NCBI GenBank assembly: GCA_947601655.1
Contig: CANQGG010000003.1
Span: forward strand, 18,857-82,856
Length of the DNA: 64,000 nucleotides
Direction of reading: 5' to 3'
Source of the DNA: an uncultured Akkermansia sp.
GTDB taxonomy: Bacteria > Verrucomicrobiota > Verrucomicrobiia > Verrucomicrobiales > Akkermansiaceae
In this document: positions 1 through 64,000 of the stretch, piece after piece
Position numbering within the stretch: position 1 is the stretch's first letter
How the letters are laid out: each line of letters starts with the position of its first letter
Program-made: the position numbers and the translations under genes
The notes under the pieces: model-generated
Databases searched by the model: none
What the model was told of the DNA's origin: nothing
Seen by the model: the letters and a program-made list of their open reading frames with translations, nothing else

Positions 1-1738
1 CATGAGCTTTGATGAGCTCCACAAGTTTCTCCACAGCTTCCTCCTGCGGGATGTTGATCTGCACCGGCGTGTGTCCGACATACAGATTGATCTTACCCGG
101 CGCGCCGCCGACATAACCGAAATCGGCATCCGACATCTCGCCGGGACCGTTCACAATGCAACCCATAATGGCGATTTTCACGCCTTTCAGGTGACCCGTG
201 GCGGCACGGATGCGCGCCGCGGCTTCGCGGATGTTGTACAGCGTGCGCCCACAGGAGGGACACGATACAAACTCTGCTTTACTCGTACGTACACCGGCAG
301 CTTGAAGAGTATTGTAAGCCAGGTGCAGCGCAGCAGCGGCGTCTTTCTCCCCGCGCACCAGCACCGCGTCCCCTATGCCATCCACCAGCAATGAACCGAG
401 GTTGATTCCCGCCGCCATGGCGGAAGAAAGTTTTTCCCCCGCATGATGCGCCGCATCCGGCGGCACGAAAGTATCCTTCAGCAAGAGGGCATGCCCGGAG
501 GGCAGCTGCGCAGCCAGCAAACGTTGCGCCTGCACGGGGGGCATATCTACGCCATCCTTCACTGCCACAAGGGAAGCCGGAGAATCCTGCAACGCGCGCA
601 TCTGCTCCGCATCCCGAGGATCCACCTCCAGCAACGACAACTGCTCGTAAGCGAGCTCCACGGGCGTGTCGGGAGAAGCATCCCTGCCGCATGCGCGCAG
701 CTGATCGCACTGCGCCTGGGGCAGCGCCACACGCACGGGCTGTTTGCCACCGAGTAAAACGCCGTTCACTTCGCATTGCTCACTTGCGCGGCGCCTGTAC
801 ACCAGAGGATCGAAAGGCGCCGACAACTGCACCGACGGCGAACAGGCGGACGACGAGGAGCCAAACGCGCGGGCAAGCTCGAAGCCCGGCGCCACCTCAC
901 ACACCGCTTCCTCTGTGAGCGATACTCGAAGGGTATCGCCGATGCCATCCGCCAGCAGGGAGCCGATGCCGATGGCGCTCTTAATGCGTGCGTCCTCCCC
1001 TTCCCCGGCCTCCGTCACTCCCAGGTGGATAGGATAGTTCCAGTCGTCCCCAAGCTCCCGGAAACGCTGCACGAGCAAGCGGTAAGCGTGAATCATCACT
1101 TTCACGTCCGACGCTTTCATGGAAAACACCATCGCATGGAAATCAAGCTCTCGCGCCACACGGGCAAACTCAAGCGCACTCTCCACCATTCCCTCCGGCG
1201 TGTCGCCATAACGCGCAAGAATGCGACCGGAGAGCGACCCGTGATTCGCACCCAGACGAATGGCGCGACCATGCTCCTTGCAGAAGAGAACGAAGGGAGT
1301 GAATGCCTCACGAATGCGGTCGATCTCCCGCTCGTAATTCGCCTCCGTGTAGTCCGGCACGGCATCCCCGCGCTTATCCACAAAGTTGCCGGGATTGATG
1401 CGTACCTTCTCCACCCACTTGGCCGCCTCCATCGCGGCATCCGGTTTGAAGTGTATATCCGCCACCAGTGGCACATGGCACCCCGCCGCCCGCAGCTCTC
1501 GCGATATATTCTCCAGATTTGCCGCGTGGCGCTTCGTCTGCGCTGTAAGGCGCACGATCTCGCAGCCCGCCTCCACCAGCTGCAAAGTCTCCGCCACACA
1601 GCCGGCCGTGTCCAGCGTGTCGTGGGTGAGCATGGATTGCACCCGAACGGGATTGGCACCACCCACGGCAGTGTTGCCGATCGCCACCTCACGGGCAACC
1701 CGCCTCACGCGCCGAAAAACATCCGCACAGTAGCTCAT
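1..1738 (-). CDS. ispG: 4-hydroxy-3-methylbut-2-enyl diphosphate synthase IspG (partial, 3' end off window)
   Basis: Minus-strand frame open to the window edge; starts MSYCADVFRRVRRVAREVAIGNTAVGGANPVRVQSMLT, ends LYVGHTPVQINIPQEEAVEKLVELIKAH; absent from ORF track because no stop lies inside the window. Confidence 0.88.
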   Translation of the reverse strand, partial: MSYCADVFRRVRRVAREVAIGNTAVGGANPVRVQSMLTHDTLDTAGCVAETLQLVEAGCEIVRLTAQTKRHAANLENISRELRAAGCHVPLVADIHFKPDAAMEAAKWVEKVRINPGNFVDKRGDAVPDYTEANYEREIDRIREAFTPFVLFCKEHGRAIRLGANHGSLSGRILARYGDTPEGMVESALEFARVARELDFHAMVFSMKASDVKVMIHAYRLLVQRFRELGDDWNYPIHLGVTEAGEGEDARIKSAIGIGSLLADGIGDTLRVSLTEEAVCEVAPGFELARAFGSSSSACSPSVQLSAPFDPLVYRRRASEQCEVNGVLLGGKQPVRVALPQAQCDQLRACGRDASPDTPVELAYEQLSLLEVDPRDAEQMRALQDSPASLVAVKDGVDMPPVQAQRLLAAQLPSGHALLLKDTFVPPDAAHHAGEKLSSAMAAGINLGSLLVDGIGDAVLVRGEKDAAAALHLAYNTLQAAGVRTSKAEFVSCPSCGRTLYNIREAAARIRAATGHLKGVKIAIMGCIVNGPGEMSDADFGYVGGAPGKINLYVGHTPVQINIPQEEAVEKLVELIKAH

Positions 1739-1757
1739 TGCATTTCCCGCTTCGGGT

Positions 1758-3443
1758 TCAAGGCATGGGGAAATTGCTGTTGAAGGCAGAGATCTCCGCG
1801 CGCAGCTCTTCGTAGTCCGCCGGGTTCTCATGCACCTTCTGCGCGGCAAGGATGCCGAGGCAGCGGCCGATGTACTCCGCCACACGCTTCACATCATCCT
1901 CCTTCATGCCGCGAGTAGTTACCGCAGGAGTGCCGATACGGATGCCGGAAGGAGTGGAGGTGCTGCCTTTGTCGAAGGGAATGGCATTCTTATTCACGGT
2001 GATGCCCACTCGATCCAGTGCAACCTGAGCCTCCGCTCCATTGATGCCCTTCACGCTGAGATCAACGAGGAAACAGTGATTATCCGTGCCGCCGGCAACG
2101 ATGCGGAAACCGAGTTCGGCCATCTTCTCTGCCATGGCCTTGGCGTTCTTCACAATCTGCTGTGCATACTCGCGGAACTCCGGTTTGAGAGCCTCCCCGA
2201 GACAGGCGGCTTTCGCGGCAATCACATGCATGAGCGGTCCGCCCTGCAAACCCGGGAAAGTGGCGCTGTTGAGCTTCTTCGCCCATTTTTCCTTGCACAT
2301 CACCATGCCTCCGCGCGGTCCACGCAGGCTCTTGTGCGTGGTGGTGGATACAAAATCCGCATACGGCACCGGAGACGGATGCACCCCTGCCGCCACCAAA
2401 CCCGCAATGTGCGCCATGTCCACAAACATGATCGCTCCCACCTCATCGCAGATTCGGCGGATACGGGCAAAATCAATCGTACGGGAATACGCTGAAGCCC
2501 CGGCGAGAATGAGCTGAGGCTTCACCTCTCTGGCCTTTGCCTCCAGTGCGTCGTAATCAATGCACTCGGTCTCCGGGCTCACTCCGTAGTGCTCCACCTT
2601 ATACATTTTCCCGGAAAAATTCGCAAAAAAGCCGTGAGAGAGGTGCCCGCCGTGCGCCAAATCCATCGTCAGAATTGTGTCTCCCGGTTGCAGGCATGCC
2701 TGGTAGACGGACATGTTGGCCTGAGACCCGGAATGCGCCTGCACATTCACATGCTCGCAACCGAACAACGCCTTCGCGCGGTCGATCGCCAACTGCTCCA
2801 CCTTGTCCACAACCTCGCAACCGCCGTACCATCTCTTGCCGGGATAGCCCTCAGCATACTTATTCGTCAACACCGAACCCTGCGCCTCCATCACCGACGG
2901 AGAAGCGAAATTCTCCGACGCAATGAGTTCGATGTTGTTGTTCTGCCGTCTCCTCTCTTCCTCAATGTAGCCCGCCAACTCCGGATCACTCATCGCCAGC
3001 GGTGAACCACTCGCTTTCAGCAGCCGCTGCACGTGCCGCCCGCCCTCAAACTCTGCCATCAACCACGTGTGCAAGATATCATCCAAATCTTCCGGGGTGA
3101 TAAAGGCCGATGCAAGGCACATCACGTTGGAATCATTGTGCTGACGCGAAAGCGCAGCGATCTGCGGCGTACGGACAAGCGTGGCACGCACCCCCTTCCA
3201 GCGATTTGCCGCGATGCTCATTCCCAGCCCTGAAAAGCAGATCAAAATCCCGCGGTCAGCCCGCCCGTCCACCACGCGCTTGCATACCGCATTCGCGTAG
3301 TCCGAATAGTCGCACGACTCCCGGCTCATCGTCCCCACATCCTCCACCTGAAGTCCCCATTCCCTGAGCATTTCAACTGCCGCTTCTTTCAGATCTACCC
3401 CTTTGTGATCTGCTCCGATGACGATGCGTATCTCTTTATTCAT
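1758..3443 (-). CDS. Fusion protein: ribose-5-phosphate isomerase B (N-term) + serine hydroxymethyltransferase (C-term)
   Basis: [22 protein letters not shown]...[17 protein letters not shown]...[11 protein letters not shown] (RpiB), then [29 protein letters not shown]...[13 protein letters not shown] (GlyA), one uninterrupted ORF. Confidence 0.93.
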
Positions 3444-3626
3444 AATCCCGGGCGCGCTCCGCGCCGACCTCCTTTTACCACACCGGCACGCCGCGTGCAA
3501 GCGTTTTCACGTACGCACACCCATTTCCTTGCGCCTCTCTCGCAGCCCGATACGAGGAAGAAGAAGCTATTCTTCCCGGGCCTCGTTCCTTCCCAACCAC
3601 GCCCCGAAACGAGGCGCCCCCCGCGT

Positions 3627-3710
3627 TACCACCGACGGGACTCGAACCCGTACAGCCCGAAGGCCGGGAGATTTTAAGTCTCCTGCGTCTACCGATTCCG
3701 CCACAGTGGC
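3627..3710 (-). tRNA. tRNA-Leu (anticodon TAA)
   Basis: GCCACTGTGGCGGAATCGGTAGACGCAGGAGACTTAAAATCTCCCGGCCTTCGGGCTGTACGGGTTCGAGTCCCGTCGGTGGTA; cloverleaf with long variable arm; CCA not encoded. Confidence 0.93.
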
Positions 3711-3768
3711 AAAAGAGGATCGGGGGAATTGTACACGAAGCGCGCGAGGAAGGCAATTCTTTTTAGGG

Positions 3769-3920
3769 GTGCAAGGGGCAAACGCATTGGGAATGCGTTT
3801 GCCAAAGATGTACCATGGAGCATGTATTAAATTTGCGCGCTTGCGCGCGAAACTGCGGAGCAGGAGCGAGGCGAATTTTTGAATCGGTGCGGTTTTGGGA
3901 ACGGAAAATTGCAAAAGCAC
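3769..3920. repeat. MITE-like intergenic repeat element, partial copy (El1)
   Basis: GGCAAACGCATTgggAATGCGTTTGCC, TGTACCATGG, TTTGCGCGCTTGCGCGCGAA stem module; shares internal sequence with the 39-kb copy. Confidence 0.7.
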
Positions 3921-3932
3921 AGGAGTACACGC

Positions 3933-3960
3933 TTGAAAAAAGAGGCAAATTTGGTAGAAT
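3933..3960 (+). promoter_or_regulatory. sigma70-like promoter of parC-like gene
   Basis: TTGAAA-N16-TAGAAT, ATG 15 nt downstream of -10. Confidence 0.65.
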
Positions 3961-3975
3961 CGTGCAGCGAAGCGT

Positions 3976-6099
3976 ATGAGTGAAGAGAGCGTACCGGTCT
4001 ACATGCAGGACAATCCGAGCAAGATTCAACGGATGTTCGGGGACTATTATCTGGAATACGCATCCTACGTGATTTTAGAGCGAGCCGTACCTCATATCGA
4101 CGACGGGCTCAAGCCGGTGCAGCGCCGCCTGCTGCACTCCATGGAGCGAATGGATGATGGACGTTTCAACAAGGTGGCCAACATCGTGGGCGACACCATG
4201 AAATACCACCCGCACGGGGATGCGAGTATCGGAAGCGCCCTCGTAACGCTTGGGCAGAAAAAACTGCTGATTGATACCCAGGGGAACTGGGGGAACATCC
4301 TGACCGGAGATGCCGCCGCAGCGCCGCGGTACATTGAGGCGAGACTCTCAGCTTTCGCAAAGGAAGTCGTCTACAGCCCCAAAGTGACGCAGTGGAAGCT
4401 CAGCTACGATGGGCGCAACAAGGAGCCGGTAGCCCTGCCGGTAAAGTTCCCGCTGCTGCTGGCGCAAGGCGCGCTGGGCATTGCCGTGGGGATGAACTGC
4501 CTCATCCTGCCGCACAATTTCAACGAAATTATCGAGGCCGCCATCCACTATCTGCGCGGGGAGACGTTTGAACTCTACCCGGACTTTCCCACCGGCGGTC
4601 TGCTGGATGTGAGCGGTTACAACGACGGCACCGGCAACAGCCGCCTTCGCTGCCGCGCGAGACTGGACACCTCCACCAAGCGTCTCATCCGCATCACGGA
4701 AATTCCTTTCGGCACCACCACGGAATCCGTCATTCAGAGTATCGAATCTGCACTGGAAAAGGGCAAACTCAAGCTGGCAAAAATTGAGGATAACACGGCG
4801 GCTCAAGCGGACATTCTGCTGCACCTGCCGACGGGTGTGGACGTAGAAAAAACCTGCAAGGCGCTGTACGCCTTCACTGAGTGCCAGGTGAGCATTTCAC
4901 CGAAGGCGGTGGTGATTCAGGATCGCAAACCGGTGTTTATGGGCGTGAGTGAAATCCTGAAGGCGAATGTGGACAACACACGCGACATCCTGCGCCGCGA
5001 ACTGGAGGTGCGCCTCGGTGAGCTTCAGGAAGCCTGGGTGCAAGCGTCTCTGGAAAAAATCTTCATTGAGAAACGCATTTACAAGGTGCTGGAGCAGAGC
5101 GAGAGCTGGGAAAACTCCCTCGCGCAAATTGCAAAAAAACTCGCGCCGTACGTTGCAGAGTTCATCCGACCGATCACGGAGGAGGACATCATTCGTCTCA
5201 CGGAGATTCGCATCAAAAAAATCGCCAAGTACGAAATTCACGAGGCCGAGGAGCACATCATCGACCTTGAAAAACAGATGGAGCAGACTCGCAGGAACCT
5301 TGCGCAACTCACCCGCTTCACCATCCGCTGGTTCGAGAGCCTGCAGAAAAAGTACGGTGAAGGACGCGAACGCCTCACCGAACTCACGACCTTCGACTCC
5401 CTCACCCGCGCAGAAGCCGCCGTGGAAAATGAAACTCTCTACATTGACGATGAAGGGTTCGCCGGTTATGGCGTCAAGAAGGGACAGGCCATTGAAAAAT
5501 GTTCCACTATGAGCGATATCCTGACCATCGACTCACACGGAGTTATGATGGTGCGCCGTGTGCAGGAAAAATTCTACGTCGGCAAAAATTTGCTCGATAT
5601 ACGCGTCCTGCGACCCGGTCAGGACTGGGTCTTTAATATGATCTACCGGGACGGCAAGGAAGGCACTTCGTACGCCAAGCGGTTCCGTCTGGGAGGCTTT
5701 ACGCGCGAGAAAGAATACCAGCTCACGCAAGGCACGAAAGGCACTCGCATCTTCTTCTTCTCCGTGCACGCCACTGAAGATGACAGTTCCGCCATCAAAG
5801 TCAACGTCTTCCTGAAGAATCAACTCAAGAAACTGCGCCGCCCCATTCCATTTGATTTTGCCAAGCTTCGAGTGAAGGGTCGCGCCGTGCTGGGCAACAT
5901 TGTCACCAAGAACCCGGTAGAGCGCATTGCACGCGCTATGGCAGCAGCCTCAACGGAGGAAAATGAGCAGCAGGAGGCCACCCTCACTCCGGTCCCGGGG
6001 GAATTAACTTCTCAGGGGACTCAGGAAAAGCCGGAAAAAACGACGACAAAAAGTGAAGAAGCAACCGGGGAAGGCGAGCAGATGAGCTGGGATTTCTGA
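3976..6099 (+). CDS. parC: Type IIA topoisomerase A subunit (DNA topoisomerase IV subunit A-like)
   Basis: YLEYASYVILERAVPHIDDGLKPVQRRLLHSM, PRYIEARLS catalytic Tyr region. Confidence 0.9.
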   Translation: MSEESVPVYMQDNPSKIQRMFGDYYLEYASYVILERAVPHIDDGLKPVQRRLLHSMERMDDGRFNKVANIVGDTMKYHPHGDASIGSALVTLGQKKLLIDTQGNWGNILTGDAAAAPRYIEARLSAFAKEVVYSPKVTQWKLSYDGRNKEPVALPVKFPLLLAQGALGIAVGMNCLILPHNFNEIIEAAIHYLRGETFELYPDFPTGGLLDVSGYNDGTGNSRLRCRARLDTSTKRLIRITEIPFGTTTESVIQSIESALEKGKLKLAKIEDNTAAQADILLHLPTGVDVEKTCKALYAFTECQVSISPKAVVIQDRKPVFMGVSEILKANVDNTRDILRRELEVRLGELQEAWVQASLEKIFIEKRIYKVLEQSESWENSLAQIAKKLAPYVAEFIRPITEEDIIRLTEIRIKKIAKYEIHEAEEHIIDLEKQMEQTRRNLAQLTRFTIRWFESLQKKYGEGRERLTELTTFDSLTRAEAAVENETLYIDDEGFAGYGVKKGQAIEKCSTMSDILTIDSHGVMMVRRVQEKFYVGKNLLDIRVLRPGQDWVFNMIYRDGKEGTSYAKRFRLGGFTREKEYQLTQGTKGTRIFFFSVHATEDDSSAIKVNVFLKNQLKKLRRPIPFDFAKLRVKGRAVLGNIVTKNPVERIARAMAAASTEENEQQEATLTPVPGELTSQGTQEKPEKTTTKSEEATGEGEQMSWDF

Positions 6100-6126
6100 G
6101 AAGCTCCCTATCTGCTGCGAAAAAAG

Positions 6127-6391
6127 GCGAAACAATCGCATTTGAAATGCGTTTGCTAATGTACCATTTGAGATGTACCGTGTACCATGTAGCAGAGCGG
6201 TGGATACGGCTCCGCTTATCCACAAACCTTTCTAGCCAGCAACCGCGTATGTTGAACCCTCCACCTCAGCTAAAGCTTCGCAGCTCCGCGCGCTAGCGCG
6301 CTAACTTAATACATGGTCCATGGTCCATGGTACATCGGTACATGGTACATCATTCCTGGTCCATCGGTACATGTGACAGTGCGTTTGCCCT
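6127..6391. repeat. MITE-like intergenic repeat element (El2)
   Basis: CGCATTTGAAATGCGTTTGC at left, multiple ATGGTCCATGGTACAT units, GCGCGCTAGCGCGC stem, terminal GTGCGTTTGCCCT. Confidence 0.8.
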
Positions 6392-6403
6392 GAGCGCTAT
6401 TGA

Positions 6404-10421
<4,018 letters not shown>

Positions 10422-10448
10422 AGCTTCTTCGTAAATGCGATCCCCGAT

Positions 10449-10865
10449 TTAGCGTTTCCTGGATGAGCTGCGACGAGCAGCCACGCGCTTGGTCTTCCCG
10501 GACGACACCTTGCGCACGACGCGGGCTCTCCCTTTCCCCCGTGATGATGCGACTTTTCTTCCGCGCACAGAACTCCGACTGCGAACAACGCTCGGCCGAT
10601 AGTCTGACTCTCGTACCGGTGTGCGGGCGGTCTGAGCAGCGGCAAAATAGGCCTTACGCTGGTCACTCAATGAGTAATTAGCGGCATTTTGACTTCGGAA
10701 ATATGCCTGATATGCGGGATCCACCTGACCGATGTGCACCACGGCATCGCTGTAGTTCCTCACTCCCACGCTCCCGCCGGGAGGAAGACTCTGCTGGCAT
10801 GAAACCCCTCCCAACAGGCAGCCCCCCATCAATATTCCTCGTATCAACATGCAAGAATTTCTCAT
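10449..10865 (-). CDS. Hypothetical exported/lipoprotein-like protein with strongly basic C-terminus
   Basis: MRNSCMLIRGILMGGCLLGGVSCQQS signal with Cys; C-term RGRKVASSRGKGRARVVRKVSSGKTKRVAARRSSSRKR. Confidence 0.65.
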   Translation of the reverse strand: MRNSCMLIRGILMGGCLLGGVSCQQSLPPGGSVGVRNYSDAVVHIGQVDPAYQAYFRSQNAANYSLSDQRKAYFAAAQTARTPVRESDYRPSVVRSRSSVRGRKVASSRGKGRARVVRKVSSGKTKRVAARRSSSRKR

Positions 10866-11008
10866 GGCGCAATCGCATTGAAGAGGTTTCCCGGCAAGCT
10901 CGTGAAGTATCGTAAAATTCCCTCCACCGTACTGCAACTGCTCAGCATGACGACGCAAGCGAGCAACAACATGATTATCAGCAACCTTTTCTGCACAGTA
11001 AACTTCAT
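10862..11008 (-). CDS. Small lipoprotein
   Basis: MKFTVQKRLLIIMLLLACVVMLSSCSTVEGILRYFTSLPGNLFNAIAP; lipobox LSSC. Confidence 0.65.
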   Translation of the reverse strand: MKFTVQKRLLIIMLLLACVVMLSSCSTVEGILRYFTSLPGNLFNAIAP

Positions 11009-11267
11009 GTCCCTTTCTGAGTGAAACCTATACCATCGGAAGTGTAACACACTCTTTTCCTGTTGCCAATCACAAAACAACCCGCAGAACAATCACCCGA
11101 GAAAAAAAATAAGCTCAATACCTTGCAAACAAGGCAATTACTCAATTACACAGCTCAGGGATTCAAAAATCCTCCCGGATCCGCTGTGTTTTAGCTCACA
11201 AGCCCAATTCGCAACACTGATGCCGCAGGAAAGCTGGGAAGCCCTCCTGCGGCACCGGAGAGAAAAA

Positions 11268-12740
11268 TTACTGAATCACAGGCAGTTTGGCGGTGTTTTG
11301 CCAGTCTCCACGGGTGAAGTCCGGGAATACCTGGGGAGCGCCATTCTCATTCACCGATTTTTCAGAAAGCGGACCGACCGCGGACCAGAACGCACCCTCA
11401 TACACGTTTTGATCCATCGGTTCGCCGTTATGCAGGCACTCAATTACCCGATAGAGCATGATGTAGTCCATCCCGCCGTGCCCCCCGTTCTTGCGGGCCG
11501 CCTCGCCGAGACGCTTGTAGAGAGGATGGTCGTACTTATCGTAAAGGGCTTTTTCAGCCTGGGCGCCCTGATACCACTGGTGGTAGCTGCCGGTGGTCGC
11601 TATTTCTCCGGCTCCCGGCTGCCCCTTCTCCGGAGCATCGGTGACACCGGGTCCGAGCTTCTCCCCGGCCACGCGCAGCGGGTAATCGGCCAGCGTTCCT
11701 TCCGTCCCCTGAATCATGTTCTTGCGGTCGTACGGACGAGGGCTTGTCTCATCCCATTGCACAATGATGGTCCGCCCCTTTTTCGTCTTAATGATGGAAT
11801 TGCTGATATCGCCACACTTAAAGTTGAGCTTATTCCATTTATGGTCAGCGGGGAAATGCTTTTTCGCGTAGGCGGCACGACCAATGGCAGGGCTACTGAA
11901 TGAAACAATGCGGTCGAAGGTGTCCTCACCTCGGGCGAGACTCATGTACTGCGCCACAGGACCAAGTCCATGGGTGGGGTAAAGATTGCCGTTGCGCCCT
12001 GCGTAGTGGTAAGTACGCCAGGAACCGCAGCCGCGGTTCTCACTCCACATTTGGGAGCGTAGCTCGTGGATATAGGCCGCTTCCCCGTGCAGGAGCTCGC
12101 CGATCACACCCTGGCGCACCATATTCAGGAACATGAGCTCATTGCGTCCATAATTGCAGTTTTCCAGCATCATGCAGTGCTTCTTTGTACGTTCGGCCGT
12201 ATCCACCACACGCCACAAATCTTTGAGTGTAATGGCCAATGGCACCTCCACAAAAGCGTGTGCGCCGCTCTCCATGGCGTCGATGGCCATCTGCGCGTGA
12301 GTCTCCCACGGAGTATTGATGATCACTGCATCCGGCTTTACCTCTTCCAGCATCTTCTTGTATGCATCCGGACTGCCGCTGTACTCTGCAGGCCGTTTAC
12401 CGGTTTTCTTCTCCATTTGGTCGGCTGTGCGTTTCACGGCGTCTCCATATACGTCACAAACCGCCACGAGTTCGCAGTTGGGGATGGCGGCAAAATGGGG
12501 GGTCTGCAGGGATCCACGCTCGCCCAGACCGATCACTGCCACGCGCACGGTTTCAATTTTCGGCGCTCGGAAGCCACCCATGTAAATGGAACCTTCCGGG
12601 CGTGGAGAAGCTGCGGAAGTATCGACATTAGCGATATTTTCAGCATGCGTTTGCTCCGCATACACAGGCGAAAGGTTACCTTCCTGCGCACTGCATAAGG
12701 CAGCGGCACCAACCCAGGCTATGATATATTTCTTTAACAT
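11268..12740 (-). CDS. Gfo/Idh/MocA-family protein, GH109-like (alpha-N-acetylgalactosaminidase-type)
   Basis: VRVAVIGLGERGSLQTPHFAAIPNCELVAVCD Rossmann motif, GAHAFVEVPLA, GSWRTYHYAGRNGNLYPTHGLGPVAQ; N-terminal signal peptide. Confidence 0.85.
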   Translation of the reverse strand: MLKKYIIAWVGAAALCSAQEGNLSPVYAEQTHAENIANVDTSAASPRPEGSIYMGGFRAPKIETVRVAVIGLGERGSLQTPHFAAIPNCELVAVCDVYGDAVKRTADQMEKKTGKRPAEYSGSPDAYKKMLEEVKPDAVIINTPWETHAQMAIDAMESGAHAFVEVPLAITLKDLWRVVDTAERTKKHCMMLENCNYGRNELMFLNMVRQGVIGELLHGEAAYIHELRSQMWSENRGCGSWRTYHYAGRNGNLYPTHGLGPVAQYMSLARGEDTFDRIVSFSSPAIGRAAYAKKHFPADHKWNKLNFKCGDISNSIIKTKKGRTIIVQWDETSPRPYDRKNMIQGTEGTLADYPLRVAGEKLGPGVTDAPEKGQPGAGEIATTGSYHQWYQGAQAEKALYDKYDHPLYKRLGEAARKNGGHGGMDYIMLYRVIECLHNGEPMDQNVYEGAFWSAVGPLSEKSVNENGAPQVFPDFTRGDWQNTAKLPVIQ

Positions 12741-12951
12741 AAGCGTTCGGTAAAATTGAGGGGGGAACTCGTACTGGACGATACCTTTAGTAATACGTCC
12801 TTCTTTCTCTTAACCTTTCATCAAAATATATTTTCATGCAAAAAATTCGCTGGCCCTCCTCAGAGGCCTGTCCGGCCGCCCCACGCGGCGATACCACCGC
12901 GCTTAATATGAGCTTGACGATCAAGGTTAGTTTGTGAGAAAATCCCCCCGT

Positions 12952-14802
12952 ATGAAACGATACAAAAAATTTCTGATCGGCATTCTGGTGCTCAAAAAAG
13001 TTCTAGTCGGCATTCTGGTACTACTGTCGAGTGGCGCTTATCAGACCCACGCAGAAAATCCGGCAGAAAACACCCACCCAAATATCCTGTTCATCATCAC
13101 GGATGACCATGCTGTGCAAGCCCTGGGAAGCTGTGACAAAGATTCCCCTGTTCCTCTGCCCGGCTTCCGCCGCCTGGCGCAGGAGGGCATGGTATTTGAC
13201 CGCGCATACTGCGCCAATTCCCTTTGCGGCCCTTCGCGCGCTTGCATGCTCACCGGACGCCACTCGCACAATAACGCCTTCCTCTACAACTACGGAGGCC
13301 CCGCTTTCAACGGCGCTCAACCCACTTACCCGAAAATGCTCAAGGCCGCCGGTTACCAGACAGGCATCGTCGGCAAATGGCACCTCATTTCCAACCCGAC
13401 CGGCTTCTACAGCTGGCAGGTATTCCCCAGTCAGGGAGACTACTGGGATCCCACTTTCCTCACCGAGGGCAAGGGAGGCAAGACGAAATCTCACATTGAC
13501 CGTGGGTATGTGACTGACCTTGTGACGAGCAAGGCGATCGACTGGCTGGAGAATCGCGATGAGAGCAAGCCTTTTGCTCTGATTGTGGGGCACAAAGCGC
13601 CGCACCGCAACTGGTTGCCCGCGCCGCGCCACCTGCAGAAGATTCGCGAGTACGTGGCGAAGATGACCCCGCCGGAAACCCTTTACGACGACTGGGCAAA
13701 CCGTCCGGAGATGCTTCGGTACAATCGCCAAACGGTCGGCTGGGATCTCTGCAACTGGAACGATTCTCACCTGCAGGAAGATCTCATTCCTTTCGAGGTC
13801 ATGAAAGAAATCGTCCCGAAAAATCGTTTGGCAAACATGATAAAGAGCGGGCGTTTTAAGGATGAAATCCCGGCAGACTTCGACCTCGCAAAGCACACCC
13901 CAAAGTACGCTCCAAAGACAAACCTGGGAGATGGACTCAAGCCTGTGGAAAAGGGAGTCTTTCCCCTTTACCGCGAGTTCTACGCCCAGCGCACGCGCGA
14001 ATTCGTGAAAGATTTCCTGGAGGGACGCATCAAGAGCCAGGAGGACGTCACTGTCCGCCGCTGGCGTTGGTACATGGAGGATTACCTTGGCACCATTCTC
14101 GCAGTCGATGAATCCATCAGCTCCCTGCTTAATTACCTCGATACCCATGGTCTCTCTGAAAACACGCTCGTGATCTATGTGGGGGATCAGGGTTTCTACA
14201 TGGGAGAACACGGGCTGTATGACAAACGCTGGATTTTTGAGGAAACCTTACGCATGCCTCTCGTGATGCGCTGGAAGGGGCATATCCCCGCCGGGTCGCG
14301 CAGTCAGGCCATGGTGCAGAATATTGACTACGCCCCCACTATCCTTGAGGTCGCATCTGCCAACACCCCTGAGAACATGAGTACCTTCGACGGCGTTTCT
14401 CTTGTACCCCTCTTCAAGGATGGCAAGGCTCCTCAATTTGAGAATCGTCCGCTCTACTACGCCTTCTACGAGCAACCCGGCGAACATAATGCCCCGCGCC
14501 ATGACGGCGTGCGCACTGCTCGCTACACTTTTGCTCACATCTGGACCGCTACCCCGGAGGAAAAGAAAGCAGGCCTGCGCAAGCCGGAAAATGAGTGGAT
14601 GCTCATCGACAATGAAAAGGATCCGTTGCAGATGCACAACGTCGCCCAGGATCCTGAATACAAGGAGGTCATGGAACAGTTGCGCGCCACCTACGAGAAA
14701 CTGCGCGAGCAGTATCGCGTGCCGGCGGACTGCCCCGGCAGCGGTCCTAAGATTCCGGATTACATCCCGTCCTGGGGACCCGGCGAAAAAGATCACCTGT
14801 GA
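12952..14802 (+). CDS. Sulfatase (mucin/glycan sulfatase family)
   Basis: NILFIITDDHAVQALG, CGPSRACMLTGRHSHNN sulfatase signature, YVGDQGFYMGEHGLYDKRWIFEE; GTG at 12934 is the ORF-track start. Confidence 0.9.
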   Translation: MKRYKKFLIGILVLKKVLVGILVLLSSGAYQTHAENPAENTHPNILFIITDDHAVQALGSCDKDSPVPLPGFRRLAQEGMVFDRAYCANSLCGPSRACMLTGRHSHNNAFLYNYGGPAFNGAQPTYPKMLKAAGYQTGIVGKWHLISNPTGFYSWQVFPSQGDYWDPTFLTEGKGGKTKSHIDRGYVTDLVTSKAIDWLENRDESKPFALIVGHKAPHRNWLPAPRHLQKIREYVAKMTPPETLYDDWANRPEMLRYNRQTVGWDLCNWNDSHLQEDLIPFEVMKEIVPKNRLANMIKSGRFKDEIPADFDLAKHTPKYAPKTNLGDGLKPVEKGVFPLYREFYAQRTREFVKDFLEGRIKSQEDVTVRRWRWYMEDYLGTILAVDESISSLLNYLDTHGLSENTLVIYVGDQGFYMGEHGLYDKRWIFEETLRMPLVMRWKGHIPAGSRSQAMVQNIDYAPTILEVASANTPENMSTFDGVSLVPLFKDGKAPQFENRPLYYAFYEQPGEHNAPRHDGVRTARYTFAHIWTATPEEKKAGLRKPENEWMLIDNEKDPLQMHNVAQDPEYKEVMEQLRATYEKLREQYRVPADCPGSGPKIPDYIPSWGPGEKDHL

Positions 14803-14826
14803 TTTTTTCCCGTCACCTGCTTTTTC

Positions 14827-14860
14827 AAAAGGGGTCGACTCATCCGAGTCGGCCCTTTTT
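14827..14860. terminator. Bidirectional intrinsic terminator
   Basis: AAAAGGGGTCGACTC-ATCC-GAGTCGGCCCTTTTT between convergent sulfatase and mnmE. Confidence 0.8.
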
Positions 14861-14864
14861 CCAC

Positions 14865-16205
14865 TCACTTGCCGATGCAGAATGTGGAAAAAACGCGCGT
14901 GAGGATGTCTTCCGTATCGACACGCCCGGTGATGGAGCCGAGGGCATCGAGGGTGTCGCGTAAGTCTGCGGCGACAAGTTCGGCCATCGGCGGATCCTGA
15001 GAGAGAGAGGATTCAGCGCGGTTGAGCGCCTCCTGCGCATGGAGAAGGGCGAGGCGATGGCGCGCGTTGATGGCGACAGCAGAGGATTGCACATCGAAGA
15101 CCGAATCCGGGAATGCCGCTACGATGGCTTGTTTAAGCTCCTCAAAGCCGGCGCCTGTGAGGCAGGATATCCGGATGCCCTGCTCCCCGGCATGCGAGGA
15201 GTGTGGTGGCAGATCCGATTTGTTCAGCAGCGTCAGCCGTGCGGCACCGTCTGCGGAAACCATATCCTGCGGCAGAGGCAGATACGGAGCAGAAGCATCC
15301 CGCACCTCAAGGATGAGGTCGGCGTCGCACAGAGCCTCCATTGTGCGCTGCATCCCCACTCGTTCCACCCTGTCATCCGATTCGCGAAGACCGGCGGTAT
15401 CAATGAGGCGCAGGTTCAGACCGTTGAAGAGTATATTCTCTTCCACGGTGTCGCGCGTGGTGCCCGGAATTTCGCTCACGATCGCGCGTTCGTAGCCCAG
15501 AAGACGGTTGAGCAGGCATGATTTTCCCGCATTTGGTGCGCCGATGATTGCCACGCGGATTCCCTCCCGTAGTAAACGTCCGCGCGTGGCGGTGCTGAGG
15601 AGCAGCGTCAGGGTATTTTGCACATTGCGGATGTCCGCAAGCACGCCGTCGATGCTTTGAGGCGGAATGTCGTCCTCAGGAAAATCGATGTGCGCCTCCA
15701 ACAATGCACAGGTGGAAAGCAGCGTATCAATGGAAGTCTGCACAGGGGTCTCTATCCCCCCGGCGAGCTGGTGCTGCGCAGCCCGCAGAGCGAGATCGCT
15801 CCCGGCGCTGATGATATCCATAATCGCTTCGGCGCGGGTGAGATCCATCTTGCCGTTTTCGAAAGCGCGGCGGGAGAATTCCCCCGGCTCAGCCGGGCGC
15901 GCCCCGCAAGCAAAAAGCCGCTCCAGCACGTGCTGTGTCACGAGGCGTCCGCCGTGGCAGGAAAGCTCTGCCAGATCCTCACCGGTAAAACTGTGCGGAG
16001 CAGGAAAAAACGTGAGCAATCCGGAATCCAGCGCCTCGCCATTCGCAGCGCATATGCGCACCAGAGTCGCCCGACGAGCGGGGGGCAGCGCCTTGAGTTC
16101 AGCGCATGCCGCGAGGACCACCTCCTTTGTGCGCGTGCCGCTGATTCGAATGAGAGAAAGAGCCCCTGTTCCGGAGGGAGTGGAGATGGCAGCGATGGTG
16201 AACAC
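14865..16205 (-). CDS. mnmE: tRNA modification GTPase MnmE
   Basis: MFTIAAISTPSGTGALSLIRISG, GAPNAGKSCLLNRLLG, C-term FSTFCIGK. Confidence 0.96.
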   Translation of the reverse strand: MFTIAAISTPSGTGALSLIRISGTRTKEVVLAACAELKALPPARRATLVRICAANGEALDSGLLTFFPAPHSFTGEDLAELSCHGGRLVTQHVLERLFACGARPAEPGEFSRRAFENGKMDLTRAEAIMDIISAGSDLALRAAQHQLAGGIETPVQTSIDTLLSTCALLEAHIDFPEDDIPPQSIDGVLADIRNVQNTLTLLLSTATRGRLLREGIRVAIIGAPNAGKSCLLNRLLGYERAIVSEIPGTTRDTVEENILFNGLNLRLIDTAGLRESDDRVERVGMQRTMEALCDADLILEVRDASAPYLPLPQDMVSADGAARLTLLNKSDLPPHSSHAGEQGIRISCLTGAGFEELKQAIVAAFPDSVFDVQSSAVAINARHRLALLHAQEALNRAESSLSQDPPMAELVAADLRDTLDALGSITGRVDTEDILTRVFSTFCIGK

Positions 16206-16208
16206 AGC

Positions 16209-16254
16209 GAAAAAAGAAACGGCTGCGCGGGTGAACGATCGACCGGCGCAGCCG
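16209..16254 (-). terminator. Intrinsic terminator downstream of tsf
   Basis: Minus: CGGCTGCGC loop GCGCAGCCG followed by TTTCTTTTTTC. Confidence 0.75.
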
Positions 16255-16276
16255 CTGGGTTAAAGTTGATGCAGGC

Positions 16277-17143
16277 TCAGGCGCCCAACTGGAAGCGGCG
16301 GAACGCCACGACGCTGATGGTGTCGCCCAATTCTTTGGAAGTGTTTTGCAGGAGCTTCTCGACCGTGATCGAGGTATCTTTCACAAACTCCTGGTTCAGC
16401 AGGCAACTCTGCTTGTAGAGCGCGCGCAGCTTCCCGGGAAGAATCTTCTCCAGCAGAGCCTCGGGTTTGCCCTCGGCAATCAGCTGAGCCTTTGCAATCT
16501 CCTGTTCCTCCGCCACAAATGCGGGATCGAGGGAGGAGGAATCCACACTCTTGGGCGCGCAAGCCGCTATGTGCAGTGTAAGATCCTTGCAAAGCGTGGC
16601 AAAAACGGCGTTCTCCGCCGTCTCATGTTTCGTGCAGGCCACCTGCAGCAGCACGCCCACCTTGCCGCCCATGTGAATGTAGGAAGTCAGGGATCCTTCC
16701 CCCTCCATCTTGAAGCGATCAAAGCGGCGAAGCTTCATGTTTTCCCCAATTGAGGCACACTGCTCCGCGATATAGGTCTCCACGGTCGTTCCCTCCACGG
16801 GTGTCGCCAGAGCTTGCTCAGTCGTGGCAGCTGAAGATGCTTTCAGCACGTCCCCGATCTTCGCCACAAGAGCCTTGAACTTGTCGCCCTTGGAGCAAAA
16901 ATCCGTCTCGCAGTTGATTTCGAAGATGATGCCGTCCCCGTCTGCGACCACTGTGGCGACCATGCCTTCGTTGGCTTCGCGGTCAGCCTTCTTCGCGGCC
17001 TTGGCAATACCCTTTTCCCGGAGGTATTTGACAGCCTCCTCCATATCGCCGCCGCATTCCACAAGGGCGTTCTTGCAATCCATCATGCCGACGTCCGTCT
17101 TGGCGCGCAGCTCCTTCACCATTTGTGCGGTAATTTCTGCCAT
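16277..17143 (-). CDS. tsf: Elongation factor Ts
   Basis: MAEITAQMVKELRAKTDVGMMDCKNALVECGGDMEEAVKYLREKG. Confidence 0.96.
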   Translation of the reverse strand: MAEITAQMVKELRAKTDVGMMDCKNALVECGGDMEEAVKYLREKGIAKAAKKADREANEGMVATVVADGDGIIFEINCETDFCSKGDKFKALVAKIGDVLKASSAATTEQALATPVEGTTVETYIAEQCASIGENMKLRRFDRFKMEGEGSLTSYIHMGGKVGVLLQVACTKHETAENAVFATLCKDLTLHIAACAPKSVDSSSLDPAFVAEEQEIAKAQLIAEGKPEALLEKILPGKLRALYKQSCLLNQEFVKDTSITVEKLLQNTSKELGDTISVVAFRRFQLGA

Positions 17144-17166
17144 ATCAGAATATCGTGATGTTTAGT

Positions 17167-17856
17167 TTAATCCTTCACGGGACGAGCCTTGTTGATGGCC
17201 TCCACCAGCACAGAAAGAATCAGTCGGATGGAACGCACTGCGTCGTCGTTGCCCGGGATGGGGTACTCCACGCTGTCCGGATCGCCATTCGTATCGGTGA
17301 GCACCACCACAGGGATGCCGAGAATGCGCGCCTCACGAATCGCGATATCTTCGTGGTCGGCCCCAATGGCAACGATGGCATCAGGAGCGCCGCCCATGTT
17401 GCGGATGCCGCAGAGGTTGCGCAGGAGCTTTTCGCGCTCGCGGGAGAGAGCGGCAAGCTCCTTCTTGGACATGCTCTTGTATTCCGGCTGAGAAGCGAGG
17501 TTTTCAAGGTAATCGAGACGAGCTATGCTCTTCTTGATGGTGGACATATTGGTGAGCATACCGCCCAGCCAACGGAAATTGACGAAGAACTGCCCCGTGG
17601 CTTCTGCCGCCTCTCTCACGGCGTCCTGCGCCTGGCGCTTGCACCCCACAAAGAGGATCTTCCGATTCTTCGCCGCCAGATCCGCCAAAAATTTCGAGGC
17701 GTTGTCCAGGCATTTTTCCGTCTGCTCCAGATCAATGATGTGAATGCCATTCTTCTGGGCGAGGATGTATTTCTTCATGTTCGGGTGCCACTTGCGAGTC
17801 TGGTGACCAAAGTGCACGCCGGCTTCCACCATCCTGGTGATGAGTTCGTCTATCAT
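17167..17856 (-). CDS. rpsB: 30S ribosomal protein S2
   Basis: MIDELITRMVEAGVHFGHQTRKWHPNMKKYI...ILFVGCKRQAQDAV...RWLGGMLTN. Confidence 0.96.
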   Translation of the reverse strand: MIDELITRMVEAGVHFGHQTRKWHPNMKKYILAQKNGIHIIDLEQTEKCLDNASKFLADLAAKNRKILFVGCKRQAQDAVREAAEATGQFFVNFRWLGGMLTNMSTIKKSIARLDYLENLASQPEYKSMSKKELAALSREREKLLRNLCGIRNMGGAPDAIVAIGADHEDIAIREARILGIPVVVLTDTNGDPDSVEYPIPGNDDAVRSIRLILSVLVEAINKARPVKD

Positions 17857-18168
17857 GTTGTATTTTGTAGGTTGCTCAGTCTTAAAGCAGACCGAGCGGT
17901 TGGTTGGAAGGTGCCGCATCGATCCCTCAGCCTTCCTTTGTATGAGCGGCATCAGCAGGGACCCCGCAGGATACTCTCCTTTCCTCCCCCTGTCAATCTT
18001 TATCTCGCAAAATTTGTATCTTTGTAAATCGCAAAAACAAATGCAGCACAAGGTCCCGGCAGATCACGCACGTCCCGGATCCGGTGCGGCAGAGGCGTAT
18101 TGACATCTTTGCCCTTCGGCGCATTTAATCCTGCAATGCACAATGCGATCGATTTGACGAATATAGAC

Positions 18169-18197
18169 TTGACTCAGAGAGTGTGCCGCAGTAACAT
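18169..18197 (+). promoter_or_regulatory. sigma70-like promoter
   Basis: TTGACT-N17-TAACAT upstream of ORF 18243. Confidence 0.55.
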
Positions 18198-18242
18198 AGC
18201 ACAGGTTTTGTTGCGGGTTCTCCTCCCTCTTTATCACGTGTT

Positions 18243-18698
18243 ATGAGCAAACAACCGAATTTATTAGCGCAGGTACGTCAGCATTTGCTTTCCCGCGGTG
18301 AGGAATACCAGTGGGTTACGATGGGACCGAACAGTGAGAAAATAGGGTTGGCATACTTGCCTGTAGACGCAACAGGTTTGCCGTGCACATTCATGTTCAC
18401 AGAGCTGCATGAGCCGTGCAGTCTCGTGTTCGACGCTTATTTCGGCGCCCGAGTCAAGGAGGCGGACGTGCCTGAGCTTGCGCAACTGTTGCTCACGCTC
18501 AATGCAAACCTGCCGGAGGGGCAGTTATTGCTGGAGCAACAGGGAAGGCTCGTCTACTACCGCCTCAAGTACGTCGTGGACAACTTCAACATCACGGATG
18601 AGGAGGTCCTCAACAAGGTGCGTCACATGGAGGAAATGGGCGTGCGCATGAGCGTCACCTATGCGCGCATCATCTCGCAGGAATTCCCGGAAGAGTAA
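18243..18698 (+). CDS. YbjN-like/hypothetical cytosolic protein
   Basis: 151-aa ORF; EYQWVTMGPNSEKIGLAYLPV...VDNFNITDEEVLNKVRHME; family assignment tentative. Confidence 0.6.
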   Translation: MSKQPNLLAQVRQHLLSRGEEYQWVTMGPNSEKIGLAYLPVDATGLPCTFMFTELHEPCSLVFDAYFGARVKEADVPELAQLLLTLNANLPEGQLLLEQQGRLVYYRLKYVVDNFNITDEEVLNKVRHMEEMGVRMSVTYARIISQEFPEE

Positions 18699-18735
18699 GT
18701 TTTCATCTCATATAATCCCCCCTACACACACTACT

Positions 18736-19530
18736 ATGTCACTCGAAAAACCATTGGAAGGCAAAGTGGGCATCGTCACCGGCGTGGCGAACAAACGGAG
18801 CATCGCTTTCGGCATTGCCAAGGCATGGCATGAAGCCGGCGCCCAACTCATTTTCAACTACCAGGGAGAACGCCTCAAAGACGGTGTCATCAAGCTGGTG
18901 CAAGAGACTTTCGGCGCGGATACTCCCGTGTGCGACCTGGATGTAACCAGCGATGAATCCATCGCCCATTTCTTCGAATTCGTGCGCACGAAGACGGATC
19001 ACGTGGACATGATGCTCCATGCCATCGCGTTTGCGCCCAAGATGGAAGGCTGCCTGGAGGGACATTTTGCCGACATTCCGCGCGATGCATTCAATCTTTC
19101 GCTCCAGGTCTCATCCTATTCTCTGATTGCCCTTTCGCGCGCGGTGGCGCCGCTCATGGTGAACGGCGGATCCATCATGGCGATGACTTACTATGCCAGT
19201 CAGAAAGTAGTGCCGAATTATAACCTTATGGCCGTCTCGAAGGCAGCGCTCGAAACCTGCGCCAAATACCTGGCATTTGACCTCGGGCGCCGTGAAAAGC
19301 CTATCCGCGTGAACTGCATCTCTGCCGGTCCGGTGCAGACACTTGCAGCGCGTGGAGTCTCCGGCTTCACAGGTATGTTCAAAGTATACGAGGAGCGCAG
19401 CCCCTTGCAGCGTTCCTGCACCATGGAAGAACTTGGAGCGACGGCTACCTTCCTCGCATCCGATGGATCAGCAAGCCTCACGGGTCAGGTGATCTACGTG
19501 GATGGGGGTTACGAAATTGTGGGCATGTAG
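18736..19530 (+). CDS. fabI: Enoyl-[acyl-carrier-protein] reductase FabI
   Basis: LEGKVGIVTGVANKRSIAFGIAKAWHEAGAQL, YYASQKVVPNYNLMAVSKAALE, SLTGQVIYVDGGYEIVGM. Confidence 0.94.
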   Translation: MSLEKPLEGKVGIVTGVANKRSIAFGIAKAWHEAGAQLIFNYQGERLKDGVIKLVQETFGADTPVCDLDVTSDESIAHFFEFVRTKTDHVDMMLHAIAFAPKMEGCLEGHFADIPRDAFNLSLQVSSYSLIALSRAVAPLMVNGGSIMAMTYYASQKVVPNYNLMAVSKAALETCAKYLAFDLGRREKPIRVNCISAGPVQTLAARGVSGFTGMFKVYEERSPLQRSCTMEELGATATFLASDGSASLTGQVIYVDGGYEIVGM

Positions 19531-19581
19531 TCCTCCTCTGGCGAACCCTTCTTCCCATCACAACTCGCAATGGTTACCTCT

Positions 19582-21096
19582 ATGAAGTACCTCATCGTAC
19601 TTCTGGCAGCGTGTCTGCTCGGCGTGGCTCATGCAGAGCTCGCCACGGATCCCATCTACCAATCGCACATGGTTCTTCAGCAAGGCAGGTCGGTGCCGGT
19701 GTGCGGCGTCTGTACCGGCTCTGAGCCCGTCGTGGTGAAGTTTGGTGATACCAAGGTAAAAGCCACAGTGAAGGGAAATAGATGGGAGGCTATTCTACCC
19801 CCGATGAAGGCTGATGCAGAGGGGAAAGCTCTCATCGTCTCCCAGGGGAAGGAGAGTGTGCAGCTGGACGATGTACTGGTGGGCGAAGTGTGGATTGCCT
19901 CCGGTCAAAGCAACATGCTCTGGCGCCTTGACCAGACAGGCGATCGCGATGCACTTGCTCAGCCCGCCATTCCCGGCTTCCGCTTCTACCACTCCGAACC
20001 TCAAGTACACACGAACCCCAGAGCGTACGACGACAGACTCTTCTCCCTCCTCAGGGAAAACCGTATGTACGAAGGGGCCTGGCATGTAGGTGGTGATGGG
20101 GACTGTCCGCGCATGAGCGCCGTGGGCTGGTATTTCGGGCGCAAGCTGCATGAACTGCTCGGAGTTCCCGTAGCGGTGATACACGCGAGCCTGGGGGGTT
20201 CGGAAATGATGGCGTGGATGCCTCCGAGTGTGCTCAGGAAGAGGTACGAGGACTGTCTCACCGCACGCTGGTTGGACAGCAAATACATGTCGAACTGGGT
20301 ACGAGGGAGAGCTCGGTTAAATATCGGCTCTGATCTCTCGTCGCCGCACCCTTACAAACCGGGATACCTCTTTGAGACGGGGATTTCACCCTGGTGCGGC
20401 TTCCCCGTAGCCGGCATCATCTGGTACCAGGGCGAGTCAGATGCAGAGATACAGGATCAGGGTCAGAATAAACAGCTTCTCACGGACCTCATCACCGGCT
20501 GGCGGGAGGAACTTGGGCAGCCGGAGGCTCCTTTCATTCAGGTGCAGCTTCCGCGCATCAAGGATGCGAGCCCCATACGTGCCTACTGGCCGGAGTTTCG
20601 CGAGGTTCAGGCAGCTGTTGCCAAAGAGCTGCCGAAAGTCTTTTGCGTAACCACCCTCGATCTCGGAACAACGAGCCCGAATGTGCATCCCCCACGTAAG
20701 CTGGAGGTCGGCGAACGCCTTGCCGCCTCTGCTGCGGCGCAGGTATACGGAAAAAAAGACATCCCCTTTTCAGGCCCCGTTGCCACAAAGGCAAAGCCGC
20801 ACGGTTCCGCCCTTCTCGTCGAATTTGACCACGCGCAGGGCCTTCACAGCAAGGATGGAAACCCCATCGTAGGTTTTGAGGTTTCGGCCGATGGCAGGAA
20901 ATTTGTCCCTGCGCAAGCGGAAATCAGTGATGGCAAGCTCCTGGTGAGAGCGGAAGAGGTGCCACACCCCCAAGCAATGCGGTATGGCTGGACTGTCTTT
21001 ATCAAGCCTAATCTGGTGAATGAAGCCTATCTTCCCGCTGTTCCGGTTACTCTCCTTGTCGACGGGCCCGGCGTGGATGAGGTCTCCCCGCATTAA
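19582..21096 (+). CDS. Sialate O-acetylesterase-family protein
   Basis: Signal peptide MKYLIVLLAACLLGVAHA; SHMVLQQGRSVPVCG; GEVWIASGQSNMLW; WYQGESDAE. Confidence 0.87.
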   Translation: MKYLIVLLAACLLGVAHAELATDPIYQSHMVLQQGRSVPVCGVCTGSEPVVVKFGDTKVKATVKGNRWEAILPPMKADAEGKALIVSQGKESVQLDDVLVGEVWIASGQSNMLWRLDQTGDRDALAQPAIPGFRFYHSEPQVHTNPRAYDDRLFSLLRENRMYEGAWHVGGDGDCPRMSAVGWYFGRKLHELLGVPVAVIHASLGGSEMMAWMPPSVLRKRYEDCLTARWLDSKYMSNWVRGRARLNIGSDLSSPHPYKPGYLFETGISPWCGFPVAGIIWYQGESDAEIQDQGQNKQLLTDLITGWREELGQPEAPFIQVQLPRIKDASPIRAYWPEFREVQAAVAKELPKVFCVTTLDLGTTSPNVHPPRKLEVGERLAASAAAQVYGKKDIPFSGPVATKAKPHGSALLVEFDHAQGLHSKDGNPIVGFEVSADGRKFVPAQAEISDGKLLVRAEEVPHPQAMRYGWTVFIKPNLVNEAYLPAVPVTLLVDGPGVDEVSPH

Positions 21097-21199
21097 CTTC
21101 CCGCCGTGCCGGTTACTCTCTCTGTCGACGGGAAAAAGAAAGGCAACTCTGTTCGTCGCGCAAATTGATAACCCGGTGCATTGATGCCACAGGGAGCAG

Positions 21200-21228
21200 T
21201 TGACGACGGAAAGGGAGTTGCATATAAT
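21200..21228 (+). promoter_or_regulatory. sigma70-like promoter of grpE
   Basis: TTGACG-N17-TATAAT, ATG 6 nt after -10. Confidence 0.7.
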
Positions 21229-21234
21229 GGCGCC

Positions 21235-21828
21235 ATGCACGAACAAGCAAAGCAAGAGGAACAGGAAGCTGCAGAGGAGCAGAAGAGTTGCGACTTTGAC
21301 CCTGCAGCGACGCAGGAAGAGCCATCGGAAGAGCAGCGAGACGTGGACCACACCGACCCCGCCGAGGTACAGGAGGCAACGGATGAGCTCGGCAAGTGGC
21401 GCGACCTGGCCATGCGCACGGCGGCGGAGTACGACAATTACCGCAAGCGCTGCGTGAAAGAGCGCGATGAGTTCACGCGCTATGCCACGCGGGGCCTCTT
21501 GGAGGAGCTGCTGCCGATTGTGGACAACTTCGAGATGGGGATGCAGATGGCAGAGGCGGAGAAGGGCTCGATGATTTATATCGGCATGGATATGGTCAAG
21601 AAGCAGTTGTCCGACTTCATGGCTGTACAGGGAGTGGAGAAAATTCCGACCAAGGTGGGTGATGCCTTCGACCACAACATCCACGAGGCGATTCAGAGCG
21701 AACCCTCGGAACTGGAAGAGGGCCGCATCGTGCGCATATTGCGCCCCGGCTATCGGCTGAAAGGGAAACTGCTGCGAGCGGTGAACGTGGTGACGGCAGC
21801 CCCGGAGGCTGATCAGGAACAGAAATGA
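21235..21828 (+). CDS. grpE: Nucleotide exchange factor GrpE
   Basis: [25 protein letters not shown]...[17 protein letters not shown]; followed by dnaJ. Confidence 0.93.
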
Positions 21829-21853
21829 TGAAGGGAGCACGGGAGATACAACC

Positions 21854-22993
21854 ATGGCCAGAGATTATTACGAAGTGCTTGGAGTAGCAAGAGATGCGGA
21901 TGATGCCGCCATCAAAAAAGCTTACCGCAAACTTGCCATGAAGTACCATCCGGATCGCAACCCGGATGACAAACAGGCTGAGGAAAAATTCAAGGAGATC
22001 GGGGAGGCCTACGAGGTGCTCAGCGATGCCGATAAACGCGCCGCGTACGACCGCCTCGGTCACGATGCCTTCAAACAGGGAGGAATGGGAGGCGCAGGAG
22101 CGGGCGCTGGATTCGGTGGTTTCCGCGACCCCATGGATATCTTTGCTCAGATGTTCGGCGGCATGGGTGGTTTCGGCGGTTTCGGTGGGGGCCAGGCCAG
22201 ACATGCCGACCCGCGACGACCGGGTTCTGATCTGCGCTATGACCTGGACATCTCTCTGGAGGAAGCGGCGCGCGGCTGCGATAAGATTCTGGAGATCGAG
22301 CGTCTCGTGCCCTGCGATGCCTGCGGCGCGACGGGTTCCAAGGATGGCGCGAAGGGCTACAAAACCTGCCCCACCTGCCACGGAAGCGGCGTGATGACGC
22401 GGCAGTCCGGCTTCTTTGTGCAGCAGAGCACCTGCCCCACCTGCCGCGGCATGGGACAGACGCTGAGCAATCCCTGCAGCAAGTGCCACGGCGAGGGGCG
22501 CGTCCACAAGGATGTGAAGATTACCCTGCATATCCCGCCGGGAGTGGATACCGGCACCAAGCTGCGCTCCAGCGGAAACGGCGATGCCGGTCTGCGCGGC
22601 GGGGAGACAGGGGATTTGTACGTGTTCATCGAGGTCGCGCAGCATGATGTCTTCACCCGCGACGGCAGGGATTTGAGCTATACTATGCCCGTGCCCTTCG
22701 CTCTGGCTTCTGCCGGCGGCGTGCTCAGCGTACCGACGCTGGACGGGGCGGCGAAATTGAAACTGCCGGCCGGCACTTCGGGTGGCACGATTTTCCGCGT
22801 CCGCGGCAAGGGGATGCCCGCGTTGAAAGGCGGCGCCCGTGGAGATCTCATGGTGGAAGTGCAGGTGGAGACCCCGGTGAAGCTGGATGCTGCCCAGAAA
22901 AAGGCTCTGGATTCCTTTACTGCCACCCTCTCCGAGAAGAATCAACCGGAATGCGAGGCCTTCCTGAAACGGGCGGAGAAATTTATGTCCTGA
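21854..22993 (+). CDS. dnaJ: Chaperone DnaJ
   Basis: J domain [39 protein letters not shown] region, four CxxCxGxG repeats. Confidence 0.97.
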
Positions 22994-23035
22994 TTCTTCC
23001 CCGTCAATCGTTCCACGCCTCTCCTCGATTCAATC

Positions 23036-23815
23036 ATGCACCGCTGCTATCTGCCGGATGAAAGCTATGAGCCGGGGAAAATCCTGACCATCCGCGGTGA
23101 GGAGGCTCACCACGCCCTGCGTGTCATGCGCCTGCAGATTGGGGACGCCTGCGAGGTGTTCGACGGGGCTGGGCACGCTGCGCAAGGCAAAGTTCGAGGT
23201 GCGATGGGGGGAGAACTGGAGATCGAGGTGGAGCGTGTGCTGCCGCCCCTGCCGCGCACGGCGGGGATTGTCCTTGCCGTGGCCATCCCGAAAGGGGCGC
23301 TCATGGATCTCATCGTGCAGAAGGCGGTGGAGATGGGGGTGCGGCGCATCATCCCGCTCATCACGAGCCGCACCATTGTCCGACTCTCTCCGGCTGAAGC
23401 TGAAAACAAGCGTAAAAAGTGGAGCCGCACGGCACTGGAAGCTTGCAAGCAATGCGGAGTGAATGACATCCCCTCCGTGGATTCACCGCTTCCGTGGATC
23501 GATTTTTTGCGCGGGGCAGAGGAACTGCCACCCCTGCGTTTGCATTGCGCCATCATTCCCCAGGCCGGGTCGCTGCGCGAGGCGCTGGAGACCGGGCGTG
23601 CCGCGGGGCAATCTGAGGCTGTGGTGCTCGTCGGTCCCGAGGGCGATTTCACGCCGGAGGAGAATGCGGCTGCGGCTGAGGCGGGGTTCTTTCCGGTGAG
23701 CCTCGGTCCCATCATCCTGCGGGTGGAAAGCGCCGTGTTCTTTGCTGTATCGGCAGTGCGCTATGCGCTGGATCCTCACCTGTCTGCAGAGCATGGCTTA
23801 CCTGGAAATCACTGA
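23036..23815 (+). CDS. rsmE: 16S rRNA (uracil1498-N3)-methyltransferase RsmE
   Basis: MHRCYLPDES...RGEEAHHALRVMRLQIGD...VVLVGPEGDFTPEE...SLGPIILRVESA. Confidence 0.92.
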   Translation: MHRCYLPDESYEPGKILTIRGEEAHHALRVMRLQIGDACEVFDGAGHAAQGKVRGAMGGELEIEVERVLPPLPRTAGIVLAVAIPKGALMDLIVQKAVEMGVRRIIPLITSRTIVRLSPAEAENKRKKWSRTALEACKQCGVNDIPSVDSPLPWIDFLRGAEELPPLRLHCAIIPQAGSLREALETGRAAGQSEAVVLVGPEGDFTPEENAAAAEAGFFPVSLGPIILRVESAVFFAVSAVRYALDPHLSAEHGLPGNH

Positions 23816-24572
23816 CGCCTGCGTCCATTACCCTGTCCGCACGGCATGGGGGGCTTCCGATCGCGCCGTGCACGCGGTGGATGGCGTGTCGCTCGCTCTG
23901 GAAAAAGGGGAAGTGCTGGGACTGGTGGGCGAGAGCGGCTGCGGGAAGAGTTCGCTTTCCCGCGCGATCATGCAGCTGCAGCCCTTCACGAGCGGGTCGA
24001 TGCGCCTGGATGGCGAGGATCTCTCCGCTCTTCCCCCGCGTGAGTTGCGTCGCCGCCGCGTCGATTTTCAAATGGTTTTCCAGGATCCCTACGCGTCCCT
24101 GAATCCTCGCTTCAGCATCTATTCCACCCTCGTCGAAGCTCTCAGCCGTCGTTCTCCGCTGCCGCGCGGAGAGCGGGAGGAGGCCGTCGCGGAGCTCATG
24201 ACGCGCGTGGGACTGCGTCCGGATCAGATGTTCAAATACCCCCACGAGTTCTCCGGGGGGCAGCGGCAGCGCGTGGCCATTGCGCGAGCCATTGCGCCGC
24301 GTCCCAAGTTGCTGCTGGCGGATGAGCCGGTAAGCGCGTTGGATGTTTCCGTGCGCAGTCAGATCCTGAACCTTCTGCTGGATTTGCGGCGCGATCTGGG
24401 GCTGACCATGCTCTTCATCTCGCACGACCTCGGTGTGGTGTACCACGTATCGGATCGCATCGCGGTGATGCGTGCCGGTCGTATCGTGGAGCAGGGAACT
24501 GCCGATGAAGTCTTCTTTCGCCCGCAGCACGAGTACACGAAGCGACTGCTGGACGCCGTGCCGTCTCTCTGA
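23793..24572 (+). CDS. Oligopeptide/dipeptide-type ABC transporter ATP-binding protein
   Basis: GLVGESGCGKSSLSRAI (Walker A), FSGGQRQRVAIARAIA, LLLADEPVSALDVSV; overlaps rsmE end. Confidence 0.9.
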   Translation: MAYLEITDACVHYPVRTAWGASDRAVHAVDGVSLALEKGEVLGLVGESGCGKSSLSRAIMQLQPFTSGSMRLDGEDLSALPPRELRRRRVDFQMVFQDPYASLNPRFSIYSTLVEALSRRSPLPRGEREEAVAELMTRVGLRPDQMFKYPHEFSGGQRQRVAIARAIAPRPKLLLADEPVSALDVSVRSQILNLLLDLRRDLGLTMLFISHDLGVVYHVSDRIAVMRAGRIVEQGTADEVFFRPQHEYTKRLLDAVPSL

Positions 24573-24598
24573 TTTTGTCTCTCCCCTTTCGCCCTGCC

Positions 24599-27280
24599 AT
24601 GGATGAGTCGCCTCACCAGGAAACGCAACTCTGCCTTGCGGCGGATGGCTCTCTTTTCCTCTCGCCGCGCGAACAACATCCGCGCCTGGAGCGCGCCTTC
24701 TCTGCCGGGGCGGGGCGGGGCATGCTCGATTTGCTGCGCTATGGCGTCCCGCCGGCGGCGTCTCCCCTGCTTCATTGGCTGCGGCAGAAAGCCGGGGAGC
24801 TCATGGTGGCATGCCTGCGCGGGCTGCGCCGCGGGGATTCTCTCTCTTCCTTCCCGTTGCCCGCCGATGCAGAGCTGGCGAGGTGGCTGGAAAGCATGCC
24901 GCCGCCCGGCACCGGTGAGTTGTCGGTCTCACTGCTTCGCGATTGGCTGTCCCAGTTGCCCGTGGCTCTCGCTGAGCTCGCTCGGCGCGAGTGCTGCTCC
25001 CCGGAGCAGTGGCTCTCGCGTCTCGGCGAGGGCTGGCAGCAGCTCGGCGCTGTCTGTTTCCATCTTGCGGAAAACGACGGGGAGAATGCCGCTGCGGCTC
25101 CCTTTGCCTTCCTCGCGACTTTCGTGCACAAGGTGGGGCATGACGGCAAGGCGCGTCACCTGCCGCTCGGTTACGCCGCCACGGAGCTTGCTAACGATCA
25201 CGCGGCTCTGCTGGAGATTCTGCGTCCTCTTCAGGCTGCGGCGGCGCAGAGCGCTTTCCTGAACGAGCTGATCAATTCTCAGGAAGTGTACAAACCCTGC
25301 GCGTGGACCCCGCGGCGGGCGCTGGAATTCCTGCGCGAGGTTCCCGTGCTAGAGGCGGTGGGGATTGAGGTGCGCATGGTGAATTTGTGGAAGAAGGAGC
25401 CGCCTCGGGTGAGCCTGCAGGTGAAGTTTGAACTGCCGGAAAAGACGGATGCCCGGCCCTCCGATTCTCCCTCCCTGAATCTGCGCTCTCTCCTGCATTT
25501 TTCCCCGCAGATCGTCCTGGGCGATAGCCGCCTCACGGAGGAGGAATGGCAGGAGCTCATGGCGGGAGAGGATGGCCTCGTGCGCTTCCGCGGAGAATGG
25601 GTGCTGCTGGATAAGGAGAAATTGCAGCGTCTCATGGATTCCTGGTGGGGCGCTGCCCGTATGGCGCAGGAAGGCATTCCCCTGCTTTCCGGCTTGCGCT
25701 TTCTGCTTGCGAAGAGGGGCTCCGCCTCCGTGCCCCTTCCGCTGCCGGCGCCGGAGGTGCAACCCGTGGCGGGCGCGCGACTCGCCCTGGCTATCAGCAA
25801 CCTGAAATTCGGAAATTCCCTCCCGGATCTCCCGGCAGAACTCGCTGCCACACTGCGCCCTTACCAGCACGAGGGCGTGCGTTTCCTGCTGAATGTGACG
25901 GAGGCCGGGTTCGGCGCTTGCCTGGCGGATGATATGGGCCTGGGAAAAACTCTGCAGGTGATCGCCTGGCTGCTGCATTTGAAACGCACCGGTGTCCTCG
26001 GTTCGCAGAACGGTCCGGCTCTCGTCGTCACTCCCGCTTCTCTGCTGACCAACTGGCAGCGCGAGCTGGAGAAATTTGCCCCGCAGCTTCGCGTGCTGCT
26101 GCTGCATCCCTACGCGCTGAGTCGGGCGGAGACCAACCTGCTTCACTCTTCCCCCCGGTACCTCTTGCGGCGGGCGGATGTGGTGCTCACGACTTACGGC
26201 ATCGCAGCGCGGGAGGAATCACTCGCAAAACAATCCTACGCCGCTATGGTTCTGGACGAAGCCCAGGCCATCAAAAATGCAACCTCCCAACGCTCTCAGG
26301 CCATCCTCCGTTTCCAATCCCCCCGCAGGGTTGCCCTGACCGGCACCCCGGTTGAAAACGGACTCGGCGAGCTGCGCAGTCTCTTCGAGTTCCTCAATCC
26401 CGGTCTGCTCGGTTCTCAGAAGGAATACGCCGAGCTCCTGCGCAGCATGGGAAACGATTTTGCCCCTCTGCGTCGATTGGTGCGTCCCTTCCTCCTGCGC
26501 CGTCTCAAGACTGATCCCTCACTGCTCCCCGATTTGCCTCCCAAGACCGAGCAACCCTGCTTCTGTTACCTCACCCCCGAGCAGGCTGCTCTCTACGCCA
26601 GGGAGGTGGAGGCGTTGCGAGCGGTCATCGAAGAACAGGATGCCCCTACGCGTCTCATGCTCATGCTGCCCATCCTGGGGCGCCTCAAGCAGATCTGCAA
26701 CCACCCTGCCCAGTACCGCGGAGAGAATTATTACGACCCCGCTGCCAGTGGGAAGTTTTCCCGCCTGGGTCACCTTGCGCGCAGCATCTGCGAGGCCGGG
26801 GATTGCTGCCTCGTCTTCACGCAGTACCGCAGCATCATGCCCTTCCTCCATGATTTCTTGAAGGATATCTTCGGCTCTCCAGGATTGATTCTCAATGGTT
26901 CCACTCCTCTTCCGGAACGTCGCAGGATGGTGGAGGCTTTCAGCGCCCCGGGCGGGCCGCGCTTCTTCCTGCTTTCCCTGCGCGCCGCCGGCACAGGCCT
27001 CACTCTCACGCGTGCCCGCCACGTGATCCACTTCGACCGCTGGTGGAATCCCGCCGTGGAAAACCAGGCCAGCGATCGCGCCCACCGCCTGGGGCAGACT
27101 CAGCCGGTTCTCATTCATCCCCTCATCTGCACCGGCACCATCGAAGAAAATATTCACTCGATGCTGCAGAAAAAAATGGCGATGGCGGATTCTCTCCTTT
27201 CCGGCGGGTTGGAGAAGCTGCTGCTCGATCTCTCCGCCGAAGAATTGTTGCAACTGGTGGGAAAAGGCATACCGAATTAA
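24599..27280 (+). CDS. SNF2-family DEAD/DEAH helicase
   Basis: ACLADDMGLGKTLQVIAWL, VLDEAQAIKN, DRAHRLGQTQPVLIHPLI. Confidence 0.92.
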   Translation: MDESPHQETQLCLAADGSLFLSPREQHPRLERAFSAGAGRGMLDLLRYGVPPAASPLLHWLRQKAGELMVACLRGLRRGDSLSSFPLPADAELARWLESMPPPGTGELSVSLLRDWLSQLPVALAELARRECCSPEQWLSRLGEGWQQLGAVCFHLAENDGENAAAAPFAFLATFVHKVGHDGKARHLPLGYAATELANDHAALLEILRPLQAAAAQSAFLNELINSQEVYKPCAWTPRRALEFLREVPVLEAVGIEVRMVNLWKKEPPRVSLQVKFELPEKTDARPSDSPSLNLRSLLHFSPQIVLGDSRLTEEEWQELMAGEDGLVRFRGEWVLLDKEKLQRLMDSWWGAARMAQEGIPLLSGLRFLLAKRGSASVPLPLPAPEVQPVAGARLALAISNLKFGNSLPDLPAELAATLRPYQHEGVRFLLNVTEAGFGACLADDMGLGKTLQVIAWLLHLKRTGVLGSQNGPALVVTPASLLTNWQRELEKFAPQLRVLLLHPYALSRAETNLLHSSPRYLLRRADVVLTTYGIAAREESLAKQSYAAMVLDEAQAIKNATSQRSQAILRFQSPRRVALTGTPVENGLGELRSLFEFLNPGLLGSQKEYAELLRSMGNDFAPLRRLVRPFLLRRLKTDPSLLPDLPPKTEQPCFCYLTPEQAALYAREVEALRAVIEEQDAPTRLMLMLPILGRLKQICNHPAQYRGENYYDPAASGKFSRLGHLARSICEAGDCCLVFTQYRSIMPFLHDFLKDIFGSPGLILNGSTPLPERRRMVEAFSAPGGPRFFLLSLRAAGTGLTLTRARHVIHFDRWWNPAVENQASDRAHRLGQTQPVLIHPLICTGTIEENIHSMLQKKMAMADSLLSGGLEKLLLDLSAEELLQLVGKGIPN

Positions 27281-27333
27281 CGAACTGCTCGTTAGAATAA
27301 ATACGTGAATATCAAGTGATTATCAATACTAAC

Positions 27334-27362
27334 TTGACAAAACTGATATCATTTGCTAACAT
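27334..27362 (+). promoter_or_regulatory. sigma70-like promoter of ORF 27369
   Basis: TTGACA-N17-TAACAT, ATG 6 nt after -10. Confidence 0.65.
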
Positions 27363-27368
27363 GTCGGC

Positions 27369-27794
27369 ATGAAGAAATGTTTACTCACGGTTTTTCTGGC
27401 GCTATTTGTGGCTCTGCCGGGGTATGGCGATGCGGTGAATGATCTTCGCCCGGTGATCAAGGAGGTGGCGCAGAATAATGGAGTGGATCCCGTTCTCATG
27501 GAAGCTATTATCCGTTTGGAGTCAGGGAATGCGATGTCGCACGCCGCGCGCACAAAAAACAATCTCGCCGGCATCATGGGACGCCGCGGTCAGCGTAGCT
27601 ATGCCAGCAAGGAGGATTGTGTGCGTCATCTCGGCAGCATCCTCGCCAGGTACAAGGCGCGGGGACGTGTTACGGTGGCTCAGATCGGCCGTGTGTATTG
27701 CCAGAATCGGAGCCCCTGGGCTGCGCATGTTTCCACCATCATGCGGCGCATTCGTAGCGGCAGCCTCGGCGATGTCAGCCTTTACGGCATCTGA
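27369..27794 (+). CDS. Exported lysozyme-like/glucosaminidase-domain protein
   Basis: Signal peptide MKKCLLTVFLALFVALPGYG; VDPVLMEAIIRLESGNAMSHAARTKNNLAGIMG. Confidence 0.7.
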   Translation: MKKCLLTVFLALFVALPGYGDAVNDLRPVIKEVAQNNGVDPVLMEAIIRLESGNAMSHAARTKNNLAGIMGRRGQRSYASKEDCVRHLGSILARYKARGRVTVAQIGRVYCQNRSPWAAHVSTIMRRIRSGSLGDVSLYGI

Positions 27795-27844
27795 CTCTGC
27801 TCTCTTCTCTGAAGGGCGGTTGTTTTTCTCCTGTTTGGGCGGTC

Positions 27845-29362
27845 TCAAAGAGCTTCGCGGAGCATGCGCGTCTGTTCCGCATCCGGAAGAATCTCCAGCA
27901 GAGCGAAGCTATCTTCTCCCAGGCTCTCGATGACTTCGAAATCCGCTTCGCTGCGTACCGTATAGTATTCTGCTCCACAGAAGCGGGCGAGTTGCTGAAG
28001 ATCGTTGGACGCAGGATCAGTGACCTCCTCGGGGTTCACGACGCCGATGACGCGCTTGCCCGGCGGAAGCTGGGGAAGGAATGTAGCGCCTGCTGCATCC
28101 CTCAGCAGTGTGGGAGCATCGGTGAGCGCGCAGGCAAAAGAAGCGTCTACTGCATTGCCGAAGAAGGCAGAGAGCGCGCCGTTCCCTCCGCCGGCTTGAG
28201 AAACACTGCGGACGTAGAGAAGCGAATGGCGCAGACGGGTTGCGGTGTTCCACAGCTCGAGCATTCCGGGGCTGCCCAGAAGGAGTACCTCTGCCAGGCA
28301 TGCGTGCTGGGCGAAGGCCTGCACGAGTGCGGCTGCGCTCTCCGGATAAGCGAGCAGCAATTCCTCCCATTGTCCGGCGTTTTTCCGGCTTGAGGAAAAA
28401 TAATTGCACGGATCTCCCACACGCGCCACGTCATCCAGCGCTTTGACGATTTGCTCCGGTTCGCCCTCAATCACGCAGGATGGACGCTGCAAGCCGCTGA
28501 AGCCGGTCCGGGTGATGGAGAAGACATCCGTCCGGGGCATCTCCTCCAGAGCCTCCCAAAAGGGAAAGCTCGGCACGGCGCCGATGCGCAATACGTAGCG
28601 AGGAGGGTTATCGATGAGCAAATCGCTCCCACCGCACAGCAGCTGCGAGTCCAGTTTCTCCCGCAGCCCGCTGGTGGCATCGGCGAGTACGGGGGCTCTC
28701 AGGGTGCGTGCCAGCCACAGAGCGCTTTCCTGTTCATCGGGATCCAGCCCGCCGAGCACGAGTACCAGCCCTTCCTGTGCTGCGCGAAAACGCAGGATTT
28801 GTGAGATTTCAGAGAGAGAGCCGCGGAATCTTTGCCTCGGGAGAGGGTCCGCCACATGCACCGGCCTCATGATGCCCTGCGATAATGGAAGTTCTTCTGC
28901 ACATACCAGATGCAGGTGTACCGGGAATTCCTCAGAGCAGAGAGAAACGAGATCGGGTTCCCTCCAGCCGTCCCTGCGGGGCAGTTCAATGCGGACGCTC
29001 GGAGCAAAGGAAGAAAAAAGGTTCTCCTGCGCCACTCGTCCATATTCTCCGCGGTCGCTGTCCGGCTGCGGGGTGTCGATCGTTACCACAATCAGTGGAC
29101 GCCGTTCATAGTAGGCTTCTACCACAGCCGGCAGGAGTGACGCCGCACTTGCCCCGTCCCCGGCTACCACAGCTACCGCGCGCGCCGTGGCCTGGATGCG
29201 TCCCAGTGCAAAAAATCCCGCCGCACATTCATCCATCGCCTGCCAGCGGTGTACCGAGGGGCAGCGCTCCAATGCTTCAAGGAACGCCTTGTTTCGCTCT
29301 CCCCGGCAGCATACCCACTCTGCCACGCCGGCCTGCGCTGCGCTCGCGATGATCTGCTCCAT
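27845..29362 (-). CDS. Divergent MenD-like thiamine-diphosphate enzyme family protein
   Basis: N-term DECAAGFFALGRIQATARAVAVVAGDGASAASLLPAVVEAYYERRPLIVVTIDTP resembles MenD Pyr domain; C-terminal ThDP motif degenerate. Confidence 0.7.
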   Translation of the reverse strand: MEQIIASAAQAGVAEWVCCRGERNKAFLEALERCPSVHRWQAMDECAAGFFALGRIQATARAVAVVAGDGASAASLLPAVVEAYYERRPLIVVTIDTPQPDSDRGEYGRVAQENLFSSFAPSVRIELPRRDGWREPDLVSLCSEEFPVHLHLVCAEELPLSQGIMRPVHVADPLPRQRFRGSLSEISQILRFRAAQEGLVLVLGGLDPDEQESALWLARTLRAPVLADATSGLREKLDSQLLCGGSDLLIDNPPRYVLRIGAVPSFPFWEALEEMPRTDVFSITRTGFSGLQRPSCVIEGEPEQIVKALDDVARVGDPCNYFSSSRKNAGQWEELLLAYPESAAALVQAFAQHACLAEVLLLGSPGMLELWNTATRLRHSLLYVRSVSQAGGGNGALSAFFGNAVDASFACALTDAPTLLRDAAGATFLPQLPPGKRVIGVVNPEEVTDPASNDLQQLARFCGAEYYTVRSEADFEVIESLGEDSFALLEILPDAEQTRMLREAL

Positions 29363-29369
29363 TTACTCT

Positions 29370-29398
29370 TTTGTACAATGCGGATAACCCGCTGTCAA
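29370..29398 (-). promoter_or_regulatory. sigma70-like promoter of menD-like gene
   Basis: Minus TTGACA-N17-TACAAA, 7 nt then ATG. Confidence 0.65.
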
Positions 29399-29459
29399 CC
29401 TCTATTCCTTCAAACTGCTCCCCCGTCTCAATAAAAACCCGCGGCTCGGCATTTCCAAG

Positions 29460-29907
29460 TCAAACGCATTGGGAGGATGGACCATGTACCGATGGACCAT
29501 TTGAGATGTACCATGGACCATGTACCGTGTACCATGTATTAAGTTTGCGCGCTGGCGCGCGAAGCTGCGAAGCTTTAGCTGAGGTGGAGGGTTCAACATA
29601 AGCGTTATTGCGTTCAAAAGGTTCTCGGCTATGCAGAGCCGTATCCACCGCTCTGCTACATGGTACAAAACTGCCGACGGCCGTAAGGCAGTTTGGACAA
29701 AAGCGCAGCTTTTGCCCGCAGGGCGAACAGCCGTGAGGCGGCTGTGAGTCATCGTCCATCTGTATATGGTACATCTCAAGAACCTTTCCTGACACAAAAA
29801 GCGCATTGATTCAGAAATTTACCTTGCTCCTGCTTCGCAGCTTCGCGAGCAAAGCTCGCCAAATTCCCTACATGGTACATCGGTACATGGTCCATGGTAC
29901 ATCTCAA
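29460..29907. repeat. MITE-like element El3 (right border missing)
   Basis: Left border TCAAACGCATTGGGAGGATGG; 29561-29878 is a direct repeat of 31308-31625 with one mismatch seen. Confidence 0.85.
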
Positions 29908-29909
29908 AG

Positions 29910-30116
29910 CTTTCCGGGCACACTCATGGCGGCATGGCGCTGCCTCTCTACCCCCTTATCGCGCATTTCAACGCGGGCTACGTCCTCGGCCTCTACCGCT
30001 CCGACAACATGCAGGTGTATGTGAATCCCGGTACAAGCCTGTGGTCGATGATGCCGCTGCGCCTCGGCGTGCCTTCCGAAATCACGTTGCTGCAAATTGA
30101 GCCGATGGCAAAATGA
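29910..30116 (+). pseudogene. C-terminal fragment of a metallophosphoesterase
   Basis: Frame reads LSGHTHGGMALPLYPLIAHFNAGYVLGLYRSDNMQVYVNPGTSLWSMMPLRLGVPSEITLLQIEPMAK; GHTHGG motif and PEITLLQI end; no 5' part, sequence upstream is element El3. Confidence 0.8.
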
Positions 30117-30174
30117 CCTCCCAAACAAAATTCGTTTGAACGGATAGTGCGCCCGGTGTGTCCCACCCGCCAAT

Positions 30175-31143
30175 ATGAGAATTCATCCTTTTTTCTACAC
30201 TGTGCTTACTTTGCCCTCAGTTTCCTCCCTCCTCTGGGCAGATATCTCCATGGGGGTTCCTGCTGTGGCAAATCTGCCGCGCCAGGGCGTCTATCACAGC
30301 GACCTGCTCGCCTCAAATGCCGTGCATGCTGTCTTCAAGGGCATTCGCTCCATCCCTGTAGTGGACCTCGCTGTCCCCTCCACGGCCTCGGAGGAAGTGG
30401 CGGTCTTTGAGGTGAAGCAAAACCTCGCTCACCGCCGCTACGACCGCATGGGCGATGGCGCGCTGAACGTCGGCAAGCTGTTTTCTGTTTCCCTGGCGGC
30501 GGATGTCCCCGGTCAGGATGCCGACGTGGGACGACAAATTCGGGAAATGAAGCCGGGAGATGAAGCCTTGCTGAATATTGATCATATCTACCTCTTCCGC
30601 GAGGAGGGCAACGAAAATGTGCGCGCCTGCACTCGCTTTGCCAAAGTAGAACCACGCGTGGATGCGGCGGCTCCCGCAAACGGTGCGCCGGAATCAGCTT
30701 CCGGAGAGGACAAGCCGAGCGCGAATCCTGTCCCCGGCAGCCCCGCGAGTGCAACCCCTCCCCGGCAGGCTGAGCCCGACTCTCCCGCGGGGGATACCCA
30801 GACCATCGCTCCTCTCTCCTCTGTCACCTCGGGGACGACTTCGAGCTATGCCTCCAGTGTGGAGTCCCGTATCTCAATCGTTCCGGACGGCAAGGGGGGC
30901 GTGCGTCGTATGAAAGTCGAGACACGTCGCGAATGGGTCAACGGTGAAGACACCCCGCGCGTGCGCAAATTCATCAACGATGTGGAGGTTGATCCGACCA
31001 CTGATCGCCCCCTTTCTCAGGATAAACCGGCTGCTCCTCCGGCGGGGTCGGATACGGAGCCCGGCAAACAGACTGACAAAGCTCCGGCCGAGTCGGGTAA
31101 AGACTCCGAACCGACTCAGATTGCGCCTGAATTCGGTTTCTAA
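30175..31143 (+). CDS. Hypothetical exported protein with low-complexity Pro/Ser-rich C-terminal half
   Basis: 322-aa ORF, N-terminal hydrophobic segment; located between El3 and El4. Confidence 0.65.
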   Translation: MRIHPFFYTVLTLPSVSSLLWADISMGVPAVANLPRQGVYHSDLLASNAVHAVFKGIRSIPVVDLAVPSTASEEVAVFEVKQNLAHRRYDRMGDGALNVGKLFSVSLAADVPGQDADVGRQIREMKPGDEALLNIDHIYLFREEGNENVRACTRFAKVEPRVDAAAPANGAPESASGEDKPSANPVPGSPASATPPRQAEPDSPAGDTQTIAPLSSVTSGTTSSYASSVESRISIVPDGKGGVRRMKVETRREWVNGEDTPRVRKFINDVEVDPTTDRPLSQDKPAAPPAGSDTEPGKQTDKAPAESGKDSEPTQIAPEFGF

Positions 31144-31227
31144 ACGCCTTACTTTTCCCCCTGCCCATCCCCGGATGCGCAGGGGATTTTGTCATTTGCA
31201 CAGCCGGAGAAACCGCACAAACGGGCA

Positions 31228-31686
31228 TTTTTAGGGCAAACACATTGGGAGGATGTACCATGTACCGATGGACCCTGGACCATGTTGGAATTTAGCGCGC
31301 TACGCGCGAAGCTGCGAAGCTTTAGCTGAGGTGGAGGGTTCAACATAAGCGTTATTGCGTTCGAAAGGTTCTCGGCTATGCAGAGCCGTATCCACCGCTC
31401 TGCTACATGGTACAAAACTGCCGACGGCCGTAAGGCAGTTTGGACAAAAGCGCAGCTTTTGCCCGCAGGGCGAACAGCCGTGAGGCGGCTGTGAGTCATC
31501 GTCCATCTGTATATGGTACATCTCAAGAACCTTTCCTGACACAAAAAGCGCATTGATTCAGAAATTTACCTTGCTCCTGCTTCGCAGCTTCGCGAGCAAA
31601 GCTCGCCAAATTCCCTACATGGTACACGGTACATGGTCCATGGTACATCTCAAATGGTCCATGGTACATCCCAATGCGTTTACCCT
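31228..31686. repeat. MITE-like element El4
   Basis: Left AGGGCAAACACATTGGG, right CCCAATGCGTTTACCCT; long direct repeat with El3. Confidence 0.87.
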
Positions 31687-31945
31687 GAATCCTCATGTGA
31701 AACACGAGCTCCACACTCAGGGAACAGGAGTCCCCAATTTCCTCCTATCCCCCTCTGCGACCGCCGAATCAATCCATCACCCCCCGAATAAACGTGAGTT
31801 GAACTTGCATGCGAGACGCAGATTTCCCTCCACGTAGAAAGTAACTCAAGCGCATTCTGCATATCATATTCGCCAACGGTGCAATATTTGCTTGTACGCC
31901 GAGGTAAAAATTGGTAGAGTGTCTGCTGCCTTGTAACGGTTTATT

Positions 31946-34900
31946 ATGTCAAATATTGTCGCTACCCCCCCCCGATTTGTTATTAGCTTATATTAAGCGT
32001 TTTATAACATATATGATCGTTGGCGTGCTGATTTGCCTAAGCGTAGCGAATGGTCAGAAGAAGGAAGCGGCGCCGGTTCCGCCGCAGCAGGGGGTGGAGC
32101 TGCTCTTCCCGGCAGGCACGGGGAAGCACGCGAAAGGCGCCAAGCTCAGCAAGGAAGAAAAACTTGCCGATGCTCTGCTCAAGAAGCTGAAAGCCATCGA
32201 AAAGGGAGGGAACGTGAACGCCGCAGACAAGCGCGGTCAGACCGCCCTCATGCACGCCGCGGCGGCGAATAACCGCCTCGCCGCCTGCTGGCTCATAGCC
32301 AAAGGAGCGAATGCCACCATCAAGAGCTTAAAAGGAGAAAAAGCGGCGGAGTTAACAAAGGACAAAAACCTGCAGGCTTTCCTGGAAGCATGCAGCGTGG
32401 ACAGACGTTCGCTTCCGGACGAGGAGAAGAAACAATTGCAGGCGAAATATCCGGATCCCGACGAGGTTCACTCCTTGATTCAACGATGTCGGGGGAAGGA
32501 TTCACCGGAAAATCTGAAATTGTTGACGCAACTATTGAGGTTGGGATATTCCCCCTCCCCGAATTATTCGTTCTATACCCTCGATCCTCTCCTCGCGACC
32601 TTGCTTTCGAGGCACGGACGCACTCTCGCTGCCGAAGGGCAAACTGGATATTTTGGGCCCGAATTAGCTCGCCTTCTGACTGCTTTGGGCATCAAGATCG
32701 GTAATGATGACGCGCTCTCCCATGCCCGGATAGCCATGCTTCTGGATGATGTTGACGCCTTACGCAAGGTCGTCACAGCTCACCCAGACATAGTCAAAAA
32801 TCGTGGTCAAGCAAGTCAAATCATTGCTGGTCTCGGCTCGCCGGAAACACTACAAGTTCTCATTGAGGCAGGGCTTGACCCAAAGCTCTCATGGAACGGA
32901 AGCTATAAAGATTCGAAAGATTGCTTCATTGAGGATATACTCACAGGACCACGCCGTAGTGCAGCAGGAATTCGCGCGCTGGCAGCTGCCGGAGCGCCCC
33001 TTCCGGTGCACAGCGAACGAAGAAATGTTCTGACTGCCGACATGGAAGATCATTCCTATGATCCGGAAGTGATCGATGCTCTGATTGACGCAGGGGCGGA
33101 CGTCAATGCCATCGGTAGTGGAAAACGAGACCGGAGGGGAGCGCCCTCAGGACTCCCGCCCCTGGTTCTTGCTGCCATGCAATATGGTGAGCAAGCTGTG
33201 AGTCATCTGCTGAGCAAGGGAGCTCAAATAAACGCGCGGTGGGTGGCGCCAGGGACACCTTTTGATGGTCGAACCGCCCTGTATTCCGCTATTATCCAGG
33301 GAAGTCCGGAAGTAGTACGGCTTCTTCTGCGAAAAGGAGCAGATACCAGGGCTATACCCGAGGGTAGGAAAAGTGTTCTCAAGCTGGCTGTAAGCTCAGG
33401 AAATTACGATAAAATCAAAGCGCTTCTTGACCACGGCGTCCCCATGGAGGACGATGTGCTGCAAAGCCTTCCCAGCGATACAAATAAACCATCGGCCGAT
33501 GAGATAGAAAAGCTTGCTTTTTCCCTGCTTGAGCACGGGGCAAAGGTCCAATCTGTCGACACCAAAAATGGCTACACACCCCTCATGTCCCTGGGCTGGC
33601 TGAGCGAGCGCATCGCCAAACGGCTCCTCGACGACGGCGCAGATCCCAACGCGATTGCAGAGGAAGATGGCGTTAAGCTGTGCGCACTGGGTCTCACACT
33701 GCAACGCGGTCGGTCCGATATTGCGAAGTATCTGCAACAGCGCGGGGCGAAAATGGTCGGAGACCTCCTTCTCGCCAAGCCCGAGGACATGCGCGCAATG
33801 CTTGAGGCCGGCGCCAGTGTCCCTGAGGACTTATTCAAAAAGATGAACTTTTCTGCCATAGGCTCCCACGGAAACCCTACAGCCGGCCATGCTCCGGAAT
33901 TAACCCTCGAAGAACTTACGGAAGCCGCAAAGATCCTGCGCGATGCGGGAGCCAAGCCAACGATGCGCTGTATGTATAACTACAATTTGGGGGACGCAGG
34001 AGTACCGGCGCTTCTGGCTGCCGGGACTGATCCGAATGAAAAAAATGAAAGGGATGAATACTTTTTTCTCCACACTCTAGTCCCGAGAATTACCTCTCTC
34101 TTCATCAAAGCTGGTGTGAACGTCAATTTACAAGACAAAGAAGGCAACACGGCCCTCATGCTCGTTTGCCAAACAGGACCGGGATATGTTGGACAGCAAG
34201 AGCTACTCGTTCTCCTGCTCAAAGCCGGGGCCGACCCAAACATCAAAAACAAGGAAGGCAAGACCGCCCTACAGTACGCCAGGGAGAAGAAAGCTGACGA
34301 CTTCATCAAGCTCCTCCAGGAACACGGCGCGAAGGAGGAAAAGAGCGACCTCCCCAATGACAAAAAGAGTGACCCCAATGCGAAGGACAAGGAGGGCCAC
34401 ACTCCGCTGATGCGGGCTGCGCTCGACCCCGACGGTCTCGACCGCCTCAAGGAATGCATCGCCCAAAAAGGGGATGTGAACGCACACGATAACAAAGGAT
34501 GTACCGCCCTGCGCCTGCTCTTTGGGCAGGATGGCGATATCAACAGTCGCGTGCAGGAACTCCTCAACGCCAAGGCCGATGTCAATCTCGGCGATTTCAC
34601 CGACTTCACCCCGCTCATGACTGCCGCCTGCTACAAGGATACCGCCAAGCGTCGCTTCCGCGTGCAGCGTCTTATCAATGCCAGGGCCAATGTCAATGCT
34701 GCAGGAAAAGCGGGAAACACGGCTGCCATGCACCTGCTGCTCCACTATGATGACCCGGACACGCTGCGCATGCTGCTGGACGCCGGAGCGAAACCGGATC
34801 ACAAAAACGGCGAAGGCAAAACGTTGCTCGACATAGCTTCGGAGAACCACCGGAGCGCCTGCCTCAAGCTGTTGAATGAACGTAAGACCCCCGGCTCGAA

Positions 34901-35522
34901 AACTGATCCCAAGGCGCGCGATTCTGAAGGCCGCACGGCGCTGATGCAGGCTGCGCTCGACCCCGACGGTCTCGACCGCCTCAAAGAATGCATCGCCCAA
35001 AAAGGGGATGTGAACGCACGCGACAACAAAGGATGTACCGCCCTGCGCCTGCTCTTTGGGCAGGATGGCGATATCAACGACCGCGTACAGGAACTCCTCA
35101 ACGCCAAAGCTGATGTCAATCTCGGCGATTCCAACGGCTTCACCCCGCTCATGGCTGCCGCCTGCTACAACGATACCGCCAAGCGTCGCTTCCGCGTGCA
35201 GCGTCTCATCAATGCCAAGGCCAATGTCAATGCTGCAGGAAAAGCGAGGAACACGGCTGCCCTGCACCTGCTGCTCCACTATGATGACCCGGACACACTG
35301 CGCATGCTGCTGGACGCCGGAGCGAAGCCGGATCACAAAAACGGCGAAGACAAGACCATGCTCGACCTGGCTATGGAAAACCACCGGAGCGCCTGTATCA
35401 AGCTGTTGAACGAGCGTTCCCCCGCCTCCTCCTCCGGTCACCCGTGGTGGCCCATTATCGGAGGCGCATTGCTCGTTCTCCTCATCGGCTGCGTTGGTCT
35501 CCGCCCACGCCGCAGAAAATAA
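31946..35522 (+). CDS. Giant ankyrin-repeat exported protein with C-terminal TM + basic tail; ATG 31946 separated from the main ORF by a C9 tract (frame offset)
   Basis: Many GANxNxxDxxGxTALxxA repeats; signal-like segment; C-term WWPIIGGALLVLLIGCVGLRPRRRK. In-frame alternative start ATG 32013. Confidence 0.85.
31965..31973 (+). repeat. Homopolymeric C9 tract
   Basis: GCTA-CCCCCCCCC-GATTTG. Confidence 0.95.
34381..34890 (+). repeat. Long ankyrin module copy A (about 500 bp)
   Basis: KDKEGHTPLMRAALDPDGLDRLKECIAQKGDVNAHDNKGCTALRLLFGQDGDINSRVQELLNAKADVNLGD...; near-identical to 34909-35410 and 38404-38917. Confidence 0.9.
34909..35410 (+). repeat. Long ankyrin module copy B
   Basis: RDSEGRTALMQAALDPDGLDRLKECIAQKGDVNARDNKGCTALRLLFGQDGDINDRVQELLNAKADVNLGDSNGFTPLMAAACY... 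Confidence 0.9.
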
Positions 35523-35544
35523 GAGACGCAAATCTTGTTTTATC

Positions 35545-35572
35545 TTGCTTTTCCTTCTGTAACAGATATACT
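35545..35572 (+). promoter_or_regulatory. sigma70-like promoter of second ankyrin gene
   Basis: TTGCTT-N16-TATACT; ATG at 35598. Confidence 0.6.
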
Positions 35573-35597
35573 GCGCATAGTTTCACACATTCCCTTC

Positions 35598-38500
35598 ATG
35601 AACATGCACATCGCCGCTACCCCCCCCCGTTTTTGTTATTAGCTTATTGTAAGCGTTTTATAGATTTTTCTCTCACCTGCGTCCTGTTTTGTCTTGGCGT
35701 GGTGAGCGGGCAGGAAAAGGAAGCGGCAATGCCCGCACCGCAGCAGGGAGTGGAGCTGCTCTTTCCAATCGGCACAGGGAAGCAGGAGAAAGGGGGAAAA
35801 CTCAGCAAGGAACAGAAGAAGGCGGCGTCCCTGCTCAAGAAGCTGAAAGCCATCGAAAAAGGCGGCGACGTCAATGCCGTAGACAAGCTCGGACAGACCG
35901 CCCTCATGCATGCCGCCGCGCAGGACAACCGCCTTGCCGTCTGCTGGCTCGTAGCGAAGGGAGCGGATGCGTCCATCAAGAGCAAGAAGGGGAAAACGGC
36001 GGGCAGCGTGGCTCACGGAGACATGGCCGATTTTCTGACGGCGCTCGAGAAAGAAAAACAGCCGCTGAGCCGCCAGGAAGCACGTGACATGCTCACGTAT
36101 CAAGGCAGAAAAATGGGAGAGGTCGAAGAGAGCGATTTCTCCGGACAATATAGCGAGGCGGCAGACGTGATTCTTTTTCTGCGAGCGAAGCCGATTACTA
36201 AGGAGCCCTGGTCAAAGGATATCAATCAGTTGTTGAAAGAGGAAGAGGAAAAGGGATGGTATTCTGGTGGAGCCCCGGTGAACCTTGCTCTGCTTTATCG
36301 CCTCGGTGCGAGGAAGTTCTCTTTCCCGGAGGATCTCTCCAGCGTGGACGCGGAACCGCTGCAACTCCTCCGCGCACTCGGGGTGAAGACAGATATTGTC
36401 GATCCCGTACTTCAGATGAGGATCGCGCTTCAGTTGAAGCAAAAAGAAACCGTGCTTGCGCTCCTGAAACAAGATCCGTCTCTGCTCCAAAATCCGGATA
36501 TATTCTCCTCCATCTCCGATGAGAAAACACTGCAAGCTCTGCTGGATGCCGGACTGGACGCCAAGCACGAAAAGCTCATGGAGACGGTCATCAAAAAGGG
36601 CGACGGGGCCATGCTGCGAACACTCCTCAAGTCGGGAGCAACGCTCCGGGATCCGGACAAAATTCTGAAGGAGTTTTACTACAGAGGCGCAGACTTTGTC
36701 CTCGCCCTCATTGACGCCGGAGCCAATGCCGATGCTCTGAACATATTGTCCGTGGAAATAATACCCTACGGCTATAAATCTTCAACGCTTCTTCACCGAG
36801 CAGCGTATAAGGTTAACCTCACGGATGTACAGCTCCTGCTTGCCCACGGAGCGAACCCCAACGCACCGAGCAAAAAGACAAAGGATGATCAAAAAGAGCC
36901 TTACGGCATGACCCCGTTGATGGCAGCTGCCAACTCTGCAATGTCGACGAAAGACGCTGTGAACCGCACCGAAATTGTGAAACGTCTGCTGGAGGCCGGG
37001 GCAGACGTGCACGCCAAAGATTCCGCAGGGAATGGCGTCATCTATTATGCCGTTTGCGGCGGGAGAGGAAAACCTAATGAAGACCACCCCTCCTACCGCG
37101 TGAGCAAGAAGGCGGAAGCGGACATCCTGAGCATGGTAGAGCTGCTGATCAAAGCAGGGGCGGACGTACCCAAGGATATCCTCCTTACGGAACTGCGTCC
37201 GGAAATATCCTCTGCCGGATGGGAGAAGCTGGCCCTCATGTTGCTTGATGCCGGCGCCGACCCGCTGGCAAAAAGTGAAAATAAATGGACCAACGGATGG
37301 ACCACCCTCATGGTCAACGGCATTTGGGGCGGCAAGATTGCCAAGCGGCTGCTGGATGCCGGAGTAGACCCCAGCGTAAAATGCAAGATAGGAAGTTGGG
37401 AGACCTCCGCGATGAGTCTCGCTATGAAGGAAGGTGCGGTGGAGGTCGTGAAGCTGCTCAAGGAAAAGGGAATCGACCCCGGTGAACTGGAAGTCGTGGA
37501 ACCGGAGAAACTGGAACCCCTGCTCAAACTCGGCGCGCGCATTCCCAAGGACATGACCAACCGCCTCCTGGGTAATGTTCTCGGCTTCCACGTATACCGT
37601 CCTTGCCATCCTTACGAGGACTACGTTGACATCATCCAAATCCTCAAGCGCCATGGCTACACCCCCAATCTTATTGCCTGGACACAGGACGAAAGCGTCC
37701 TCCACACAAGTGATTTTAACCAATACGTCCTCCGAGCATTTTTCAAAACGGGCGAAAATCCGAATGAAGTTGATGAAAACGGTGACTCCCTCCTTTTCCA
37801 CTTCTTATCCACAAAAAAATTCGACCTGCCCACCCGGGAAGTGGCCCGCGCGCTCCCTATTTTCCGTGAAGCCGGGGCAGACTTTAACCACAAAAACAAG
37901 GCTGGTAACTCCCTCCTCACCAACCTTGCTTCTTCTAATGCATGGATTGTTAATGGGGTGTTACCCGCCTTTATTGAAGCAGGAGGTGACGTGAACAAGC
38001 CGATCAACCAAGATGGGCAAACCCCGCTTTTCTACGCAGAGGATGCGGAAACGATTGCCCAGCTCCTTCGTGCCGGCGCCGATGCACACGTGCGAGACAC
38101 CAGCGGAAGAACGCCTCTCTTCCCTTGCCACATTAGACGAAACACTGAAGCAGTGCGTCTTCTCATGCAACACGGCGTCCGCATCAACGCACAGGACAAC
38201 GATGGCAACACCGCCCTCATGATAGCCGTGACAAGGAATGAAAGTAGTAGCGTTCAAGCTCTCCTAGATGCCGGAGCAGATCCGAACATCAAGAATAAAG
38301 CGGGCAAGACCACCTTGCAGATCGCTCAGGAGAATAAAAGCTACTACCGAGATGAAATTGTGAAATTCCTCAAGGAGCACGGCGCGAAGGAGGAAAAGGT
38401 CGACCCCAACGCGAAAGATAAAGAGGGACGCACAACGCTGATGCAGGCTGCCCTCGACCCCGACGGTCTCAGCCGCCTCAAGGAATGCATCGCCCAAAAA

Positions 38501-38938
38501 GGGGATGTGAACGCACGCGACAACAAAGGATGTACTGCCCTGCGCCTGCTCTTGGGGCAGGATGGCGATATCAACAGTCGCGTGCAGGAACTCCTCAACG
38601 CCAAAGCCGATGTCAATCTCGGCGATTCCAACGGCTTCACCCCACTCATGGCTGCCGCCTGCTACAAAGATGCCGTCAAACGTCGCTTCCGCGTGCAGCG
38701 TCTCATCGGTGCCAAGGCCAATGTCAATGCCGCAGCAAAAATGGGGAACACGGCTGCCATGCACCTGCTGCTCCACTATGATGACCCGGACACACTGCGC
38801 ATGCTGCTGGACGCCGGAGCGAAACCGGACCACAAAAACGGCGAAGGCAAGACCATGCTCGACATAGCTTCGGAGAACCACCGCAACGCCTGCATCAAAC
38901 TGTTGAACGAGCGTTTCCCCGCCTCCGGACATCAGTGA
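35598..38938 (+). CDS. Giant ankyrin-repeat exported protein (paralogue); ATG 35598 separated from the main ORF by a C9 tract (frame offset)
   Basis: Main ORF frame runs 35444-38938; ankyrin repeats; N-term PPPFLLLAYCKRFIDFSLTCVLFCLGVVSGQEKEAA paralogous to the upstream gene. Confidence 0.85.
35620..35628 (+). repeat. Homopolymeric C9 tract
   Basis: GCTA-CCCCCCCCC-GTTTTTG. Confidence 0.95.
38404..38917 (+). repeat. Long ankyrin module copy C (in second ankyrin gene)
   Basis: KDKEGRTTLMQAALDPDGLSRLKECIAQKGDVNARDNKGCTALRLLLGQDGDINSRVQELLNAKADVNLGDSNGFTPLMAAACY... Confidence 0.9.
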
Positions 38939-38969
38939 TGGTACTCATCAAATCCACTCTCTGATCAAG

Positions 38970-39255
38970 GCAAACGCATTGGAATGAAGTGGAACAACAG
39001 AGAACATCGTGTCATGTACCATGTACCGATGTACCATGTTGAAATTTAGCGCGCTACGCGCGAATCTGCGAAGCGAGAGCAAGCCGAATTTCTGAACCGA
39101 TGCAGTTTGGGGACCGGAAAGGTTTTTGGGTAAGCTGAGCCGTCTTGCAGCCCTGATGATGCAAAAAACTGCACAACGCGCACATTATCAATACATCCGT
39201 ACATGGCACATGGTCCATGGTACACAGGCAAATGCATTCCCAATGCGTTTGCCCT
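38970..39255. repeat. MITE-like element El5
   Basis: GGCAAACGCATTGGAATG ... GGCAAATGCATTcccAATGCGTTTGCCCT; internal homology to El6. Confidence 0.87.
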
Positions 39256-39274
39256 GCCCCAAACCAAAGTGCGC

Positions 39275-39304
39275 TTGCATGCCCGGGGGCATATCTGATA
39301 CAAT
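39275..39304 (+). promoter_or_regulatory. sigma70-like promoter of malQ
   Basis: TTGCAT-N18-TACAAT; ATG 39315. Confidence 0.55.
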
Positions 39305-39314
39305 GGGCCGTGTG

Positions 39315-41036
39315 ATGGAAAAACGACGCATGACAGGAGTTCTGCTTCCCGTCTTCTCCTTGCGGCGACAGGGCGATGCCGGCATTGGCGATTTGATGGC
39401 GCTGGAAGAGTGGATTGATTGGGCGGCGGATCATCGCGTAGGATTTCTGCAACTCCTTCCCGTCAATGAACTCGGCAATGATGATGTGCCGTCCCCTTAT
39501 TCTGCCATCAGCTCCATTGCCCTGGAACCTCTCTACCTTTCTCTCGAACGCGTGCCGGGGATGCCGCTTGACAAACTGCCTCCGTATCGCGACAACCTGC
39601 CTCCCCTACAGTTGCCGGGAGGACGCGATCTTGTGGACTACAACCGCGTGCGCGCCTACAAGGGAGAATGGTTGCGCCGCGCGTGGGAGCGCTTTTCCAC
39701 CGAACAGGAGTTTGCCGAACTGAGAGAATCTTTTGAAGCATGGATTGAGGAAGAAGGCAGCTGGCTTGAAGATTACTCAACCTACCGTGTACTCTGCCAG
39801 GCCTTCGGCACCAGCGCATGGTGGACCTGGCCTGTGCAGGATACCGATGTGGCGCGTCGCTTCGTGAATAGTGACAGGCAGGCGTGCAATCGCAAGAAAT
39901 ATCGCCAGTGGCTGCAGTGGCTCTGCTCCCGGGAATGGGCGCTGGTGCGCAAACACGCAGATCACAAAAACGTGCTGCTGATGGGGGACGTACCCATTGG
40001 TATTTCCGTAGCGAGCGCCGACGTCTTTTTCGAGCGCTATCTTTTTGACATGGACTGGAGCGGGGGCGCCCCGGCGGAAGGCAACTTTGCGGAAGATCCC
40101 TTCACGGCGAAATGGGGGCAAAACTGGGGCATTCCGCTCTACCGCTGGGATGTAATGCAGCGGGACGGTCTCGCCTGGTGGGTGCGCCGCATTCGCAAGC
40201 TCGCTGAAATCTTCGGCATGTACCGCATTGACCATATCCTTGGTTTTTACCGCATCTACGCCTTCCCGTGGATGCCCGCACGCAATGCGGAATTCCTGCC
40301 TCTCAACCCGGATGAAGCAGCTGCCCGCTGCAACGGCCGACGCCCGGGGTTCCGGCCACGCCCCGATGATACACCGGGACAACGCCGCGAAAACCTCATG
40401 CAGGGGGATACTCTTTTGCGAACCATACTGCGCGCCACGCCCGGCCAGCGTGTGATTGGCGAGGACCTCGGATGCGTACCGGATTACGTGCGACCTGATC
40501 TCTCGCGCCTGCGTATCGCCGGCTTCAAAATTCCGCATTGGGAATGCGACAAGATGGGACACATCGTTCGCGGCGATACGTACAACCCCTGCTCTTTCGC
40601 CACCTACGCCACACATGATTTCCCGCCGTTGTGCGTGGATTGGGATGAATGGTACAACCGCGTGCAGCAGGGACGGGATGCTGTAAAAAATGCGGAGCGC
40701 AGCCCCGAGGAGATCCGCGAGATATTGCGCATCGCCAGGGACTGCGGGGAAACCCTCTGCCGTTTGGGAGACTATGCTGACTTGAAGAGGAAAGAAAGTC
40801 TCGTGCCGTGGGGAGTGAAAATTAAAGATGCGCTTTACCGGGCTTTGCTTCGCTGCCGATCAGATTACGCAGCGCTCATGTGGACCGAACTCTTTGATAT
40901 CCCCGCTCGCCTGAATCTGCCGGGCACCGTGGGCGGCACAAACTGGCGGCCGCGCATGCCCTTCACCGCCGCACAGGCTGCCGCCATGCCGCAAAGCGCG
41001 TGGATCAGAGAAATCAGCATTGCAAGCGGACGCTGA
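39315..41036 (+). CDS. malQ: 4-alpha-glucanotransferase
   Basis: TGVLLPVFSLRRQGDAGIGDLMALEEWIDWA; YRIDHILGFYRIYAFPW; GTVGGTNWRPRMP. Confidence 0.93.
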   Translation: MEKRRMTGVLLPVFSLRRQGDAGIGDLMALEEWIDWAADHRVGFLQLLPVNELGNDDVPSPYSAISSIALEPLYLSLERVPGMPLDKLPPYRDNLPPLQLPGGRDLVDYNRVRAYKGEWLRRAWERFSTEQEFAELRESFEAWIEEEGSWLEDYSTYRVLCQAFGTSAWWTWPVQDTDVARRFVNSDRQACNRKKYRQWLQWLCSREWALVRKHADHKNVLLMGDVPIGISVASADVFFERYLFDMDWSGGAPAEGNFAEDPFTAKWGQNWGIPLYRWDVMQRDGLAWWVRRIRKLAEIFGMYRIDHILGFYRIYAFPWMPARNAEFLPLNPDEAAARCNGRRPGFRPRPDDTPGQRRENLMQGDTLLRTILRATPGQRVIGEDLGCVPDYVRPDLSRLRIAGFKIPHWECDKMGHIVRGDTYNPCSFATYATHDFPPLCVDWDEWYNRVQQGRDAVKNAERSPEEIREILRIARDCGETLCRLGDYADLKRKESLVPWGVKIKDALYRALLRCRSDYAALMWTELFDIPARLNLPGTVGGTNWRPRMPFTAAQAAAMPQSAWIREISIASGR

Positions 41037-41044
41037 GCCGGCAG

Positions 41045-42904
41045 TCATCGACTCAATCGACCGCGCATTTTACCGAATAGCGTGGTGAGTTCCGGCACTC
41101 GCAGGACGAGAGATGAAACGACGTACACGACGCCTGCGCCCATGCCGGCGAGAGCCATCATTCCGAAACGCACCCAGAAATCCCAGGCAGTAAACCCCTC
41201 AAAGAAATAAAACTGCACAAGACGACAAAATACCGCAAGAATGAGTCCGGCCCCGGCAATGCGCACTAAACCGCCGAGCAGGATGCCGCCTGCCATGCCG
41301 CCCAGCAGATGGCGCAAATAGAAAAAAAAGAACAGGAAATTGAGGGTAGTGATAAAAGCTGTGGTGAGCGCCAGCCATGTGGCCCCCAGACCGAGTATAC
41401 GCACAAACGTATAATTGAGTGCCAGCGAAATGGCAAAGGCTACGAGCGCCAGACCTGCCGGCGCCCACGGCTTTTCCAATGCCATGAAAACCGGCTGCAG
41501 CACTTTCATTCCGGCATAGCCAAGAAGCCCCAGCGAATAGGCGGAGAGCACATGCCCGCACAGCTCACTTGCCTGCGCATTGAAGCGTCCGCGCTGGAAG
41601 AATATACTCACGATTTCCTCTCCCCACAAACCGAGCAATATGGCCGAGGGCAAAGCAAAAAAGGCCACGAAACGCAGTGCCTCTGCAAGACGAATCGGAA
41701 TCTCTCCGCTACCCTCTGAAGTGAGCGAAAGACGCGATACCGTCGGCAACACAACCATCCCGACAGCCACCCCGAAGAGCGCCACGGGCAGCTGCCAGAG
41801 ATGAAACGCGCAGGAGAGGGCGCTCACCGCGCCGGCAGGCAGATACAGAGCAAAGGAGGTGTTGATAAATACATTCAACTGAGTGATGCCGGCAGCGATG
41901 GCTCCGGGTATCATGAGAGCCCACACGGCACGCACTCGGGGATCCGTAAAATGCAGGCGGCCTCTCTTCCAGGTGAGTCCGATATCCCAATGCGGACGAT
42001 ATCCGAACTTGCGGAGTTTGGGAAGCTGTACGCCGATTTGAGCCGCTCCCCCGCAGAGAACCGCAATGCCAAAGCCATACAGCGCATCCGGTCCGAACGA
42101 AGGATCAATGCACCAGCCGAGAGCAATCCCCACCGCTATGGTAGTGAGATTGAATGCGGCGCTCGCGAGATTTGGCAAACCAAAGATGCCAAATACATTC
42201 AGCGCTCCCATACTCAGCGCAGAGAGCGACGCCAGCAGGATGAAAGGCCACATGATGCGGCAGAGATCCACGGCGAGGTCCGGAAAGGTGCGCGGTTCCA
42301 CACGCAGCGTCTCCTTCCCCTGACCACTGCGCAAGGTGGTGAGCTTCACTCGCTCGCCGCAATGCAGAGATGAGAGAGAGTCCACGCGCACACTGCTCTG
42401 CTCGGAAAGTCCGGATAACGGGGCATCCAATACCAGACAGGCTTTTTGCAACCCATCTTCGCCGCGCACCAACCCGCGATATTCTGCCGCTACCTCCTGT
42501 CGCGGCGCAAGCGCAGCTGCTGACTCACTCAACTCCGTCTGCAACACCGCTCGTTCCGGATACAAGATTTGCATGCAGAACCCTGCCAATAGCACACCTG
42601 CCGCCACAATGGCAATCATCAGCGATGCCACCTGCGACACGACGCGGTGCGCAAGATTCCACGCAGCATCGGGACCATTTGTCTGCTCCTCCTTGCTCAT
42701 CATACTGGTGAAGCTCTGCGAAAGAGCTCCTTCGGCAAACATATCGCGCAGCATGTTCGGCACGCGGAACGCAGTCAGGAAGGCATCCAGGGCCCCGGTA
42801 GCCCCGAAGAGTGCGGTATAGGTGATCTCGCGCAAGAGTCCGGTGAAGCGGCAGCAAAAAATAGCTGCGGTAGCGATGAGGCTCTTTTGCTGAAGGGAAG
42901 CCAT
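41045..42904 (-). CDS. murJ: Lipid II flippase MurJ (MviN family)
   Basis: TGLLREITYTALFGATGALDAFLTAFRVPNMLRDMFAEGALSQSFTSMM. Confidence 0.92.
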   Translation of the reverse strand: MASLQQKSLIATAAIFCCRFTGLLREITYTALFGATGALDAFLTAFRVPNMLRDMFAEGALSQSFTSMMSKEEQTNGPDAAWNLAHRVVSQVASLMIAIVAAGVLLAGFCMQILYPERAVLQTELSESAAALAPRQEVAAEYRGLVRGEDGLQKACLVLDAPLSGLSEQSSVRVDSLSSLHCGERVKLTTLRSGQGKETLRVEPRTFPDLAVDLCRIMWPFILLASLSALSMGALNVFGIFGLPNLASAAFNLTTIAVGIALGWCIDPSFGPDALYGFGIAVLCGGAAQIGVQLPKLRKFGYRPHWDIGLTWKRGRLHFTDPRVRAVWALMIPGAIAAGITQLNVFINTSFALYLPAGAVSALSCAFHLWQLPVALFGVAVGMVVLPTVSRLSLTSEGSGEIPIRLAEALRFVAFFALPSAILLGLWGEEIVSIFFQRGRFNAQASELCGHVLSAYSLGLLGYAGMKVLQPVFMALEKPWAPAGLALVAFAISLALNYTFVRILGLGATWLALTTAFITTLNFLFFFFYLRHLLGGMAGGILLGGLVRIAGAGLILAVFCRLVQFYFFEGFTAWDFWVRFGMMALAGMGAGVVYVVSSLVLRVPELTTLFGKMRGRLSR

Positions 42905-42931
42905 GGTAGCGCGTTTTATGCGGCGAAAAGC

Positions 42932-44575
42932 TCAGCGTCTCTTCTCCGGCAATCCCTCGCGAATCTTGCGGATGATACTGCGAGCGAGGTCACGATCGCC
43001 GGTCAACAGGTAGGTCCGCGCATACTCCCGAACGGCCGAGCGGTATAAGCTTCCATCAGCGGAATCCAACGCCTTGCGCTGCTCCGGGGAGAATTCCTCT
43101 ATTGTTTTCACTATATCGCGAAAACGCCGGATTGCCGCTATATCTTCCCGATTGCTGCGCTGAAGCAACGCCAGCTCATAGTTAGCACGCAGCGCCTTGC
43201 CATCCGTCAGAGTGGGATAGGCCTCCTTAGCCGCGTTCAGGGACTGAACAGCCCACTTAATCGCCTCTGTGAGCTTCCCGGCAGTCGCGTGTATTTTTGA
43301 AATCTCAGCAGCAATGCTCGCCCGTTTTTGCAGGTCTTGCGGTGTAGCGTCCTGCTGCGTCTTCATCACGTCCCAAAGGCGCGCCAGAAGTTTCTCCCGC
43401 TCCTCTCCTTTCGCATGAGCAGCGAGGAAGGAAAGAGATGACATGAGCTCCTCCGGCGCAGTTTCATGGTCTGCAATGAATCGACAATCAGTCAGGGCTT
43501 CTTCCTCCGCTCCGCGAGCGATATTGGCCTTCGCACGCAAATGAGCGAGACGCAGTTGCAGCGCGAGATCTGCGGCGCCATAGTTCTCCGCAAAGGCCTG
43601 CGCTAGCGTTAGAGCCCTCGCACAGCCGGCATAATCGCCCATGCGTTCGCACAACTCACCGAGGAGCAGATAGCATTGTGGCAGCTTGTGCTCCTTATCG
43701 CCGTAGTCATGCAGAGCGTCACGGCAACGTTGCAACTTGAGTTCAATTTCTTTGAGGGCCGCCTGCTGCATGGCGGGATTATCCCTCAGAGCGATGGAAA
43801 CTTCTTCGAGCATAAGACGCGCCGTAGCGCGGCAGGCTGGCCATTTAGCCTGCTCCAGCACATTGCGCACCAGTTGCAGCGGATGCTCCTTGATGGTGCT
43901 CATATCCGCACGCTGCATCTGAAGATCCGCCACCTCCGATGCGAGTTCCGGAGATGTAAAACGAGCCAGCACCGCCGGAGCATCCAGTCTTGAGATCGCT
44001 TTCACAGCTCCCTCCGGATTGCTCATTTTTGCACAGCTTTCCGCCGTGCGACGGATGGAACGCAGGAGAAGAGGGGCTTCCTCCGGACGATTCAGGGTAT
44101 CATCTTGTATCCTGGTATCAAGCCGGAGCTGCAGTTCGTAATCCCCACGCCGCAAGGCCTCGGTAGCGACACGCTCCATATCAGCTAGCGACATCAGATT
44201 CTCCACTTCCGGAAGAAGCTTGAGAGCCTCATCCCATTCTCCCTTATCCAACAGGTTATTCACGAGCACCCGGAGAAAATGGCGCCGCGTCGTATCGTCC
44301 TTGATCCAACCTAGTCGAACCCGATGATTGGCGGCCAAATCCAGCAGCTGAGCCTTGTCGCCGGAGAGATCTGTCAGCAGATTAGCGAGGTTTGCGTTCG
44401 CTTCGCTGTTATCCGGCACGTAAATGGTTTTACCTTCAAAGTAGACGCGGATAGCCTCGCCTTTTGCCCAGAGGAACCAGAAGAGACAAGCAGCGAGAAC
44501 AAAGCTGAGCGCTGCAATGGGAAAAGTATAGTTGACGTTGCGGGAGTTGCGATGATGGCGATATCTGCGATTCAT
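42932..44575 (-). CDS. Membrane-anchored TPR-like repeat protein
   Basis: N-terminal TM; alpha-helical repeats rich in A/L/E. Confidence 0.65.
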   Translation of the reverse strand: MNRRYRHHRNSRNVNYTFPIAALSFVLAACLFWFLWAKGEAIRVYFEGKTIYVPDNSEANANLANLLTDLSGDKAQLLDLAANHRVRLGWIKDDTTRRHFLRVLVNNLLDKGEWDEALKLLPEVENLMSLADMERVATEALRRGDYELQLRLDTRIQDDTLNRPEEAPLLLRSIRRTAESCAKMSNPEGAVKAISRLDAPAVLARFTSPELASEVADLQMQRADMSTIKEHPLQLVRNVLEQAKWPACRATARLMLEEVSIALRDNPAMQQAALKEIELKLQRCRDALHDYGDKEHKLPQCYLLLGELCERMGDYAGCARALTLAQAFAENYGAADLALQLRLAHLRAKANIARGAEEEALTDCRFIADHETAPEELMSSLSFLAAHAKGEEREKLLARLWDVMKTQQDATPQDLQKRASIAAEISKIHATAGKLTEAIKWAVQSLNAAKEAYPTLTDGKALRANYELALLQRSNREDIAAIRRFRDIVKTIEEFSPEQRKALDSADGSLYRSAVREYARTYLLTGDRDLARSIIRKIREGLPEKRR

Positions 44576-44605
44576 AAGGAGATGATGAAGTACGTATTAA
44601 CGAGA

Positions 44606-46222
44606 TTATGAAGGACCATGGGCATCCTGTTCCTCCTGCGGTTCCTGTCCGAGCATGCTCCGGCAATATTTGATTTGGCTTTCTATCTCTTCCTGCTGCA
44701 TGCGGTCAATTTCCGGCACGAGAGGGAGCAATTTCTCCCACACATCACAGGCATCCTCCCATTTCTGCGCCTGCATGAGGACAGTCGCCTGCCCGGACAG
44801 AGCCTCATGGTACAGTGGATGATCCATTGGTAGAACTTCAACGGCCTTCGCGTAGAGAGCAGCGCTTTTCATCAGACTCTCCTCGCGTTCATAGCATTGC
44901 GCCTGCAACAGGTAAAGAGATCCGAGAATCCCCTTACGATCCGGAGTATGGCGCAGACGGAGCCGAATGCATTCTTCCACAGCATCTGTCGCCCCTTCCG
45001 GATTGCCCAGCGCGAGACAGCTGCGCGCAATACCCTCCAACGGCGACATGCGCAGCAAAGGATGATCGGGCGGGTTTTGTTCGAGCTGTTTCCTGAACAA
45101 TGCCAGAGAGTGCTCATAGCGTTGAATCTGGTAAAGAGCCCACGCACGACAATTAGTGATGCGTGCATGCAACAGACAGTGCTCGGGCAATGCATCGCGC
45201 AGTTCAGCATCTGCGCGTTCCAGGAGCACAAGCGCCGCATGAGTGCGGCGGTATCTGAGGGCGGATTGTGCGAGCGTCTCCAGCGCCAACGCGCGGAAGC
45301 AGCGCGCGCCGGTCGTCATCTCCCCCGACAATTTCTGAATGCCTGTCTTGATGAAGTCTAAAGCATCCTCATCCTCTCCGAAGAGGCGATGAGCACAACC
45401 CAGGTAAATATTCAGCGCTGCAGAACAAGAAGCGGCTCGCTCGGCGGGGTACCGATCGAGGAATTCACGAAGTCGACGACGATTGATCGTGCGCTGTTGG
45501 GCATCTGCCGGGGAAGTCAGGGCAAGATCGGGGTCAAGCAGCAACAGCTCGTGCAGCAGTCCCATCTCTGCCGGCATGGATTCAAACTTCTGCGCAAGCT
45601 CGTCAACAAATCGGATATCCTCCCCGTAGTCCCCGCAACCAATGGCAAGCAGCAGCGCATGCTCCCGCAGTACTTCCTGCGCAAACTCCGGGGAAGTCGT
45701 ACTCCGCTGCGCTGCACGGTAATAATTCCGGGCGTTGTCCCAATCTCCTTCGCGCAACAGAGCACGCGCCATAGTGAGCAGCCGCCGCGCGCCAATCTCA
45801 TCACTCTCCGGATTGGCAGGCAGGATGCGAAGCACCGTCTCCTTAACCTCCGCAAAACGCCCACGACGGATGATCTCCGCCACAAGTCGCCATGTCAACT
45901 CCTTGCGCCGCATAGCATCCGGAATCTTCTGCTTCTCCCCATCCCTCTCCGCGCGCAGAGCCGAGAGCAGACTTTCATCGTCGGCATCCGGCAAGCGCAG
46001 CGTTGCCACAAGCGCCTCCTCCCTCTCGTCATGCTCCTCCTCCAACCCGGTTCCCAATCCGACCACCAGAAGAATGGCCAGAAAGACGAAGGTTGCTACA
46101 ATGCCGAGGCAAAACAAAACGAGTCCACCACTCACGCTCAGAAACAGGCGTCTCTTCCCGGCGCCACGGGGAGAACTCGCCGTGAGACCTTCGGAATCTT
46201 TGCCGGTTGGAGGGACAGACAT
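44606..46222 (-). CDS. Membrane-anchored TPR-like repeat protein
   Basis: N-terminal TM LFLSVSGGLVLFCLGIVATFVFLAILLVVG; TPR-like helices. Confidence 0.65.
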   Translation of the reverse strand: MSVPPTGKDSEGLTASSPRGAGKRRLFLSVSGGLVLFCLGIVATFVFLAILLVVGLGTGLEEEHDEREEALVATLRLPDADDESLLSALRAERDGEKQKIPDAMRRKELTWRLVAEIIRRGRFAEVKETVLRILPANPESDEIGARRLLTMARALLREGDWDNARNYYRAAQRSTTSPEFAQEVLREHALLLAIGCGDYGEDIRFVDELAQKFESMPAEMGLLHELLLLDPDLALTSPADAQQRTINRRRLREFLDRYPAERAASCSAALNIYLGCAHRLFGEDEDALDFIKTGIQKLSGEMTTGARCFRALALETLAQSALRYRRTHAALVLLERADAELRDALPEHCLLHARITNCRAWALYQIQRYEHSLALFRKQLEQNPPDHPLLRMSPLEGIARSCLALGNPEGATDAVEECIRLRLRHTPDRKGILGSLYLLQAQCYEREESLMKSAALYAKAVEVLPMDHPLYHEALSGQATVLMQAQKWEDACDVWEKLLPLVPEIDRMQQEEIESQIKYCRSMLGQEPQEEQDAHGPS

Positions 46223-46244
46223 CGCTGCAATAAAAAGAGGGCAG

Positions 46245-47468
46245 TTATGCGCCTTGCTCCAGATGGAAAGCGGCGTGCACAGCGCGGGCAGCGCGCTCTA
46301 CATCCGCCGCTTCCACGGTGGTAGAGATGCGGATTTCAGAGGTAGCGATCATGCCGGTTACAATGCCGGCATCTGCCAATGCACGGAACACGGTGGCGGC
46401 AACTCCGGAATTCGACCGCATACCCACACCCACCACAGAGAGTTTCGCAAGTCCGGCTTCAGTCTCCAATCGCGCCCCGGGTCCCAGCATTGGGAGTACT
46501 CCCTTCAGCGCAGCCTGAGCCGCTCCAAGTTCGCTCATGTTCATGGTGAATGATTGGCGGGCTCGCCCATCGTGGGCAGTGTTGGCCACAATCATATCGA
46601 TATTGATTTCCGCTTCGGCAAGCGCAGTGAGGATGATGGCGGTATATGCGACGGGAGCGGTAATGCCCGAAACCGTTACGCGTGCCTGGTTGCGCTCGAT
46701 GGAGATGCCCCGCACGGCCAGGGACTCCATAGCGGAATTTTCTTCTTGTACGATGGTACCCGGATTATTGTTCATAGAATTTCGCACTTCAAATATCACG
46801 CCATACTTTTTCGCAAGCTCAACAGAGCGTGCCTGCATGACCTTCGACCCGCTGGATGCCATTTCCAGCATTTCCTCGTAGCTCAGACAGGGTATCTTAC
46901 GCGCCTCTTTGACCACCCGGGGATCGCAGGTATAGACCCCATCCACATCCGTGTAGATACGGCAAATATCGGCCTTCACCGCAGCGGCCAGCGCAATGGC
47001 AGAAAGATCTGATCCGCCACGCCCCAGCGTATGGATATCACCATCTTTTGCAATACCCTGAAAACCCGCGCACACAACGATTTTCCCTTCCTCAAGCGCC
47101 TCAAAAATTTTTTCCGGCGATATAGAACCGATACGGCCCCGGGTATGGGATCCGTAAGTGCAGATGCCCGCCTGGGCGCCGGTGAAACTGACAGCGCTTC
47201 CTCCCATGTCCGCTATCGCCATACAGAGCAAGGCCACGGACTGCTGCTCACCGGTGGAAACGAGCATGTCGAGTTCACGCTCCGGCGGATTTTCCATGAC
47301 TTGGTGCGCCAACCCTATCAATTGATCCGTCACGCCGCTCATGGCGGAAATCACGGCCACAACCTGATTCCCGTCGCGCTGGGTATCGATGAGTCGGCGC
47401 GCCACGTTGCGAATGCGATCAATCGTCCCCACCGAAGATCCTCCATACTTCTGTACTACGAGTGCCAT
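46245..47468 (-). CDS. lysC: Aspartate kinase
   Basis: MALVVQKYGGSSVGTIDRIRNVARRL; GRGGSDLSAIALAAAVKADICRIYTDVDGVYTCDPR; ACT domains. Confidence 0.95.
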   Translation of the reverse strand: MALVVQKYGGSSVGTIDRIRNVARRLIDTQRDGNQVVAVISAMSGVTDQLIGLAHQVMENPPERELDMLVSTGEQQSVALLCMAIADMGGSAVSFTGAQAGICTYGSHTRGRIGSISPEKIFEALEEGKIVVCAGFQGIAKDGDIHTLGRGGSDLSAIALAAAVKADICRIYTDVDGVYTCDPRVVKEARKIPCLSYEEMLEMASSGSKVMQARSVELAKKYGVIFEVRNSMNNNPGTIVQEENSAMESLAVRGISIERNQARVTVSGITAPVAYTAIILTALAEAEINIDMIVANTAHDGRARQSFTMNMSELGAAQAALKGVLPMLGPGARLETEAGLAKLSVVGVGMRSNSGVAATVFRALADAGIVTGMIATSEIRISTTVEAADVERAARAVHAAFHLEQGA

Positions 47469-47478
47469 AAAATGTAAG

Positions 47479-48804
47479 TCAATCGTTCGTTCCCATACGT
47501 TCAATGCGCAGCACCATCGGCTTATCCAACACTGTCCCAAGCTCCTGTATCTCCGTCAGAGCGCTCTCCAGTCGCCCGAAATTGCAAGCGTAAAGCATAA
47601 AGACAAGGTAATTCCAGTGCTGCCCTTTTTCGTCATCTGCCCCATCTCTGGAGGTGATGGCGGAAATGCCGATGTCGTGCTTGGCGAAGAGAGCGGAGAT
47701 GGCGGCAATGACGCCGTGACAATCCTTCACCCGAAAACGCACGTAGTAGGGAGTGACCGTCTCCTGCGCGGGGAGCACTCGCATTGCCTCCGCATACGGA
47801 TGAAAACCTGTATGATAATCCGGCAGACGACATTCTCGCATCGCCAGCACCACATCCCCTAAAACAGCGCTCGTCGTGGGATTCTTCCCTGCCCCGCGTC
47901 CGTAGAAAATGGTCTCGCCCACAATGTCGCCGCTCACGGCTATGGCGTTGAAGACCCCTTCCACCTTCGAGAACAGATGCGTCTGCGGCACAAAGCTCGG
48001 CTGCACGCGCAGCTCCAACGCTTTCTGCTGCGCATGACGTTTGATAACAACTAGAAGCTTAATCGTGTAGTCAAGCTGCCTTGCAAACTGGATATCCACA
48101 GGCTCAATGCTCTCAATACCCCGAACCGCTACCTTGTCCGGACTCAGCGGCGTGCCATACGCCAGCATCGCGAGGATAAGCGCCTTGTGAGCAGCATCCC
48201 ATCCGTTAATGTCCAGCGTGGGATCGGCTTCGGCATAGCCCAGCATCCGCGCCTCTTCCAACGCCTGGCGGAAAGGCAGCCCTTTCTTTTCCATCGCGGT
48301 AAGGATGTAGTTGCTCGTTCCGTTGATGATGCCGACGATTGAATCGACTCGGTTACAGATGAGGGAAGTTTGCAAACTCTGAACAATCGGGATTCCTCCG
48401 CCGCAGGACGCCTCGAAATACAGCGGTACACCTCTTTCCTGCGAAAGGCGGAACAACTCGCTGCCATGTTCAGCCAGCAACGCCTTGTTGCCCGTCACCA
48501 CAGGTTTTCCCGCTTCCAAAGCCGCGCGCACCAGATCGTGCGCCTCCTGCGTTCCTCCGATGAGTTCGATAATGATGTCGATTTTTTCGTCCGCCACCAG
48601 ATCCCTCCAATCCCTCGTCAACACCCCCGGCGCCACTTCCACCTCGCGCGACTTGTTCAAATCGCGTACCGCAATGCGCCGCACGTCATACGATATCTGA
48701 GCACGAGCCTCCAGGAGGCTCCTATTGCGCAACAGAGCCTCATACACGCCGGTTCCCACCGTTCCTAGTCCGGCTAATCCGATTTGCAGTCTGTCCTCAA
48801 TCAT
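47479..48804 (-). CDS. hom: Homoserine dehydrogenase
   Basis: IGLAGLGTVGTGVYEALL; GTSNYILTAM; C-terminal ACT; adjacent to lysC. Confidence 0.95.
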   Translation of the reverse strand: MIEDRLQIGLAGLGTVGTGVYEALLRNRSLLEARAQISYDVRRIAVRDLNKSREVEVAPGVLTRDWRDLVADEKIDIIIELIGGTQEAHDLVRAALEAGKPVVTGNKALLAEHGSELFRLSQERGVPLYFEASCGGGIPIVQSLQTSLICNRVDSIVGIINGTSNYILTAMEKKGLPFRQALEEARMLGYAEADPTLDINGWDAAHKALILAMLAYGTPLSPDKVAVRGIESIEPVDIQFARQLDYTIKLLVVIKRHAQQKALELRVQPSFVPQTHLFSKVEGVFNAIAVSGDIVGETIFYGRGAGKNPTTSAVLGDVVLAMRECRLPDYHTGFHPYAEAMRVLPAQETVTPYYVRFRVKDCHGVIAAISALFAKHDIGISAITSRDGADDEKGQHWNYLVFMLYACNFGRLESALTEIQELGTVLDKPMVLRIERMGTND

Positions 48805-48951
48805 CTGCGCGCGGATTATACGCCCTTCTCTCCCAGAAATCAAGCCTTCCGTATATCCTTCCATGGCAAAAGCGCCTGACGTGTGCAATTATCGCGAAGA
48901 AGGAAAAGGGACATGGGGTGCGACCCATTGAGATTATTTTGAATAGCGGTC

Positions 48952-49220
48952 AGGGCAAACGCATTTGAGAGAAGTGAAGCAGCAGAGAACATCGTGTAAT
49001 GTGCCATAGATCGTGTACCATGTAAGGAATTTGGCGAGCTCTGCTCGCGAAGCTGCGAAGCGAGAGCAAGCCGAATTTCCTAATCGGCGCAGCTTTGGGA
49101 GCGGAAAGGTTTTTGGATAAGCTGAGCAGTCTTGTAGCCCTGATGTTGCAAAAAACGGCACAGAGCGCACATTATCAATACATGGTACACAGGAAAACGC
49201 ATTCCCGATGCTTTTGCCCT
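48952..49220. repeat. MITE-like element El6 with 9-bp target site duplication GAATAGCGG
   Basis: AGGGCAAACGCATTTGAG ... GCTTTTGCCCT; flanks 48941-48949 and 49221-49229 both GAATAGCGG. Confidence 0.9.
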
Positions 49221-49238
49221 GAATAGCGGCAAAAAAAA

Positions 49239-49267
49239 TCGACAACAGTTTGCGTATGCGGTAGAAT
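49239..49267 (+). promoter_or_regulatory. sigma70-like promoter
   Basis: TCGACA-N17-TAGAAT; ATG 49275. Confidence 0.55.
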
Positions 49268-49274
49268 GGAGAGG

Positions 49275-50084
49275 ATGATGAAATGGCTCGTTCATATTTT
49301 CTTTCTGCTCGCCGTGATTGCACTGGTGGCTCTGCGTAGTGTGGGGGGAGAAGCTATTGCAAACAAGGCGGATTTGTGGATTTTTGTGGTGTGTATCACC
49401 GTGACGGTTGTGGATGCGGCGTTGGCGATTGCTGCGTCATTCACACAACGTCCCGTTCTGGATAAAACAGTGTGGGCTTGTACATTTTTCGTGTTGGGGT
49501 GTGCCCTCTGGGCAGTGCGAATGTTCCCCCCCGACGGAGAAGAAGACATGTACAACAAAATTCGACAGCAGGAAAACAATCCTTACGTGCAGGATGAAGA
49601 GGGGGAAACTCTCTTTACGCGGGCGGCAGCTCTCGGAAAGGACAAGGAATTGCGGCGCATGATTCAGCAGCAGGCCCCGACAATGAATCAGCTCATCGAG
49701 GCAGGTTATCGCGCGGCAGAGGGCAATCACGTCGCTGTCCTGGAGGAACTGGCGCGCGTGGGGCTGAGTGCTTCCGCCGCCCGGGACGGAACGCCTCTTC
49801 TGCATGCTGCTGCTCAATATGGAAGATGCGACGCCATACGATGGCTCATCATGCGAGGTGCTGCCGCGAATGGGCGAGACGCCGATGGAAGCACTGCTCT
49901 CATCCAGGCGGCGCAGAGCGGAAGCGTTGCAGCGGTGCGTTTACTTCTGGAATTAGGGGCGGATACCAAGTTGCGCGACGCGACAGGCCTGCGCGCAGAA
50001 GATTACGCTCGCGACAGAGAAATGTACAACCTGCTTGCTCCCCCCGCCAATCCTGACGCCGCTCCGTCTCAGCAATCTTTCTGA
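49275..50084 (+). CDS. Small ankyrin-repeat membrane protein
   Basis: Two N-terminal TM segments; GTPLLHAAAQYGRCDAIRWLIMRGAAANGRDADGSTALIQAAQSGSVAAVRLLLELGAD. Confidence 0.8.
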   Translation: MMKWLVHIFFLLAVIALVALRSVGGEAIANKADLWIFVVCITVTVVDAALAIAASFTQRPVLDKTVWACTFFVLGCALWAVRMFPPDGEEDMYNKIRQQENNPYVQDEEGETLFTRAAALGKDKELRRMIQQQAPTMNQLIEAGYRAAEGNHVAVLEELARVGLSASAARDGTPLLHAAAQYGRCDAIRWLIMRGAAANGRDADGSTALIQAAQSGSVAAVRLLLELGADTKLRDATGLRAEDYARDREMYNLLAPPANPDAAPSQQSF

Positions 50085-50094
50085 GAATCAGACC

Positions 50095-50409
50095 TCATTC
50101 TTCCGTGTGCTCAAGTCCGAGCTCAAGAATTTTCTGCACGTGATCGTCTGCCAGGGTGTAATAGATATTCTTTCCCATGCGGCGAGTACGAACCAAATGA
50201 CTCTGCCTCAATATTTTAAGTTGATGCGAAACAGCGGGAGCTGTCATGCTGAGTTGCTCGGCAAGATGGGTGACGCACAACTCGCCCTGGTGCAGCGCCC
50301 ATAGGACTTTCAAGCGCGAGCTATCGCCGAACACCTTGTAAAAGTCTGCGAGATCGCAGATCTTTTCTTCCGGAAGCATTTCCTTTGTGATCTTGCAGCA
50401 GTCAGCCAT
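50095..50409 (-). CDS. ArsR-family transcriptional regulator
   Basis: KVFGDSSRLKVLWALHQGELCVTHLAEQLSMTAPAVSHQLKILRQSHLVRTRRMGKNIYYTLAD. Confidence 0.9.
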   Translation of the reverse strand: MADCCKITKEMLPEEKICDLADFYKVFGDSSRLKVLWALHQGELCVTHLAEQLSMTAPAVSHQLKILRQSHLVRTRRMGKNIYYTLADDHVQKILELGLEHTEE

Positions 50410-50418
50410 AAGTGTAGT

Positions 50419-50461
50419 GAGTATACTCTTCTCTCATACTCCGGTGGCGCTTAAATGTCAA
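50419..50461 (-). promoter_or_regulatory. Promoter plus palindromic operator of arsR-like gene
   Basis: Minus TTGACA-N17-TATGAG; perfect palindrome GAGTATACTC between -10 and ATG. Confidence 0.6.
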
Positions 50462-50556
50462 GGTAAATCCGGACAGATTCCTCCGTAATCACCATCCGTG
50501 TCAAGGGAAGAGGAAGAGCGCCGATTTCATCCGCGCCGTACGTACTCGAAAGCTCC

Positions 50557-50585
50557 TTGACTACGCACGGGCGACGACCTACAAT
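50557..50585 (+). promoter_or_regulatory. sigma70-like promoter of htpG
   Basis: TTGACT-N17-TACAAT. Confidence 0.6.
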
Positions 50586-50613
50586 GGGCGCAGGAACGAA
50601 TTTGATCAAAACT

Positions 50614-52446
50614 ATGGAAAAACAACCATTTCAGACGGAAGTAAGACAACTGCTCGATATTGTCATCCATGCGTTTTACAGCGATCGCGAGGTTTTTGTA
50701 CGTGAGTTGATTTCCAACGCATCAGACGCTTCCGAGAAGCTGCGACTCAAGCAACTGACCGGGGCGGCAATCCACCAGCCTGAACGCGAACTGCGTCTGA
50801 GCATCACGACTGACGAAGAAAAGCACACGTTGACGATCGCCGACGCCGGCATCGGCATGACCCGCGAGGAGGTCGTGGAGTTCCTCGGCACAATTGCCCA
50901 CTCCGGCACAAAGAAATTCCTCGAAATGGTCAAGGAGACGCAGGGTGACACGCAGAATCTCATCGGGCAGTTCGGTGTTGGGTTCTACAGCGTGTTCATG
51001 GCGGCAGAGGAAGTGGAAGTAACCACTAGGTCCTGGGAACCGGATGCCAAACCGGTGCGCTGGATAAGCAATGGTGAAGAGGGCTATTCGCTGGATGAGG
51101 CGCCGGAGGATACGCCGCGCGGCACGAGCATCCTCATCCATCTCAAGACGGATGCGCACGACTTCGCCAAACCGAACCGCCTGCGCTACATTGTCGAAAA
51201 ATACAGCAACTTCATCGGTTTCCCCATCGACTTCAATGGCGAGCACCTCAACACCGTGCAGGCTATCTGGATGAAGAGTAAAAAAGACGTGAGCGAAGAG
51301 GATTACGAAGCCTTCTACAAATTCATTGCCCACACGGATTCCGCTCCTCTCACCCACATGCACTTCAACGCAGATGCTCCCATCGTGCTGAACTCCGTGC
51401 TTTTCGCGCCGTCGGATAACCCGGAGAGCATGGGCTTCGGACGCTGCGAGCCGAATGTGTCTCTATACTGCCACAAGGTGCTCATCGACAGCAAACCGGA
51501 AAACCTGTTACCGGAGTGGCTGCGCTTCCTCTCCGGCGTGGTGGATAGCGAAGATCTGCCGCTGAACATTTCCCGCGAGATGCTGCAGGACAACTCCCTC
51601 CTGCGCCGCATCGCCGGCACCATCACCAAACGCTTCATCAAGCACTTGGAAGATCTTGCGAAGGATCATGCTGACAAGTACGAAATCTTCTGGAGGCAAT
51701 TCAGCCGATTCATCAAGGAGGGCATCGTCACATCCTGGGAACATAAGGATGCCCTTGGCAAACTGCTCCGATTTGAATCCACCTTCACCGAGCCCGGCAA
51801 AATGACGTCCTTTGCAGATTACATCAGCCGTATGAAGGAGAATCAGAAGGACATTTACGTGCTCTTCGGAGAATCCCGCGCCCAGTTGGAGAGTTCTCCC
51901 TACCTCGATCCTCTGAAGGCTCGCGGTTTCGAGGTCATCTTCCTGACCGACGGCGGAGATCAATTCGTAGTGGACAGTCTGATGAAGGTAGAGGAGAAGG
52001 AAATCAAATCCATCTCTCGCGCCAACTTGGATCTGCCCCCACTTGAGGCTCAGCCTGACGCCCCGGGGTTGGATGAAGCGCAGACGAAAAAACTCACCGA
52101 ATGGTTGGCAGATATTTACAAGGACAAACTCGGCAAGATCAGCGTCGGTGACCGTGTGACCACTGCCCCGGCCGTAGCTCTGCAAGATGAGCATGACCTC
52201 TCCCCGGATGTGAAAGCCTACCTGAAGGCAATGGGGCAGACTGTGCCGGAAACGCACCCGCTCGTGGAGTTCAACCCCCACCATCCGCTCGTGCTCAAGC
52301 TGGCGGAGCTGCAAGAAAAGGATGAAGATCTCTCCAGACTTCTGGCGGATCAGATCATTGATACGGCCCTGTTGCGCGCCGGATTCCTAGATGACCCATC
52401 CAGACTCGCCCGCACCACGGAAGCGCTTGTAGAAAAGCTCATGTAA
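50614..52446 (+). CDS. htpG: Molecular chaperone HtpG (Hsp90)
   Basis: MEKQPFQTEVRQLLDIVIHAFYSDREVFVRELISNASDASEKLRL; GQFGVGFYSVFM. Confidence 0.96.
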   Translation: MEKQPFQTEVRQLLDIVIHAFYSDREVFVRELISNASDASEKLRLKQLTGAAIHQPERELRLSITTDEEKHTLTIADAGIGMTREEVVEFLGTIAHSGTKKFLEMVKETQGDTQNLIGQFGVGFYSVFMAAEEVEVTTRSWEPDAKPVRWISNGEEGYSLDEAPEDTPRGTSILIHLKTDAHDFAKPNRLRYIVEKYSNFIGFPIDFNGEHLNTVQAIWMKSKKDVSEEDYEAFYKFIAHTDSAPLTHMHFNADAPIVLNSVLFAPSDNPESMGFGRCEPNVSLYCHKVLIDSKPENLLPEWLRFLSGVVDSEDLPLNISREMLQDNSLLRRIAGTITKRFIKHLEDLAKDHADKYEIFWRQFSRFIKEGIVTSWEHKDALGKLLRFESTFTEPGKMTSFADYISRMKENQKDIYVLFGESRAQLESSPYLDPLKARGFEVIFLTDGGDQFVVDSLMKVEEKEIKSISRANLDLPPLEAQPDAPGLDEAQTKKLTEWLADIYKDKLGKISVGDRVTTAPAVALQDEHDLSPDVKAYLKAMGQTVPETHPLVEFNPHHPLVLKLAELQEKDEDLSRLLADQIIDTALLRAGFLDDPSRLARTTEALVEKLM

Positions 52447-52458
52447 TCATCGCGGCGC

Positions 52459-53499
52459 ATGTTGATAGACAGCATACGACTCTATGCCCAGGCGGGAAAG
52501 GGCGGGGATGGTCTTGCCAGCTTCCGACGGGAGAAATTTGTTCCCCGTGGCGGTCCGGATGGCGGCGACGGCGGCGACGGCGGCGATGTGGTGCTGGAAG
52601 TGAGTCAGGGGGTGCATGATTTGAGAAGCTTTTTCTATGATCCCAAGCTGATAGCGGGAAAAGGAATGCCCGGAATGCATGCGCTCAAACATGGCAAATC
52701 CGGCAAGAGCGTCATTGGCAAAGTGCCTCCAGGTACGGTAGTTTTTCGCACCCAGGCGACGTCTATGCAGGAGGCGGCATGGCTGGAGAAGGAGGGAGAA
52801 GGTTTGCAGCTCGAACAGGTGGCAGACCTCACCGGAGCGGGCGACCGCTTTGTGCTCTGCCGCGGCGGAAAAGGGGGCAGAGGCAACTGGCACTTCCGTT
52901 CTGCAACTGACCAGGCTCCCACCACTTTTGAGCCCGGCACTGAGGCTGAGGCGGGTGTTTTTGTGCTGGAACTCCGCAGTATCGCAGATGCGGGACTGGT
53001 GGGCTACCCGAATGCCGGAAAGAGCTCATTGCTGAGGGCTCTTTCCCGCGCGAAGCCAAAGGTGGCAGCCTATCCGTTCACCACGTTGCAGCCTGTTGTG
53101 GGTGTGGTGGAATGTGCTGATCTTTCACGTTTCGTGATGGCAGACATTCCCGGCATCATCGAGGGAGCGGCCGACAACCGTGGTCTGGGTCACGAATTCC
53201 TGCGTCACATCATGCGTTGTCGTGTTCTGCTTTTTGTGGTGGATATGACCGGTCTGGAGCATGATCCCGTGGAGGCGATTCAGACCCTGCGACGCGAGGT
53301 CAAACTGTACTCTGAAGAGCTTGCCTCGCGTCCCTGGCTCATCCTCGCCAATAAAATGGATGTCCCTGAATCACAGGAAAATCTTAATGTTCTGCGCACC
53401 CGCTTCCCACGCATTGAGATTCTCCCCATCTCAGCCCTGCAAAAGACAGGCCTGGATACGTTGAAGGATAAGATTCGTGGCTTACTCGTTCGCAGCTGA
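52459..53499 (+). CDS. obgE: GTPase ObgE/CgtA
   Basis: Gly-rich Obg domain GGPDGGDGGDGGDVVLEV; VGYPNAGKSSLLRALSRAKPKVAAYPFTTLQP. Confidence 0.95.
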   Translation: MLIDSIRLYAQAGKGGDGLASFRREKFVPRGGPDGGDGGDGGDVVLEVSQGVHDLRSFFYDPKLIAGKGMPGMHALKHGKSGKSVIGKVPPGTVVFRTQATSMQEAAWLEKEGEGLQLEQVADLTGAGDRFVLCRGGKGGRGNWHFRSATDQAPTTFEPGTEAEAGVFVLELRSIADAGLVGYPNAGKSSLLRALSRAKPKVAAYPFTTLQPVVGVVECADLSRFVMADIPGIIEGAADNRGLGHEFLRHIMRCRVLLFVVDMTGLEHDPVEAIQTLRREVKLYSEELASRPWLILANKMDVPESQENLNVLRTRFPRIEILPISALQKTGLDTLKDKIRGLLVRS

Positions 53500-53556
53500 T
53501 TGATAAATTCGCTTCCGGGGAGTTCGGAGTAGAGGACGAAAGAATGCCTCCTCCAT

Positions 53557-53792
53557 GGCAAACGCATTTGAGAAAAGTGAAGCAACAGAGAAAATGCTCT
53601 TGTTGACTGGTATCATTGTTGATACGCATTAAAAATCAGGGTAACAAGGGGACATCATGATGAGAGCTCTCAGGAAGTCTCCGCATACGTTCATGATTCG
53701 AAAAAACTGCGCAAAGCGCACATTATCAATACATGGTACATCGTCCATGGTACATGGTACATGAGCAAACGCATTTCCAATGCGTTTGCCCT
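53557..53792. repeat. MITE-like element El7 with 8-bp target site duplication AATGCCTC
   Basis: GGCAAACGCATTTGAG ... AGCAAACGCATTTCCAATGCGTTTGCCCT; AATGCCTC at 53543-53550 and 53793-53800. Confidence 0.85.
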
Positions 53793-53811
53793 AATGCCTC
53801 ATCCTCCGTAC

Positions 53812-53840
53812 TTGCGGCAGGCAGACGGTCGTGATAGAAT
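53812..53840 (+). promoter_or_regulatory. sigma70-like promoter of psd
   Basis: TTGCGG-N17-TAGAAT; ATG 53849. Confidence 0.55.
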
Positions 53841-53848
53841 AGGCTCAC

Positions 53849-54751
53849 ATGAAAAACACGCAACCCGTCAAATTTTGGAACCGCTACACCGGACGGGAGG
53901 AGGAAGAAAAAATTCTCGGTGAGAAAGCCCTGCGCTGGGTATATGGTTCTGCCTCAGGTCGGTTGGCTCTGCACCTGCTCATCAAGCGCGCCGTTTTCTC
54001 GCGTCTGCTTGGACGGATGAAGGATTCCCATCGCAGTGCGAGAGAGATTCCACCTTTTATTCGCGACTACAACATTGACGTGCGCGAACTCGAAAAAGCT
54101 CCGGAGGAATATGCCAGTTTCAATGAATTTTTTACACGCAAACTCAAACCGGAAGCTCGTCCTCTCTGCGCGGAACCTTCCCTGGCATTTCCGGCGGATG
54201 CGCGCCACCGCGCCTGGCAGGATGCCTCTGCAATCGATGGTGTGTATGTGAAGGGGCAGAGTTTTGATCTTCCTGCGTTGTTGGGGGATGAGGAGCTTGC
54301 GAGACGCTATGCGCACGGAGGCGTTCTGCTCTCGAGGCTGTGCCCGGTGGATTACCACCGCTATCACTTCCCCACTGCCGGGATAGCGGAGGAAGCACGG
54401 CGCATTCCGGGCGCGCTCGCAAGCGTTGCCCCGTACTCCCTGCGAAGACGGTTGGCATGGCTGTGGTGCAACAAGCGAGAGCTCACGCTCCTGCGTAACA
54501 CTTGCGTGGGAACTGTTCTCATTCTCGTCATCGGCGCTACGGGCGTGGGCGCCATTTGCCAAACCTACACACCCGGCGCGCACGTAGAAAAGGGTGAAGA
54601 ACAGGGGTTCTTTGCCTTCGGCGGTTCTACCGTCATGACCTTCTTCGAACCTGGACGCGTGAACTTCGCCGCCGACTTGCTGGAGCAAACAGCCCGTGGC
54701 ATCGAGCTCTACGCGCACCAGGGAGATTTTCTTGGCGGACAATCGTCCTGA
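53849..54751 (+). CDS. psd: Phosphatidylserine decarboxylase
   Basis: SFNEFFTRKLKPEARPL; LCPVDYHRYHFPTAG; FGGSTVMTFFEP. Confidence 0.9.
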   Translation: MKNTQPVKFWNRYTGREEEEKILGEKALRWVYGSASGRLALHLLIKRAVFSRLLGRMKDSHRSAREIPPFIRDYNIDVRELEKAPEEYASFNEFFTRKLKPEARPLCAEPSLAFPADARHRAWQDASAIDGVYVKGQSFDLPALLGDEELARRYAHGGVLLSRLCPVDYHRYHFPTAGIAEEARRIPGALASVAPYSLRRRLAWLWCNKRELTLLRNTCVGTVLILVIGATGVGAICQTYTPGAHVEKGEEQGFFAFGGSTVMTFFEPGRVNFAADLLEQTARGIELYAHQGDFLGGQSS

Positions 54752-54879
54752 TACGCGCTCCCCAGGAGTTCAAGGCTCACTTTCGCTCCGCATGAAACGG
54801 AGAAATTAGCGCTTGACAGGAGGAAGTCGTATGGTACAATGCCTCCCGCGCGCTGCGACGGAAACGCAGTCTACCCACT

Positions 54880-55152
54880 ATGAAAGCAAATCTCCATCCC
54901 GATTATCATCCTGTTGTGTTCGTGGATATTACCACGGGGCAACGTTTCATCACCAGCTCCACAGCCAAGTCTGCAAAAACAGAAGTTATCGACGGCGTGG
55001 AGCATTACGTCATCTCCTGCGGTATCACATCCGACTCGCACCCCTTCTTCACCGGTAAGAATCAGTTTGTAGACACGGAGGGACGTATTGACAAGTTCCA
55101 GAAGCGCTTTGGAGCTGTGCGTCGCGCAAAGAAGAGCGCCGCCCAGGGTTAA
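54880..55152 (+). CDS. rpmE2: 50S ribosomal protein L31 type B
   Basis: MKANLHPDYHPVVFVDITTGQRFITSST...SHPFFTGKNQFVDTEGRIDKFQKRF. Confidence 0.94.
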   Translation: MKANLHPDYHPVVFVDITTGQRFITSSTAKSAKTEVIDGVEHYVISCGITSDSHPFFTGKNQFVDTEGRIDKFQKRFGAVRRAKKSAAQG

Positions 55153-55180
55153 GGGAAAAAAACAATTTTATTCACAAAAT

Positions 55181-55215
55181 GCCCGGATCGCTTATCTCCG
55201 CGGTCCGGGCTTTCT
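55181..55215 (+). terminator. Intrinsic terminator after rpmE2
   Basis: GCCCGGATCGC loop GCGGTCCGGGC then TTTCT. Confidence 0.7.
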
Positions 55216-55239
55216 ATTACGCGAAGATCGCCGGGGCGC

Positions 55240-57453
55240 TCACTTCATGAGCCCCTGCTTCTGGAGGAGGGCATCCGGGTTGGGATCGCGCCCCATGAAG
55301 TTGCGATAGAGTTCCGCAGCCGGTTTGCTGTCGCCCCTGGAAAGAATCTCCTTGCGATACGCAGCACCGACGGAGGGATTTAGGATGCCTTTTTTTAGGA
55401 AGAACGTATAAACATCTGCAGCGAGGACTTCGGCCCATTTATAGGAGTAGTAGGCTCCAGCGTAACCACCTGATATGCAGTGTGTAAGTGTACGCATTAT
55501 GGAGGGTGGTTGGACGGTCATCGGGGTACGCCATGGAGCAAGGATTTGTAAGGAGGCAGAATCGATGTTTTGATCGATGCAATTTTTTGCATAATTCATG
55601 TGCATTTCGAGGTCGAGTTTGGCGATGCAGAGCTGTCCCATATTGTCATGGGCGGGGAAGAAGAAGCGCACGTTCTGCATCTTGCGGACGTAGTCGTCCG
55701 GGATAGGCTGGCCGGTCTTGTAGTGGACTGCGTAAGTCGCCATACCTTCCGGTTCCCAGGTCCAGTTTTCGTTCATCTGGCTGGGAAGCTCCACGAAGTC
55801 CCAGGCTACGTTTGTGCCGGAGTGGGCGCGCAGCTCCGTATCGCTGAGCATGACGTGCATCATGTGCCCGAACTCATGGAAGATGGTCTCCACGTCGCGG
55901 TGGGAGAAGAGGGCGGGGGCATCTTTCCCCGGGGCGCTCAAATTGCCGGCGAGGAGGGCAAGATGCGGGGAATGCGGCTTGCCATCATGCGCCGGCGTGC
56001 CGTAATGAATCGGCTGCACCCACGCGCCGCCGCGTTTTGTGGAGCGCGGGAAGATATCCAGATAAAACGAACCCAGGTGAGCCCCTGTCTTGTTGTCACG
56101 CACCTCGAAGAGGCGCACCTCCGGGTGCCACACTTCGACGGAATTTGCCGGACGCTCGCCGGGATTCTGCCCCGCAACATACGTGGCACGCTCGGTGACG
56201 GAGATGTCGTACAGGCGCGTATAGATGCTCAGCATCCCCCGGATGACATGCTCCGCTTCCTGGTAGGGACGCAGGAGCTCCGTATCGAAGGCAAACTTCT
56301 CCTTTTGCAGTTTGCGCAGGTAGTAGGCGCTGTCCCAGGGGTTGATCTTTGTCTGCACAGGCTGTCCCTTGTCCCTGGCGATAAATTCCAGGAGCTCTTG
56401 CGCCTCAGCGTCATACGGCGCCTTCACCTTGCGCATCATATCGTCCACAAAGCTCATGGCCTTGTCCCCACTGCCCACCATGCGGTGCGCCAGCACGAGG
56501 TCCGGATAATTCTTAAAGCCGAGCAAATTGGCGAGTTCCTGACGCAGCTCCATCACGCGAGTCACGATGGCGGCGTTGTCATACGGGGCGTCTTTACCGA
56601 CGGAGGAAAGGGCTTCCCAGCAACGCTTACGAGTGGCCTCCACATCGCAATGGTAGATCACCTGGTACACGCTTGGCTCCTGCAGGGTGATGAGCCAGCG
56701 CGGCTCCTTCTCTGAGCCAAATCCCTTCTGTTGAGCGGCGGAAGCAGCGCGGCTCATCCAATCCTCGCTCATTCCGGCCAGTTGTCCGGGATCGTCCACC
56801 ACCCATTGCCAGGCATTGGTTGCGTCGAGCACATTTTTGTCGAACTCGTGGGCCAGCGAGGAGAGCTCACTGACGATTTCTGCGTAGCGCGCCTTCTTGT
56901 CCTCAGGCAGATCCGCCCCACTATCACGGAAACTATCGACGACCTGCTGCACATAACGCTGCTTCTCCGGGGAGAGATTCTTCACCCATGGCGCGGCGGC
57001 GGCGGACTTGATCACCTTCCAGAGCTCGGCATCGGCGGTGATGGAGGTGGAGAAACGGCTCAACTCCGGGATAAGCTCCTCCTGGGCAGCGCGCAACCCT
57101 TCGCTATCCATTACGCTCGAAAGCACGTGCATCTGCCCTTCGGCCTCATCCATTTCTTCCGCCAGATTTTCAAAGACTCCGAATACGTTATCGTACGTAG
57201 CCTCCTCCGGACGGATGGCGCGCAGCTTTTCGAGGCGCTTACGGGCAATTTCGATACCGGCGCGGATGCGCTCCTTGCAGACCTGCGGGGTGAGAGAGCC
57301 CCATGCGGGATAAAGTTCCTGCTCGGAACAGGAGGCATCCGCGCGGCAATCCTGTCCCCCGGAGGCGGACGGCGAAGCGCTCTGCGCAACCTCCTGCGCA
57401 CACAACGTCCACGAAAAAAACAACAACCCCAGACAAATTACTCGTATCATCAA
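55240..57453 (-). CDS. M3-family oligopeptidase/peptidyl-dipeptidase, exported
   Basis: Signal peptide; FSHRDVETIFHEFGHMMHVMLSDTELRAHSGTNVAWDFVELPSQMNENW. Confidence 0.92.
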   Translation of the reverse strand: MMIRVICLGLLFFSWTLCAQEVAQSASPSASGGQDCRADASCSEQELYPAWGSLTPQVCKERIRAGIEIARKRLEKLRAIRPEEATYDNVFGVFENLAEEMDEAEGQMHVLSSVMDSEGLRAAQEELIPELSRFSTSITADAELWKVIKSAAAAPWVKNLSPEKQRYVQQVVDSFRDSGADLPEDKKARYAEIVSELSSLAHEFDKNVLDATNAWQWVVDDPGQLAGMSEDWMSRAASAAQQKGFGSEKEPRWLITLQEPSVYQVIYHCDVEATRKRCWEALSSVGKDAPYDNAAIVTRVMELRQELANLLGFKNYPDLVLAHRMVGSGDKAMSFVDDMMRKVKAPYDAEAQELLEFIARDKGQPVQTKINPWDSAYYLRKLQKEKFAFDTELLRPYQEAEHVIRGMLSIYTRLYDISVTERATYVAGQNPGERPANSVEVWHPEVRLFEVRDNKTGAHLGSFYLDIFPRSTKRGGAWVQPIHYGTPAHDGKPHSPHLALLAGNLSAPGKDAPALFSHRDVETIFHEFGHMMHVMLSDTELRAHSGTNVAWDFVELPSQMNENWTWEPEGMATYAVHYKTGQPIPDDYVRKMQNVRFFFPAHDNMGQLCIAKLDLEMHMNYAKNCIDQNIDSASLQILAPWRTPMTVQPPSIMRTLTHCISGGYAGAYYSYKWAEVLAADVYTFFLKKGILNPSVGAAYRKEILSRGDSKPAAELYRNFMGRDPNPDALLQKQGLMK

Positions 57454-57509
57454 GAAGAGTACGTCGGCGACGTCTCTATTCTTTCAGAAAAAAACTCCTC
57501 AAAAGGGCA

Positions 57510-57746
57510 TTATTTGTTGAGAGCGGAGCAATGCGGGCAACGGGCAGGACCGCGCTCAAACGGACGCAGGAAGCGATATCCGCAGATGCGACAAATCGAA
57601 TGGGTGCGTTTACGGCGCAACCGTCTGATTTTGGAGGAGATCTGCACCGGGATCATCACACATCCCGTGGCGGCGATTCCTCCCACCAGGATGAAGAGGA
57701 AAAGCTGCTGAAGAGAGATTTCGATCGGGAAGTTCATGGCGTACAC
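57510..57746 (-). CDS. Small membrane protein with C-terminal zinc-ribbon
   Basis: TM segment then CRICGYRFLRPFERGPARCPHC. Confidence 0.65.
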   Translation of the reverse strand: MYAMNFPIEISLQQLFLFILVGGIAATGCVMIPVQISSKIRRLRRKRTHSICRICGYRFLRPFERGPARCPHCSALNK

Positions 57747-58192
57747 TATCTGGGGCCATTATTCGGAGCGACAGAGGGAACGTTTTCCATGGGGATTTTC
57801 TCCAAATCCGGCATCGGCACGCTGTCATCCAGGAGAATGGTCCGGCAGCTTCCCGACAGAAAATCCTCAGGAGGAGCGGGGAGCAGGGGCACCTTCCGCC
57901 GTGTCGGCAGGGTGTTTCCGGGAATGCTGATCTGCTCAGCCGGATCCACGCTGCGGGGCAGATGCAGAGGAAGCGCGCTGTTCTGGCGCACGCGGAATTG
58001 CGTCAACTCATCGTTCTTGTAGAGCACAGCGCCCACACCTTGCGGGCGCAGGGGCACGGACACCCGTACATCAAAGAGCATCATGCCCCCGATGACTCCA
58101 ATTGCTGACAGGATAAAAAACAGCGGGAAGTACCCGTGCATCGGTCGGGAATGCAACGTGTGGTAAATCAGTTTGGAAGGGGTGTACTTCAT
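57746..58192 (-). CDS. Hypothetical single-TM protein, Pro-rich, coupled to exbD-like gene
   Basis: 148-aa ORF; overlaps neighbouring ORFs at both ends. Confidence 0.65.
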   Translation of the reverse strand: MKYTPSKLIYHTLHSRPMHGYFPLFFILSAIGVIGGMMLFDVRVSVPLRPQGVGAVLYKNDELTQFRVRQNSALPLHLPRSVDPAEQISIPGNTLPTRRKVPLLPAPPEDFLSGSCRTILLDDSVPMPDLEKIPMENVPSVAPNNGPR

Positions 58193-58626
58193 TCATCCGT
58201 AGGTGGGCGACCGTAAAAAGCGCATGTAAAACCATGCTGCATAATGACATCCGCAAGCGTCTGCACCGTACCGATGCTCACTGCTTCATCGCAAGCGATG
58301 ATGATCGTGATCGAATCCGGTCTCACCGGGGTCTCCTTCCATTTGTCCAGAAGGCGTTTTACTCCCGTCAAACCGCCGGGGATTTCCTTGTCTTCCGAAT
58401 AATAGCGAGGGGTCTCGCCGGGAGTGATCGTGATGATGTGCGACAGAGAGCGGTCAAAACGCTCTATGGAAAAATGAGTGGCGGCCGGGCGTATATTCAC
58501 GCCGAAGCGCGGGGCGCGGTAACTCGTCAGCAACACGCACGCGCAGAGCAGGATAAACAAATTCACCCCCGCGAGCACCACGATGGCAAATCCGGATCCG
58601 TTCAGGTTGGAGCGTATACGACGCAT
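58189..58626 (-). CDS. ExbD/TolR-like biopolymer transport protein
   Basis: Single N-terminal TM, periplasmic domain DSITIIIACDEAVSIGTVQTLADVIMQHGF. Confidence 0.75.
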   Translation of the reverse strand: MRRIRSNLNGSGFAIVVLAGVNLFILLCACVLLTSYRAPRFGVNIRPAATHFSIERFDRSLSHIITITPGETPRYYSEDKEIPGGLTGVKRLLDKWKETPVRPDSITIIIACDEAVSIGTVQTLADVIMQHGFTCAFYGRPPTDE

Positions 58627-58656
58627 GATTCAAGGAAGCTGGCTGGAGCAGATCAA

Positions 58657-59322
58657 CTAACTATCTTCTGACGCATCCTCCTGAGGCGCGGCGGGTTCTG
58701 AGGGGCGTAATCGCGCGTCGCAGATAATGTGCACGCATTCGAGGCCTGCACGCTCGATGTTATTGATAATCTTGCGTGCGCGAGAAGCGAGGTACATGTA
58801 GAAAATATAGATGGGAATGGCCAATGAGATACCGACGGCGGAGAGGGTAAGAGCGTGGCGCAGGGTGAAAGCGACCTGCGGCATAGACGCGCCGCCGTCG
58901 ATGATTCCCGGCTGCTCGTAGAAATCCACCAGACCGAGTATCGTCCCCAGCAGCCCCAGCAACGGCATCACAGTGGCACAAACCAGCAGAGTCCGGATAT
59001 TACGATCTACACGAAAGACCTCAAGTTCAGCCGCTTCCAGAGCAATTTCCCGCAATTCACTGCGCGCCAGACGCGGTCTTGTCAGCACAGCTTCCACCAC
59101 GCGCGCCATCGGTCCCGGCAACTGACGCGCTTCGTGCAATGCTTCGTTGTATTGCCCACTGCGCAGCAGAGCCGAGAGCCCCCGCAGGAAATCGCCGGAA
59201 TTGATGCTCACGCGGTGGAAATAGAAGAGGCGTTCGGCGATCACGGCAAAAGCGAGGACCACGAAGAAAATGACAAGCCACAGGATGGGATCCATGGCGG
59301 ACAGACTTTCAGTTTCCGGCAT
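58657..59322 (-). CDS. MotA/TolQ/ExbB proton channel family protein
   Basis: ATVMPLLGLLGTILGLVDFY...LRHALTLSAVGISLAIPIYIFYMYLASRAR. Confidence 0.87.
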   Translation of the reverse strand: MPETESLSAMDPILWLVIFFVVLAFAVIAERLFYFHRVSINSGDFLRGLSALLRSGQYNEALHEARQLPGPMARVVEAVLTRPRLARSELREIALEAAELEVFRVDRNIRTLLVCATVMPLLGLLGTILGLVDFYEQPGIIDGGASMPQVAFTLRHALTLSAVGISLAIPIYIFYMYLASRARKIINNIERAGLECVHIICDARLRPSEPAAPQEDASEDS

Positions 59323-59348
59323 TGTAAGAGAAAATCAGGGGGTGTTGG

Positions 59349-60641
59349 TTAATGAGCGACGGGCGACGCAGCAATGACCTCGTGACCGAAATACGGCACG
59401 AGCGCGTCCGGGATGCGCACCGAGCCATCCGGCTGCTGGCATTGCTCCAGCAGAGCCACGTACAGCCGCGGCAGGGCCGTGCCGGAGCCATTCAGCGTGT
59501 AGGGAACGCGCATGCGCCCCTCAGCATCCTTGTAGCGCAGTTTCATGCGGCGCGCCTGATAGTCCGTGAAGCAGGAGCAGCTGGAGACCTCCAGATACTT
59601 GCCCTGACCGGGCGCCCACACCTCAATATCGTAAGTTTTGGCAGAAGAGAAGCCGATATCGCCCGTACAGAGTTCGATGACGCGGTAGTGCAAGCCGAGT
59701 TTTTGCAGGATGCTTTCGGCGTGCCCCGTGAGCTGTTCGAGAATCCGGAACCCATCCTCCGGGCGGCAGATGGTCACGAGTTCCACCTTGTCGAACTGGT
59801 GCACACGTATCATGCCCTTGTTCTCACGACCGGCAGACCCTGCTTCACGACGGTAGCAAGGCGTATACGCCGTCATCTTGATGGGCAGATCACTCTCGCG
59901 CAGTATCTGCTCGCGGTACAGGTTAGTCACCGGCACCTCCGCGGTGGGCACGTTGAACATGGCATTATCCTCCAGACCGTACATATCTTCCTCAAACTTG
60001 GGAAGCTGCCCGGTGCCGATCATGCAGTCTCGCTTCACCATGAAAGGCACTCCTACCTCCTGATAGCCATTCTGCAAGGTCTGCACATCCAGCAGGAAAT
60101 TGATCAGCGCGCGTTCTAGTCGGGCGCCAAGACCGCGGTACACGATAAAGCCGGAGCCGGAGATGCGCGCCGCCGCCTCAAAGTCGAGGAGACCGAGAGC
60201 ATTTGCAATCTGCACGTGGTCCTTCGGTTCTGAAATCTCCGGCTTTTCGCCCCACAGACGCAGCACGGGATTGGCTGTCTCATCCGCCCCCACCGGCGCG
60301 CCTTCGTGCGGCATATTCGGGATGGAGAGGAGCAGTTGTTCCTGCTCCTCCGCAGCAGCTGTGGCAGCCGTTTCCAAATCACGAAGACGTTCGCCAAGCT
60401 CAGTCATGCGCGCTTTCAGCTGCTCAGCCTCTTCCTTTTTCCCTTCCTTGAGCAGTGCTCCGATGCGCTTGGATGAAGAGTTGCGCTCCTGGGAAAGAGC
60501 CTGTTTTTCCGTTTCGATCCTGCGCCTTTTTTCGTCGCATTCCAGCACACGGTCCACCAGCATCCAGTGCTCGCCACCGCGCTGCCTCACGCGCTCCTTC
60601 ACCATCTGGGGATTCTCTCGAATGACTCGTATATCCAACAT
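59349..60641 (-). CDS. serS: Seryl-tRNA synthetase
   Basis: MLDIRVIRENPQMVKERVRQRG; TAYTPCYRREAGSAGRENKGMIRVHQFDKVEL. Confidence 0.96.
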   Translation of the reverse strand: MLDIRVIRENPQMVKERVRQRGGEHWMLVDRVLECDEKRRRIETEKQALSQERNSSSKRIGALLKEGKKEEAEQLKARMTELGERLRDLETAATAAAEEQEQLLLSIPNMPHEGAPVGADETANPVLRLWGEKPEISEPKDHVQIANALGLLDFEAAARISGSGFIVYRGLGARLERALINFLLDVQTLQNGYQEVGVPFMVKRDCMIGTGQLPKFEEDMYGLEDNAMFNVPTAEVPVTNLYREQILRESDLPIKMTAYTPCYRREAGSAGRENKGMIRVHQFDKVELVTICRPEDGFRILEQLTGHAESILQKLGLHYRVIELCTGDIGFSSAKTYDIEVWAPGQGKYLEVSSCSCFTDYQARRMKLRYKDAEGRMRVPYTLNGSGTALPRLYVALLEQCQQPDGSVRIPDALVPYFGHEVIAASPVAH

Positions 60642-60650
60642 ATCCCCTTC

Positions 60651-60678
60651 ATTCTACCCCTTTCTCTCCATTTTTCAA
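60651..60678 (-). promoter_or_regulatory. sigma70-like promoter of serS
   Basis: Minus TTGAAA-N16-TAGAAT, ATG 9 nt after -10. Confidence 0.6.
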
Positions 60679-60689
60679 GTCGAAAGCCC

Positions 60690-61045
60690 AGGACAAACGC
60701 ATTGGGAATGCACTTGTTCATGGACCCTTTCATGGACCCTTTCATGGACCATGTACCGATGTACGATGACTCACAGCCGCCTCACGGCTGTTCGCCCTGC
60801 GGGCAAAAGCTGCGCTTTTGTCCAAACTGCCTCACGGCCGTCGGCAGTTTTGGACCATGTAGGAAGTTAGCGCGCTGGCGCGCGAAGCTGCGAAGCTTTA
60901 GCTGAGGTGGTGGATAAATCATGCGTGGTGATTAGTCAGAAAGGTTTGTGGATAAGCGAAGCCAGGGAAACGGCTTTGCTACATGGTACCATGTGGATGT
61001 ACCATGTATTGATAATGTGCGTGTTGCGCAGGTTTTTTCGAATAG
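60690..61045. repeat. MITE-like element El8 (rearranged, right border not found)
   Basis: AGGACAAACGCATTGGGAATGC; inverted hairpin module plus non-inverted GCGCGCTGGCGCGCGAAGCTGCGAAGCTTTAGCTGAGG module. Confidence 0.8.
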
Positions 61046-61091
61046 TGAACGCATGCAAGGGCTTCCTGGGAGTCCTCATCGTGATGACTGT

Positions 61092-61700
61092 TTGTTGTCA
61101 TGATCTTTTCATTCGTCGTGACAAGCTGCTTAAATCCGTTTGAATATTCCCTTTATTATCTGATTCCTTCTCGCGCAACATCCGTTTGCTATTTATTGAT
61201 AATATTCATATTGAAAAATTTATGGATTAATCATTGCATCGAAAAAAAGGGGGAGAAATCGGCACCTTTTTCATCACAAAAAACGATCGTTGTCGTGGTT
61301 TTTTGAATTCATCGTGCCAAATTGCTTAAATCCGTTTGAATATTCCCCTTTATTATCTGATTCCTCCTCGCGCAACATCCGTTTGCTATTTATTGATAAT
61401 ATTTATATTGCAAAATTTATGAGGTAATCATTGCATCGAAAAAATGGTAGGCAGTCAGCGTCTTTTTCCATTGCAAAAACGATCGTTGTCGTGGCCTTTT
61501 CATTCGTCGTGCCAAATTGCTTAAATCCGTTTGAATATTCCCTTTATTATCTGATTCCTTCTCGCGCAACATCCGCTTGCTATTTATTGATAATATATAT
61601 ATTGCAAAATTTATGGATTAATCATTGCATCGAAAAAAAGGGGAGAAATCGGCGCATTTTTCATCGCAAAAAACTCTCGTTGTCGTGATCTTTTTTGGAA
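61092..61700. repeat. Tandem array of about 195-bp AT-rich units (three copies plus partial)
   Basis: GCTTAAATCCGTTTGAATATTCC recurs at 61128, 61324, 61519 (spacing 196 and 195). Confidence 0.9.
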
Positions 61701-61737
61701 CAACCACTGCACGGAAAAGAGAGGCAGCAGAAATATT

Positions 61738-62150
61738 TCAAATTGCGATGGCGAAGGGTGGGGATTGTGGTGCATGAAAATCGCGGAAGGGTGAGACCGA
61801 CGGGTTGGTCACCACAATATCCGCTTCCTTGAGCAGTTCCACGCATTCTTCACTGCGAAAATCCCCATTACTGTGCAGGACGGAAAGGACATTCTGCTCA
61901 TTCTTGATGAGCCACTCCACGTCTGCTAAATCAGCACACCCATCCCTTATGTGGTCGGATACCTCCGTTACCTCTACCTTACACGGTTTCTTCTCAACCT
62001 TACTCCCTTTGCCTTCCCCCCGATGGGACAGAGGAAGTTCCCGATGCACTACGGGAGATGACACATAACATGTAGCTATCAGCTTCTTCAGCTTGAAATC
62101 ATTCAATTTCAGCGCAAAGAATTTGAAAAACTCGCTCTCGAAATGTTTTA
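61738..62150 (-). pseudogene. Remnant of EcoRI-type adenine-specific DNA methyltransferase
   Basis: Frame reads IKHFESEFFKFFALKLNDFKLKKLIATCY...DFRSEECVELLKEADIVVTNPSVSPFRDF; NPPF motif altered, both ends missing. Confidence 0.7.
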
Positions 62151-62244
62151 TTGTATCTAATCATCTGCGTGTTATAAAATTATGTATACCTCTTTTGTTA
62201 TTGCAAATACGTGTGCGGGGTGAGATATTCGCTGCTGTACCGAC

Positions 62245-62280
62245 AGAACCGCCCGCCGAGTTTCCCCGACGAGCGGTTCT
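62245..62280 (-). terminator. Hairpin downstream of autotransporter gene
   Basis: AGAACCGC...GCGGTTCT long stem; no clear T-run. Confidence 0.4.
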
Positions 62281-62335
62281 GCATTTACCTGTTGTGTGTG
62301 TTGTTTCTTTTGAGAAGACCAGTTGCAGTTTCTCC

Positions 62336-64000
62336 TCAGAAGCCCATGCGGACGCCCAGAGCGGCGTTCCATGCATTCGCGTGCTCTCGCAGCTCTCCGC
62401 CCGCGTTCACGTAGATCTGCGAGTTCGGCGTCACAGGCACGTTCACTCCCGCGCCAAACTGGAACGCCGTGCTGCCCGTCTTCGAGCCGTACACGCTCTG
62501 CGTGAAGTTCGGATCTGCCAGCAGCGCCACGTTCGCCACGCTCCGGCGGTCTCCCAGGTCCTGCGCCACATTCGCATGCACCTCCGTGCTCACCGTGCGG
62601 TTGACTGCCTTCGCGGAGTTGATCGCCGCCAGCCACCGCAGCCCAAGACCCAGCGTCACCGTGTCGCGCGTCTGCTTCTCCGTCGTGAGTCCTACGTTCC
62701 CCGCATTCTCCTCGCTGAAGCCGTCCATGCTCGTGTGCATCACTGCCACGTTGAACAGCGGCTGAAGGATATTGCTCTTGTTCTCCTTCACCGGGTGGAA
62801 GTCATACGTGAGTTCCCACATCGCACCCAGGCTGCTGCCGCTCGCGTTGCTCGTGGCGGTGTAGCTGCCCGCTCCGTAGTTCACCGTGCGCTTGAGATCC
62901 GCTTCATTCGTGCCTAGGGTGAAGAGCAGCGTGTTGCCCCAGCGGCCGTTCTTCGCCTGGCTCCAGAAGCTCACCGTGTAGGTATCCAGATCTCCCTTGG
63001 CGTCATCCGCCGCATGCGCCTCCAGGTCGCCATAGCTGGCAGAGAGGCTCACGCCGACGCTCCAGTGGGCATCCACCTGAGCATCGATGCCTACGGCGCC
63101 ACCCCAGGAGTTGAGGCGGTAGCCGCTCTCATCGCCGACGCTGTGCTGCTCGGAGAAGAAGCTCGTGCCCTCTACCCAGACGTGGGAGTTCTTGCAGGGG
63201 CGCTGCTGGGCGGTTGCCTCGTCGGCATTGTCGGCGCAGCGCAGGCGGGCGGCCTGCAGGGCGTGGTCACGCACGCGGCCCATTTGATTGCGCAAAGCCG
63301 CACTCTGCGCCGCAGAGACTGAAGTCAATGTGCTGCCCGCCACGGCCGCCATCACGCGCCGAGCCTCGGCAGGACTGGTGACTACCAACCCATCAAGCAG
63401 AGTAAGTATCTCTCCTACTTCTTCAGTTGCCTGAGCAAGTCCCTTCGTATTGAGATCATGCCAGAGCAAATTCAAACCGCTCCTGCTGTTGGATGTGGTG
63501 GCGTAGAAAGCGAGTGGACTCATTTCTCGATGCTTAGCATCAATCCAGCTCTCTTTTCCATCCGTCCACATGGTGGGTCTCTCGTAGAGTTGATTGAAGA
63601 GGGCACTTCCCTCTACAATGGCTCCGTCTACTTGATGTCCTTCCGTCTGCTCCGCCACGCGAGCCTCCACGGAGGAAATCTCTGCTGATAAAGAGACCGC
63701 CGACACTCCGCTTTCTTCAGAGGGTTTCTCTGGGATATATTTCTCGACTTCCTCAATCGTTTGCCCCTCTAAAATAACCACATGAGTCAGATCTCCCTTC
63801 GCATCGACAATCCCTTTCCGGGAACAGTCAATTACAAACTTTGTTCCTTTCTCAATATAGATGGTCTCTTCCGTCGAGAGCATCGTGGCATCATGTGTGG
63901 GGCCGTCTCCCCAGAGACCCGGGTCGCTCAGGTTGAGCTTGAAGTCTGTCTCGGCTCCGTTGCGGAAGACGATGTCCCCATTCACCTTGATTCCCGCCCC
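62336..64000 (-). CDS. Autotransporter beta-barrel domain protein (partial, 5' end off window)
   Basis: C-terminal barrel VWVEGTSFFSEQHSVGDESGYRLNSWGGAVGIDAQ...ENANAWNAALGVRMGF-type end (AWNAALGVRMGF). Confidence 0.85.
   Translation of the reverse strand, partial: GAGIKVNGDIVFRNGAETDFKLNLSDPGLWGDGPTHDATMLSTEETIYIEKGTKFVIDCSRKGIVDAKGDLTHVVILEGQTIEEVEKYIPEKPSEESGVSAVSLSAEISSVEARVAEQTEGHQVDGAIVEGSALFNQLYERPTMWTDGKESWIDAKHREMSPLAFYATTSNSRSGLNLLWHDLNTKGLAQATEEVGEILTLLDGLVVTSPAEARRVMAAVAGSTLTSVSAAQSAALRNQMGRVRDHALQAARLRCADNADEATAQQRPCKNSHVWVEGTSFFSEQHSVGDESGYRLNSWGGAVGIDAQVDAHWSVGVSLSASYGDLEAHAADDAKGDLDTYTVSFWSQAKNGRWGNTLLFTLGTNEADLKRTVNYGAGSYTATSNASGSSLGAMWELTYDFHPVKENKSNILQPLFNVAVMHTSMDGFSEENAGNVGLTTEKQTRDTVTLGLGLRWLAAINSAKAVNRTVSTEVHANVAQDLGDRRSVANVALLADPNFTQSVYGSKTGSTAFQFGAGVNVPVTPNSQIYVNAGGELREHANAWNAALGVRMGF

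Follow-up and report, generated by a model that had tools for sequence, protein, structure and literature searches.

El6, a mosaic MITE of an uncultured Akkermansia, very probably mobilised in trans by an ISAs1-family transposase

Introduction

Insertion sequences (ISs) of the ISAs1 family are 1.2–1.5 kb long and generate target-site duplications (TSDs) of 8–10 bp; a search of the open-licence literature for a published ISAs1 TSD length returned nothing usable. Reports on bacterial MITEs describe movement by an IS with the same terminal inverted repeats (TIRs), where one is known (PMC6382973, PMC3542288). MITEAba12 of Acinetobacter (PMC6382973) and those described from Anabaena sp. 90 (PMC3542288) are short, multi-copy, intergenic, TIR-bounded and non-coding, and the family described here shares all of these properties. 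No earlier description of Akkermansia MITEs was found in the open-licence papers searched.

The member analysed, El6, lies in a 64,000-nt stretch of DNA from an uncultured Akkermansia sp. (the window). A sequence-only reading had proposed that it is a MITE moved by a DDE transposase supplied in trans. On comparison with related genomes, we conclude that El6 very probably is such a non-autonomous element and that its movement depended on a transposase of the ISAs1 family acting in trans.

Results

El6 measures 271 bp and carries TIRs of 15 nt (Table 1). Its sequence, coordinates and TIRs, together with the repeated GAATAGCGG, were checked against the DNA and match the sequence-only description. 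The junctions read GAATAGCGGT / CAGGGC...GCCCT / GAATAGCGGC, the G expected at the end of the right TIR being absent. An ORF scan found no ORF of at least 150 aa inside the element, which bears out the earlier statement that no plausible transposase ORF is present; El6 is thus a derivative and not an IS.

Table 1. Coordinates of El6, its parts and two relatives within the window.
Feature	Position	Strand	Basis or remark
El6, mosaic non-autonomous MITE (A-H-J-C-E)	48951–49221	+	No transposase ORF
Left TSD copy, GAATAGCGGT	48941–48950	+	Sequence; family-wide 10-bp TSD register
Right TSD copy, GAATAGCGGC	49221–49230	+	9/10 match; terminal G of TIR lost
Left TIR, CAGGGCAAACGCATT	48951–48965	+	Identical to TIR of ISAs1-family ISs of sister species
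Module A, L-end (CAGGGCAAACGCATTTGAGAGAAGTGAAGCAGCAGAGAA)	48951–48989	+	Alignment, module map
Module H, hairpin-rich, in place of core B	49026–49118	+	Tandem repeats in other copies
Module J, accompanies H in El6-type subfamily	49119–49150	+	Module map
Module C, common to A-B-C-E copies	49150–49185	+	Alignment, module map
Hairpin end E, imperfect 31-nt palindrome	49190–49220	-	Sequence
Canonical A-B-C-E relative	53554–53793	+	TSD ATGCCTCCTC/ATGCCTCATC, 9/10
Closest in-window relative of El6	38966–39256	+	78% identity; no recognisable TSD

The sequence-only reading had assigned El6 a TSD of 9 bp, with two extra nucleotides (TC) at the left junction. The length was revised by comparison across the family, for which the flanks of 128 candidate TIR pairs, taken from fetched loci, were compared at lengths of 7–12 and in nine offset combinations. 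The family TIR was set as CAGGGCAAACGCATT, with C to the left of AGGG and G to the right of CCCT. A 10-bp direct repeat matching at 9/10 positions or better was found for 32 of the 128 pairs, while 200 shuffled pairings gave 0.35 on average and never more than 3. The TSD is hence 10 bp, and it is present on copies other than El6. The 96 pairs with no TSD at this threshold include chance, nested and decayed pairs. Both extra nucleotides at the left junction of El6 do exist, with the T forming the tenth base of the TSD and the C the first base of the TIR.

The TIR is enriched both locally and genome-wide. Within the window, AGGGCAAACGCATT has 23 matches at up to 3 mismatches (6.9 ± 2.2 expected), and the search of the whole genome, as suggested by the sequence-only reading, yielded 55 exact sites compared to none for the reversed control. 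BLAST with El6 gave 76 matches in its own genome (2.46 Mb, 109 contigs), and the L-end pattern was matched in 12 of 77 Akkermansia genomes. All of the relatives named earlier within the window were recovered, several of them truncated or degenerate. A candidate autonomous element, delimited by exact TIRs ~1.6 kb apart (C6:52580/54171), was rejected as it contains no transposase and consists of two separate MITEs. The relatives to which the neighbouring obg gene led are for the most part uncultured Akkermansia, and several of them come from the guts of rabbits, ruminants and horses; when named Akkermansia MAGs were searched for synteny at this gene, obg alone was recovered.

Sites with no element were found in sister species. 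Element E4 (genome G091, locus L100, 13121–13532) is absent in G094, where the site reads GTAAGTTTCGCATCTGAGC, while in G096 the same site holds a palindrome of 34 bp, CACGGCAAACGCATTTTCTAATGCGTTTGCCATG, flanked on either side by GTTTCGC (L272, 4511–4544). A single site therefore exists in three states among sister species: empty (G094), occupied by the palindrome (G096) and occupied by the full element (G091). E2 and E3, from the same locus as E4, are absent in G092, and E3 is also absent in G015. The expectation of empty sites thus holds for E4, with element absence for E2 and E3. The flank of El6 on the ORF and promoter side (AAAAAATCGACA...) is retained in both G013 and G093 with no element beside it. 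The opposite flank could not be aligned in either relative, and the evidence for an empty El6 site is therefore one-sided.

Solitary palindromes such as that of L272 bear on the nature of the mobile unit. Three of the seven checked (L032, L099 and L272) have flanking duplications of 7–8/10, with an expectation of 0.41 from a shuffled control, an overestimate given that the control includes self-pairings. It could be argued from these duplications, and from the L272 palindrome standing where G094 has an empty site, that the 31–34-bp palindromic end is itself a minimal transposable unit and that full MITEs arose from palindromes by acquiring cargo. We consider this improbable, since deletion between directly repeated TIRs (the L-end and the inner hairpin copy) would leave exactly a palindrome with a TSD; furthermore, TIRs only 3–4 nt apart would be unlikely to form a synaptic complex. 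We favour the view that solitary palindromes with TSD-like flanks are remnants of such deletions between directly repeated TIR copies rather than independent insertions.

A search of the MITE-bearing genomes with the PF01609 profile revealed transposase ORFs flanked by the same TIR in several sister species, so that an IS sharing the TIRs of El6, which the sequence-only reading had named as a point to check, does exist. Matches flanked by CAGGGCAAACGCATT are of the ISAs1 type (12 genomes). In G013, G094, G095 and G015 (with a broken ORF in the last), ISs of 1313–1315 bp begin and end with CAGGGCAAACGCATT or a variant of it that differs by one base, and more distant copies in G034 and G074 (protein 48% identical) are bounded on either side by the exact TIR. 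Perfect 10-bp TSDs flank the copies of G095 and G074; this TSD and the helper length both fit the ISAs1 range given above. The encoded protein of 383 aa matches PF01609 and PF13808 and scores 334–337 bits with NF033564 (cut-off 70); on these profile matches it is an ISAs1-family DDE transposase. One IS end and the hairpin ends of sister-species MITEs have 22 nt in common (CAGGGCAAACGCATTAGAAAAT), and beyond the terminal ~22 nt the MITE interior is not derived from the IS.

El6's own genome gave no PF01609 match and contains only stop-bearing ISAs1 fragments, including a remnant on contig C72 with degenerate TIRs ~555 bp apart. Neither this assembly nor those of G091 and G024 yielded an intact ISAs1 transposase, despite the many MITE copies of the latter two; MAG assemblies may miss such repeats. 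The failure to find an intact gene of this family in El6's assembly, together with the occurrence of TSDs of ~10 bp in other DDE families, might suggest that another transposase family (e.g. IS4-like) moved the elements and that the ISAs1 TIR match arose by convergence. This is very unlikely in view of the 15/15 TIR match that several ISs show at each end, with the same TSD length, and of the finding that the TIR-flanked matches of the PF01609 search in 12 genomes are of the ISAs1 type.

El6 sits between a homoserine dehydrogenase gene and an ankyrin-repeat gene (49266–50084), ~18 bp upstream of a promoter-like site, and is predicted to fold strongly on both strands (z ~ -5). That position and folding might be taken to indicate a static intergenic repeat kept for its function (a REP/ERIC-like hairpin, terminator or structured RNA), a reading we regard as scarcely credible given the 10-bp TSDs, the TIRs shared with an IS, the absences at orthologous sites, the lack of any Rfam match for El6 and the strong folding expected of inverted repeats in any case.

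The canonical family member is about 220–240 bp long and has the order A-B-C-E, consisting of the L-end module A, core B, segment C and hairpin end E, the last comprising a TIR followed 3–4 nt away by an inverted TIR copy. El6 is non-canonical in that core B is exchanged for the 93-bp hairpin module H plus J. In its own end E, the right TIR (49207–49220, 2 mismatches) follows an inverted TIR copy at 49190–49203. In other elements, modules H, X and Y vary in order and orientation, are at times in tandem, and usually adjoin short repeats of the GGTACAT/GGTCCAT type. Tandem arrays of 2–3 H modules were seen at contig ends (G000 contigs C22, C25, C48, C56, C68 and C77; examples L009, L017 and L026). 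Given this position, the array lengths are probably underestimated, and the assembly is broken by these repeats.

Module Y (~98 nt, with several small hairpins) occurs in the window at 29665–29762 and 31412–31509, and reversed at 60758–60853. El6's genome has 11 copies that are 98–100% identical, and matches occur in 26 of 77 Akkermansia genomes. The best copies among G000, G024, G090 and G091 are 96–100% identical; between El6's genome and the best copies of the other three, identity is 96–97%, compared to only 71–73% in the sampled core region. Module Y has the appearance of a hairpin repeat that spreads on its own. A sub-threshold Rfam match near it was taken as chance; the Rfam search over the window returned one tRNA.

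Several further repeats were observed in the window. Two elements 1.7 kb apart share an identical 300-nt stretch (29556–29855 and 31303–31602), either by recent duplication or by gene conversion, and between them lies a 322-aa ORF (30175–31143) with no Pfam match. Two large ORFs, of 1203 and 1164 aa, lie at 31911–38938. They contain 300-nt blocks that are duplicated internally, and the first ORF encodes many ankyrin repeats. Three tandem AT-rich copies of ~195 bp each (61094–61694; 69–94% identical to the first copy) adjoin the truncated element at 60690.

The ISAs1-family ISs of G013, G094, G015 and G095 are 91.5–94.3% identical at the DNA level, compared to 69.3–77.6% for one core region of the same genomes, a limited yardstick of divergence. 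Similarly, a G000 MITE on contig C6 is 88–89% identical to G091 copies, with the core region at 70.6%. The IS is far more alike between species than the core region, which suggests horizontal spread. Taken together, these identities point to horizontal transfer, and for the helper IS they indicate that spread across the genus was recent.

Discussion

The TIR identity with ISs, the common 10-bp TSD, the multi-copy spread and the presence/absence differences between sister species are direct observations. The MITE ends are the same as those of the ISAs1 ISs in sister species, and the elements were hence most likely moved by an ISAs1-type transposase. From this we infer that an ISAs1-family transposase acts on El6-type MITEs, and that El6 itself arrived by transposition. 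The same-TIR ISs, 10-bp TSDs and element absences support, at the level of sequence comparison, the earlier proposal of a MITE served in trans by a DDE transposase.

In the proposed mechanism, El6 would retain only the ends of an ISAs1-family IS that the transposase recognises (the 15-bp TIR CAGGGCAAACGCATT) and no gene, with a simple end on one side and an end lengthened to a palindrome on the other. A DDE transposase of the ISAs1 family, acting in trans, would bind both TIRs and insert the element at staggered cuts, with gap repair leaving the 10-bp TSD. The interior of El6 is a mosaic, a hairpin module having replaced the canonical core. El6 has probably ceased to move, given the divergence of its right TIR and the failure to find an intact transposase in its assembly.

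A more speculative extension, which we think unlikely to hold, is that the family forms a modular platform. In such a scheme, cassettes of hairpins (H, X, Y) with short repeats at their borders would be swapped and multiplied in tandem within a MITE shell. Mobilised by ISAs1, this shell would take them from one Akkermansia species to another, and the 31–34-bp palindromic end could exist by itself as a minimal insert that has a target duplication of its own.

The El6 family is a real mobile element and a new MITE family of a well-known type. Its definition adds an abundant MITE family of gut Akkermansia, gives annotation exact boundaries to work from and names the transposase that is likely to be the helper, and the mosaic interior offers a natural case of cargo shuffling in a non-autonomous element. 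Mosaic cargo and a palindromic end are less usual.

With the ISAs1 family (NF033564; PF01609 and PF13808), the El6 family shares the TIR of the genus-specific ISAs1 copies and the 10-bp TSD, but it lacks a transposase gene and its interior beyond ~22 nt is not IS-derived. Compared to MITEAba12 and the Anabaena sp. 90 MITEs (PMC6382973, PMC3542288), the El6 family differs in its ISAs1-type TIR, in an interior built as a mosaic of hairpin modules with short repeats between them, and in having one end formed by a TIR palindrome. TIMEs, the Tn3-derived miniature elements, are likewise non-autonomous, TIR-based and able to form mosaics (PMC4133298); they belong to the Tn3 family, whereas the El6 family belongs with ISAs1.
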